Assembly (NCBI RefSeq): GCF_002234675.1
Contig: NC_019869.2
Coordinates: 10,650,015 to 10,714,014 of the forward strand
DNA from: Oryzias latipes
Taxonomy: Eukaryota > Chordata > Actinopteri > Beloniformes > Adrianichthyidae
Length of the DNA stretch: 64,000 bases
Reading direction: 5' to 3'
Shown: positions 1-64,000 of the stretch, one piece after another
Layout of the letters: every line of letters begins with the position of its first letter
Position numbering within the stretch: position 1 is the first letter of the stretch
The notes under the pieces: generated by a model
What the model saw: the letters and a program-made list of their open reading frames with translations, nothing else
Database searches by the model: none
Told to the model about the DNA's origin: nothing
Position numbers and translations under genes: made by a program

Positions 1-2151
1 AATTGATATGAATGTTTTTTCGCAGTTATTTCCTCCTTTCATAGTGGCATCTCCAGTGACAAGCTGTAGCTGATATCATACACAAATACTCTCATGAAAT
101 GCAATTTCAAATTAAGTAGTACTTTAATTTACAGTTTTGTGTGGTAGCTGTCCAAGTTATGCTTGTTTTTTCAGCTTGTATCATCCGGATCCAGTAGGCC
201 GCTGAACCCTCTAAGGGATGGTAAAAATAAAAAAAAAGACTTCTACAGCTCTGATTTACCTGATTCTACTTTTTTTTTTTTTTTTAGAAATGCTTGGTCA
301 AACAAATATGCATCCACCAATGGGGGAGGAGGAACTAACACTTCGAAAGCACCTGAGAGTTCTGTGTCCTGCCCAAAGACGTTTCATGTGACTAAAGGAA
401 TGTCCTGAGCAGCCCATGGCAGCAAGAACAACAAAAGAAGCAACCAAGAGTATTTTTCTGTGAAATCTCTAATTTAGCGGAAGTAAATAATTAATTTGAA
501 AATCTATTTGATCAGTTCTTATATAATGAGAGCTCGTACGTTTTGGTTGTTGGGACTTTTATCTCATAAGAGGAACATTTTCAAGTTAAATCTATATTGA
601 GGCTTGTCTGGAGTTTCCATTTTATTCTTTTATTCAGGTGATTTGGTTCAGTCGCACTAACCAAAAAAATCTGGCACACAGTAATTTGTTGAATGGTTGC
701 TCATGCACAGTGACAGAGAAAGCACTCAACAGTTTCTCTGTAGGGATGTAAAAAAAATACAGATACATATTAAAAAATCAATGGACATCTACCGGTGATG
801 CTGAGAGTAACAACAGTATTGGTTGGAAACCACAGATAAGAGCAAGATCATGTTGGTAAAAAGGTGTAATATTAATAAGTAAGTCAACAATCGGTTATTT
901 TTTATTTTCATTTTATTATTTATCAACAATCGGTTTCTGTCAAACTTTGTCAGTTTCTCTTCCTGTTGTGTCCCTGCCGTTTTTGCCTTTTCGTACATGG
1001 AATGCAAACAAAAAGATGTCCATTCACGAGGTTGCTTCAACCAAATTGGGTCAATTACAGTTGGCTGAAGGTGAACCACAGTTAGTTTGTTGTTGCAATA
1101 CATATATGGTAACCCTTTTTTCACAGCACCTCAAACGATATCCGAATGAATCAATAAGACACGTTTTTTTAACCATAAAGAACAAAACTAAAATATCCAA
1201 AATGGCAGGTTTTACTGTTTGAAGCTATCATGCCCTAAAAACCTTTTGTTTTAGTTAAGATAAAAACTGCCAGTAACCTCCTGACCATCAACAATACGTT
1301 TTGTGTAGAAGACATTTTTAAAGTGAATATCTTCCAACCACTACATGCAACTGAATTAACTCCTTATGGTATCTACAGAGGACATTTTGCGCCTTCCAAT
1401 GACATCAAATGTGGGGTGGGACTCTGGGAATTGTAGTTTTGATGGATTTCTAATAAATTAAAACGTTTTAGAATTATTCAAACTTATAAAATAGTTTTGA
1501 CTGGAAAAACTTTTTTTAGAGTCATGAGAGTAAGAAAGACATTGAGTTTCTCTGTTAAACTGTATTTTTAGTTTTAGTTTTAAATAAATAATAATAATGT
1601 CTGCATTGTTTCCATTTAAGTTAAAGAATTGGACTATATGGGATTGCCATAAAGTTAGTATAGTCTTTTAATAATAGATTCGTGGACCATGTATTGAGAT
1701 AAATAGAATCATGGGAAAGGCAAGAGACAGAGCCTGTGAAATCCCAGAGATGAACGGGTGACCACGTGCCTCTGACTTGTGAACTTTCTGCTGGGATGAA
1801 CTCAAAACCTCACTTTTACCTTCCAGCTTTGAAACAGCAAGCATGAAAATTTGTTTTTAATAGTTGTTCAATACTTTTTTGATCAAGTACAAATATCAGT
1901 CTGACTGTTCAGACCAAAATCAATCTACTTTTACATGAATTTTCACGTTAGGTGAAAAATTAAAAAATATTATTGATTTAAATAAGATGTTTCCTCAATA
2001 AGTATTGATGTCTTGTTTTTTAGTTTGTGCTCTAACTTCTATTTTCCATTTTTTAGATTTTAAAATTTTCATGCTTTTGGTTTAATTTTCCCACTTTAAG
2101 TCTGTGAAGACTCTCTTTCATCCAGGTTGATTCCATCGCAGTAATAGGTTC
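1..2151. other. Gene-free AT-rich stretch
   Basis: No coding region, RNA gene or full transposon could be supported here. A polypyrimidine run ending in AG at about 270-286 precedes a short open stretch to about 390, which looks superficially like an exon, but its translation matches no protein I recognise. Around 1415-1435 there is a short 'gggactctgggaattgtagtt'-like phrase of the kind found in dispersed fish repeats. Confidence refers to the absence of a recognisable gene, not to absence of function. Confidence 0.4.
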
Positions 2152-2320
2152 AAAAGTTGTCATCTGGACTTAGTTTTTAAAGTTGAACGTTTCAACTTTT
2201 ATATTTAAGGCTTTGTCAATTCAGAATTCAAAATTGAATTCAATTCTGAATTGACAAAGCCTTTTGGATAAGAGGTGAAACATTTTCAACTTTAAAAACC
2301 AAGTCCAGATGACAACTTTT
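2152..2320. repeat. Fold-back inverted repeat (MITE-like)
   Basis: The segment is a long imperfect palindrome. It starts with aaaagttgtcatctggactt and ends with the reverse complement of that phrase. The arms meet near 2236 around a nested GAATTC-containing palindrome. The right arm carries a few extra bases near 2255-2285, so the arms are similar rather than identical. No transposase is present. A fold-back or MITE-type non-autonomous DNA element is the likely origin; the family is not assigned. Confidence 0.75.
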
Positions 2321-2798
2321 AAATCTATTAGTGTTATTTCCCACTTTAACAAAAAACCTTCATAACTATTATTTAAGATTTATAAAATACCTAACAGAAA
2401 TATGTAACTCATGTGATCTAAAGCTAACCACAGTTTCTTAAAACATGATTGATATTTAGGCAATGGAGTTAGACTTTTAAAACTTTAATCAAATTGGGGC
2501 AAAAGGCAGAATATTTGAGTCTTTTTCTTCCTCCCAAGTCCCTCCCTGCATGTTTCTCTCTCTGTCCCCCACACATTCATTCTTTCTGCCAGAACACCAC
2601 AAAAGCCTCTCTCCTCAAAACACATGCACTCAAGTTATTCCAATTTAGCCAAAGATGTTTCCTTTTGAGAACAAATACAGATTTCAACTCATGCAGCCCG
2701 CTCTAATAATGAAGCAACAGCCACAGCTTAGGATGTATTTTAGATAAATGAGAGCGTACACTCACCACAAAACTGCTGGCACAATGAAAATTGAGGCT

Positions 2799-2843
2799 GA
2801 GGCTTGTTCTGTCTGTCATATGTTGACAGACAGAGCAAGCCTC
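2799..2843. repeat. Short perfect-type hairpin, 20-bp stem
   Basis: Arms 2799-2818 and 2824-2843 pair over 20 positions with one G/T position, closed by a 5-base loop. The flanks outside the stem do not continue the pairing. It could be a remnant of a small inverted-repeat element. The stem is shorter and the loop tighter than usual for a microRNA precursor, so it is not called as one. Confidence 0.6.
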
Positions 2844-3269
2844 AACTTAAGCATGTCATACTTATTCTATTTTCAAATTATTTTGTAATCATCTTAAGCC
2901 TTTACTTGATGCCACAACAGTCGGGACGAGGAGGGAAGAAATTCTTCTGCAGGATTAGGCCTCTCAGTAGATCCAATACGACACTTTTCTTATGTAAATT
3001 TTATTTAAAAAATATACTGAAATGTTCTTTAGTTGCAAAAGTTTTTATTTTATTTTAGGAAAACCAACATTTTCTTCAAATAATTTGACTTGACCTTTAC
3101 AGTATTTTGATGAGCGGCAATTATTTCCTACTATTTTAACACATTACAGCTTTTTCCAAATATGGGTTTATACATTTCAAACCAGGATTAGTAAGCATTC
3201 TGCATCTCAAGAAAAGTATTTTTGCGCAGAAAAAGTCAACAATTAGATAAAAACTTTTTGTAAACATTT

Positions 3270-3670
3270 GAAGACGCACTCTGATCATCTTTTGATCTAT
3301 TTTCTAAGCGTTCCCAGTGGTCTTTTAATTATGATAATGCCGTTTTAAAGAAAATGTTTTAAAACTGAGTGGTTTTTCTCTGACATTGTCGCTGCAGAGC
3401 GGCAGGAGTTCATCAGAAATTCACCTCTTAAGTTGTGGCTGGGACTGTTTGCGCTGCACAACCCCAGAGCAGGGAGCTTGTGGCCCGCCCAGCGTACTTT
3501 CTACCTCACAAACAAGCTATTCTTTAAACAGCATTTTTTTGTCTGCTTCTTAATGACAACGATTGTACTAAAGAAACACTCAATATTGCAATTTTGAGCC
3601 TCATTTTCTTTTGTCTTGCATCATCAGAAAAATACCAAAACAACATTTTTTGTTGGAGTGAATCTTTAAA
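3270..3670 (+). repeat. Dispersed MITE-like repeat, family A copy 1
   Basis: Shares ordered phrases with 25938-26537: 'actctgatcatc' near the start, then 'gttcccagtggtctttta', a 'ctgcagagc' block, 'gcagggagcttgtggcc' and a terminal 'gagtgaatctttaaa'. The two outer ends are weak inverted repeats of each other (cactctgatcatc against gatgaaaatc/gagtg-type ends), as in a non-autonomous DNA transposon. It lacks an internal block of about 200 bp found in copy 2. No coding capacity. Superfamily not assigned. Confidence 0.65.
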
Positions 3671-5209
3671 TCTTCATTGTAAAGCTGCCGTTTTTCTTTT
3701 ACTTTTAAAAGTCTTAAACATATTTCTGAAAGTTTGAAAACACCAAATTCTCATTTTTATGAAAATTTTATGTAACATTACTGATTATAGGAAAACATAG
3801 TTCCTATATGTACATCATTTGTGTATTACTTTTAACTAAAATATTGGTGAATATTTGGGCCTTTGTTTTCAGTTTAAATGCCCAGGAGATTGAAATTCTA
3901 GGTTCAAATTTTCCACAAGCTGCAAAACAAGGCAGTTTCATTCACATATCCAGTTATGGGGTGCCGGATTTATGAATGATGTTCTGTGTTGTGTTGAGCT
4001 GCCCTCCCTGAGGAACCGCTGATTCTGGTTCCCGTGTCACTCAGTCTCAGGTGCAGTTGAAGTCCTGGGAAGTGGCCGCTACGTCCGCCTAGCATACCTG
4101 AGACTGCAGTTACACAGCGCCTGGCGCCTGGAGTCTCTTTGCTGAAAACAAAAAAAAGGGAGGGTGGGGGGGAATACAGCATGACTGCTGCAGACTGACT
4201 ACCATGACTTGTGTCTGTGTAGCAGCATCACATTTCTGTCCTTTCACGAAGCCCTCTGGGAAAAGACAGGTCGGCAGCCGCAATAAGTGCACAGAGAGAC
4301 AGAGGAAGACTCCGGCTGAAGCCTGCTCTTCCACTATTACAGTTTACTTTATCACAGGTCTGGCTCATGATTTGGCCCCCAGGCAATTCACATTGTGAAA
4401 GAATGAATTCTAAAAGTAAAAAGTGAAAAAGAAACAATGCAAACCTCTCTCTTGCACACGTCAGAGGAAGTTTGTATCCCTTGAATGATGCCGTCTGCTG
4501 TTTAAAGTTGTGTGCATACTTTCTCTGTGGGTGCTTGGAACCTCTTTTTGCACATTCTATCCCACTTTTTCTGTGCATTTGAAATCATTCTTAATCTGGT
4601 GGAACTCACAACTTCACCAGCTACCACATTACATTTGATTTAACAAAGATAATAAGACATATGATCCTAAAAATTGCCTTAACACATTCAAATAAGTGAT
4701 CATGGTGGATTAAAGGGACTTAAGCAGCCTATTAATAAGGCAAATCCAGGAAAAAACATGGAAGCGGTGCTCCGATAGGAAATGTGCGGTGAGAGAGGCG
4801 TGTGTCCAGGATATGTCTGTCAAGATTCTGTATTAAATCTAATCCCAGCCAGTCAGTGAGTCTATGCCTTTGTGTGTTGTGTGGAGATCCTGCCTCTCTT
4901 TTCTTAGAAATGATCCCACCAGAACACAACAACAAATCTTCATTTTTTTTGTGAAGAATCTTGATAGGAAAAATCAATCAAACTCCCACAGGAATCAAAA
5001 GACGATATTAAAAAAAAAAAGGCAAACTAAAGAGCTTTTTGTGCTTGTTTTCCTTTACAAATCCATTTTCCGGGGTTTCATTCACTCAGACGTCTGTCAT
5101 GACGAATTTAAGTTTCATATTTTACCCCCTGTCTGTCTTGAAAAGCTCTGTCATCTTGGGCTTGAGGTACAGTTTGCCAAGAGGCTAATAGTCCTTTATG
5201 ACAGTACAA

Positions 5210-5390
5210 TCTGATGCCTGTCCTGGCTAGCCTGCAGGTAATCCTGTCCACCTCGGCAGCTAAGCCGTGTTCAGGCTTAAGTTGCATATTTTGTTTTTAT
5301 CTGGACTCTGCTGATTAATGCTATCAGCGGGTGAGAAATGAAATATGGGGGGTCCACCTTCATTGGGCCTGAGCCCCTTTTCAGAAACAG
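5210..5390. promoter_or_regulatory. Candidate conserved non-coding element
   Basis: A non-repetitive stretch with balanced composition inside AT-rich DNA, containing a 'ctgattaatgc' homeodomain-type core and 'gaaatgaaatatgg'. Stop codons break all frames quickly. The call rests on texture and on linkage to a Dlx locus only; no alignment was possible. Confidence 0.2.
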
Positions 5391-8169
5391 AGAAGTTAGG
5401 AACAATGACACCTCTATTGAAGTTCTAAAGCAGAATTCAACATATTACTTGCAGGTTAATGCACAAAAATAAATGATGAAATAATTGAAAAAGCTAGTTT
5501 TCGCAAATCATTTCATAAAGTTGAGTTTCCTTGCATGAAAGCATGATAATCCCACTTGAAACTCCAATTACAGAGCAGCAGCTTTACTTTTGGACCCCCA
5601 AAATATCATTTAATAAATTCAAAAAATTACACGCTAATTTATTTCCAGTAATGTGCTCTAACACTACGCTACCTTCGTGTCTGTGGTCCAATGCCGTGGA
5701 CCTATAGCGCATGTGAAAAGCACTTACACACTCTTACCATAGGTGATGACCCCCTCTGTGAAAAGCACTCTTATTGGAAGTACCCATTATCTGCAAAGTC
5801 TGTGCTCATGCTGACACAAAGTCATTAGCTTAAGCTGTCCTCTGTGTAAAACCACAGTTCGTTTCTTTGGATTTATTATGAATGGAAACAGTTTTTCTAT
5901 CCGGCAACAACAAAATGAATACATGTTTATGTAAAGGCGCCATGTTTCGAAAGCTGTTTTGAACAGTACCTTAAAAACACCAGATTTTATAATTTCTTGC
6001 GATAGCATCTTTCATTTTTGCTAACTAATTTAGGTCTGAAATGCTTCAGGATCAACACAACAAATAAGATTTGAAAGAATGTGGAAAGACTTTATTAACC
6101 TTTGTGCTCAAAAGGGTCATTTTCAGCCAATTTCTAGAAAAAATAATCCTCTCTTTATGAATAAATTGTGGTTTGCACTGTTTCTTATTATTAATGTCTC
6201 TTTTCCCTCATCCTCTCCCATTCCTCAGTTAGTTTTCACTCCTCCATCTATCAGAGAGATCGAGACACACCTCCCTCCCCCTCAAGTTATAGGCATGCTA
6301 TGTCAAAGAGTGTGTGTCCCACACAGCGAGGGGTTCGGTGGATCTCCGACGAGACCTGCTGCACTCATCTTTGACACCTGTCAGTGCCTCGGCTGTCGTC
6401 CGTGTGCAGAGATGGAAATGAGCAGGAGTGACACAACATGCCAGAGGTGATGGTGACAGCTCACCTCTCTCCATCAGCTTCTAAATCTGTTGCACAGATC
6501 ACAGCTTGTGTGCCGGCTGGGTAACAGTAATTACATGTTTGAAGCCATCACATGAACTTCATTTCCAATGCAGGGATGACACAATGCTTCCACTTTTTAG
6601 TTGCAACACTAAAGACATGGGATTGGATATAGGCAAGATGAATGTCTGTCAGCTCAATTAACCATTTTACCATCTTAGGCTGCAACTGTGGATAAAGTGC
6701 CGTTTGGACTCTTTTGTACTTGTGTGCGTTTACAGATCCCTAAAATGTGTTTTGATAAAAGAGGTTCAATTCATTCACTCAAAATGTAATTATTTCTATT
6801 ACCGGTAACTAATCTTACACAAGTTTAGATATAACAGTATTTCTTAGGTTTATGTCGATTGCCTTTTGATTTTGACCTAAAGGTGTCTTGAGCTACAAAC
6901 GGTCCATCTGTCCAGCTGCAGCTGATGTGAAGTCTGGCTTTTATAGCTGCTGATTTGAGGTAATCTCTGACTGTCCAACTCTGCAATTTAGGTGTACTGA
7001 ATTTCATGCACCTAATCCCCAACATGTGGCTGTCCCTAGTCCCGGAAAAGGCTCTGATTGGTCTGATTGATAAATGAAGCCTTCCTCGTGCTGTTGGACG
7101 TCCATTTGAATGGGACCTCTGCTGGTCTGGACTATGTCCCGGAAATTTTGGACAGCTAGTTATTAAGTAGTTAGATCCTCTAAACCAGCCTGCAGACGGG
7201 GATCGTTGGTGGTCACCTTGGCTTGGGCATAGTTTTGATATTCTTTAGTCTTCAGAATAAATGGATGTGATTTAAAGTGTTTATTCGTGTGCAGAGCCCC
7301 ATTTTTTCATGTTACAACACTTTTAGACCAAAGTTAAGTTGAACATTTCATTTTGCTGCAGCTTTTTACTCTACATTCGCTTCAAGAGATCTGTTCCCCC
7401 ACATTTGAGCTACAGTGTTGTTTGAACCCCTACAGCTATTCATTTTCCACCAGTAGTCATCACCTTTATAATCGAGTTTGAAAGGACATTAGGAATTAAA
7501 AGAACATCTCACAGTAAGCAGACAAGGAGAACACAATAAACTATTCAATCAAATAAGGTCAAAACAATTTAAAACTTGAATGATTTATTTGTATAATTCA
7601 AGCCAGACTTTTGCAGAGACACTTGCGAATCATATTTTGCATTAGAAAGAAAGAAAAACTTCAGTCTGCACTTTGAAATTACAGTAACAGCTAATGGTAA
7701 CACCAAAACGTCAGTTTGGCACAAGAACCTAAGAAGGAGTACAATCACAAAAATGGCCGTCTCCGTGGGAGAGGCTGAAGCAGCTCAGGCGCTGATGTGC
7801 TGCTGCAGGATTGGAGCACAGCAACCTGGGTAGAGCCCTGATGAAACACTAGGAGGTGAAAGGGAAAGTAGTGATTTACCATGACTTTTCTAAGAAAGGC
7901 CAAAGCTAAGAGTCCAATTTATGCTTGATATAATTTCACCCAATCGCTCCCCCATGACCATAAACACATTCTTTCTCCAGGCATCTAAAGACAATCAGAT
8001 TCAGTCTTCAATTAAAAGCCCCACAATGGCAGCAATGTTTTTCTTTTTCAGAGAAGTGTATGAAAGCTGCATAACAAGTCGCCGTTTGCAGCCTCTTCTT
8101 TTAGGTTTTTAAAATACCCTTTGTTGTGCTCTGCGCTTGGCATTTGCCTCCCTCCGTCTGTATTTTTTC

Positions 8170-8420
8170 TTCTCTTCTGGATTTGAATCTGAGCTGTTTC
8201 TGGGCTCATTAATGCAGAGGTGCAAAGGTGAGGAAAGCCTTTTTCAGTCTGGCTGCCAGGTACAGTTTCTCTTGGCCCGCATTGCATTTGTTAAACATGT
8301 TCCCATAAAACTCAAATCAAACGTTCCAGTCACCGAATGGGATGTTGGAAAATTATTTATAGGCAAATAAAGTTGCGTGCAACCATCTGAAAGGCCGCCC
8401 GGCTTTTGATGCATGGTTCT
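8170..8420. promoter_or_regulatory. Candidate conserved non-coding element
   Basis: A non-repetitive stretch with phrases typical of deeply conserved enhancers: 'ggctcattaatgcagagg', 'gttaaacatgttccc' and 'aaattatttataggcaaataaag' (forkhead-like and homeodomain-like cores). No coding frame makes sense. Assignment to the dlx6a/dlx5a regulatory landscape is inference. Confidence 0.25.
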
Positions 8421-11400
8421 TTTTCACCAGAAATCCTTTTCACTCTGAAATTTGGAAGTCAGCTATGATTTGCTGGAGATTATTGGTAATCTCTTATACA
8501 AACTTAAAAGTTGGCATTCTAATTTTAAGACACAACCATCTTTTTGCATGTGTTTGCAATTGTTTGTGTTAGTTTGTGATGGACAAAAATGTTTTCACTA
8601 TTTTACAGAATGTATAACACACCCCCTGCCCATAAACACAGATGTGCATCATCACTGCTTGATTGTGGGTGACCTTAGTTGATTGAGCTGGTAAAGGGCA
8701 GCCAGTTGTGCAGCTGGGCTCTACTGTCTTAGTATCCAGAGTCTCAGACTATTGAGTAGGAGGGGAATAGGAGCGTGACTACAAGGGACTGCTTGGCTGC
8801 CACTTTGTGACCCCAGCAGACACACTCCCCACTCAGCACACTGTGCTGCACTTGTTCCTGCTGCTGAAATGGCAGCAACAAAGCAGCTAGGAACTTCCCC
8901 AGACCTTCTTTTGGGGTGTTTGGACAACTCTAAGGCCCCATCTGTGCCCTCAGGGGCCTCTCAGCTGGCCTGGAGAATGAGGTTGAAAAAAATGGTAAGG
9001 CAGTGAGGGCTGAGCAATTAGAAGAAGGAGTGTTTCTGTAAGTGTGTATGCTGTTAGGGTATCCATGAAAACACTGGTTTTGAAATTTCTGAAACTTGGT
9101 TGACACATGTATGAGATACAATTTCTCCTCAAGAGCCAATCAACACTTGGATTGTTGTATCTGACGACTATTACAATTACACTTTCCTTTAAAGTGAACC
9201 TTTTCAGTTTGCTAAGCTCTTTTAAGAAAGTGCATGGATTTGGATCATAAATCTCCCCTCGCTAATAATTGTTTACATGTCTGTGATTTTCATGGTCATT
9301 CAAAGGCTTTCCTATTTCGTTATTAATTTTACAGGGAGCCGCCATAGAGTAAAGTGTTTACAAAGGTTTAACAAGCATGTTGAATTTTTAGAGGCATTTA
9401 ATAAAGTTTTGGCCTTTACATCTTCATTTGTTTCTTTATTTGTTGGAGAGATATTATGTCTCTGTGACAAATATAAATAAAAATAAACTATTAATAATTC
9501 TAGAAAATGCCCAGTGTCGCAAAAACTGGCTCCTTTCACTATGAAGCCACAAAAACATCAGTCAAAAAGGACCAAACTTGGCTTTTTTCATGGCCATTTA
9601 GTGCTGTTCAATTATTCTCATATGGACAGACAAATGGAAGGCAAGAGTACAATTTTTGGCAAAGGGGAGTGGATTTGAGGACTTTAAGGAAGTAGTTGAA
9701 AAGTCAAAAAGTCATCAAAGGAGGTTTTTACTACGAGGAGGGACAGAGCAAAGGAAGGTTTTGTGTTGTTTTGTGAACGCAAGTTGGCCTCGTCGGATGA
9801 CAAATTGTCCAGTGCCGGGACAGGACGGTTCAGCCAGCTGGTTGGCCCCATCAGCCGGTTGATTGATGGTGTTGATGTTCTAAATCGGCCGCCAACACGG
9901 CGAGTACAGGACTTGTAATAGCGCAGCTTTAGATTGGCCCTAGAGATAGCAGGAAGTGAATGGGGTAAATGAGGAGTGGGGGGGACTGAATGCAAGGGAA
10001 AAAGGACACGTTCCCATGCATATGTACAGCTTTTGAGCATTTCAAACAACTGCTGAGTCTAATCAACTAAAATAAAGTTTATACAGTAAATTACACGAGT
10101 ATTTTAATTGAGGGTGAGGGTGGTTGAAAATGTTATGCTTGCTGGTTGAGCAAGTGACATATTGTACATCATGTGTTTTATCCAAGCAAGTCCCAGAGAC
10201 AGCTTTCCGTCATGTCTCAAAAAATGTGTGCAGGGTTATCAACACTCACACAAAAAAGCCTAAGGGTTAAGGTGCAATCATTACTGTCAAGCAGAGGTCA
10301 GAGCCGGGGCTCTCATGTTCACAGTATCTGACCAATGCACCAACAAGTCAAGGGTGATGAAATAAGTACAAGCTCCCCCTAATTGTAACAGGACCCCCTT
10401 TATCATAGTTTCGCTGAACAATACAAGCTACCTTTGATCAAGAACAAGGAAGTCTGAGATTGTGTAGGAGGTCCTCAGATCTCAACACACGCAAAGGGGG
10501 AAACACAGGGCAGCTCAGCACTGTAGGCCTCTAAAATCACTGCAGAAAAAAAAATCCTTCTACTTCAGATTGTGCTCAATTTTTTTTTTTTTTACAGCTA
10601 GCTTATAGTTGATTTGTTGCAAATTGGCAGTGACTGCTCAGAGCAGGATTTACGGTGCTCGGTTACTTCACAGGACTCCAGAGGCATGTTAGGTGGTTCA
10701 GAGTTTCATCATTTTGGGGTGTTGTGCCTTTTTGAAAAAGGATACCACCTCTAACCAGATGGGGAATCACACCTCTCAATACGCATGGAGGAGAGTCCTG
10801 GATAAAATCAAGTGTCAAGATCAATAAATGCAGCTTTATATAGGCAAACCAGCTTTACATGCAAGTATAGGGAGCGTTGATTGACCCATCAAGTCGATGA
10901 ATCAGAAACTTTGATCTATAGCGACACTCAACTGCCTACAGTGCCTGCCTGCAGCTTAAACAAAAAAAAACTAAAAGTCTCAGACATTTTCAGGAGGATG
11001 GAGTCCATGGCAAGTATAACTTAAACTTGAAGGAGTTCCTTTTTGAAGTAGTAAGTTGTCAGGAAAAAAAAACTAAAAGAAATGATGAAGTGATCTGAAA
11101 ACTGTGGAACACTTTAAGACCAGGGCTTTAGTTTCAGTGTTTACATTCTTTGGACTACCGTAACTCTGTCACCATTTATGCAATTATTGTAATTCCAGCA
11201 GTTTCTGAAGCTGAGAAATCTGAGCAGCTTTTCCCCGTTATGCAACACTTTAGGTTTTCTTTACTTTTCTCTCGTCTCAAGAATCAGCTGATAACGTTGA
11301 TCGCATTAACAGTCAAAGAGTTACGGGATGTCAAAGCGTGTGTGTTATTGTTGTTGCCGACATCTCCGGTGTTAAAGAGTTAAAAGTAGACAGCACCAGA

Positions 11401-12446
11401 GCACATGGCTTAATCTGCACATGTATGTAAAGGTCCCATTCATGAAGGATACTGTATGACAGTTTCTGAGCATGGTCTTCAAGTCTTTTTTTAAAGCAGA
11501 GGTTGTTTTGTTTTAGCAAGACAACACAAAACAATATTTCTAACATGTTACATCATTGTGACTGTTGTAAAACCTGAGTGACCAGCTAATTAGACTGCAA
11601 TCCAGTCCTGCAATAATGGGAAAACATTATGTGCATTCTTTAAGACTTGAATTGAAGACTATCATAACAGTAAAAAATGATTAAGATGTGCTAATACACA
11701 TTTAAATAATTTACCGACTTGAAAGAATTTCTTATTGTGAATATAGAATGTAGAATTAAAATTTTTGACACAGTATAGTAGACTCAAAAATGATCTTGAA
11801 GGTCTCACTGTGTTGCTTTTTGTTTTCTAAGTTTGGTCACCAGTGCTTGATATGAGCCACTGGACACTAAATGGTTCTTGCTGTTTGGTTGGAGGCATGG
11901 GGGCAAGGAGTTTGTCTGTGAGGGCTGTTGTTGAGCTGGTGTCTTTGTGGAAGCCTAGTGATATCTATGAACTAGTCTCATTGTTTGCGCCTGGCATGCA
12001 CATGCACACGTTCACACACACAAACTTGTACAACTATCCTTACGAGGACATTGCAACGAGAATGGTTTTTATGCATTTTAACTTTAACCAGTTCATATCC
12101 AGCTCTAAATTATTAATATTGAATCACCGCTTATCTCTAATTTTACAGAGGAGTCAAATCAACCTTTTTGTTTACCTCATTACCACTTTCGACTGGTGCT
12201 AAAGTCCGTAATCATCTTTTAATTTTTAGCTCTGTACCTTCCAAAACACATTGTCTCTTAAAGTTTCATGGTAGAGCTCCTTTTTTTATAACAACATAAC
12301 TATCTTTTAAAAATAAAAAAACATCTGCTCTTGTGGCAATATCAAAATAAAGGCTTGTTGCAAGTGTTATGTGGTTTTGATTGGGTTATGTGGTTTTTGG
12401 TCAAGTTCTGAGTTGCACTCAGTCATACTGTTTCCCAGTACAACAT

Positions 12447-13011
12447 CAGCCCTGCAGTCTCTCAAAAAACCACTGTGGCGTCATCAAAACATCTCGCGCC
12501 GGATCTACAACCTAGCTGTACTTCCCATTCTGCTTTATGGTTCTGAGACATGGCCCTTAAATAAGAGCTTAGCCGCAAGAATAGATGACTTCGACAGCCG
12601 GGCTCTCAGGACCATTGAGAACATCAAGTGGCCCCAACATGTCTCTGTCAAAGCCTTAAGAACTCAAACCTGCCAGCCCCAAGCCTCTTGCCTTGCTGCG
12701 CAACGACGCATCAGATGGTTCGGCCATGTTCTCCGTTCTCCCTCTTACCATCCGACGCGGGCCATCTTGGAGTTTAACGCAGGGGCTGCGGGCTGGAAAC
12801 GACCTCGAGGCAAACCCCGTACTCGGTGAACAGATGTTATTGCAGGGGATGTTAAACCTTATGGGGTTGCTATGAAGGATACTGAGCTTCTGGCACAAGA
12901 CCGGAAAGCTTGGGAGACCCTTGTTTTTTTGGTCGGCTCTACGCACCGGGAAGGGGCATCGCCCCCCCCACAAGAGCCTTGATGAGTCCAACATGATCCC
13001 CAGCTGCTGTC
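12447..13011 (+). pseudogene. 3' fragment of a LINE reverse transcriptase ORF
   Basis: The frame from about 12447 to 12829 reads like the C-terminal tail of a non-LTR retrotransposon polyprotein: 'LYGSETWPLNKS', then 'RRIRWFGHVLRSP' and 'GWKRPRGKPRTR'. A TGA stop follows at 12827-12829, yet the same frame continues beyond it with recognisable LINE sequence ('LLAQDRKAWETLV'). The stop is therefore probably a nonsense mutation inside the old ORF. Everything upstream of the tail (endonuclease, RT core) is missing, as in a 5'-truncated insertion. The Gmr1-like LTR element is inserted at 13011/13012, and the LINE 3' end may continue after 18950. Clade not assigned. Confidence 0.7.
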
Positions 13012-13563
13012 TGTTACATGCAGGGGTTTTTCATGTCTTTCTTTTGTTTCTTTCCTCTGCATGTGCTTAACGAGCTGAGTGAAGACACCTGGTGGAGACC
13101 TGACCAGCTGCACAATCAGGCCCCAAAGCCAGCCACCAGGCCTGCATATAAGCTCCTGTGAACCACTGGAGGAGGAAGCTCTTCCTGGATCACTACCAGA
13201 TGAATGTTTTGAGCTTGCTGTGTTGGAGATTGTGGGAGGTTTGTGGACAGGTAAGACAGGGTACCCTGTACACCTCATGCAGCTTGCGTTCTGTTAGACA
13301 CACTAGGTAAGTTGGTTGGTGCCACCCCTTGTACGTTTTATCATCACTTTATAGATAAGGCAGTGAGTCTTTTCTTTTCTTGTTTTAGTTTTAGCGCTTT
13401 GATAGCCAGGCTGAGTTTTGTTCTATTAATTTCATTCCTTTGGCCCAACCTTGGTCCCTACCTCCCCATCTCCACGTCCAATAAAATCTTTAAAAGTTCC
13501 TCATTGTGTGTGTTTATGTTACGTACACCTCCGCCCTAGACCTGTTCGTTTGTGAACGTAATA
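13012..13563 (+). repeat. 5' LTR of the Gmr1-like element
   Basis: Direct repeat of 18394-18945 (offset 5382) with no difference that I could see. It begins TGTTAC and ends GTAATA, so the outer ends are an imperfect inverted repeat and the 3' terminus is TA rather than the usual CA. A TATA-like 'catataag' lies at 13145-13152 and a poly(A) signal AATAAA at 13480-13485, consistent with promoter and 3'-end processing functions. Open frames inside the LTR recur identically in the 3' copy and are not genes. Confidence 0.92.
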
Positions 13564-13567
13564 TAAT

Positions 13568-13585
13568 TGGGGGCTCGTCCGGGAT
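13568..13585 (+). other. Primer-binding site, tRNA-Pro type
   Basis: TGGGGGCTCGTCCGGGAT lies 4 bases after the 5' LTR end. It is the standard complement of the tRNA-Pro 3' end, the primer type long known from murine gammaretroviruses. All 18 positions agree with that signal as I remember it. It would prime minus-strand DNA synthesis. Confidence 0.88.
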
Positions 13586-13626
13586 ACTGTTAACCTGTGT
13601 TTGACATTTACGTTTGTTTTCACACA

Positions 13627-16600
13627 ATGTTTGATTTACAGGACTTTCTGGATCACCCTAGTCATCTTAAAGTTGACTTGTGTCGCAAGGATGATCTTTT
13701 GCTTATTGCTGCTCATTTTGGCATTAGTGTTTCTAAGCAAAGCCTGAAAAGAGAAATTAAAAACCATGTGGTGGGGAAGTTAATTCAGATTGGTGTTCTG
13801 GGAGAGCCTATGGATGCTGGCCATGCTGTTCTGGGAGAGGCTGTTTCTCCTGGTGTTTCTGTTTCAGATGTGAAGGACCATATCACACCCATTCGTCCAC
13901 CAGAGGGTGTTCCTGCAATGCCTGTCACCTTGCCCCGCTTTGATGCATCCTCTCCTCATGTTTCTGGTTCCGGTGCCAAACTTAAAGTACGGCTAACTCG
14001 ACTCCATTTGGAAGCAGAAGAGAAGGAGAGGGTGAGAAAAGCAGAGTACGACCTACGTCTCCAGGTGAAAAAATTAGAAATTGAAGCCGAAAAAGAGATT
14101 AGGCTCCGCCAGATAGAACTCGAAGCCATGAAAATTTCCTCAGGACAGTTTCAACCCTCACTATCTGAAAAATCGGGGGACGTTTTAACAAAGCACAGTT
14201 TTGATGTCAGTAGAAATATTGCACTTGTACCAGCATTCAGGGAGTCAGAAGTTGACTCGTACTTCAATGCATTTGAAAGGGTTGCTAGTGCACTAGACTG
14301 GCCAAAAGACATGTGGCCTATTTTGCTCTATTGCAAATTGGTTGGAAAGGCCCAAGAAGTTGTGTCTGCTTTGTCTTTACAGGAAAGCTTGGATTACAGT
14401 GTCCTCAAAGAAGCTATACTACGTGCATATGAACTAGTGCCTGAGGCATACAGGCAGAGATATCGGAACCACAAAAAGTCCAGTGAGCAGACTTTTGTGG
14501 AGTTTGCACGTGAAAAGGGGAATCTCTTTGACAAGTGGTGTGCTTCTAGTAATGTCAAAGATGACTTTGAAGCACTACGTCAGCTGGTCTTGCTAGAAGA
14601 CTTCAAGAGAGCTTTGCCAGAAAAGCTTGTGGTGTTCTTAAATGAACAAAAAGTGTCTTCTCTGTCTAAGGCGGCTGTCCTAGCTGACGAGTTTGTGTTG
14701 ACACACAAAAATGTATTTGGGGCACTTCACTCTCAAAGCCACTCTGATCCTCTATTAACTCGCCTTAGCCATTCAGATAAACCAAAGCCACCATTGTCAC
14801 CCCCTCGCTCATGTTTTTACTGCCACAAAAGGGGACATCTTATTGCTGACTGCTATGCCCTGAAGAAGAAGTCAACCTCTTCTAGTCAACCAAAGGGAAT
14901 GGGATTGATGCAGGCTACATGTTCTGATCTCCCACGTCAACAGGAGGGTATCAACATGGACCCCTGTTTCAAGCCATTTGTCTCAACTGGTGTTGTGTCT
15001 CTTACTGATGACACGGCTGTCCAGTGTCCTGTGAGAATCTTAAGAGACACTGGAGGGTCACAGTCTATAGTCCGTGACGGTGTTCTGCCCTTAACAGAGG
15101 CGTCATCATGTGGTTCCTTTGTCATGATTCAGGGAATTGGAGCAAACCTGGTTTCTGCTCCTTTGCACACGATCTACCTGAAGTCATCACTTGTAACCGG
15201 AATGGTTAAAGTAGCAGTTCTTTCAGCTCTGCCTATCAACGGCGTTGACCTCATTTTAGGTAATGATTTGGCTGGGGGGAAAGTCACCCCAGTCCCTGAG
15301 TTACTCGAAAGCCCTAGCATGGATGATGTGCCAGATAAATTGATGGATGATGTTCTTTTTCCATCATGCGTTGTGACCAGGGCCCAATCCAAGAAGGGTG
15401 AAATTGACCTGTCTGACTCATTTCTTGCCACAGATGAGTCGTCTGACGGAGAAGAGCGCACAAAGGAAGTGAAACAAGTTGTGCCTCCTCTCACCAGCAT
15501 TGCCGATCCAAATCCTGCTAGTCGTAAAGACTTTATCATGGCTCAAAGAAATGATGTAACCCTTTCCAGGTGTTTGTCTTCTGTTGTCTTGAAGGAGGAG
15601 GCTAGGAGAAAAACAACTGCTTACTTCCTTGACAATAATCTGCTGATGCGACGATGGTCAGATGGATTGGAAACCGGAGGCAGGGATGTGTATCAGGTTG
15701 TGGTGCCCACAGATTACCGTAACAAGGTTCTGTCCTTGGCCCATGACCACCCCTGGTCTGGACACTTGGGGGTTAACAAGACCTATAACAGGATCCTGAG
15801 GCATTTTTTCTGGCCTGGCCTCAGGGCAGATGTTGTAAGGTTTTGTAAAACATGTCATAAATGTCAGGTGGCAGGTAAACCAAATCAGGTGATACGACCT
15901 GCTCCACTCCATCCCATCCCTGCAATAGGAGAGCCATTCGGAAGAGTAATAATAGATTGTGTGGGGCCATTGCCAAAAACAAAAATGGGGAACCAATTCC
16001 TATTAACTATAATGTGTGCTGCTACTAGGTTTCCTGAGGCCATCCCTTTGAGAAAGATTACAGCCCCAGTAATCACCAAAGCATTGGTGAAATTTTTTAC
16101 AGTGTTCGGACTCCCAACAGAAATCCAATCGGATCAAGGAACGAATTTTAAATCAAGAACCTTTGCCCGAGCATTAGAGTGTCTTGGGATCAAACACGTG
16201 ACTTCCAGCCCATATCACCCTGAGAGTCAGGGAGCTCTGGAGCGGTTTCATCAGACTCTTAAGGCTATGTTACGGAAGCACTGTTATGACTCAGAGAAGA
16301 CATGGGATGAAAGCATTCCCTTTGTTTTGTTTGCTGCTCGTGAGGCTGTACAAGACTCTCTTGGATTCAGTCCTTCAGAGTTGGTGTTTGGACATGACGT
16401 CAGGGGTCCACTTAAAATGTTAAAAGAAACTCTTGTTTCTCAGACAAAGGAACTTAAGAGCGTTCCAGAGTATGTTGCCAAACTAAGGGCCAGACTCCAG
16501 CAGGCTTGTTCTCTGGCAAGGAACAACTTAGTTTTCTCTCAGGAGAAGATGAAGCGACATTACGATCAGCAGGCCATAGTAAGGTCATTTGAGTGCGGTG

Positions 16601-18333
16601 ACAAGGTATTGGTTTTTTTGCCCAAACCTGGATCAGCCTTGTCTACCAAGTTTTCTGGACCTTACATTGTGGAGAAGAAGTTAAGTGCAACAGATTACCT
16701 CATTCGAACCCCTGAAAGGCGTCGCAGTACAAGAGTGTGTCATGTTAACATGCTCAAACCGTACTACACTCGTGAGATGCAAAATCAGGAGCAATCTCAA
16801 GATGCCAACACAGATAGTTTGCCTGTGGCTTTAGCCTTGACTGCATCTCCACCTGAAGACAATGACTTTTTGTTGTCCGACATTGGAACTCAGGGGATTA
16901 AATTGTGTAATAGTGACATAATGTCTAACTTGCCTTTCCACCTAGCTCACCTATCAGAAAGTCAGTTTAGAGATTTAGAGGCATTGATTAGGGACTTTCA
17001 ATGTCTTTTTGGTGATGTACCCTCTCAGACAACATATATTGAACATGACATTGTTCTTACTACCGCTTCCCCAATCAAGCAGAATGCATACCGGATTAAC
17101 CCGGTAAAGAGAAGCCTGATGAGAGAAGAGGTGGAGTACCTCTTGCAGCATGGTTTAGCCATTCCAAGTAGTAGTCCTTGGAGCTCCCCTTGTCTTTTGG
17201 AGGTTAAAAAAAATGGAAGCCCTCGGTTCTGTACCGATTATCGTAAAGTGAACGCGATTACAGTACCAGATGCCCATCCGTTACCACTTATTGATGACTG
17301 TATAGATGAGATCGGTCCCGCAAAATTTGTGACCAAGCTGGATATGCTAAAAGGGTATTGGCAGGTTCCTCTGACTAAGCGTGCTTCTGATATTTCAGCT
17401 TTTGTTACACCTGACTACTTTCTCCAGTATACAGTCATGCCTTTCGGGATGTGCAACGCACCTGCAACCTTCCAAAGGCTGGTGAGTAAAGTACTGGGGG
17501 ATGTTAGAAATTGTAGGTCATATCTTGATGACATTGTGGTGTACTCGGATGACTGGAACAGCCATGTGTCATCTCTGAGGAAAGTCTTCACGCGTTTGTC
17601 AGCAGCCTCATTAACGTTGAACCTCGCAAAATGTGAGTTTGGGAAAGGCACAGTCCTTTACCTTGGACAACAGGTTGGCAGTGGGAAGATATGTCCAGCT
17701 AATACTAAGGTGCTGGCCATCAAGGACTTTCCAATACCTACCACCAGGAGAGAACTCCGTCGCTTTCTGGGGATGGCTGGTTATTATCGTCGGTTCTGTA
17801 GGAACTTTTCTTCTGTTGCTGCACCCTTAACATCGATGACTAGTCCTTCTGTGCCTTTTGTGTGGTCTAACGAATGCCAGCAGGCTTTCAACAACCTCAA
17901 AGGCATCCTGTGCTGCAATCCTGTCTTGTCTGCTCCCGACTCTTCCAGGCCTTTCAAGCTTGAAGTTGACGCTAGTTCTGTGGGAGCAGGTGCGGTCCTA
18001 TTGCAAGAAGATGAGGACAACATTGACCATCCTGTTGCGTACTTCTCCCGCAAGTTCAACAAACACCAACTACACTATTCAACTATAGAAAAGGAGACAC
18101 TTGCACTGTTGTTAGCCCTGCAACACTTCGAAGTGTATTTAGGCTCTAGTTGTGTACCGATAAAGGTGTTTACAGACCACAACCCTTTAGTTTTTCTCTC
18201 CCAAATGTACAACAACAACCAGCGTCTTATGAGGTGGTCCCTAATTTGTCAAGACTACAACTTGGACATACAACATAAAAAGGGCTCTGAAAATGTGATG
18301 GCTGATGCTTTGTCCAGAGCAGTCCTGGAATGA
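13627..18333 (+). CDS. Gag-Pol polyprotein of a Gmr1-like retrotransposon (PR-IN-RT-RH order)
   Basis: A 1568-codon frame with no stop or frameshift. An upstream GTG at 13597 is in frame, but the ATG at 13627 is the better start. Gag has a charged coiled-coil-like segment at about residues 120-170, a capsid C-terminal segment resembling a SCAN domain (about 273-360), and a CX2CX4HX4C zinc knuckle at 396-409. Protease has DTGG at 474 and a later 'ILGNDLAGG' flap. Integrase has an HHCC zinc module from about 706 to 746, DD35E residues D777, D836 and E872, and a GPY/F-type module near 1009. RT spans about 1150-1330 with YLDD at 1299-1302. RNase H follows, with D1448 and 'ENVMADALSR' near the C-terminus. 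All catalytic residues I could check are present. Gag and Pol share one frame, so Pol need not arise by frameshift here; how their ratio is controlled is unknown. Confidence 0.93.
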   Translation: MFDLQDFLDHPSHLKVDLCRKDDLLLIAAHFGISVSKQSLKREIKNHVVGKLIQIGVLGEPMDAGHAVLGEAVSPGVSVSDVKDHITPIRPPEGVPAMPVTLPRFDASSPHVSGSGAKLKVRLTRLHLEAEEKERVRKAEYDLRLQVKKLEIEAEKEIRLRQIELEAMKISSGQFQPSLSEKSGDVLTKHSFDVSRNIALVPAFRESEVDSYFNAFERVASALDWPKDMWPILLYCKLVGKAQEVVSALSLQESLDYSVLKEAILRAYELVPEAYRQRYRNHKKSSEQTFVEFAREKGNLFDKWCASSNVKDDFEALRQLVLLEDFKRALPEKLVVFLNEQKVSSLSKAAVLADEFVLTHKNVFGALHSQSHSDPLLTRLSHSDKPKPPLSPPRSCFYCHKRGHLIADCYALKKKSTSSSQPKGMGLMQATCSDLPRQQEGINMDPCFKPFVSTGVVSLTDDTAVQCPVRILRDTGGSQSIVRDGVLPLTEASSCGSFVMIQGIGANLVSAPLHTIYLKSSLVTGMVKVAVLSALPINGVDLILGNDLAGGKVTPVPELLESPSMDDVPDKLMDDVLFPSCVVTRAQSKKGEIDLSDSFLATDESSDGEERTKEVKQVVPPLTSIADPNPASRKDFIMAQRNDVTLSRCLSSVVLKEEARRKTTAYFLDNNLLMRRWSDGLETGGRDVYQVVVPTDYRNKVLSLAHDHPWSGHLGVNKTYNRILRHFFWPGLRADVVRFCKTCHKCQVAGKPNQVIRPAPLHPIPAIGEPFGRVIIDCVGPLPKTKMGNQFLLTIMCAATRFPEAIPLRKITAPVITKALVKFFTVFGLPTEIQSDQGTNFKSRTFARALECLGIKHVTSSPYHPESQGALERFHQTLKAMLRKHCYDSEKTWDESIPFVLFAAREAVQDSLGFSPSELVFGHDVRGPLKMLKETLVSQTKELKSVPEYVAKLRARLQQACSLARNNLVFSQEKMKRHYDQQAIVRSFECGDKVLVFLPKPGSALSTKFSGPYIVEKKLSATDYLIRTPERRRSTRVCHVNMLKPYYTREMQNQEQSQDANTDSLPVALALTASPPEDNDFLLSDIGTQGIKLCNSDIMSNLPFHLAHLSESQFRDLEALIRDFQCLFGDVPSQTTYIEHDIVLTTASPIKQNAYRINPVKRSLMREEVEYLLQHGLAIPSSSPWSSPCLLEVKKNGSPRFCTDYRKVNAITVPDAHPLPLIDDCIDEIGPAKFVTKLDMLKGYWQVPLTKRASDISAFVTPDYFLQYTVMPFGMCNAPATFQRLVSKVLGDVRNCRSYLDDIVVYSDDWNSHVSSLRKVFTRLSAASLTLNLAKCEFGKGTVLYLGQQVGSGKICPANTKVLAIKDFPIPTTRRELRRFLGMAGYYRRFCRNFSSVAAPLTSMTSPSVPFVWSNECQQAFNNLKGILCCNPVLSAPDSSRPFKLEVDASSVGAGAVLLQEDEDNIDHPVAYFSRKFNKHQLHYSTIEKETLALLLALQHFEVYLGSSCVPIKVFTDHNPLVFLSQMYNNNQRLMRWSLICQDYNLDIQHKKGSENVMADALSRAVLE

Positions 18334-18384
18334 GAATTCTTTTTTTTCCCTCTTGCATTGTACCAAACATGTTTGGTCTTGTAT

Positions 18385-18393
18385 GGGTGGGGG
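18385..18393 (+). other. Candidate polypurine tract
   Basis: The guanine-rich run gggtggggg directly abuts the 3' LTR, where the plus-strand primer should lie. It is short and interrupted by one T, so the exact primer is uncertain. Confidence 0.55.
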
Positions 18394-18945
18394 TGTTACA
18401 TGCAGGGGTTTTTCATGTCTTTCTTTTGTTTCTTTCCTCTGCATGTGCTTAACGAGCTGAGTGAAGACACCTGGTGGAGACCTGACCAGCTGCACAATCA
18501 GGCCCCAAAGCCAGCCACCAGGCCTGCATATAAGCTCCTGTGAACCACTGGAGGAGGAAGCTCTTCCTGGATCACTACCAGATGAATGTTTTGAGCTTGC
18601 TGTGTTGGAGATTGTGGGAGGTTTGTGGACAGGTAAGACAGGGTACCCTGTACACCTCATGCAGCTTGCGTTCTGTTAGACACACTAGGTAAGTTGGTTG
18701 GTGCCACCCCTTGTACGTTTTATCATCACTTTATAGATAAGGCAGTGAGTCTTTTCTTTTCTTGTTTTAGTTTTAGCGCTTTGATAGCCAGGCTGAGTTT
18801 TGTTCTATTAATTTCATTCCTTTGGCCCAACCTTGGTCCCTACCTCCCCATCTCCACGTCCAATAAAATCTTTAAAAGTTCCTCATTGTGTGTGTTTATG
18901 TTACGTACACCTCCGCCCTAGACCTGTTCGTTTGTGAACGTAATA
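18394..18945 (+). repeat. 3' LTR of the Gmr1-like element
   Basis: Same length and, by eye, same sequence as the 5' LTR. AATAAA at 18862-18867 would serve as the poly(A) signal of the genomic RNA. It is followed by the second copy of the CTGTC target duplication. Confidence 0.92.
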
Positions 18946-18950
18946 CTGTC

Positions 18951-21059
18951 GTTTTGGTTAATTGCCCGCAGCCTATTTAAGTGCCTGGTTTTCAGTCCAT
19001 CCTTGTCAGGTCATCTGCTCTGCTCCGTTGTGTCACCTTTTTGTTGCTCCATGGGTTTTGTCTTTTTCAGTTTGTTTATTGAATGTTTTATTTCCTGTCA
19101 CCAAGGTCTCCTGCACCACCACCACTTCCGGACACTTGTGGTGTTTGCCTGATATAAAAAATATAATTCTCTTTCAAACAAAGCATAAAACATGCTGGTA
19201 ATCATTACAATTTTAGTTTAGTTTCCGTCTGGTAGACTGTAGATTTTTCCTCGGCCAACTGACCTTGTTTGCCTCTCATCGGGATGCTCTTGGATGCCCT
19301 ATTCTTCCTAAAGGACTGTTCCTCTCTAAAACTGCTAAACAAGTTTGCCAAATCAAACCTCTGTCGGGGACCCGGCACGCAGCGGGGCTTTTGCCAGCCC
19401 GTTATGGAGAAAGAAAAAAGAACATTATAGTTAAACACATTGATGTTTCAGACGATGTTTGATTGGCCGATCTGCATGTCAATCAAGTGGCATATTACAT
19501 GGTGAGTATGATAATTTGCTAACAGAATTTTTTGTAATCATATGCTTTTTTTTGTTTTTTATCTTTGAAGGCCTGCGTCTACCATCACATCCAGTTGATC
19601 GACGAAATGAACACTCCTGATGCAGGCAGATGCTAACTTTCCACACAGTCAGGATTTGAACAAATAGCAATTATTGCTTTGCAGTTTGCTATATTTGCTG
19701 TATCTGCAGTAATGTTATGCATGTCTCATTTAGAACAGAATGGTAAAGTTTAATCATGTTGTGTACATGCATTGCTTTATGCTAAGATTCAGTCATTTTA
19801 TGTTTTTAAAATGCAATGGGTCACTGATTTTAGAGGGTTTTGTTCAATTTGGTTCTCTTTCAGGACATCTGGGACAGAAGTGTAATTTTCCCCCTTCTTC
19901 CTACACTAGGACACCCAGGATGCATATACAACAACACACCTCCTCCCAACCACACTAACCCCTACCTGCACCCCCACGCACACACATATACAATTGAATT
20001 CTTGGATCATTTTTGTCACTTTTCACCCTTGGCACACCAGCCTTGCACAAATGATAGAGCTAGAGTCAGAGCCTTGCAGCTGCGTCTCTGAGATCCAACC
20101 CACCCCCAGAAAGAAACACAATGTATGCACATGGACACACACAGGCAGGAAAAAGAAATGTACTGCATCATCGTGTGTGTAAACTTTGTGCTTGTGAGTG
20201 TGTGTGCTTGATTGTCTCTTTCTCCTTTATCTCATTCTCCCCCTGACTCTTCTCCCCATGTCCTCCTCCTCCTCTCAGATCCTTCTTCCTCACCATTGTT
20301 TCACAGGCCTCCACTTACTCCATTGTGCAGGGAAACAAAAAAAAAGGGTGAAAGAGAGAAAGAAAACACAATCGCCTTGTCCCCTCTCTCATCTTAATAA
20401 GCAGCTCCAAGTTTGATAATTACACGTTCAGAGTGCCGCTTGAGTTTCTATGCAGTGTTCGCATCAGGGAGAAAGCCACTGACTCCGCTGTTGAGGGGAG
20501 CAGCTATTACGAATGACTGACAACTGTCCTCCTCCCCCTTTGGTCCAAGAAGTTCTGAAAGCGAGAACAGCAAGAAAAATTTGTATTCTCTTTTTGGGGG
20601 GGTGTGCCCCCCCCCCACCCCCCATCAGAAAAGCAAGCGGACCACATACGTCGCAGGGCCCACAATCCATTCCATAACTTATCGCCATGTGCTGCAGATT
20701 AATGGAGTTTCTGCAGAGCAAGGGCCAAGGAGACAGCCAGACTGAGGGTGTTCTTCTGCGGCGGGAGCCAATCTGTTTAGGATTAAGGGAATAACTGGTG
20801 TGGCTGACAAAGAGGCACCCAACATGCAGAGTTAGAGAAAGAAGGAGAGAAAAGAGGAAGACATGCAATGACAGGGAGCTGAATGTGGTTTGGCAGAGCT
20901 CGGGTTATTGTTTATGCCTATACAATAACATGCTGAATATCCAGGCCTGGATTTAATCTGCCCCACTGTGTGGAGCAGTGTATCAGGGGGAAGGAGGGCA
21001 ACTGTGGGAGTGTTGAGAATTTTGGGTTTTATATCCCTCCAAGCCCCTAAAATGCATTG
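18951..21059. other. Gene-free stretch, possible LINE 3' UTR then unique DNA
   Basis: The first 200 bases or so continue the site interrupted by the LTR element and may be the 3' untranslated part of the LINE whose ORF tail lies at 12447-13006; this is inference. Beyond about 19200 I see no gene. CA/TG-rich and CT-rich low-complexity tracts occur at 19890-20400, and a C/G run lies at about 20595-20625. Confidence 0.4.
20400..20560. promoter_or_regulatory. Candidate conserved non-coding element
   Basis: Non-repetitive, with 'tttgataattacacgtt' (homeodomain-type TAATTA) and 'cagctattacgaatgactgac'. No coding frame is sensible. The call is by texture only, in the flank of a Dlx locus. Confidence 0.2.
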
Positions 21060-21200
21060 ATGATCATGTTATCTTCACATCAGTTTATCTGTATGTCTAT
21101 CTTCTCCTTTGATCTATTTACCATGTCCTATACGTTTTAGGTTGAATGCTCTTCCTGACACTACCCTCTGGTTTACCGGGCTTGGGACCGGCACAACCGG
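21060..21200 (+). repeat. LINE-derived fragment
   Basis: Contains 'aatgctcttcctgacac' followed by 'gggcttgggaccggcac', a phrase pair I know from common fish LINE or SINE 3' regions. Ends are indistinct and no coding sequence remains. Confidence 0.4.
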
Positions 21201-22594
21201 TTTGTGCTTGTTGAGGCTGCTTTTACATATTTCAATGCCTTTCTAATTGTCCATCTTTCTGTTTATTACAATTTTTATTTCTTTAGTTAATTGTGGAATT
21301 TTTCAGACCATCACACTGGCCGCCATTGCCTCCCCTTGTCTGTGCCTATGTGAATGTCTTGAACCCCCGTTCCAGCGTATTAGAAAATACCTTTGCTATA
21401 ACTTAAGGTCATTTTTTTCCCAAACGTCATTTTGATTGATTTTTGCACCTTCCAGTTCTTCATAGTCTCAAGTTGCCTGCAGTTGGGTGCTTCATCTCCC
21501 ATCAGATGGTGAAATAAAGGAAACACTGTTCTCCTGTCTGTCTCCAGACCGTTTGAAGCATAGACACACCTTATCTGACTCGTCGGCACAGAGGGCCCTT
21601 CTTTTATGAGCCATTGGTTCACTCACCCATTATGATGGCAATCTTGATGATTAAAGACCCGTGGAACAAACTGGGCTACCTGTTGCAATGATGTCATGTC
21701 TAGTCTAGACCGACTGCCATGATTAAGATTTAAAGGTACTGGAGCTGTTTGTGGAAAAATATCAATTAGTTGTTGGCAACAAAAAAGTGGCTTATGCTCT
21801 GGATGTGAAGTTTGGTCTCTTTTACTGAGCATTAAGAAGCACGTGTAGTTGCAAAAGTTCTTTTTTTCTCTCTCTTTCAGTTGGAAATGCATAAAAACAG
21901 CTGTTTCTTGAAACCACCCTCAGTAGAGACTTGGAGAAAGCAATTATCACAGTTGGATTAAAAGGATCAGCAATTTATTTCTTGGCTCTGGGGTGTGCGG
22001 TGGATGTTTTATTAATCTAAAAGCATTACTGTGATTTATAAGCAGTGTGTGCATCTGAATTCATGTAAACCACGTTTGAGTCATTTTCCTATATTTGATA
22101 TTCTTGTCAACTTTATTAATACCATCAGCTCCATAAAAATAACAGATTTATGACATTGAAGAAGTTTGCAAAACAGCTCATATGTAGAACCTTTACAAAA
22201 GTAAGATGAATGCAACTTTATGGACTCCTAATTTATTTCACAGATTCCCAAATAAATAGATAATTAAAAACCGGAAAGTAATTAGTTAAATACATTTGAA
22301 AAAGTACAGATTAAGATTTCTGAAATGATTTATGCCATTTTCAGATTTTATTTTAGAAAACAGTGTATCCTGAAGAATTTTTCATCAACCATCAATTGTG
22401 AAATCTGCAGGAGATCAAACAAACATTCTTTGGTCATTTGTGAAATTTGTGAAAGTTTTGGTGTACTGTCCTTGCAAGTGAACCCTGGTTTGATTCACCA
22501 TGGTGTAAAAGCAAACTGACTTTCCAACACTTAAAAAACAGGTAGCCATGCAAATAAAGCAGGTCAGATAACCCTTATTTTAGACTCCAGATTG

Positions 22595-22735
22595 CCCTAT
22601 GACACGACTGGCGACCTGTCCAGGGTGAACCCCATCTTCAACCAACAGTAGCTGAGATAGGCTCCAGCAGCCCCATGACCCCAAAGGGGATTCAACATAT
22701 TTGGAAGATGGAAGGATAAGTAGATTCCAGACCAA
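22595..22735 (+). repeat. Teleost LINE 3'-tail repeat
   Basis: Carries the familiar series 'gactggcgacctgtccaggg', 'gctgagataggctccagcag' and 'gaccccaaaggg', and ends in a degenerate 'gatggaaggataag' tail. This is the 3' end of a very common non-LTR retrotransposon in fish genomes; I do not assign the clade. An inverted relative is at 24137-24300. Confidence 0.75.
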
Positions 22736-23324
22736 ATAAGTTTTTGGTTAACATTACCCAAAGCAAGTCTGTTCCAACTGTCGTGTGGTTTGGTCCAACT
22801 CATGAGAACAACCCGAAATACGGACCGGTATGATGTCAAGTTTTAACGGGCTGTTCTTTAAGATGTAGGCAGATAATTATTATAGCAATGCTACGAAGAA
22901 GGAGAAACAGAGACATAGCACGACAAACCCTGAGCTATTGCTTTGACACGAATGACATTGTACATTGTACAGATGTCATCATCCTCTCCCCTTCCCACAC
23001 TCATGGTGCAAAAACGAAGTCCTGTCTATTAAATGTAGCTTTTGTTTTTTGGGGGGAGTGGAAGGCTCCTCCTCTGTCTCCTGGCTGGGCGTTTTCCCCT
23101 TGCCAAAGAAACTTTCCAAAGACGTTTGTTTTTTATTCATTTTGCTAGCTCCTGGGATTTCTTTTAACGGTAACCTATCACATGACTGAGAACGGCGCCT
23201 TGGCCTGCGTTAAGAGTAACATAGACAGATGTAACAGAGAATAGGGCAATTTTTCAAAATAAATCATCTTTCAGATTCCGGAATACATAAAACTGAAGTA
23301 ATGGAAGTTATCTATTCTTTCTTT

Positions 23325-23395
23325 CTGGCCCGATCCCAAATGACCCACTGACCGGTAGCAGTCCGCGGCCCAGGGTTGGGGATCCCTGCTGTTGT
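23325..23395. repeat. hAT-type terminal fragment
   Basis: The phrase pair 'aatgacccactgaccggtagc' and 'gcccagggttggggatccctg' is typical of one end of non-autonomous hAT elements. I did not find the partner end, so this is probably a truncated copy. Confidence 0.5.
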
Positions 23396-23542
23396 TCAAA
23401 GCACCCTCAGAAAATAAAAGATCAATATTAAATTCCATTTAAATATATCAGAACAATTTCCATTAGAAATCGTTTCCCTATCCCCTTTTTAACATTTTCA
23501 TGTTGCAACTAATTTTGTACAGCAAACATTATACATTTTACA

Positions 23543-24085
23543 GGCCACTCTGACGAAAATAGTGTTTTGGTGTTTAAAACATGTTCTTGTGACATTTTTC
23601 TCATGAGGGAGGAAATATATAAAGAAAACTAAGCTTACCATATCATTTCTGAGTATTTCTTTATTCAAATCATTGTGAATCAGGAGCAGATGACAAAAAT
23701 GCCATTTGAAAACGCTTAGAGGTGTTATGTAGAACCTACAATGGGCGGGCCACATTCTGATGTGGCCACTTATAGAAAAATAGATTCCTGTACGTCTTTG
23801 TTTTCGTTGTCTGAGCTAGCATTTAGGTAAAAAATTGTACGGTTGGTTAGCTCCAATATGTCTCATCATTTTTGTTGCACCGCTAATGTTAGGTTGGGGT
23901 TGTGAGGGGCTGTAAGCTAGCTGGAGAGCGTAAAAACAGATGGACGATAAGAACTAGGGACGTTTTCACTCTACACCAACAGTCCCGCGCACAACTCAAA
24001 GGTGAATTTCAAACAAACTGCTGCTCTGCAGAAACTGTCATAGAAAAAGCCTTAAAACAGATTAAAGATTATAGTTAAAGTTTTT
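23543..24085 (-). repeat. Family A repeat, copy 3 (inverted)
   Basis: Reverse complement of much of 25938-26537. It starts with the 'ccactctgacgaaaatagtg' end and continues through 'aacatgttcttgtgacattt' and the shared block 'ctaatgttaggttggggttg', ending in 'actgtcatagaaaaa'. Its right terminus is eroded. Non-coding. Confidence 0.75.
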
Positions 24086-24136
24086 AGCAAAACATTTCAC
24101 TCCTTATATTTGGGCTTTGCTTGACAGAAGTGGGTG

Positions 24137-24300
24137 TAATTTATCCATTCAACCATCCATTTGCTTAACCCGCTGCATCCCTTCCGGGGTCACAGGGTTG
24201 CCAGAGCCTGTCCGGGCCAGTCGGGCGAAGGCGGGGTACACCCTGGACAGGTTGCCAGTCTGTCCCAGGTCACACAATCCCTCCCACAAAAACTCACAAA
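24137..24300 (-). repeat. Teleost LINE 3'-tail repeat (inverted)
   Basis: Reads 'ccattcaaccatccatttgc', then 'cttccggggtcacagggttg' and 'ggcggggtacaccctggac', the reverse complement of the same LINE-tail class seen at 22595-22735. Confidence 0.8.
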
Positions 24301-24649
24301 AGCACACCTAGGGAGACTTTAGAGTAGAAGTGGGTGTTGAGTTTTACCTTTCTGCACAGTCATACTTGTGTTTGGGATTATTTCTTTTATTGTATATTGT
24401 GTATTTTAGTTATCCTTAATTGAATTTGCCTCCTTTCCACCTCCTCACCTTGTCACAGAACATCTCATTCATGGTAGACTCCTCTCATCCCCTGAAGTCC
24501 CTTTGAGATTCCACCTTAGACTCAGGTCTGCAGATCTTTCCTCTACAAAAAAGAAATGAACAAACCTGAGAGACGTGCAAACACCATGAAATACTAAGTA
24601 TGCAACAATTCAACACGCAACAAGGCCCTCACCTTTTCCTCCCTCATGG

Positions 24650-24800
24650 TGTTATTTTTGGCTTGTGTGAGAACGAATGTCACTGGGGAGCATGTGTTGT
24701 ACCTCCCTAATTAGGGCTACCTCAAAGCTGGCATAAAAACGGAGGCGATATTTATTAGGCAGCAGTTTAGTAGCTTGTCATGAGGCCGTGTCAAAGCTGT
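24650..24800. promoter_or_regulatory. Candidate conserved non-coding element with TAATTA palindrome
   Basis: Contains the perfect 12-bp palindrome ccctaattaggg at 24705-24716, a paired-homeodomain-type site, followed by 'ggcataaaaacggagg' and 'atatttattaggcag'. The segment is unique-looking between repeat blocks and has no coding frame. A role in Dlx regulation is possible but untested. Confidence 0.3.
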
Positions 24801-25639
24801 AAAACAAAGTTTAAATATGTGTGCCAAGAATTATTACCAACCATGGCTACTCCTCTGCTCATGGAGAGACTGACATTTGTTTTTTTCTTTTTTTCACAAA
24901 ACTGGAGCGGTGATGCTTTCTTCTTATGCACGCTCATGAGTGACATATTCCTCCTCTTTAATTTTAATTTGTAATGTGAACAGAGCAATGTTTGTGCCAC
25001 AGTGCTTTCTTGACACGACTCTAGACGTCACATGAGTCAGATCGTGCAGGGTGATTATTTACGATGGCCGTTTTAAAGTGGTTATGATGAAACTGCCTTT
25101 TTTATGTTTTTTTGCACTGAAGGCTAATAAATCCAGAGACAGCACAGGTTAGTGTTAATGTAGTTGCAGGGATGAAACCAAAGGCAGCCTTGAGGTGTTG
25201 ATGGATGATAAATATATGCTAAAATCATACTGTTCTGATTAGTCTGAGCATTTTTATCCCTTTAGTAGGCTGTGATTTGTTTTTGCGTGGACAGTGTTCC
25301 TGTTATAATGTGTGTCTAGCTTGATGATCATAAAAAAAGGATGCAAATGTTGCTCATGTATGGACAATTTCTGTACATGCTGACAAATTCACTCTCTTGT
25401 CCATTTATTATCACTGTTTAGATGATCCATGCTGATGCCATTTATTTTGAAGATGCTGTTTATCTGATGTACCAAACGAGAAAAATGGAACAAAATTGTG
25501 CAGTCCTCATGCAGACGTTCAGTGGATCTATACAGTCTGAGATCTGAGACTGTCTAGTAATTGTTGTTTGTAATCACAGTTGATCACAAATTTAGCATAA
25601 ATCTGCTAAAACATTCAATTCTTGTAAGCATGAAGTCAT

Positions 25640-25895
25640 AGTTGAAAAAGGTTTAGCCGAGCTGAGGCTTCTGCAGAGAAATGGCAGAGTTGGTTGTGAG
25701 TTCAAACTCCAAATAAATTTTATCTCAGTGTTGGGTTTGTAAAAATTGTACTCACAGTACAAGCGTTCTCCCAGTTTTGACCATCTCCTGTGGGAGCAGT
25801 GAGCTGAGTACAGACCTCACTCAGTTTAACCCCTGAAGCCAACCCTTGATGCTAAGTTTTAAGGCATTGGGTCCCATTTTTTTTCTCGAATCTAC
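25640..25895. repeat. SINE-like repeat related to the copy in ago2
   Basis: Has the tRNA B-box-like 'ggttgtgagttcaaactcc' and, after a divergent middle, 'tgtgggagcagtgagctg', 'caacccttgatgct' and 'aggcattgggtcccat'. The last three phrases recur in the same order at 60182-60402. Probably a degraded tRNA-derived retroposon. Confidence 0.5.
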
Positions 25896-25937
25896 TGTAT
25901 GTTTAGTCCCAACTGTTGAACCATCAACCAGTAACAC

Positions 25938-26537
25938 TAAAAGTCTCACTCCGATCATCTCACGATCTATTGTGGAAGTGTTCCCAGTGGTCTTTTAGTT
26001 AGGATTATGCAATTTTTAGACCAAGTTGTTTTTAAAACCTGAGTCGTTTTTCTATGACAGTTTCTGCAGAGCAGCAAGAGTTCATTAGAAATTTGCCTTT
26101 GAGTTGTGGGCGGGACTGTTGGTGTAGAGTGTGATCATCCCTAGTTCCTATCGTCCATCTGTTTTTACGCTCTCCAGCTAGCTTACAGCCCCTCACAACC
26201 CCAACCTAACATTGGCGGTGCCACAAAAATCACGAGCACTATTGGAGCTCAAAAGAGGAAAGCAAAGACATTCGTGGATCTATTTATTTGAAAGTAAATG
26301 CAGCAGAATGGAGCAGAGCAGGAAGCTTGTGGCCCCGCCAAGCGTATTTTCCAGATAACAAAAACAATCTTTTTTAAAACTGTTTTTTTAGTCTACTCCT
26401 GATTCCTTACAATTTAAATAAAGAAATACTCAGAAATGCAATGTTAAGCTTAATTTTCTTTATATATTGTTTCCATCCTGAGAAAAATGTCACAAGAACA
26501 TGTTCAAAACACTATTTTCATCAGAGTGGGTCTTTAA
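25938..26537 (+). repeat. Family A repeat, copy 2 (longest)
   Basis: About 600 bp, with the start 'aaaagtctcactccgatcatc' inverted against the end 'atcagagtgggtctttaag', so both termini seem present. It is the reference copy for 3270-3670, 23543-24085 and 56690-57050. There is no transposase, hence a non-autonomous DNA element. Confidence 0.75.
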
Positions 26538-28535
26538 GTTTTGTGTTGGAATGAAATGCAATGTATCTCCCTTAAAGAAAGCTGAATACAAAAATAAAAT
26601 AAAAAAGAAATTGTAGTACTCTGAAATTCATCTGATAAAATTATGACTATGTTGCTTTTACCTACATCAGTTATAACAGTTAATCGAGGATTTGATAAGA
26701 TAGTTTTCATTAATTTATTTGTGAATGATTTGCTAAAAATATTTTTTGGGGAAATGCACTATTGTGAGTGAGAATCAGCATGTGCAGGTCAGTTCTCTAG
26801 GATTAGTGTCCAGATCTTCTTCGTCTTTGGTTTGTGTTCTTGCATTCCTGCTGTTCGTTACCAGATCTTTTGTTTTGTCACCATTTTTTTAACCACGTTT
26901 TATCACCTTTCACTCCACGAGTTTTGTCTTTTGACGTGTTGGTTTTGAGTTCTTTTACTTTAAGTCCAGTTTATGTTTATTTAAATAAACCAGTTGCCCC
27001 CAAAAAAAGTTTAAACGCAAACACAGGGACAGTTTCCTTTATTGGGTTTAGATTAATGCATGTAAAAATGTCTCTTCTAGTTTCTGCATCTCTTCATTTG
27101 GGACCCTTAGAAATCCCATGTGCAACTTAATGGCTCCTTCGTATAAAAATGTGTTATTTTAACAGAAAACTGAAAAAGAAAAAAATGCTTTATATAATTC
27201 TGATTATTTCAACGGGAGACATTAGCCAGACACCATAGAATATTTTGCCCAAACAAGGCCCATGAGTTGTTTTTGTTGGCCTCTTTTGGACTGGACTGCC
27301 CTCGCTGACCCTTCATCAGCACAGTATATCTGCTTGAACTTGAACAAACATTCCTCAGCACGCTAAACTGTGAATAGGACGGCCTCAGGAGCAGCAGAGG
27401 AGGAAAACAAAATAATGTAGTTTCCAAAATGGACATTTGGAGTGTAAATTTAAATAAAGAAAACTATAAATTAGCGGCTGATTTGTTAATTTAATATCTC
27501 TAAAAGACAGTGACAATGAGATCTGGGTCAGACCGAGTGATCAAATTACAGATCTGTCATCACTAGATCTGTTATAACTTAAGTTAAAGTTGTCTTGCTA
27601 CCTTTGAGGTTAGGTAGAGCATTAATGCACAAATAGGATGCTAGCATCATTTGCACAATGCTAATTTACAGGCACATGATTATTAAAAGCATTTACAAAT
27701 ACATGACAATTTAAAGAAAAAACTTTTAGTTAGCTGTACTTTATGTTTGTTCTTCATGTATGTAATTACACCAATTAATTCAAGCCAGTCAATGGAAACC
27801 GATTTATTTTCTATTTTCCATTTTTAATAGCAGTTTATCCATTTATGCATTAAGAGGGGTTTATATTTTGCCTTAGTCACAACTGTCCTTACAGGTGGAT
27901 ACGGGGTGACTGTGGGCTAAAAATGAAAAAAGTTTCTCTATGGCCATGCTGTAGATGACAAGTCGCAGTGAACACTCATCAGGGTGAAGTGGGTGATACA
28001 CAGGAGTGTCGCACGGATTTTTCACCCCACCAAATCCTGCCCACTCCAAAAAAAGCCCGTTAGGGCTTCTCAATTACCGGTAGGTGTGCACTCCTTGCGT
28101 TCAGCCCAACTATTAGAATTTAGGAAACAATCAGAGTGTTGTTTTTCAGCATCCTACAGGTGTCATACGCACGACTTACCAATGATTAGAGTGTAGTGTG
28201 AGCACACTGTACGTCATGGGTGTGTGTAAGTTGCATTATCCTTACAAATTCCTCCCAATGTGCATAACAATTGTACATTCCAGTTTCATTGTGTTCGTTT
28301 AGGTTGCTGTACGAGCCTCAGGACACAACTGTGCTCCCTGGAAGATGCAGCCACTACTTTGGGTCCAGACAACCCAAAAACCAAAAACTCTCAAGTATAA
28401 AGTTACTTGTCATGGTTAGTTGAAGACATTGGCTGCTTGCTTGATTATTTATATTTTATATGTCTGTGTTTTGCTTTCAAGGCACATTACTTGCCCCCCT
28501 GCATTTTTCCTTTTGTCATTTAGTTTGGATTTTTT
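26538..28535. other. Gene-free stretch
   Basis: AT-rich sequence with no supported gene. A T-rich segment at 26810-27010 ends in an 'aataaacc' motif and may be a repeat 3' end. Nothing else is recognisable. Confidence 0.35.
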
Positions 28536-28873
28536 TTATATATATCTGTAGTGGTGTAGTGTGTTACTGATGGTAGCCTTTGATACTTTGGCCCCAGCTC
28601 TCTCCAGGTCATTCACTAGGTCCCCCGTCTGGTTCTGGGATTTTTGCTCCGTTCTTGTATTCATTTTGACCCCACAGGGTGAGATCTTGCAGGGAGCCCC
28701 AGATGGAGGGAGATTATCAGTTGTCTGGTATGTCTTCCATTTCCTAATAATTGCTCCCACAGTTGATTTCTTCACACCAAGCTTTTTAACTGTTGCAGAT
28801 TCAGTTTTCCCAGCCTGGTGCAGGTCAAAATTTACTTATTGGTGTCCTCAGACAGCTCTTTGGTCTTGGCCAT
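28536..28873 (-). pseudogene. Tc1-like transposase N-terminus, broken
   Basis: An ATG at 28871-28873 opens 'MAKTKELSEDTNK' and hits a stop codon. Further on, another frame (28775 downward) carries the helix-turn-helix part: 'KKSTVGAIIRKWKTY', 'NLPPSGAPCKISP' and 'KATISNTLHHY'. This matches the paired-like DNA-binding region of Tc1/mariner transposases. The DDE catalytic domain is absent, so the copy is dead. Confidence 0.75.
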
Positions 28874-29236
28874 AGTGGAGTTTGGAGTGTGACTCTTAGA
28901 AGTTGTGGACAGGTGTCTTTTATATAGATAACCAGTTCAAACAGATTTCATTAATACAGGTAACAAGTGGAGGACAGAGGATCCTCTTACAGAATAAGTT
29001 ACAGGTCTGTGAGAGCCAGAAATCTTGTTTGTTTGTAGGTGACCAAATACTTATTTTCCACAATAATTTACAAATTAATTCTTAGAAATCAGACAGTGGA
29101 ATTTTATGGATTTTTTTGTCATCTTGTCGCTCATAATTGAAGTATACATATGATGGAAATTACTGGCCTCTCTCATCTTTTTAAGTGGGACAACTTGCAC
29201 AATCGGCGACTGACTAAATACTTTTTTACCCAGTTC
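28536..29236 (-). mobile_element. Truncated Tc1-like DNA transposon
   Basis: Read on the minus strand, the right end (about 29236) gives the Tc1-type terminus 'aaaaaagtatttagtcag', then a long non-coding lead with 'atgagagaggccagtaat' and 'ggaaaataagtatttggt', then the start of a transposase gene. The element stops at about 28536, so more than half of the transposase and the other terminal repeat are missing. Confidence 0.8.
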
Positions 29237-31341
29237 CACAGCTGACAGAGAACCACATTTTTTGAAGGATTGTTGCTGAATTACTAGAGTGAGAGAGTTT
29301 TGAGTTTTTCACACTCTTGTCATCTGACAGCTCTCTTGCTGTGACCACTTTCTTGGGAGCCAACAGGCATCAGGTTCATGTAAGTCTGCTCCTGCTTCTT
29401 TTGAACATGCTCACTTTTATTACAATAAAGCTTTGTTGTTTGAAAAAAAAGGTGGACATGTTTATCTTAAAAATATTGTCCTTCTGCTTGATCCAAACAA
29501 CAACTATCTGTAACACTTTCATCAAAGTACATTTCTGTATTAAATCCCACCATGTGTCTGCATTTTTTAATAGAAATAAAAACCAGCTGATCTCCTTGCT
29601 CTAATAGTTTGACCAAAAAAATGCCTGCTGTATCTTTTCTAACTCTTTATTGTATGATATTTCTTGTCATCTGTTTGCTTTCCTCCTGTGAACACACGAA
29701 GACTGTTGTTTCTGACTTTGATGTTTTGGCCACTTCACACCTGTCATTCACATCCATCTTACAATGTCCATTCAGCTTTGTGAAAGAGGAGACGTTTTCT
29801 TTCTGTGAGCTGTGATAATTTTCCCAGCGAACAGGCACTGTGGTTTTCTTGTTTACACAAAGGTCTGTCTACAGTTTGCTCCCAAAGAGGACGGTTTATA
29901 AGGGATTTCTGTTCTCAGGCAGTTTCTGTCTGTGGACAGTCTAAAGGCCATGTCAAGCAGCCACTACTTACATTTTGCGAATTTGCACAGTTTTTTTTCA
30001 AATTTTGGTCTTTCGTGATACATGCGTGATACACGTAATACACAAGTGTTTCTTGTGTTTGTCATTCATTGATGTCCGGTGAGGGTTTCGGCCGACGGGT
30101 CTTTACGTGAATTCGGTTTTGTGCTGTTCAAAGTTCTTGGTTCGGTTAAAAGTATGCAGTTCATGCGTAGTTTACGTGCAAATTGTTTTTTTATTTTTTA
30201 TTTATTCAATACAGGGACAGCGCATATTAATAAGCATTCCTGTCAATATGCCAGAGTTAGCCAAAGGGCTATTTTTCATCGGCAGTCTCTAGCTGGGTGT
30301 TAAAATCACCCTAAAAGATCCAAATAAGATGACATACTTACATAACATTACGTACATTTTAAAGAATACAGTCAGTAAAATTAGCAGTTAACCTAAAAGT
30401 AAATTAGCGATAAAACAATCCAAATCAGACAAATGTATGAACATAAACACATATACAAGACAAGATGATAGCGGGGATTGGTTAGAGGAGGTTATATGCT
30501 AATTGATACTCTTCTCATGCAACTGTGTTTTGTTTTGCGAGATACATACGCAACCATTCCATGTATAACTTTTCACTTATGTATAACTTTATTATTGCAT
30601 AAATGGCGCACATATCACGGTAAAATTACAAAACTGACACACAAATCCCTAAGAAATTACATAGAAACAGCACAATAATCATTAATAATAATAATTTACG
30701 TGTTAGTTGCGTATTTTGTTCATACTTCTTTCGTTGTTTTAACGTGGTTCATTCGTGATACATCTGTGAAAATTTCACGTTAAGACAACAACTTTCCTCA
30801 GTTTTTTCACGTGTATTCACGTATGACCAATTTCTGTTGTGACACCAGCTGCAAAGTTCTTTTAAAGCTGTTTTTGTTTTTAAAAGTTGTTGTTTTCTGT
30901 CTCGTGCAGTGTTTGTTGCAGTACTTTTGTAATTGTCACAGGAATATGTGTTTTTCTCCTTGCATGCATGGATTAATATGATCACTAAGAGAGCAGCATG
31001 ATATCCTGCTGAACTTAAACATAGCTTTACTAATCCCTGCTCTGTCAATGAGTTTTTCAGCCACCATTCATTGGTGTTTTTCTCTTCGCCCTTTATTCCA
31101 TACCTCCCATAGCTTTGGCAGCTTAGCATTAATAATTTGGTCATGCTCGACCGGAATAGTTCTAAAAGCAGACATTACATCTGAAAATGTGTTTGTAAGG
31201 GTTCGTCTTCTACAGGATTCTAGCTTTTTGCCACATTTTACCTCAGTAAGCATCTTCATTTGTCTTTTGTTGTGCCTTGACCCCCTTGTTTATCGTTTTA
31301 GGAGATCTAATGTAGGTTTATAAATCCAGCCATACAACCAA
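29237..31341. other. Gene-free stretch with repeat insertion
   Basis: No gene is supported. Repeated 'cgtgatacat' and 'cacgtg' phrases occur at 30010-30110 and again at 30740-30830, framing the repeat fragment at 30199-30315. This suggests that one older element was split by a later one. Confidence 0.35.
30199..30315. repeat. Teleost interspersed repeat fragment
   Basis: The series 'ttattcaatacagggacag', 'gccagagttagccaaaggg' and 'aaaatcaccctaaaa' is one I recognise from dispersed fish retroposon ends. Family not assigned. Confidence 0.45.
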
Positions 31342-31469
31342 ATAAGATAAGATAAGATAAGATAAGATAAGATAAGATAAGATAAGATAAGATAAGATAA
31401 GATAAGATAAGATAAGATAAGATAAGATAAGATAAGATAAGATAAGATAAGATAAGATAAGATAAGATA

Positions 31470-31501
<32 letters not shown>

Positions 31502-31509
31502 ATAAGATA
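31342..31509. repeat. Pentanucleotide microsatellite (GATAA)n
   Basis: About 33 tandem copies of a 5-base unit, nearly perfect, with one altered unit (gatag) at about 31496-31500. The minus strand reads as an open Leu-Ser-Tyr repeat, a by-product of a 5-base unit lacking stop codons. The unit matches the TTATC tail of fish retroposons (compare 38819-38875), so it may have grown from such a tail. Confidence 0.95.
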
Positions 31510-31699
31510 TTCCTAATAGGTATGGTCATTAATAGGTATGGTCATTACTATGCAACAACACCAATGGACTAACTATAAATAGCAACTTAGCATTAACATC
31601 CAATATATGTCAGTTTCTTTGCTAGCAGGGGTACAAATGTTTATCAAAAGCTGTTTATAGAAAAAGTTAGTTGGGATTGCCAAAATAGTGATTTTTCTC

Positions 31700-32180
31700 A
31701 CTAAAGGATCATACGGTGCACTGTGAATGAATGGTCTATTTTTGACCTCATGTCATGTATAAGGTGCACCAAACTATAAGGTGCATAAGCAAGACAAAAG
31801 AGTCAGGGATAAGTCATTCGGTCAGACTTTATTAACTGTGTTTACAGTAACTCTAACTCGTTTGTGGCACAAAAAACAGCAATATTTACAATACCTGTAA
31901 CCTCTCACCCTTGTTTGTGACTTACAAAAAGACAGATACCACTAAAACAAATGTTAAGCTGCGTTCATACCAAAGGCGATTCCCGCAACCAGTTTCAATG
32001 CTGAGTCAATGGTACAGAAACCACCTGAGGCACTGTGGTGCAAATTAATTGATGGGCATGGAGCGGCAGTCTGGCAGCAGGGCAATTTATGCGGCACGGC
32101 TAGAGATTAAAAATTTCAACTTTGTCGAGGGGTCGTCGCGTCAACAGGGACTCAACTTTGGTCACGTGGCGTTTTCAGTG
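31700..32180. repeat. Two adjacent MITE-like fragments
   Basis: 31735-31800 contains 'tataaggtgcacc' and 'actataaggtgcata', a phrase typical of a common fish DNA-element MITE. 31958-32180 starts 'agctgcgttcataccaaagg', the usual start of another non-autonomous DNA-element group. Boundaries are approximate and both look degraded. Confidence 0.45.
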
Positions 32181-35100
32181 ACTTGATCAGCGGGTAGAAT
32201 ACAGATGCAATATGGTGGATGGATCCGATAGCTCTCCTCCTGAACCCTTACCCATTTTCTTTCTTTTCTTTTTAGAATAAATAAACCTGATCTCTTAACA
32301 GCATCCTTCATGCACTGTGAATGAGATCCACACAGACACCGCTCCATGTAATCGTCAGGCTAAAAACATTTGTCTTTTTGATTCCATGAATGTTAAACTG
32401 AATTTTTAACATAGCAAACACTGGAACTTAATGTAAGCGCAGGGAAACATGAAGCAGCTCTGCAGGATCTTCCATCACTGCTGTGTTTGTTCTTTGTGAT
32501 TATTACTTGTGGGGTTTCCATCAAGCAGCAGTTCACTTGAACATTTATGCAGCCTCTTAGTCGGCTGGATCCTGCAGAACTTCCTCCAGTCTTGATTAAT
32601 TTGATTAATTGATAACACAGCTGAGTTGAAGCTCTCAACAGAGGATTTATTCAACGCTGTGGTTTAACAACAGAAAAACTGGAGCTGAAAAATGACAAAG
32701 GAACATGTTCGCTTGTCTTTCCCACCCAAAGTTTTTTTATTCCTCACTGTTTTATGTGAGAGGAGGATGAAAACGTGTGCAGTCACCCTGCAGAAGGAGA
32801 GGAAAAAATGTTGGCAATTGTTTTTTTTATGCAAAAATATTAAAAGAGTAAAGAAAGGAGGAGGCACAAGGAGACACAACGCAAAAATTGCCCTTTATTT
32901 AGAGTGGCAGTGGCATGCACCCACTATTTGTTCGCAGAGGCTTTCTTTCAGGAAACATAGAAGTGACTGAGGAGGAGAGGGGGTACAGGAGGAGAGATGT
33001 ACTGTGGCCCTGAAGTTCAAATACTATCAACAATTTACTCAATGCAAAAACATACTAAACATGGCAATGACAATCAAAAGAGCAAAACAAATGAGAAAGA
33101 AAACATTGTTTTTCAGAAATCAAAACAAAATTCAGAAACAAAAAAACACTATTTAAAAAAAAGGAATATAAATCAATATAAAATGTTAAAAAATGAAACA
33201 CAATAAGAAACCAGAAGTGGTAGGTACTGTGGGACATCACTGATTAGATTATGACGTTTGAGCCTTTTCTAATGCGTCTTCAATGTAAACATATACGATA
33301 AAAGTTTTATTAGTACAGAGCTGCAGTATCGCTTCATGCTAAATAACTTTGAGTTAAAATAATGGACAAACGTCATCATCCAATAGGGATTTCCTATAGT
33401 ACCTTAGTACCTACCTTTTCTGATTTATCATTGTGTTTAATTTTTTGACATTTTATTCTTATATCAGGAAATTACTTTTCCCAAACGTTAATTTTTTCTT
33501 TCTTTTTTTTTTTTTTTTTTTTTTTTTTGGGGGGGGGGGGGGTTGTGTTTTGGTTTCCTTTGGTTTCCCTTGAGTGATTTGTTGATGTGATTTGCACTTC
33601 AGGGCCACCATAGAGATGGGGGGGAACTCTTGGCAGGTGTGGGCTGTTGCCATGGCGTTCCATCAGGCAACTGGTCGTGGCCTCATCGGTGACCAAGGGC
33701 GTTTGCCCTGAGAATGACTGGAAAGTATCGGGCTTAAACTGGCTGCCACCCACCTGTCCCACCCTGAAGGGAACGCGTAGAGCTGTTTGTGATGCAGTCC
33801 TGTCACTCACACGTGAGCTGCTTTAATCGTTCCTTTTGCCGTTGATTTTTCAGCAACAGCAGGAGTTTTTAATCCAGCCAAATCCACTGATGTAATTTTG
33901 ACAAATATCAGTGGCATTTCGTCTCTCTTGTGGTGCTTTGATATGATTACTTTCTCCTCCATGGTTCCAACCACTTTCTCTGTGTTGGAGAATATTGTTC
34001 TGCATTGTTGGAAATGTCACCGTCATCAACAGCGATGCAAAAAAACAGCTCCATCCTTTTCATCTATATTCCTGCTCCGCAGCAACTGTACATATAAATG
34101 AACGGGCCTCCCTGGCTGCAACTCTTAGCAACTGTTGCTATGTGTAATGTTGTTGAACTCAACCTCTCGCTGGCTCTTCAAACGTGAATGACTAATCTAT
34201 CACGGAGCACACTGAAAGCTCTTCGGAAGGGACCTGGAGCAGCTCGAGGCCCCCCATGACCCTCTCCTGGATGTTTCCTCATTACTTTATAATGTATTCA
34301 CGCTTATGCTTCCATGGCGCTCGCCCTGGCCTCGTAATGGGAGGAAGCAGTGAGCTGCTCCAAAAAGCCTGGTCCAATTTGCACTTCATTTTATTAACTC
34401 GGGAAAAAAAAACCCAGCCCAGCTTCTGGTAGGGCCTTGCCAAAGCTCACCAGGCTCTGGCTTGCACTGCCGATGTGACGACAGGATAGAGTGTCTCGAC
34501 ATCAGTGGGGTACCTCCGCTGGCCCCCGGGAGATGCTGTCATTATGCATGTTTGCAGTCATGGGAGCTGAATGCCTTGGCTGAAAGGGAGGGAGAGGGGA
34601 AGAAACTGAGAATGTTTCGGCTCCTCTACAGTGTTTTGAGCTTTCTGAAATGCATGTGCTATCATGGCTGTGTTGTGTTTACCACAGCGGGAGGCAAACA
34701 CAGAGTTACAGAGGAGAGGCGCGGAAACAGCGCACACAGTAAAATGAGCAAAATACATATATTAGGACTCTCTGTATTCACTGCACACAAACAGAGAAGA
34801 GAGGAGAGCTCATTTCAATATAAATGGAAGACAAGCGGGGAGTGTGTGCCTTCATATCAGCATTTGAACTTTTTTTTTTAATACTCTCCTCATGGAAATA
34901 TCCAGCAGAAGCCCTGAGAGGAGTTTAGCTGGGAAGTCAGGATGTCAATGTTAATTTTCTTGCCGTTGCTAAGGAGACTCTTTCTCTCACAGAGGGCTCG
35001 GTTTCCTCCCCCATGGTCACCACGCTTTCAGTCAAAGAAGCCTTTCTGTTTCCAGCCGTCTCCCTCGTGCAATCAGACACTGAGGAACATCTCTGGATCG

Positions 35101-36899
35101 AGGGACCAGGAGACCCCAACATCTGGGGACTGTATTGATTTCCACTGAGGGGGGAAAAAACGCTTATCTAGCACACAGCCAATCTTCCACTGTGATTATC
35201 ATGCCATAGATTTCTGATGTCAGGTTGTAGAAGGGAAGGTTGTGAGACAAAACAATCACTTTGATAAACCACTTCAAGATGAAAAAACGGACACAGCTGT
35301 TAAGGAAAAATGAAATGTTTAAGTTTGGTTTCACAAGGAAATCAGTGTCTCCTAAGGGAAAAGAGCCGCCATTGTCACCTTTGCAGCTGCCTCTGCACTG
35401 TTTATCATCCAACACTTCAGGAGCTTTGAAGGTTTTGATGATAAGCTGCATGGTCAGTGTGTACGGCCACATAAAACACCTTCCTAACCTTCCTGAGCCT
35501 TCACCGCAATTACACAAAATGCTCAGGTCATCCAGTTACCACTACCTTCAAATGCAATGGTATTGGTAAAACATTTTGTTTTTTTAACACTTTTAGTCAG
35601 AACCAAGGAAGTGTGTCAGTTCAACCAATTCTATCTCTCATTTTAAACCCAAAATTTAACAAATTAAATGCTTGAAATATTTAAATAATACATCAATTAT
35701 ACAAATGTAAACCCTTCATGCCTACATTTATTTTCAACTATATTAAAAAAACATTCTTTAATGTTTTTCAATTCAGTGACGCTAAATAAAATGGAGTTCT
35801 TGATAATACGGTACTTTGCAAATAAGCAATTTCTGGCATACAGGTTTGAAATAAGAAAATACATTTTATTTAGTATTTCTAAACGCTGTGGTGCAGTCTG
35901 AATGCTTCAATGTTTACTTTAAACATATATATCTTTCATGATTTAAACTACAAATTCTGGACACTAAACAATAAGCCTTTTTAAAAACGAAAATGTAAAC
36001 CAAAAATTCATAAAAAACTGCAAATACCAGTTAAAAAATGTATTCTTCAATTCCCTTCTTGCTTTATGTAACATCTTTGATATTTTTTGTTCACAATCAA
36101 AAACTTCATTGATCATGATGCATGATTTTCTTTCCCATAGCAAATAGCAAAAACATATTTCATAAAACAATTCAAAAATGACTCTTCAAATCATTGTTTT
36201 GAAACACTTTAATTGAGGAAATATAATCAGGACATTATTACAAAAAAATAACAATAAACTCAATTTTATTTGTGTCAATTTAAATCACAATTAGTTAATG
36301 TCAAATGTATGTAATCACTCTTTAATTAACAATTACCTAACATGTAGTCTTGGTTCTCTGGTGCCTTAATGATGACAGAAAGCACACAGTAGTGGCTAAG
36401 TCTTCAATATTTTATAAACACTTTGGTGAGTGCTGCATCGTACAGAGTGATTACTGCTTTAACCAATACATCATGTAGTGTTTCTCTTTGAGGATCCACC
36501 ACTTTCTCCAGCCTTTCTCTCAGAATTTGACTATAAAAAAAATCCAGTAGCTTCATTATGCACACAGAACACATACAGAATGTCAGCTGCAACTCGCTGT
36601 TAACATGAAAATTGAGCCAGCCTTAAGACTTTCTTCTAAGTGCATGCAAGCCGGCAATAAAGTTGCTGGCTGAGGGCTAAACAGGGAAAAGACAAAAATG
36701 ACAGGGATTTCACCAAAGAATCCTTTTAACAGGCCACTGACACATGAATGGGGCAAAGTGAGAGAAAAGAGAGGAGAGGGTCTGAGGGAGGGAGATGAGG
36801 GAAAAAAAAGAGTAGACAACCAATTTGGGAGTAATGCAACTAAAAACTGACAAGTGTAATTTCATCCATCTGGGCCGATGTGTAAAAAGCACTGCTCAG

Positions 36900-37045
36900 A
36901 ACATTCCCCATGATTCCCCCCCTGATTGATCTTCCCCCGGTCTGAAACACCTATTATTAGCCACGAGCCTAATAGCACCAGGATGGCTCAGCGCTCTCCC
37001 AGGGGCCAATTCTCCGGTCATCTGCCCCTCACTCACCACAGCTGT
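36900..37045. promoter_or_regulatory. Candidate conserved non-coding element
   Basis: Contains 'cctgattgatcttccc', 'acacctattattagccacg' and 'ggggccaattctccgg'. Low AT against its surroundings and no open frame. Homology search needed to confirm; the call is by texture. Confidence 0.25.
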
Positions 37046-37170
37046 GGAAACCAACCAACGGAGAGAGGGTAAGGAGACGGGGGAGCAGGAGATGGAGCTG
37101 CCAAGAGGGGATGGAGGTGTACCTAATGGGTGGGGAGGGGGTGAGTTGAAGAAGTGGGAGCCAGAGAGTT

Positions 37171-37209
37171 GGGGTTAGGGTTTGAAGGGGGGCGGGGGGG
37201 GGGGGGGGT
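37171..37209 (+). repeat. G-rich tract with G-quadruplex motif
   Basis: Runs of four, three, six and more than ten guanines are separated by loops TTA, TTTGAA and C, so the canonical four-run G-quadruplex pattern is met. It starts with a telomere-like ggggttaggg. Confidence 0.7.
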
Positions 37210-38818
37210 TGAAGATGGAGAGGAGAAACAGGGATGGAGGACAGGGGCGAGGATGAGGAGCAAGGTGGGTGAGATGAAAACCCAGAGTCATGGGGGACAA
37301 AGAGAAAGGGACATGAGTTATTATGAGCATGTCGGTTATCTATCAGAAAAATAAACACAGATTTGAATTTTTTTAATGCGTTCTACCACACAGGAGAAAA
37401 CCAATCATGACAAACGTGATAGAAAAACAATCAAATACTATAGTTCTAGATATTTTAGGCAAAAAAAGGTAAAAACAGTCTGCTTTAAATTCAAATTGGA
37501 GCATGGGTGCTTCTAAAAAAGGATATTTTCAGTATTGTTTTTTGATAAGACTTACGTATTCCTCTGTGAGCTGGTATAATTAATACATCTGAACTAACAA
37601 AGTGGCATTAACTCAAAGGAAACATTTGACACAATGAGCAATTCAACTGTTAAATAGATTTGTAACTGCTGGTAATAAAAAGTATTAGTTCTGTGCTACA
37701 CTCACATCGAAATATTCAAACAAATATGTGCACCTTTGTTAATATTTAAATATGTTGCAGAGCCTGAAAATATTATTTGCTGTCTGGGCCCTTTGTAATG
37801 TTTTTTTGTAGAAGATTAAAGCTCAGGGGTCCTCTGTTAAAGCCAGCCTCTTTGATGGAGGTGAGGCCTAATGCATTTTAAAGGGTGGTGGTGTCAGCAT
37901 CTACCTTTACTTCACCAGAATGACTTAAAACATAAAAATAGAAATATTTCAAAATGAACGCCTATACACACAGATCTATTAAAGCAAAATAAGATAAATC
38001 AAATGATCAAAAGCCTCCATAGAGCTGCTTTATATTGACTGTCCTGTAAATTAAATGTATATATGTGGCAGACGTGCAGGTCATTATTTAGTTTTTTCTG
38101 AGCTTAAAAACTGCCATTGTTATTTAATGCTGCTTTTAACAAACTGAATCTTAAGAAAATTGTGAACATTGTATTCATTTATTTGGTGGTATTTCTGAAA
38201 CAAATCCTAGTTTAATATAATATTTTTTATATATTCTGGGGATATGATCCCAGGTTTTCCATTCAGAATGGACTTCTTTCCTAGTCTTTGCGCTTTAACA
38301 TGTCATCCATGAGGAAGAAATAAAAGTATAGTTTAAATAAAAGCTCCTGCAACGAAAACAAAACGTGTAATACAGTTTAACCTGGAAGAACAAACCGTCC
38401 AGTCTGGTTTGAGCCTCCGTTTCCGACAGAATTTTCCTCAAGGTGTGCCTCAAAGGTGCGCAACAACCACCTGATCAGCTCCTGCGATGTGCGGCAGCGC
38501 GTGAGAAAGACGCAGCCTTTCTCTGCGCACAGGTGTGACTACTCCTTTTTCTTCGCTTTTCTTCCACTTCATTTCACGCGGAGCTCTTAAATTTCAAGCC
38601 CTTTTACTTTGCAGGCAGTGACTGTGCAGCTCTTCCTCCTGCAGCAGGGCCTTCATTTTACGAATGAGAACGAACTTTGCGCTCTGATAAATAATTTGCG
38701 CATTTTTCTCTGGAACTTGAGTCTTCAGTGTTTCATTTATTAAAAAAAAAGATATACAGAATAACAGAATTATTTTTATTGGGCTTTCTTCTGGGTTTGC
38801 AGGCACTGCAACGCATAT

Positions 38819-38875
38819 GTTAACATGGAAATTTCCCCATCGTGGGACTAATAAATGAATATCTTATCTTAACAG
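38819..38875 (+). repeat. Retroposon 3' tail
   Basis: 'tttccccatcgtgggactaa' followed by 'atatcttatctta' is the tail signature of a common fish retroposon. Only the tail is visible. Confidence 0.5.
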
Positions 38876-40119
38876 TATTGAGCGCTTAAAACGGATTTAG
38901 TCCTTTTTTATCCAGTGTGCCCTGATTTCTTTAGGCTTTAGGCAAGAAAATACACTAAAGATTATAATGAAAGAGGCAAAAATTGAAAAAAAAAATAAAG
39001 ATAACATGAATAAAAACCAGTATTTTTTACAAAGCAACAAACCTTACATTTTGTAATTGTTTATTTTTTCTTATTTGACAGATCAACAAAAATATTTCCA
39101 TGGAAATTTTTTGGACGGTTTTAAATTATTAAAATGTCCAGCACAATAATTAATATTTCAGACAGTAGTACTCTGTATTGATTAACCCGATGTTTAACCT
39201 GTTACTGTGGTTACGGCTGGTGCTGATGGCAGTAAACTCCTCTCTGTGATGCTTTGCTCTTTCCCCCGCTGTGACAGCTATCTGTTCATTTGTGCCGAAT
39301 GGTTAAACATTTCACGAGTTTGCTTAATGCTCCTCGTTGTCAAGTATTCTCTCTTGATTTCTGCCACACCACCTCACCACCCCCGCTCTCGTGCTCTTTC
39401 CTTCCATGCATCTTTTTCTTCCTCTCAGATGAAAAGGCGCTCTAATTATTCCTGGAGGTCGGGAAATAAATGATTGTCTTTGAAGTACAGGCCCGAGCTT
39501 TGGACTATTTGCAACTGTTGAAGCTACTCGCTCTTGCAGGGAAAAAACCCCAGAAGGGTGGATTCAAGAGTTTACTTTGTTTGTTCTCTTTTGTTTACTG
39601 GGAGATTTTTTTCACTTTACTCCTTTTTTTTTTTTTTTTACTAATTCGTTTCAATGGCTTTCAAACTGGAAAATGGAAATGTTGCTCCTGCCCTCTATTT
39701 GGGCGGTAGCGTCCTGGCAACAGAGCAATTTTCTATCATCAGGGATAAACGGCATCGAACAGTACATTCTGATAAAAAAAAAGGGGGAGGGGGCATGATT
39801 GCTGGCCTTCCTGTCTGTCATCTACCGACCAAATCCTCTCCTTCAAGACCGACCACTGTGCTGTCAGACCTAATAATGCTGCGTATTAAGTCGAAAGAGG
39901 AAAAGAGGGGAACTGTACTGAACCCTGGCCCTCTCTGGAGATATAGTCACAAATTCTGATTCATATATTTTTCTATGTGGACCTTTTATGATTGTGCGCA
40001 AAATGATTGGGTTTGAGCAAATCGACTCTGATCGGGGCCAGAATTATAAACTAATATAACTAAAATAATATGAGCGTAATGGTGCGCAACAAATGTCCCA
40101 AACATTTATCTTTTCCCTG

Positions 40120-40470
40120 AGTAATTTCCCAGTAATTACTCGTCGTTTACATTGTTCCATGCCGTCTCTCCTGCGTTTGTTTTCTTTTAAGGAACAAACG
40201 AGGGTGCAAACACCACGTGGCACTAGAAGGAGAAGTAGTCCGTTAGGTCAGGTGTGGCTATATCCAATAAAAATAGGGGCGACAAGAGAAACAAGCAGTC
40301 CTAATTAAGACAGGAGCCTCGAGATGGACCAGTGCGGCTTCAGCTGCAACAAATTAAATCCATTAGTCCACGAGAGGCTGTGAGGACTCACCTTGCACAG
40401 CTCTGCTTGTTTATGGCCATTTAGCTCCTCTACCAGCACGCTACTCTGGGTCCATCTGAAGGCCCTTTCG
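40120..40470. promoter_or_regulatory. Candidate conserved non-coding element near dlx6a
   Basis: About 3.5 kb upstream of dlx6a. Contains 'ccagtaattactcg', 'gcaacaaattaaatccatta' and 'ttatggccatttagctcc'. No sensible coding frame in either strand. A dlx6a enhancer role is inference. Confidence 0.3.
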
Positions 40471-42329
40471 CCTGCACCTGGCTGGAGCCATGCATATGCC
40501 AATGTCGCTTTTTACACGGTGGATAATGCGCTTATTTATCATGCAGAACCTATTGTAAACAGCCCCTCCCGTCTGATAGCGCATGGTTTTCTTTATGACA
40601 AAACCATAATAATTCTTCTTGGTTTACTCACACCCTTTTGCAAATCACATCAAAGCCCGATACGACTGGGTTTACATTATAAACTGTGCGCAATTTGTCT
40701 GCGTAAAGGCGCAGCGCCGTCATTTAAATGAATTTTGATGGATATTTTTTATGGGGATGTCTGTGTTAAACAGAAAAGAACATGTCCACAAATGACCGTG
40801 TTATTTTGACAGGTGCATTTGTTGCACTTGTTCTGCCACTTCACCACAAATGGCGAAACCGGAGAGCTGCAGTCGGCGCCTGACCAAACAGGAAGCTATG
40901 AAAAAAAGAAGGCATGCTGATCAAGAACTTCTGGATCTCTGTCTGCAGTGTCAACCCCAGAAAAGCAGAGGAAGAGGCTTCCACTTGAACACGTGTTCAT
41001 GGACCAGAACTTCCTTAAGGCGTAAATAAAACGTCAAAAAATGACTTCAATGAAGAACAGAAATGAGGCATTGAAAATCAAATCCTATAATACGAATACA
41101 TGTGTACACATAATTTAATGAAGCCTATTCCATCTAATTTATCAGTCACACCATGGAACAAACTTTCATCTGTAATTTAAGAGCGAAATATTCTCCGTTT
41201 TCATGCATCCCAGACGGGGGAAACCCCAGACTTGCGCGGCCCCAGCGGTGGGACACTGGAGTGATTTTAGAGAGTCATTCATCAGCGTTTATAAGACAGC
41301 AGGAAATAAAGACCACTTCTGTTAAACCACCACAGCCATTGATTGAGCTGAAGGTCAATCATCTACTTAGGGACAAAGTGATTTCTGGATTTGCAACTGT
41401 TCATTTTGTGATTGACATTTTGACGATCCCAAATGTAAAATGAATTCTTCTCAGTATGAGGTTATGAACTAATATAATGCGAGATTATTGGTCACAGCGC
41501 TAAATATCATAAGAAACCATATTTTATAGGTTTCATTTACCTGATTTTAAAACAAAAACGTGCTTTTTGCCTGTAATAAAATGTTTGATTTTAATTTTTT
41601 AATGTATTTAAGATGCGGTTTTTGCTCGCGTGCAGGCCACATTTGACATTTTTTAAAGCATCAGTGTGAAGCAAATCCGTGCTTTCAACACTTCATGTCC
41701 ACCGATGCCTGCGCGCAGACGAACCACCAACACGCCCCTCTCTCATCCATCTGCACCCCTTCGTCCCGCAACTTCTCCCGCAGTGGCGCACGCATGATGC
41801 AAAGGAGGGAAAAAAAGAGGAGGATGTGTATCGCTTAATCGAGCCCCTCCGCAGGGAAACGGCCAGAATCCCTGCAAAGCATGTGTGTCTTTGTAGAGGA
41901 ACTCAAAGGCGATTAGAAAAGGTAAAGGATCTGGTTTCTCCGCTGCGTGTCCAAGTGGAACGCGGGCATGCATGGGAACTGGCCACTGTGTTAGATCACT
42001 GAAGGGTGACCGAGGTGTCTAGACTCATGCAAGGCCACTGCGAGCTTTAAAACACAGGCAATAAAACCAAACTCCTACCTGCAACATCCTTTGCTCTCCC
42101 GAAAATGTAATATTCCCAAATAAAAAGTGACAAATAAGCGCGTGAACCAATCCGTCTGGGAGTCTTCTGCTCTCATCCCCGCCTCAGTGCTCCTCTCCGG
42201 GTCCGCTGCTGTAAAATGATTATCCTGCTGGGTTGTGCACTTTTAAATCCCACAAAGTAAATAACAACCGTAAGCTGACGATAATAGCAAGGTACCAAGT
42301 TCTTGTTTCAGAAAAGGAGAAAATTGAAA

Positions 42330-42560
42330 CTAAACGCTGCATTTAGACAACCATTTTTGATAAGAGGATAATTGAGGCCACACTGGTGTATAATTACGGG
42401 ATAATTTATGCTATATCCACTTTTATTCCACCCTCCCAAAATAAAATCCAGTCCATAATCATTACAGGCGAATTGTTCTTAATTTTATAGCTGCAATTTG
42501 AGTAAAGTGTGGCCGCTAATCAAATAGGTTTTCATAGTAACTTGATTGCAGCCATAATTA
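42330..42560. promoter_or_regulatory. Candidate upstream enhancer of dlx6a
   Basis: About 1.3 kb upstream of the dlx6a start. Dense homeodomain-type cores: 'ggataattgagg', 'tataattacggg', 'ataatttatg' and 'gccataattattt'. Non-repetitive and non-coding. Dlx genes are known to be cross-regulated by homeodomain proteins, so this is a reasonable cis-element candidate. Confidence 0.35.
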
Positions 42561-43419
42561 TTTTCCAACGCACATCCTTTTTTTTTCCTTGAAAACTCTT
42601 CAAGTTGTGAAATGAAGATTCTAGGGGTTGAAATAACGTCTAAATTTTGATTTTTGGAATCGAACATTGCACACAAACGGGGTAATTTACACATATGGAG
42701 GCCTCGTACAACGCGGATGAAAGACACTGTCATTTTAGCTGGGTGTCCCCCCTTTTCCTGCAAAATAACCTATTGTCCTTCAGGCATATCGTTGTTGGTT
42801 GTGTCAGGCGCGCGATAATATGAATTGTCTGAGGATCTTTTAATCATATGGTCAATCAACCCAACTTATATGATATGTGTTATTTTTTGGGAAGCTGGGG
42901 GAGGGGCCCTCTCATTAGGTCACATCCAATACTAAAAAAATATTTCTGAACATGTTTTTCTAAAGAATCCATTTAAGCAATTGTATAAAGTAAAGCAAAA
43001 ATCATTCGATTTAGTTTTGATTTCTAAAGTATATAACAAGAACGTTAATGCAAATTTGGTGAAATTTTCCAAATATTGTATTTTATTCTTCTAAATCCGG
43101 GGGAAAAAATCGTTTCGAAACTTAACCTTTGTGTAGAGTTTTGTCTAATGTTTAGGCTCCGCTGTGTAATTACTTCCTTGAAGCCTGGGGGGAAGAAAAA
43201 AGACTGCTGGCCCATCAATCTCAGTCACCGTGTTGCGCATCGTGCGTAATTTTGAGTTTTGTGATAAAGAAAAAAAAACAGGCACCTCCAAAGAACCTGG
43301 TTTTACGCGCGAAACTTGTCTGTAGGAATTAGGCGTATTTCCCACCACATATTATTTCCCCCTGTAGTTGTGGTGGGAGCTGGTTAGGTGGGTTAACTCC
43401 AGCTCAAGTCTCTGTGAAA

Positions 43420-43783
43420 CGTAGCGCTCTGATGACGTTGGCCTGGATGACCAATCGGCAAGCACTGCCCTTTGGAGACAAACCATTTTACTTGTAGTGT
43501 CTGCATCAAGTCTGGAAGCAAGGGCTCAATTTTAACAGAATCTACCTTAAAAACACTCCCTTAACTTATGCCTACCTTCCAAGATTCAGTTTGCGAATAT
43601 CACGGGACAAGGTGGAGGGGAGGTGGGTGGGGGCATTAAAGACGCGTCTGGGAAAATCGTGTGTTAACAGGAGAACATCTGCTCGCGGAGGAGAGGGGGA
43701 GAGACAAGAGCACAGCGAGAGAGAGGAGCCCGATTTGGTCTTGAGAGAGAGGGGGGTGAGTGCTCTCAAGGCAGAAAAATTCG
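43420..43783 (+). promoter_or_regulatory. dlx6a: dlx6a proximal promoter and 5' UTR (candidate)
   Basis: A CRE-like TGACGTT at about 43433 and a CCAAT box at 43451-43455 lie 330-350 bases before the ATG. A purine-rich GAGA-type stretch at 43690-43760 likely belongs to the 5' UTR. No convincing TATA box; the start site is not determined. Confidence 0.4.
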
Positions 43784-45267
43784 ATGATGACCATGACTAC
43801 GATGGCTGACGGTCTGGAGACTCAGGACTCCTCCAAGTCGGCTTTCATGGAGTTTGGGCAGCAGTCGCACTCACAGCAGAGCTCCCCGTCGATGGCCGGC
43901 GGCCACTACCCGCTGCACTGTCTTCACTCCGGCTCACACGCGCACCACCAGCACGACAACAGCCCCTATCCCGGGAGCAACACCTACAACAGGTCGTTAC
44001 CCTACCCTTACGTGAGCCATCCGCACCACAGCCCCTACTTGCCATCCTATCACAACAACACGGGCGGACAGACAAGGTTAGATGGCGCAGGTAAGCAACC
44101 CCATTTTGCGCGTCCATCCCCGGCGCATAACACCACCGGATCAAAGCTTTCTCTTTGCCAATATCGCTGTCATATCCACGTCGCAGCACAACCGCCCCAG
44201 ATTTGGAAGTGATCTTCGCAAACGCTGAAGAAAAGTGTGCGTAAATCAATGGCACCGGATGTTTGGAAATCCAGACTTCTTTTTTAACAGCCTTGCTGTT
44301 TAGCAACCCTAAAACTTGTACACAAAAAAAATCTCGATATGTGATCGTCTCTGCCGTGCAATCCTCACCAACTACCTCTGAAAATTAGGCAGCCGCACGC
44401 CTTGAATGTTGTAATTAGCATTTAATTGACATATCATTACCGGCAATATTCGAAATATGACAACGTAAGAGGACTGTAGCTGCAAGGGGCTTGAAATGCA
44501 GCACTTGATTGAACATTTCCACACTTTATTTTATTTTTTGTCCTTTCTATTTTCCACAGATTTTGCTCTCACAGAGATTTTTCGCTCAGCTTGAAACGTT
44601 GCATTTCGCTCGTGCGCAAAAAAGGAGCGCAGTCTGACTATACGCCGCTTTTGATAAATAACCTTGTTTGTTTTTGTTGCAGAGCAGCAGAAAACGACAG
44701 TGATCGAAAATGGGGAGATTCGTTTTAACGGAAAAGGCAAGAAAATCCGCAAACCACGGACAATTTATTCCAGTTTGCAGCTTCAAGCACTGAACCATCG
44801 TTTCCAGCAAACACAGTACCTCGCTTTACCGGAGCGCGCCGAGCTGGCAGCCTCTCTGGGACTGACCCAAACGCAGGTATGGAGGGAGAGGCATGTCCTG
44901 CTTTGCGTTCATGCATTTTTCATCATCGATTTAATCGATTGAAATCACAATTGCACGATATTTTGTCTCTTTTTTTTCATTTTATTCTTTCTAAATGTAA
45001 CCAATCATCCGTTTTTTTTTCCTGTAGGTAAAGATTTGGTTCCAGAATAAAAGGTCAAAGTTCAAGAAGCTGCTGAAACAAGGCAGCAACCCCCACGAGA
45101 GTGACCCCATCCAGGGCTCCATGTCTTTATCCCCGCGCTCCCCGACTATTCCCCCAATTTGGGACGTCTCTGCCTCTTCCAAAGGAGTTAACATGCCGGC
45201 CAACAGCTACATGCCCGGTTACTCTCACTGGTATTCCTCCCCACATCAAGACTCAATGCAGAGATAG
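43784..45267 (+). CDS. dlx6a: Homeobox protein Dlx6a
   Basis: Three exons: 43784-44090, 44683-44876 and 45028-45267, giving 246 residues. Splices are GT-AG with phases 1 and 0; the second cuts the homeodomain between Q44 and V45, the Dlx family position. The start '[12 protein letters not shown]' is the Dlx6 signature, so I chose the first of the clustered ATGs. Residues 1-102 are rich in H, S, Y and P; the homeodomain is at 124-183 with '[10 protein letters not shown]' in helix 3; the tail holds '[14 protein letters not shown]'. Dlx6 is a nuclear transcription factor that binds TAATT sites and acts with Dlx5 in jaw, fin, ear and forebrain development. The protein ends at MQR without the PQMM end I recall for mammals; this may be usual in fish. 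It converges with dlx5a, 3.8 kb away. Confidence 0.96.
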
Positions 45268-46149
45268 GCAGACTTGTCAAGAGGTTTCCTGATCTACAAG
45301 CTGCACATTTTGACTGCACGCAGAGACTGGATGCTGCAGGAGCGATGGCCGCGCTCCTGCTCTGCTGCAGGATCAGCCACAGCCCCCACAAACGAGAGGA
45401 CTTACCCCTTTTTTTGATTTTTTTTATAGATGGCTGTCCCGTGGGCTTGCATCTGTTAAGCTTTCATTCATGTCAACATCTGAACATTAATATACCAAAT
45501 ATTAACACTGACGTTTTTGACCTATGGAGCAAAGACTGCGTAATGCTCTCCGTGCGCTCTGGTTACCTTTTTTTGGTGGGCACCTGGCTGCCTTATACCT
45601 TTTTTTCCCTCTCCGACATGCAAGAGTATGATCTGTCTGTAAATATGATCTGCGATTTTAGCTGTACATACACTTTTTATGTTTTGTCAGATTGAGTAAA
45701 CCGTGCCTAAAACATGCGCCTGCTGTTGCGTGATTTTCCCCTCGAAAAACAGTATTCATTTTCCAGCCTTTTTTATGCCTCTTATTGGGCCAACATCACA
45801 TCAGAGCAGGCCTACTTCCCGCATGCAAGCTTATATCAGACAATGTGAGCATAAGTTGATGACACATTGCTCAATGAAAGCCAGTTTTCATGAAACATTT
45901 CAAATAAACCCAGTGGGTGATGAAGATCTCTCACATTGGCCTGTATAGATTTATCAAATGAAGACCAAGCAGAGGAAATCAACTTACCATGTCTCCATTC
46001 ACCTCGGAAGACATTTGCTCCAGGTCCAGCTTATCTTGTCATTTCACTCTCAGCTATTAGAAGTATTGACAAAATGTTTTCTCCCTTCTCTCCGTCCTAA
46101 TGCGGGCGGTTAAATGCCAAGCTCCACGGGATCGATGCTGAACAAAGCA
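45268..46149 (+). other. dlx6a 3' UTR (likely) and downstream DNA
   Basis: AT- and T-rich, with no other gene. An AATAAA at 45903-45908 would give a 3' UTR of roughly 650 bases. Confidence 0.45.
45903..45908 (+). terminator. Candidate dlx6a poly(A) signal
   Basis: First canonical AATAAA that I noted after the dlx6a stop. Use is not proven. Confidence 0.4.
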
Positions 46150-46480
46150 GCCAGCTGCAGTGGCGTTCAATATGAAGGAGATATTTGGGACAATTTAAGG
46201 GGTTTTTATCCAAGTGAGGCTTTTTTTCCCCTTCCCCATTCTCATAAATGCAGGCATAATTAGGGTAAGTTTTTGATGTAGCCCGCTGATTACAGCGTTT
46301 TTACCGTCAAAGATAATTACCTGTAATTTTCTACCACTTTTAATACTAAAAGGCATCTTTATTTGGATTTGAGGTAGCACAGATGGAACAAAAGGGGAAA
46401 TTATTCCGTTATTCATATACAAATTGCTTAGGAGACTGAGCGTTCGGGATATTAGCTGAAATTAAATGACGCTTGAAAAA
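46150..46480. promoter_or_regulatory. Candidate dlx5a/dlx6a intergenic enhancer 1
   Basis: Between the convergent genes, where vertebrate Dlx5/6 loci carry the conserved enhancers I56i and I56ii. This unique-looking segment has TAATTA at 46257-46262 and 46314-46319, a TAATT just after it, and 'gaaattattccgttattcat' at the end. It has no coding frame. I cannot say which of the two known enhancers it corresponds to. Confidence 0.5.
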
Positions 46481-46672
46481 AAAAAAAGGGGGGGGGGGTG
46501 CAGCTGTCAAATCACTGATGCCCCACTGGTGTACATGCACCCCTGCTACCTGGGGCCCCCGTCAGGCTGGGGGTTGGGGTGGGGGGTATCCTTTTAAGGA
46601 GACCCAAACAGGACTAAACATCATAAAGACTGCAGAAAGCTTTGATGCGCCTTGTTAAAAAGTTTCCAATTT

Positions 46673-46854
<182 letters not shown>

Positions 46855-47214
46855 GGTGCAGAGGATGGGGGTGTGGTTGCAGGAAAGGATCGTGTCAGAC
46901 TGCATCTCCCATCATTTCACCCAAGATCACTAGATTTACGCATCACTCTTTGCAGTCCTATAACACAAATTATTCAGCCAAATCACCATATATTTTCATT
47001 AACCTGGCTTCAGGGAACATCTACTTTATCCAAATCTTAATCCCTTACAGGAAAGTTAAAGCACAACCTCTAAAATGGTCCAAGTGTTAGTCTCATCCTT
47101 ACCTTTTTCCTGCTTCTCCAACACAGAATATAACCAAAAAGCGCCAGCACGGCTTTCTTGCTGATGGTTAAATAAGCAAATCCAGGTGGGAAAGTGTTTG
47201 CACACCGCAGTAAG

Positions 47215-47480
47215 CTCTTATATATTGCCTGCAAAATTAGCTGTTATTACTGTCACTGTTTAGTGATGGCGAGCTTGGAAAAAAAAAAGCCCTCTGCAAT
47301 CAAGAACCGAGCGCATCTTTGCAAATTATAGGTAATTGTCAATGTCCAGATTATGATAATGGAGGCCCTAATCCTGGAGAATAATTATTGTGGAGTGTTA
47401 CAGTTGAAGCTGTCCAGTAAAGCTAACCGTCATTATTTAGACTCGATTTGCAAAACAGGGGGAAACTAGCTGAGTGGAAA
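47215..47480. promoter_or_regulatory. Candidate dlx5a/dlx6a intergenic enhancer 2
   Basis: Non-repetitive, with 'gctgttattactg', TAATT at 47333-47337 in 'ggtaattgtc', and 'ataattattg' at 47381-47390 close to 'gtccagattatgataatgg'. Its density of homeodomain cores and its position fit the second of the two intergenic Dlx5/6 enhancers known in vertebrates. No coding frame. Confidence 0.5.
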
Positions 47481-49024
47481 ATATTCGGTTGGAAATAAAC
47501 GGGGGGCTCTCTCAATATAATGGCACTACCAGTGTTTGTGTGATGGGGTGCGTGTGTGTAGTCGTGAGGAGGGATGGAGGGAGACATATGGTAGCAAACA
47601 AATGTTTTAAATCGTTTGCGCATGAGATGTAAATTTCTGGGGTGACCTGCTCGCATTGTAATGACGGGGCTGGAGTTTACACTGCAGCATAAATTGGCTG
47701 ACGACAACAAAAGGCGCTGTGGGGGGAGCGATGGATGAGGAGGGGGGGGGGGGGGTTGCAGCTGAAGAAAAGTGAGGTCTGTTGCATTTTATCATCATCA
47801 CGCCCGTCCGCATGCGCGCAGAGGGGCCACTCTGTCAGGTGGAAATGGTGACATGGGTCAGTGTGCGGGTCAGCAGAAGCAGCGTGACTGAACCTACGTG
47901 ATTCATAAAGACAGGCAGGACATGTTTTTTTTTTTTTTTTGCTTCTATATTTTTTTTCCTTTTACGCACAACGCGTTATCTTCCCCTCGAATATGTTCTG
48001 GTAAATTTAATTAGTTTCAAATCCCCAGCGCATTTTTGAAGTGGAAACGCGCCTTTGGAGCGTCACTACAAACACAAAGGAAAATGTACCCCAACCTTTC
48101 TCTGCCTCGTTCTTTCTACCTTTTCAATTTACCTGAAAGGTGGGCTGCGGCCGCAGGAGTGGCAGAGCTGTGGAGCCGGTCTACCCCCACAGGAATGCGG
48201 ATTGTCTCAGATGTGTGGGCCGCCCCCCTCGCCTCTTTCTGCCATTCAAAGCTGCTAATTGTAGGGGAGGCAGAGCGAGAACGCCAGCAGACTGTCTGCT
48301 GTGAAAAGCAGGCTTTTTTCTATGGAGACGAGCGGGAAAGCGCCCAGTCACAGGAATGTATTTAAAAATGTTTTTTTTATATGGGCTATATCATCAACAA
48401 CAATAATAATAATGATAATAAACATAGGAAAAATACAAACCAACAAAATGTCCCCAATAGCCTATTCTTTTATTAAGCTGAATAAAATGCCACGATTCTT
48501 GCAAGAAAAGTGGAGCATTTGTCCTTATTTTATTTTCTAAAATGTATTCACATCTGTAAATGCATTCTCTTTCTTGGTAACATTTATTTCACCTTGATTG
48601 AAGGAGATGAGACGAAATTATAATGCAAAAGTAAAAAGATTTTTTTGTTTTTCTGCGAAAATTAGCAACAGTTAAGCCTTAGTGAGACAAAAAAAATGGG
48701 ATGTTAAAGACTGACGGCTCTATTCGGCTGTGATTTACAACCAACAAGAAGCGCAAGAGCATCATTGGTCTGAGTTTTACGTTTCCAGAGGCTGGAGCAG
48801 CAAAGTCACTGAAGGACACTGAAGCTTTCAAAGCACTGTCCATTTAAACGTTTAATAGACTTCCAAAATGCAATAAATTACATGCACACATTTACACATT
48901 TTACACGTTTCCTCTATGACTGTCATCAAATACATTGCATATTCCTCTGAAATGTGAACACAAGTCCAACAGAAGGAGAAGGGGAATATTTGAAATGAAC
49001 AACAGGATTTTCCCCCCATTTTTT
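47481..49024. other. Intergenic DNA and dlx5a 3' UTR (minus strand)
   Basis: Includes G- and T-runs at about 47740-47755 and 47925-47940 and no gene. A reverse-strand AATAAA at 48583-48588 would end a dlx5a 3' UTR of about 440 bases. Confidence 0.4.
48583..48588 (-). terminator. Candidate dlx5a poly(A) signal
   Basis: AATAAA on the minus strand, the first canonical signal that I noted downstream of the dlx5a stop. Use is not proven. Confidence 0.35.
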
Positions 49025-50381
<1,357 letters not shown>

Positions 50382-50640
50382 GCTTAAGTGAGGCAAAATG
50401 TGAGTTCTTCTTCTTTTTTTCTTTGAATTAATAAAAAAAAGGCAATCAGGACTCTCCAAGACTACACTGTCATTGTGCTAAGAGGCTCTCAGGCCGACGG
50501 GCTCTGCTAAAGACTGCAACCAACCCTGCAGCAAAGACTTGGTTAAATCCTAAATCGCGCTCTTACGCACTGCAGGGAGGATCTGGTTCCATTGGCCAGG
50601 GTGCGCGCACACACAGCTACACCCAATGTCCTCAGCCAGC
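50382..50640 (-). promoter_or_regulatory. dlx5a: dlx5a proximal promoter and 5' UTR (candidate)
   Basis: On the minus strand a CCAAT box lies at 50591-50595, about 210 bases before the ATG, next to a GC-rich 'gcgcgcaccctggccaatgg' segment. No clear TATA box. The transcription start is not determined. Confidence 0.4.
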
Positions 50641-52639
50641 TTCCTTAAGAAGGGGGAAACCATACGGGTTCGGGTCTACATTGTTATGATTTTAATTCTT
50701 TCAATCAAGCAGAGCAATTAAAGTGTTGTAAATTCATCAGAGGTTATCAAAAATGCTCCTGCAGAAGATAAAACCGATTATGTTAACCGACTTTTATTGA
50801 TGCATGTTATTTAAACAAACAAAACATTATTCTGTTCATTTATTCATAGTCAAATGCACTTATTTAGAATTTTTTCATTTTGTTTATCCTTAAAAAAAAC
50901 AATACATGTTTGTTTTCTTTGTCTTTATTTAATAAAAACGTTTCACTGCTTAAATATTATTTTCCCGGAAGATTTTCTGAAAAATTAATATAGTCGAACC
51001 ATTTATTCAACAAATAAACATAAATTTGCTGAACAAAAAAAATGTATTCTTAACGTTAAAATGAATAAGGCAGATCTATGGTCGGGCATTAACCCCCTTT
51101 CAGTGGTGAACAGCGCACACAAATGGAGAAACCCGGGTACTGCAATCTACTGATCACTAACAAAACAAAAACAAAAAAACCTTCTCATCATCTGACTTCT
51201 CTTTTCTGTGCGTGGGTAAAATACACTCACGGTTGTAACCCTTATAATCTACTGAAGCACGAACTCAAACGTCAAGTCACCGAGGGAGGGCGGCCTTCAC
51301 TCACAGCAAGTACTGGTGCTATAATAACGCAATATACAAACATACAAGATGAAGAAACAAAAAAAATGGGAGAAATATATTGCTTTGCAGGGTTAAAGGA
51401 GACCTGTTGAATTTATACAATACTATTTTATTTTAGCTGCATTTGTATTGTAATGTTCTTAAATTTTTGCTTCAACGTCAATTCCAAAAAAAAAAAATTG
51501 CTTTTTACTAAGCTGTTCAAGGCCAACATTGTGATTCCAGCAAATGGTTTAGCTTTTTGTTAAAAGCAAGGCATGTAGTACATAGACCCTCATATTACAA
51601 ACAAAAATGTTATTGTTAGGTCTATTTCTGTAAAGGGAAAACAGCCCTTTGTTTAGTATCTTTTTTAAATTCTTTTTTCTGTTTATTTTAAGTGTCCTAA
51701 ATGCATTTGAAACAAAAAAAAAGAAAATTACAGAAATTTATCTAAATATTTCAAAACTCTTGTAATTTTATTATCTTGATTTTATTCTAGTTGTTTTCTT
51801 GTATGCGCATTTAAAACGTGTGCTTACCCTAACTTTGTTTATATATAAATAAATAACTTTGAAAAAACAAAACAAAGAAAAAAAATGTTCGTAGTAAAAA
51901 AAAAAAATCAGCTACAAATACCCCGGAAATACTTACCCATCTTTACTTATCTGTTTCCGGTTTATTCCCCCTTTTTTCCTTCTTTTTTTGCCTGTAGCAA
52001 AATGTAGCCTCTGTGCTTTTATAAAAAAAAAAAAGAATAAGTTAATAGTGACATATGTTTGGTAATTTGTCGTTCTTTAGACTGCAAATACAAATCGAAA
52101 TTTTGAAGCAGAGAATTTGAATTGACCTCTGACGTCACTAAAGATCGACATACTCTAATTTAATCGACATGAATCTTTCGATCGCAGTTTCACAGATAAT
52201 GTTATAACTCTCACTCATTCATGGTCATAATATGACTGGAAGTCGTTCACTCAGTTAAATAAATAATTGTTTTTAGTATAAATAAATAAACAAAAATAAC
52301 AAAACACCAAAAATAACTTTAAGATATGTTTACTGATATTTACTGATCATACTTTAACTCTTTGAACTTACTATAAAAAGTTTCTGTTTTCTTTATATCT
52401 TTTTTTCTTACTCTTTATGTCTGTAAAGAAAGACTAACTGTCGGTAATTAGTCATATCTATGGATATAAAGGCATCAAAGAATCTTCGTCGACTTTTTTT
52501 CATTGCCTTGCTACGTTTATTTTGATAAATTTACCTCATGTGAAATGATCGCAGTAAAACACATTTTTAAACATATAACATTTACATAACCTGGAATTAG
52601 GTTTAATTGTGCGTTTTGTAGAGCCAAAGCAAAGAATGT
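50641..52639. other. Spacer between dlx5a and ago2
   Basis: AT-rich, with poly-A runs at about 51485, 51895 and 52020, and no gene or complete repeat recognised. It separates two divergently transcribed genes. Confidence 0.45.
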
Positions 52640-52954
52640 CCCATGTTTGAGCTGGCCAATGCGGCTTAAAGCGGAAGTACACGGCAGGGAGTTCTCTTGG
52701 TCCGCGCTTCTGATTTCTGTTTACTCTCTGCTTCTCCCGTTTGTGTGGTAGGGGGATGGGGTCCTGCCGAGGATGAGCGACTCCAAATATTTACCACTGG
52801 GCTGACTAAAAAGCTTTATTTTTTACCTTAGTTTTCTCATTTTTTTATTGGGCGCATAGATACTTGTTGTCTACGCATGAGTTTGGCCACAGCTCCGCCT
52901 TTGTAAAGTGGAGCATCTGTACGTCCACAACAAACGCTACAAAAAGTCGACAAA
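52640..52954 (+). promoter_or_regulatory. ago2: ago2 promoter and 5' UTR (candidate)
   Basis: CCAAT at 52656-52660 and an ETS-type CGGAAGT at 52672-52678 lie about 300 bases before the ATG, without a TATA box at a useful distance. This looks like a housekeeping-type promoter. Confidence 0.4.
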
Positions 52955-63911
<10,957 letters not shown>

Positions 63912-64000
63912 GTACACACAAATATTTCATATTTGTGACCTATTGTCGGCCGCATCTGTGCACAAACCTTATGGAGTTTGTATAAATGTGTTTTCCTTTC

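What the first reader, a model, noticed from the sequence alone, without database searches (positions are those of the whole stretch)
13012..18945. Complete, apparently recent Gmr1-type LTR retrotransposon with integrase before reverse transcriptase
Seen: two 552-bp LTRs without visible differences, 5-bp target duplication CTGTC, one unbroken 1568-codon gag-pol frame, and all checked catalytic residues present (DTG, DD35E, YLDD, RNase H D). Known: Ty3/gypsy elements normally carry IN after RNase H; the PR-IN-RT-RH order marks the Gmr1 lineage. Inference: this copy inserted recently and could be a source copy.
Basis: partly seen in the sequence, partly recalled or inferred. Interest (0 to 1): 0.8.

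Follow-up and report, generated by a model that had tools for sequence, protein, structure and literature searches.

The report
Young intact Gmr1-type medaka retrotransposon
This is a complete, apparently very young jumping element of an already described fish family (Gmr1), lying near dlx genes in the genome of a medaka-like fish; it is a good example of a known thing, not a new kind of thing.

Summary
Two 552-bp LTRs (13012-13563, 18394-18945) are identical at 552 of 552 positions, flanked by CTGTC duplications, and enclose one open gag-pol frame of 1568 codons. The pol order is protease, integrase, RT, RNase H, with all checked motifs present (DD35E exact). Of the 120 best listed RT relatives, 118 have integrase sequence before RT. 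In RT-RNase H trees the sampled integrase-first rows fall on one side of a fully supported branch, though the other side is nearly all one pseudoscorpion genome. The closest relative is an Oryzias melastigma element (87%). Joined Dlx5a exons in the window match Oryzias latipes at 285 of 285 aligned residues, so the host is medaka or a very near relative. The primer site matches tRNA-Pro. Fish Gmr elements of similar size and single-frame layout are in print. New member of a known kind. Recent insertion is well supported; activity, copy number and polymorphism could not be tested, because the own-genome search did not complete (ten tries).

The parts
13007..13011 (.). target-site duplication CTGTC, left copy
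13012..13563 (+). 5' LTR, 552 bp, ends TGTTAC...GTAATA; one TATAA at 13147 and one AATAAA at 13480
   Evidence: promoter and poly(A) roles inferred
13568..13585 (+). primer-binding site TGGGGGCTCGTCCGGGAT (tRNA-Pro), 4 nt (TAAT) after the LTR
   Evidence: the same 18 nt named as tRNA-Pro primer site in PMC1769482 (passage)
13627..18333 (+). single gag-pol frame, 1568 codons plus stop
13627..13800 (+). Gag N-terminal helical domain (about 58 residues), no Pfam match
14440..14709 (+). SCAN domain, C-terminal half of the capsid
   Evidence: Pfam PF02023, 1.8e-13; structural matches to retroviral and Arc capsid C-lobes
14812..14853 (+). CCHC zinc knuckle
15037..15054 (+). protease active-site motif ILRDTG
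   Evidence: motif only, no Pfam match
15703..16221 (+). integrase: H2C2 zinc domain and rve core with D-D-35-E
16657..16761 (+). integrase C-terminal domain with GPY motif
   Evidence: PF22938
17206..17676 (+). reverse transcriptase with YLDD at 17521
   Evidence: PF00078, 5e-30
17863..18258 (+). RNase H
   Evidence: PF17919 and PF17917
18385..18393 (+). purine-rich GGGTGGGGG (one T) next to the 3' LTR, likely plus-strand primer
   Evidence: role inferred
18394..18945 (+). 3' LTR, identical to the 5' LTR
18946..18950 (.). target-site duplication CTGTC, right copy

Best explanation
A complete, recently inserted Ty3/gypsy LTR retrotransposon of the Gmr1 lineage in a medaka (Oryzias latipes or very near kin) genome. 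Expected cycle, by homology: the LTR drives a genomic RNA; one Gag-Pol polyprotein is made and cut by the aspartic protease; Gag with a SCAN-type capsid and CCHC knuckle packs the RNA; reverse transcription is primed by tRNA-Pro; the integrase inserts the cDNA with a 5-bp stagger. Shown: LTRs, duplication, frame, motifs, domain order, relatives. Inferred: every step of the cycle, the age in years, and any present activity.
For: Identical LTRs, duplication and open frame; domain order and SCAN; DD35E and other motifs. Of the 120 listed best RT hits, 118 have integrase core or C-terminal domain before RT, and the other two (pseudoscorpion P0094, ryegrass P0106) are RT-first and only 40% and 39% identical; a stricter mapping showed integrase core then RT in 113 of 120 and RT alone in 5. 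RT-RNase H trees: integrase-first rows one side of a branch, SH-aLRT 100 (67 rows) and 100/100 with nine rows left out (58 rows); the O. melastigma element P0004 is sister with full support in both. tRNA-Pro primer site. Dlx5a 285 of 285 aligned residues identical to O. latipes. Pufferfish Gmr families in print with a single 1506-1634-aa frame and 337-518-bp LTRs (PMC11117352 table passage).
Against: Named reference elements (Gmr1 itself, Mag, CsRn1, V-clade) were not in the tree. Of its 32 integrase-last rows 31 come from one pseudoscorpion genome, and the tree is unrooted. No listed protein is closer than 87% in the RT region, so no second copy of this family was seen; the database is clustered at 90%, only the best 120 of 3994 hits were listed, and the own-genome search did not complete.
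Confidence: 0.95

Rival explanations
1. Older Gmr1 insertion whose LTRs were made identical by gene conversion, or collapsed to one sequence in assembly.
For: LTR identity alone cannot exclude it; no reads or other assemblies were available.
Against: The whole 1568-codon frame is also unbroken with every checked motif intact, and the 5-bp duplication is perfect.
Confidence: 0.07
2. An ordinary integrase-last gypsy element in which domains were rearranged at this one locus.
For: None found.
Against: 118 of 120 listed relatives show integrase sequence before RT, and the RT groups with the sampled ones.
Confidence: 0.01
3. A domesticated host gene derived from a Gmr1 element.
For: Intact frame; a SCAN-type capsid is thought to have been exapted in tetrapods (PMC4592553 passages).
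Against: Both LTRs, primer site and target duplication are intact, as in a fresh insertion, and no protein at 90% or more was listed.
Confidence: 0.01

Closest known systems
Gmr1 lineage of Ty3/gypsy (integrase before RT; known from Atlantic cod and other animals)
   Same: Integrase-first pol, gypsy-type RT/RNase H and integrase with GPY, SCAN-type capsid, single gag-pol frame
   Different: Another host and family: 69% identity in RT-RNase H to a cod protein (P0020)
Gmr1-Gmr4 families of pufferfish genomes (PMC11117352)
   Same: No env counted, one frame of 1506-1634 aa, LTRs 337-518 bp, their Gmr1 family peaks at insertion age 0 (passages)
   Different: This element is slightly shorter (5934 versus 6058-6465 bp) with a longer LTR (552 bp)
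Oryzias melastigma element P0004 ('Gypsy retrotransposon integrase-like protein 1')
   Same: Same order, sister in both trees, 87% in RT-RNase H
   Different: 13% different in that region; another species
Oryzias latipes element P0012
   Same: Same lineage and order
   Different: 73% identity, a separate family in the same host group
Ty1/copia elements
   Same: Integrase lies before RT
   Different: RT matches RVT_1 and the integrase C-terminus is gypsy type; the best named solved relative is Ty3-G Gag-Pol at 279 bits (7q5b)

Membership tests
Gmr1 lineage (Ty3/gypsy) | Integrase encoded upstream of RT and RNase H | tested here: met
   Pfam order; definition from passages of PMC2774666 and PMC8220671
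Gmr1 lineage (Ty3/gypsy) | RT groups with other integrase-first elements, apart from integrase-last ones | tested here: met
   31 of 32 integrase-last rows are from one species
Gmr1 lineage (Ty3/gypsy) | RT groups with the named reference element Gmr1 | tested here: inconclusive
   A Gadus morhua protein (P0020, 69%) lies among the integrase-first rows, but whether it is Gmr1 itself was not established
Gmr1 lineage (Ty3/gypsy) | SCAN-like C-terminal capsid | tested here: met
   PF02023 at 1.8e-13; homology described in PMC4592553 passages
Ty3/gypsy | Gypsy-type RT/RNase H and GPY integrase C-terminus | tested here: met
Ty1/copia | Copia-type RT (Pfam RVT_2, recalled) | tested here: not met
   Only RVT_1 was matched in the RT piece; best named solved match is Ty3-G at 7.5e-82, and no entry named Ty1 is among the 60 of 205 shown
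Active retrotransposon | Transcription and new insertions | not testable with these tools
   No RNA-seq or population genomes; own-genome search unanswered ten times

The most novel reading that the evidence does not exclude
The Gmr1 Gag is laid out like the Gag of the walleye epsilonretroviruses of fish (small helical head, long coiled coil, capsid, knuckle), by descent or exchange, rather than like a typical gypsy Gag. The N-terminal head, which has no Pfam match, would be a matrix-like domain shared with fish retroviruses.
Probability: 0.12. Interest if true: 0.45.

Novelty: new member of a known kind. Interest (0 to 1): 0.22.

Why it matters
It gives a clean, intact reference copy of an integrase-first gypsy family in a model fish, with the SCAN-type capsid from which tetrapod SCAN transcription factors are thought to derive, and a datable insertion about 25 kb upstream of the probable dlx6a that could be genotyped across medaka strains. 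It does not change what is known about the lineage.

Tried and rejected

Rows dropped: for the trees I used 34 of 111 usable integrase-first rows (112 mapped as integrase then RT, one too short; P0045 with an extra RT match and five RT-only rows not used) and 32 of 92 integrase-last rows (94 mapped, two failed the spacing limit). One search left out nine integrase-last rows, eight of the nine flagged as long and one other (P0127); flagged P0106 was kept. In the second protein search 27 of 119 new proteins did not map as RT-then-integrase at their start (10 of these begin with an integrase match); most listed proteins there are long multi-element predictions, and these 27 were not resolved.

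Full report
What is there. The element spans 13012-18945 (5934 bp). Its LTRs are identical at 552 of 552 positions and are bounded exactly, because the neighbouring bases differ on both sides. The 5-bp duplication CTGTC is perfect. The LTR begins TGTTAC and ends GTAATA, so it ends in TA and not the usual CA. A TATAA at 13147 and one AATAAA at 13480 are candidate promoter and poly(A) signals (roles inferred). The primer site TGGGGGCTCGTCCGGGAT starts 4 nt after the LTR. PMC1769482 names the same 18 nt as complementary to tRNA-Pro (passage), and a primer for human tRNA-Pro in PMC12217144 starts with it (passage). A purine-rich run GGGTGGGGG abuts the 3' LTR.

The frame. From the ATG at 13627 there are 1568 codons without a stop. 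Pfam finds SCAN, integrase H2C2, rve, integrase p58 C-terminal domain, RT and RNase H, in that order. The protease is recognised by its ILRDTG motif only; Pfam gave no protease match. The integrase has exactly 35 residues between the second Asp and the Glu. The best solved relatives of RT-RNase H are 4ol8 (2.5e-82, recalled as Ty3) and 7q5b (7.5e-82, named Ty3-G Gag-Pol), so the enzyme is gypsy type although the order resembles copia.

Relatives. A search with the RT-RNase H part gave 3994 hits among 7967 scored candidates, the best 120 listed. Mapping domain pieces on all 120 put the integrase core or its C-terminal domain before RT in 118, and RT first in two distant ones, P0094 and P0106. 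A stricter mapping with core domains only gave integrase then RT in 113, RT alone in 5, and RT first in the same 2. A SCAN-region match was mapped in 90 of the 120. The nearest is Oryzias melastigma P0004 at 87%; O. latipes P0012 is 73%, Gadus morhua P0020 69%, Danio rerio P0043 65%. A second search from P0094 supplied integrase-last rows; nearly all 120 listed are from Cordylochernes scorpioides.

Tree. With 67 rows (window, 34 integrase-first, 32 integrase-last) the integrase-first rows form one side of a branch with SH-aLRT 100. With nine integrase-last rows left out (58 rows) the support is 100/100. The window and P0004 are sisters with full support in both. Limits: unrooted; 31 of 32 integrase-last rows from one species; no named references; one search warned of long branches meeting, and P0106 is still long.

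Host. The joined Dlx5a exons match O. latipes DLX-5 isoform X2 at 285 of 285 aligned residues; the only gap is the isoform's 10-residue extension, which the window also encodes at the end of its first exon. dlx5a lies on the minus strand at 49.0-50.4 kb. A second homeobox gene on the plus strand, with its first exon near 43.8 kb and homeodomain at 44.75 kb, I take for dlx6a from recall of its protein; its first exon had no Pfam match. The element is then about 25 kb upstream of dlx6a in the same orientation. No effect on these genes is shown.

Age. Zero differences in 552 bp gives an upper 95% bound of about 3 in 552. With recalled vertebrate rates of 2.5e-9 to 1e-8 per site per year this is at most about 0.3 to 1.1 million years, barring gene conversion.

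Comparison and verdict. Integrase before RT is the published mark of Gmr1 (PMC2774666 passage; PMC8220671 passages). Pufferfish Gmr families have similar size and a single frame, with young copies (PMC11117352 passages). This is a new member of a known kind.

Noticed in passing
13564-13567 and 18385-18393: Four bases (TAAT) separate the 5' LTR from the primer site while the purine run directly abuts the 3' LTR, so the two cDNA ends before integration may be unequal and trimmed asymmetrically by the integrase.
   Followed up: no
13627-13800: Gag head domain is modelled confidently as helices with an alignment (block pLDDT 95-98) but has no Pfam match; a BLASTP match to the 97-residue N-terminal piece was found in 78 of 120 listed relatives.
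   Followed up: partly
12317-12829: Open stretch whose letters look like the C-terminal end of a LINE-type protein (recalled resemblance; no Pfam match), just upstream of the element.
   Followed up: partly
43760-50477: Probable dlx6a (+; recalled from its letters and homeodomain) and dlx5a (-; by search) facing each other; dlx5a exon 1 also encodes the 10-residue extension of the O. latipes isoform X2.
   Followed up: partly
46673-46854: Perfect GATA tetranucleotide array, 45.5 copies at 100% match, between the two homeobox genes.
   Followed up: no
31342-31509: ATAAG array, 33.6 copies at 98% match.
   Followed up: no
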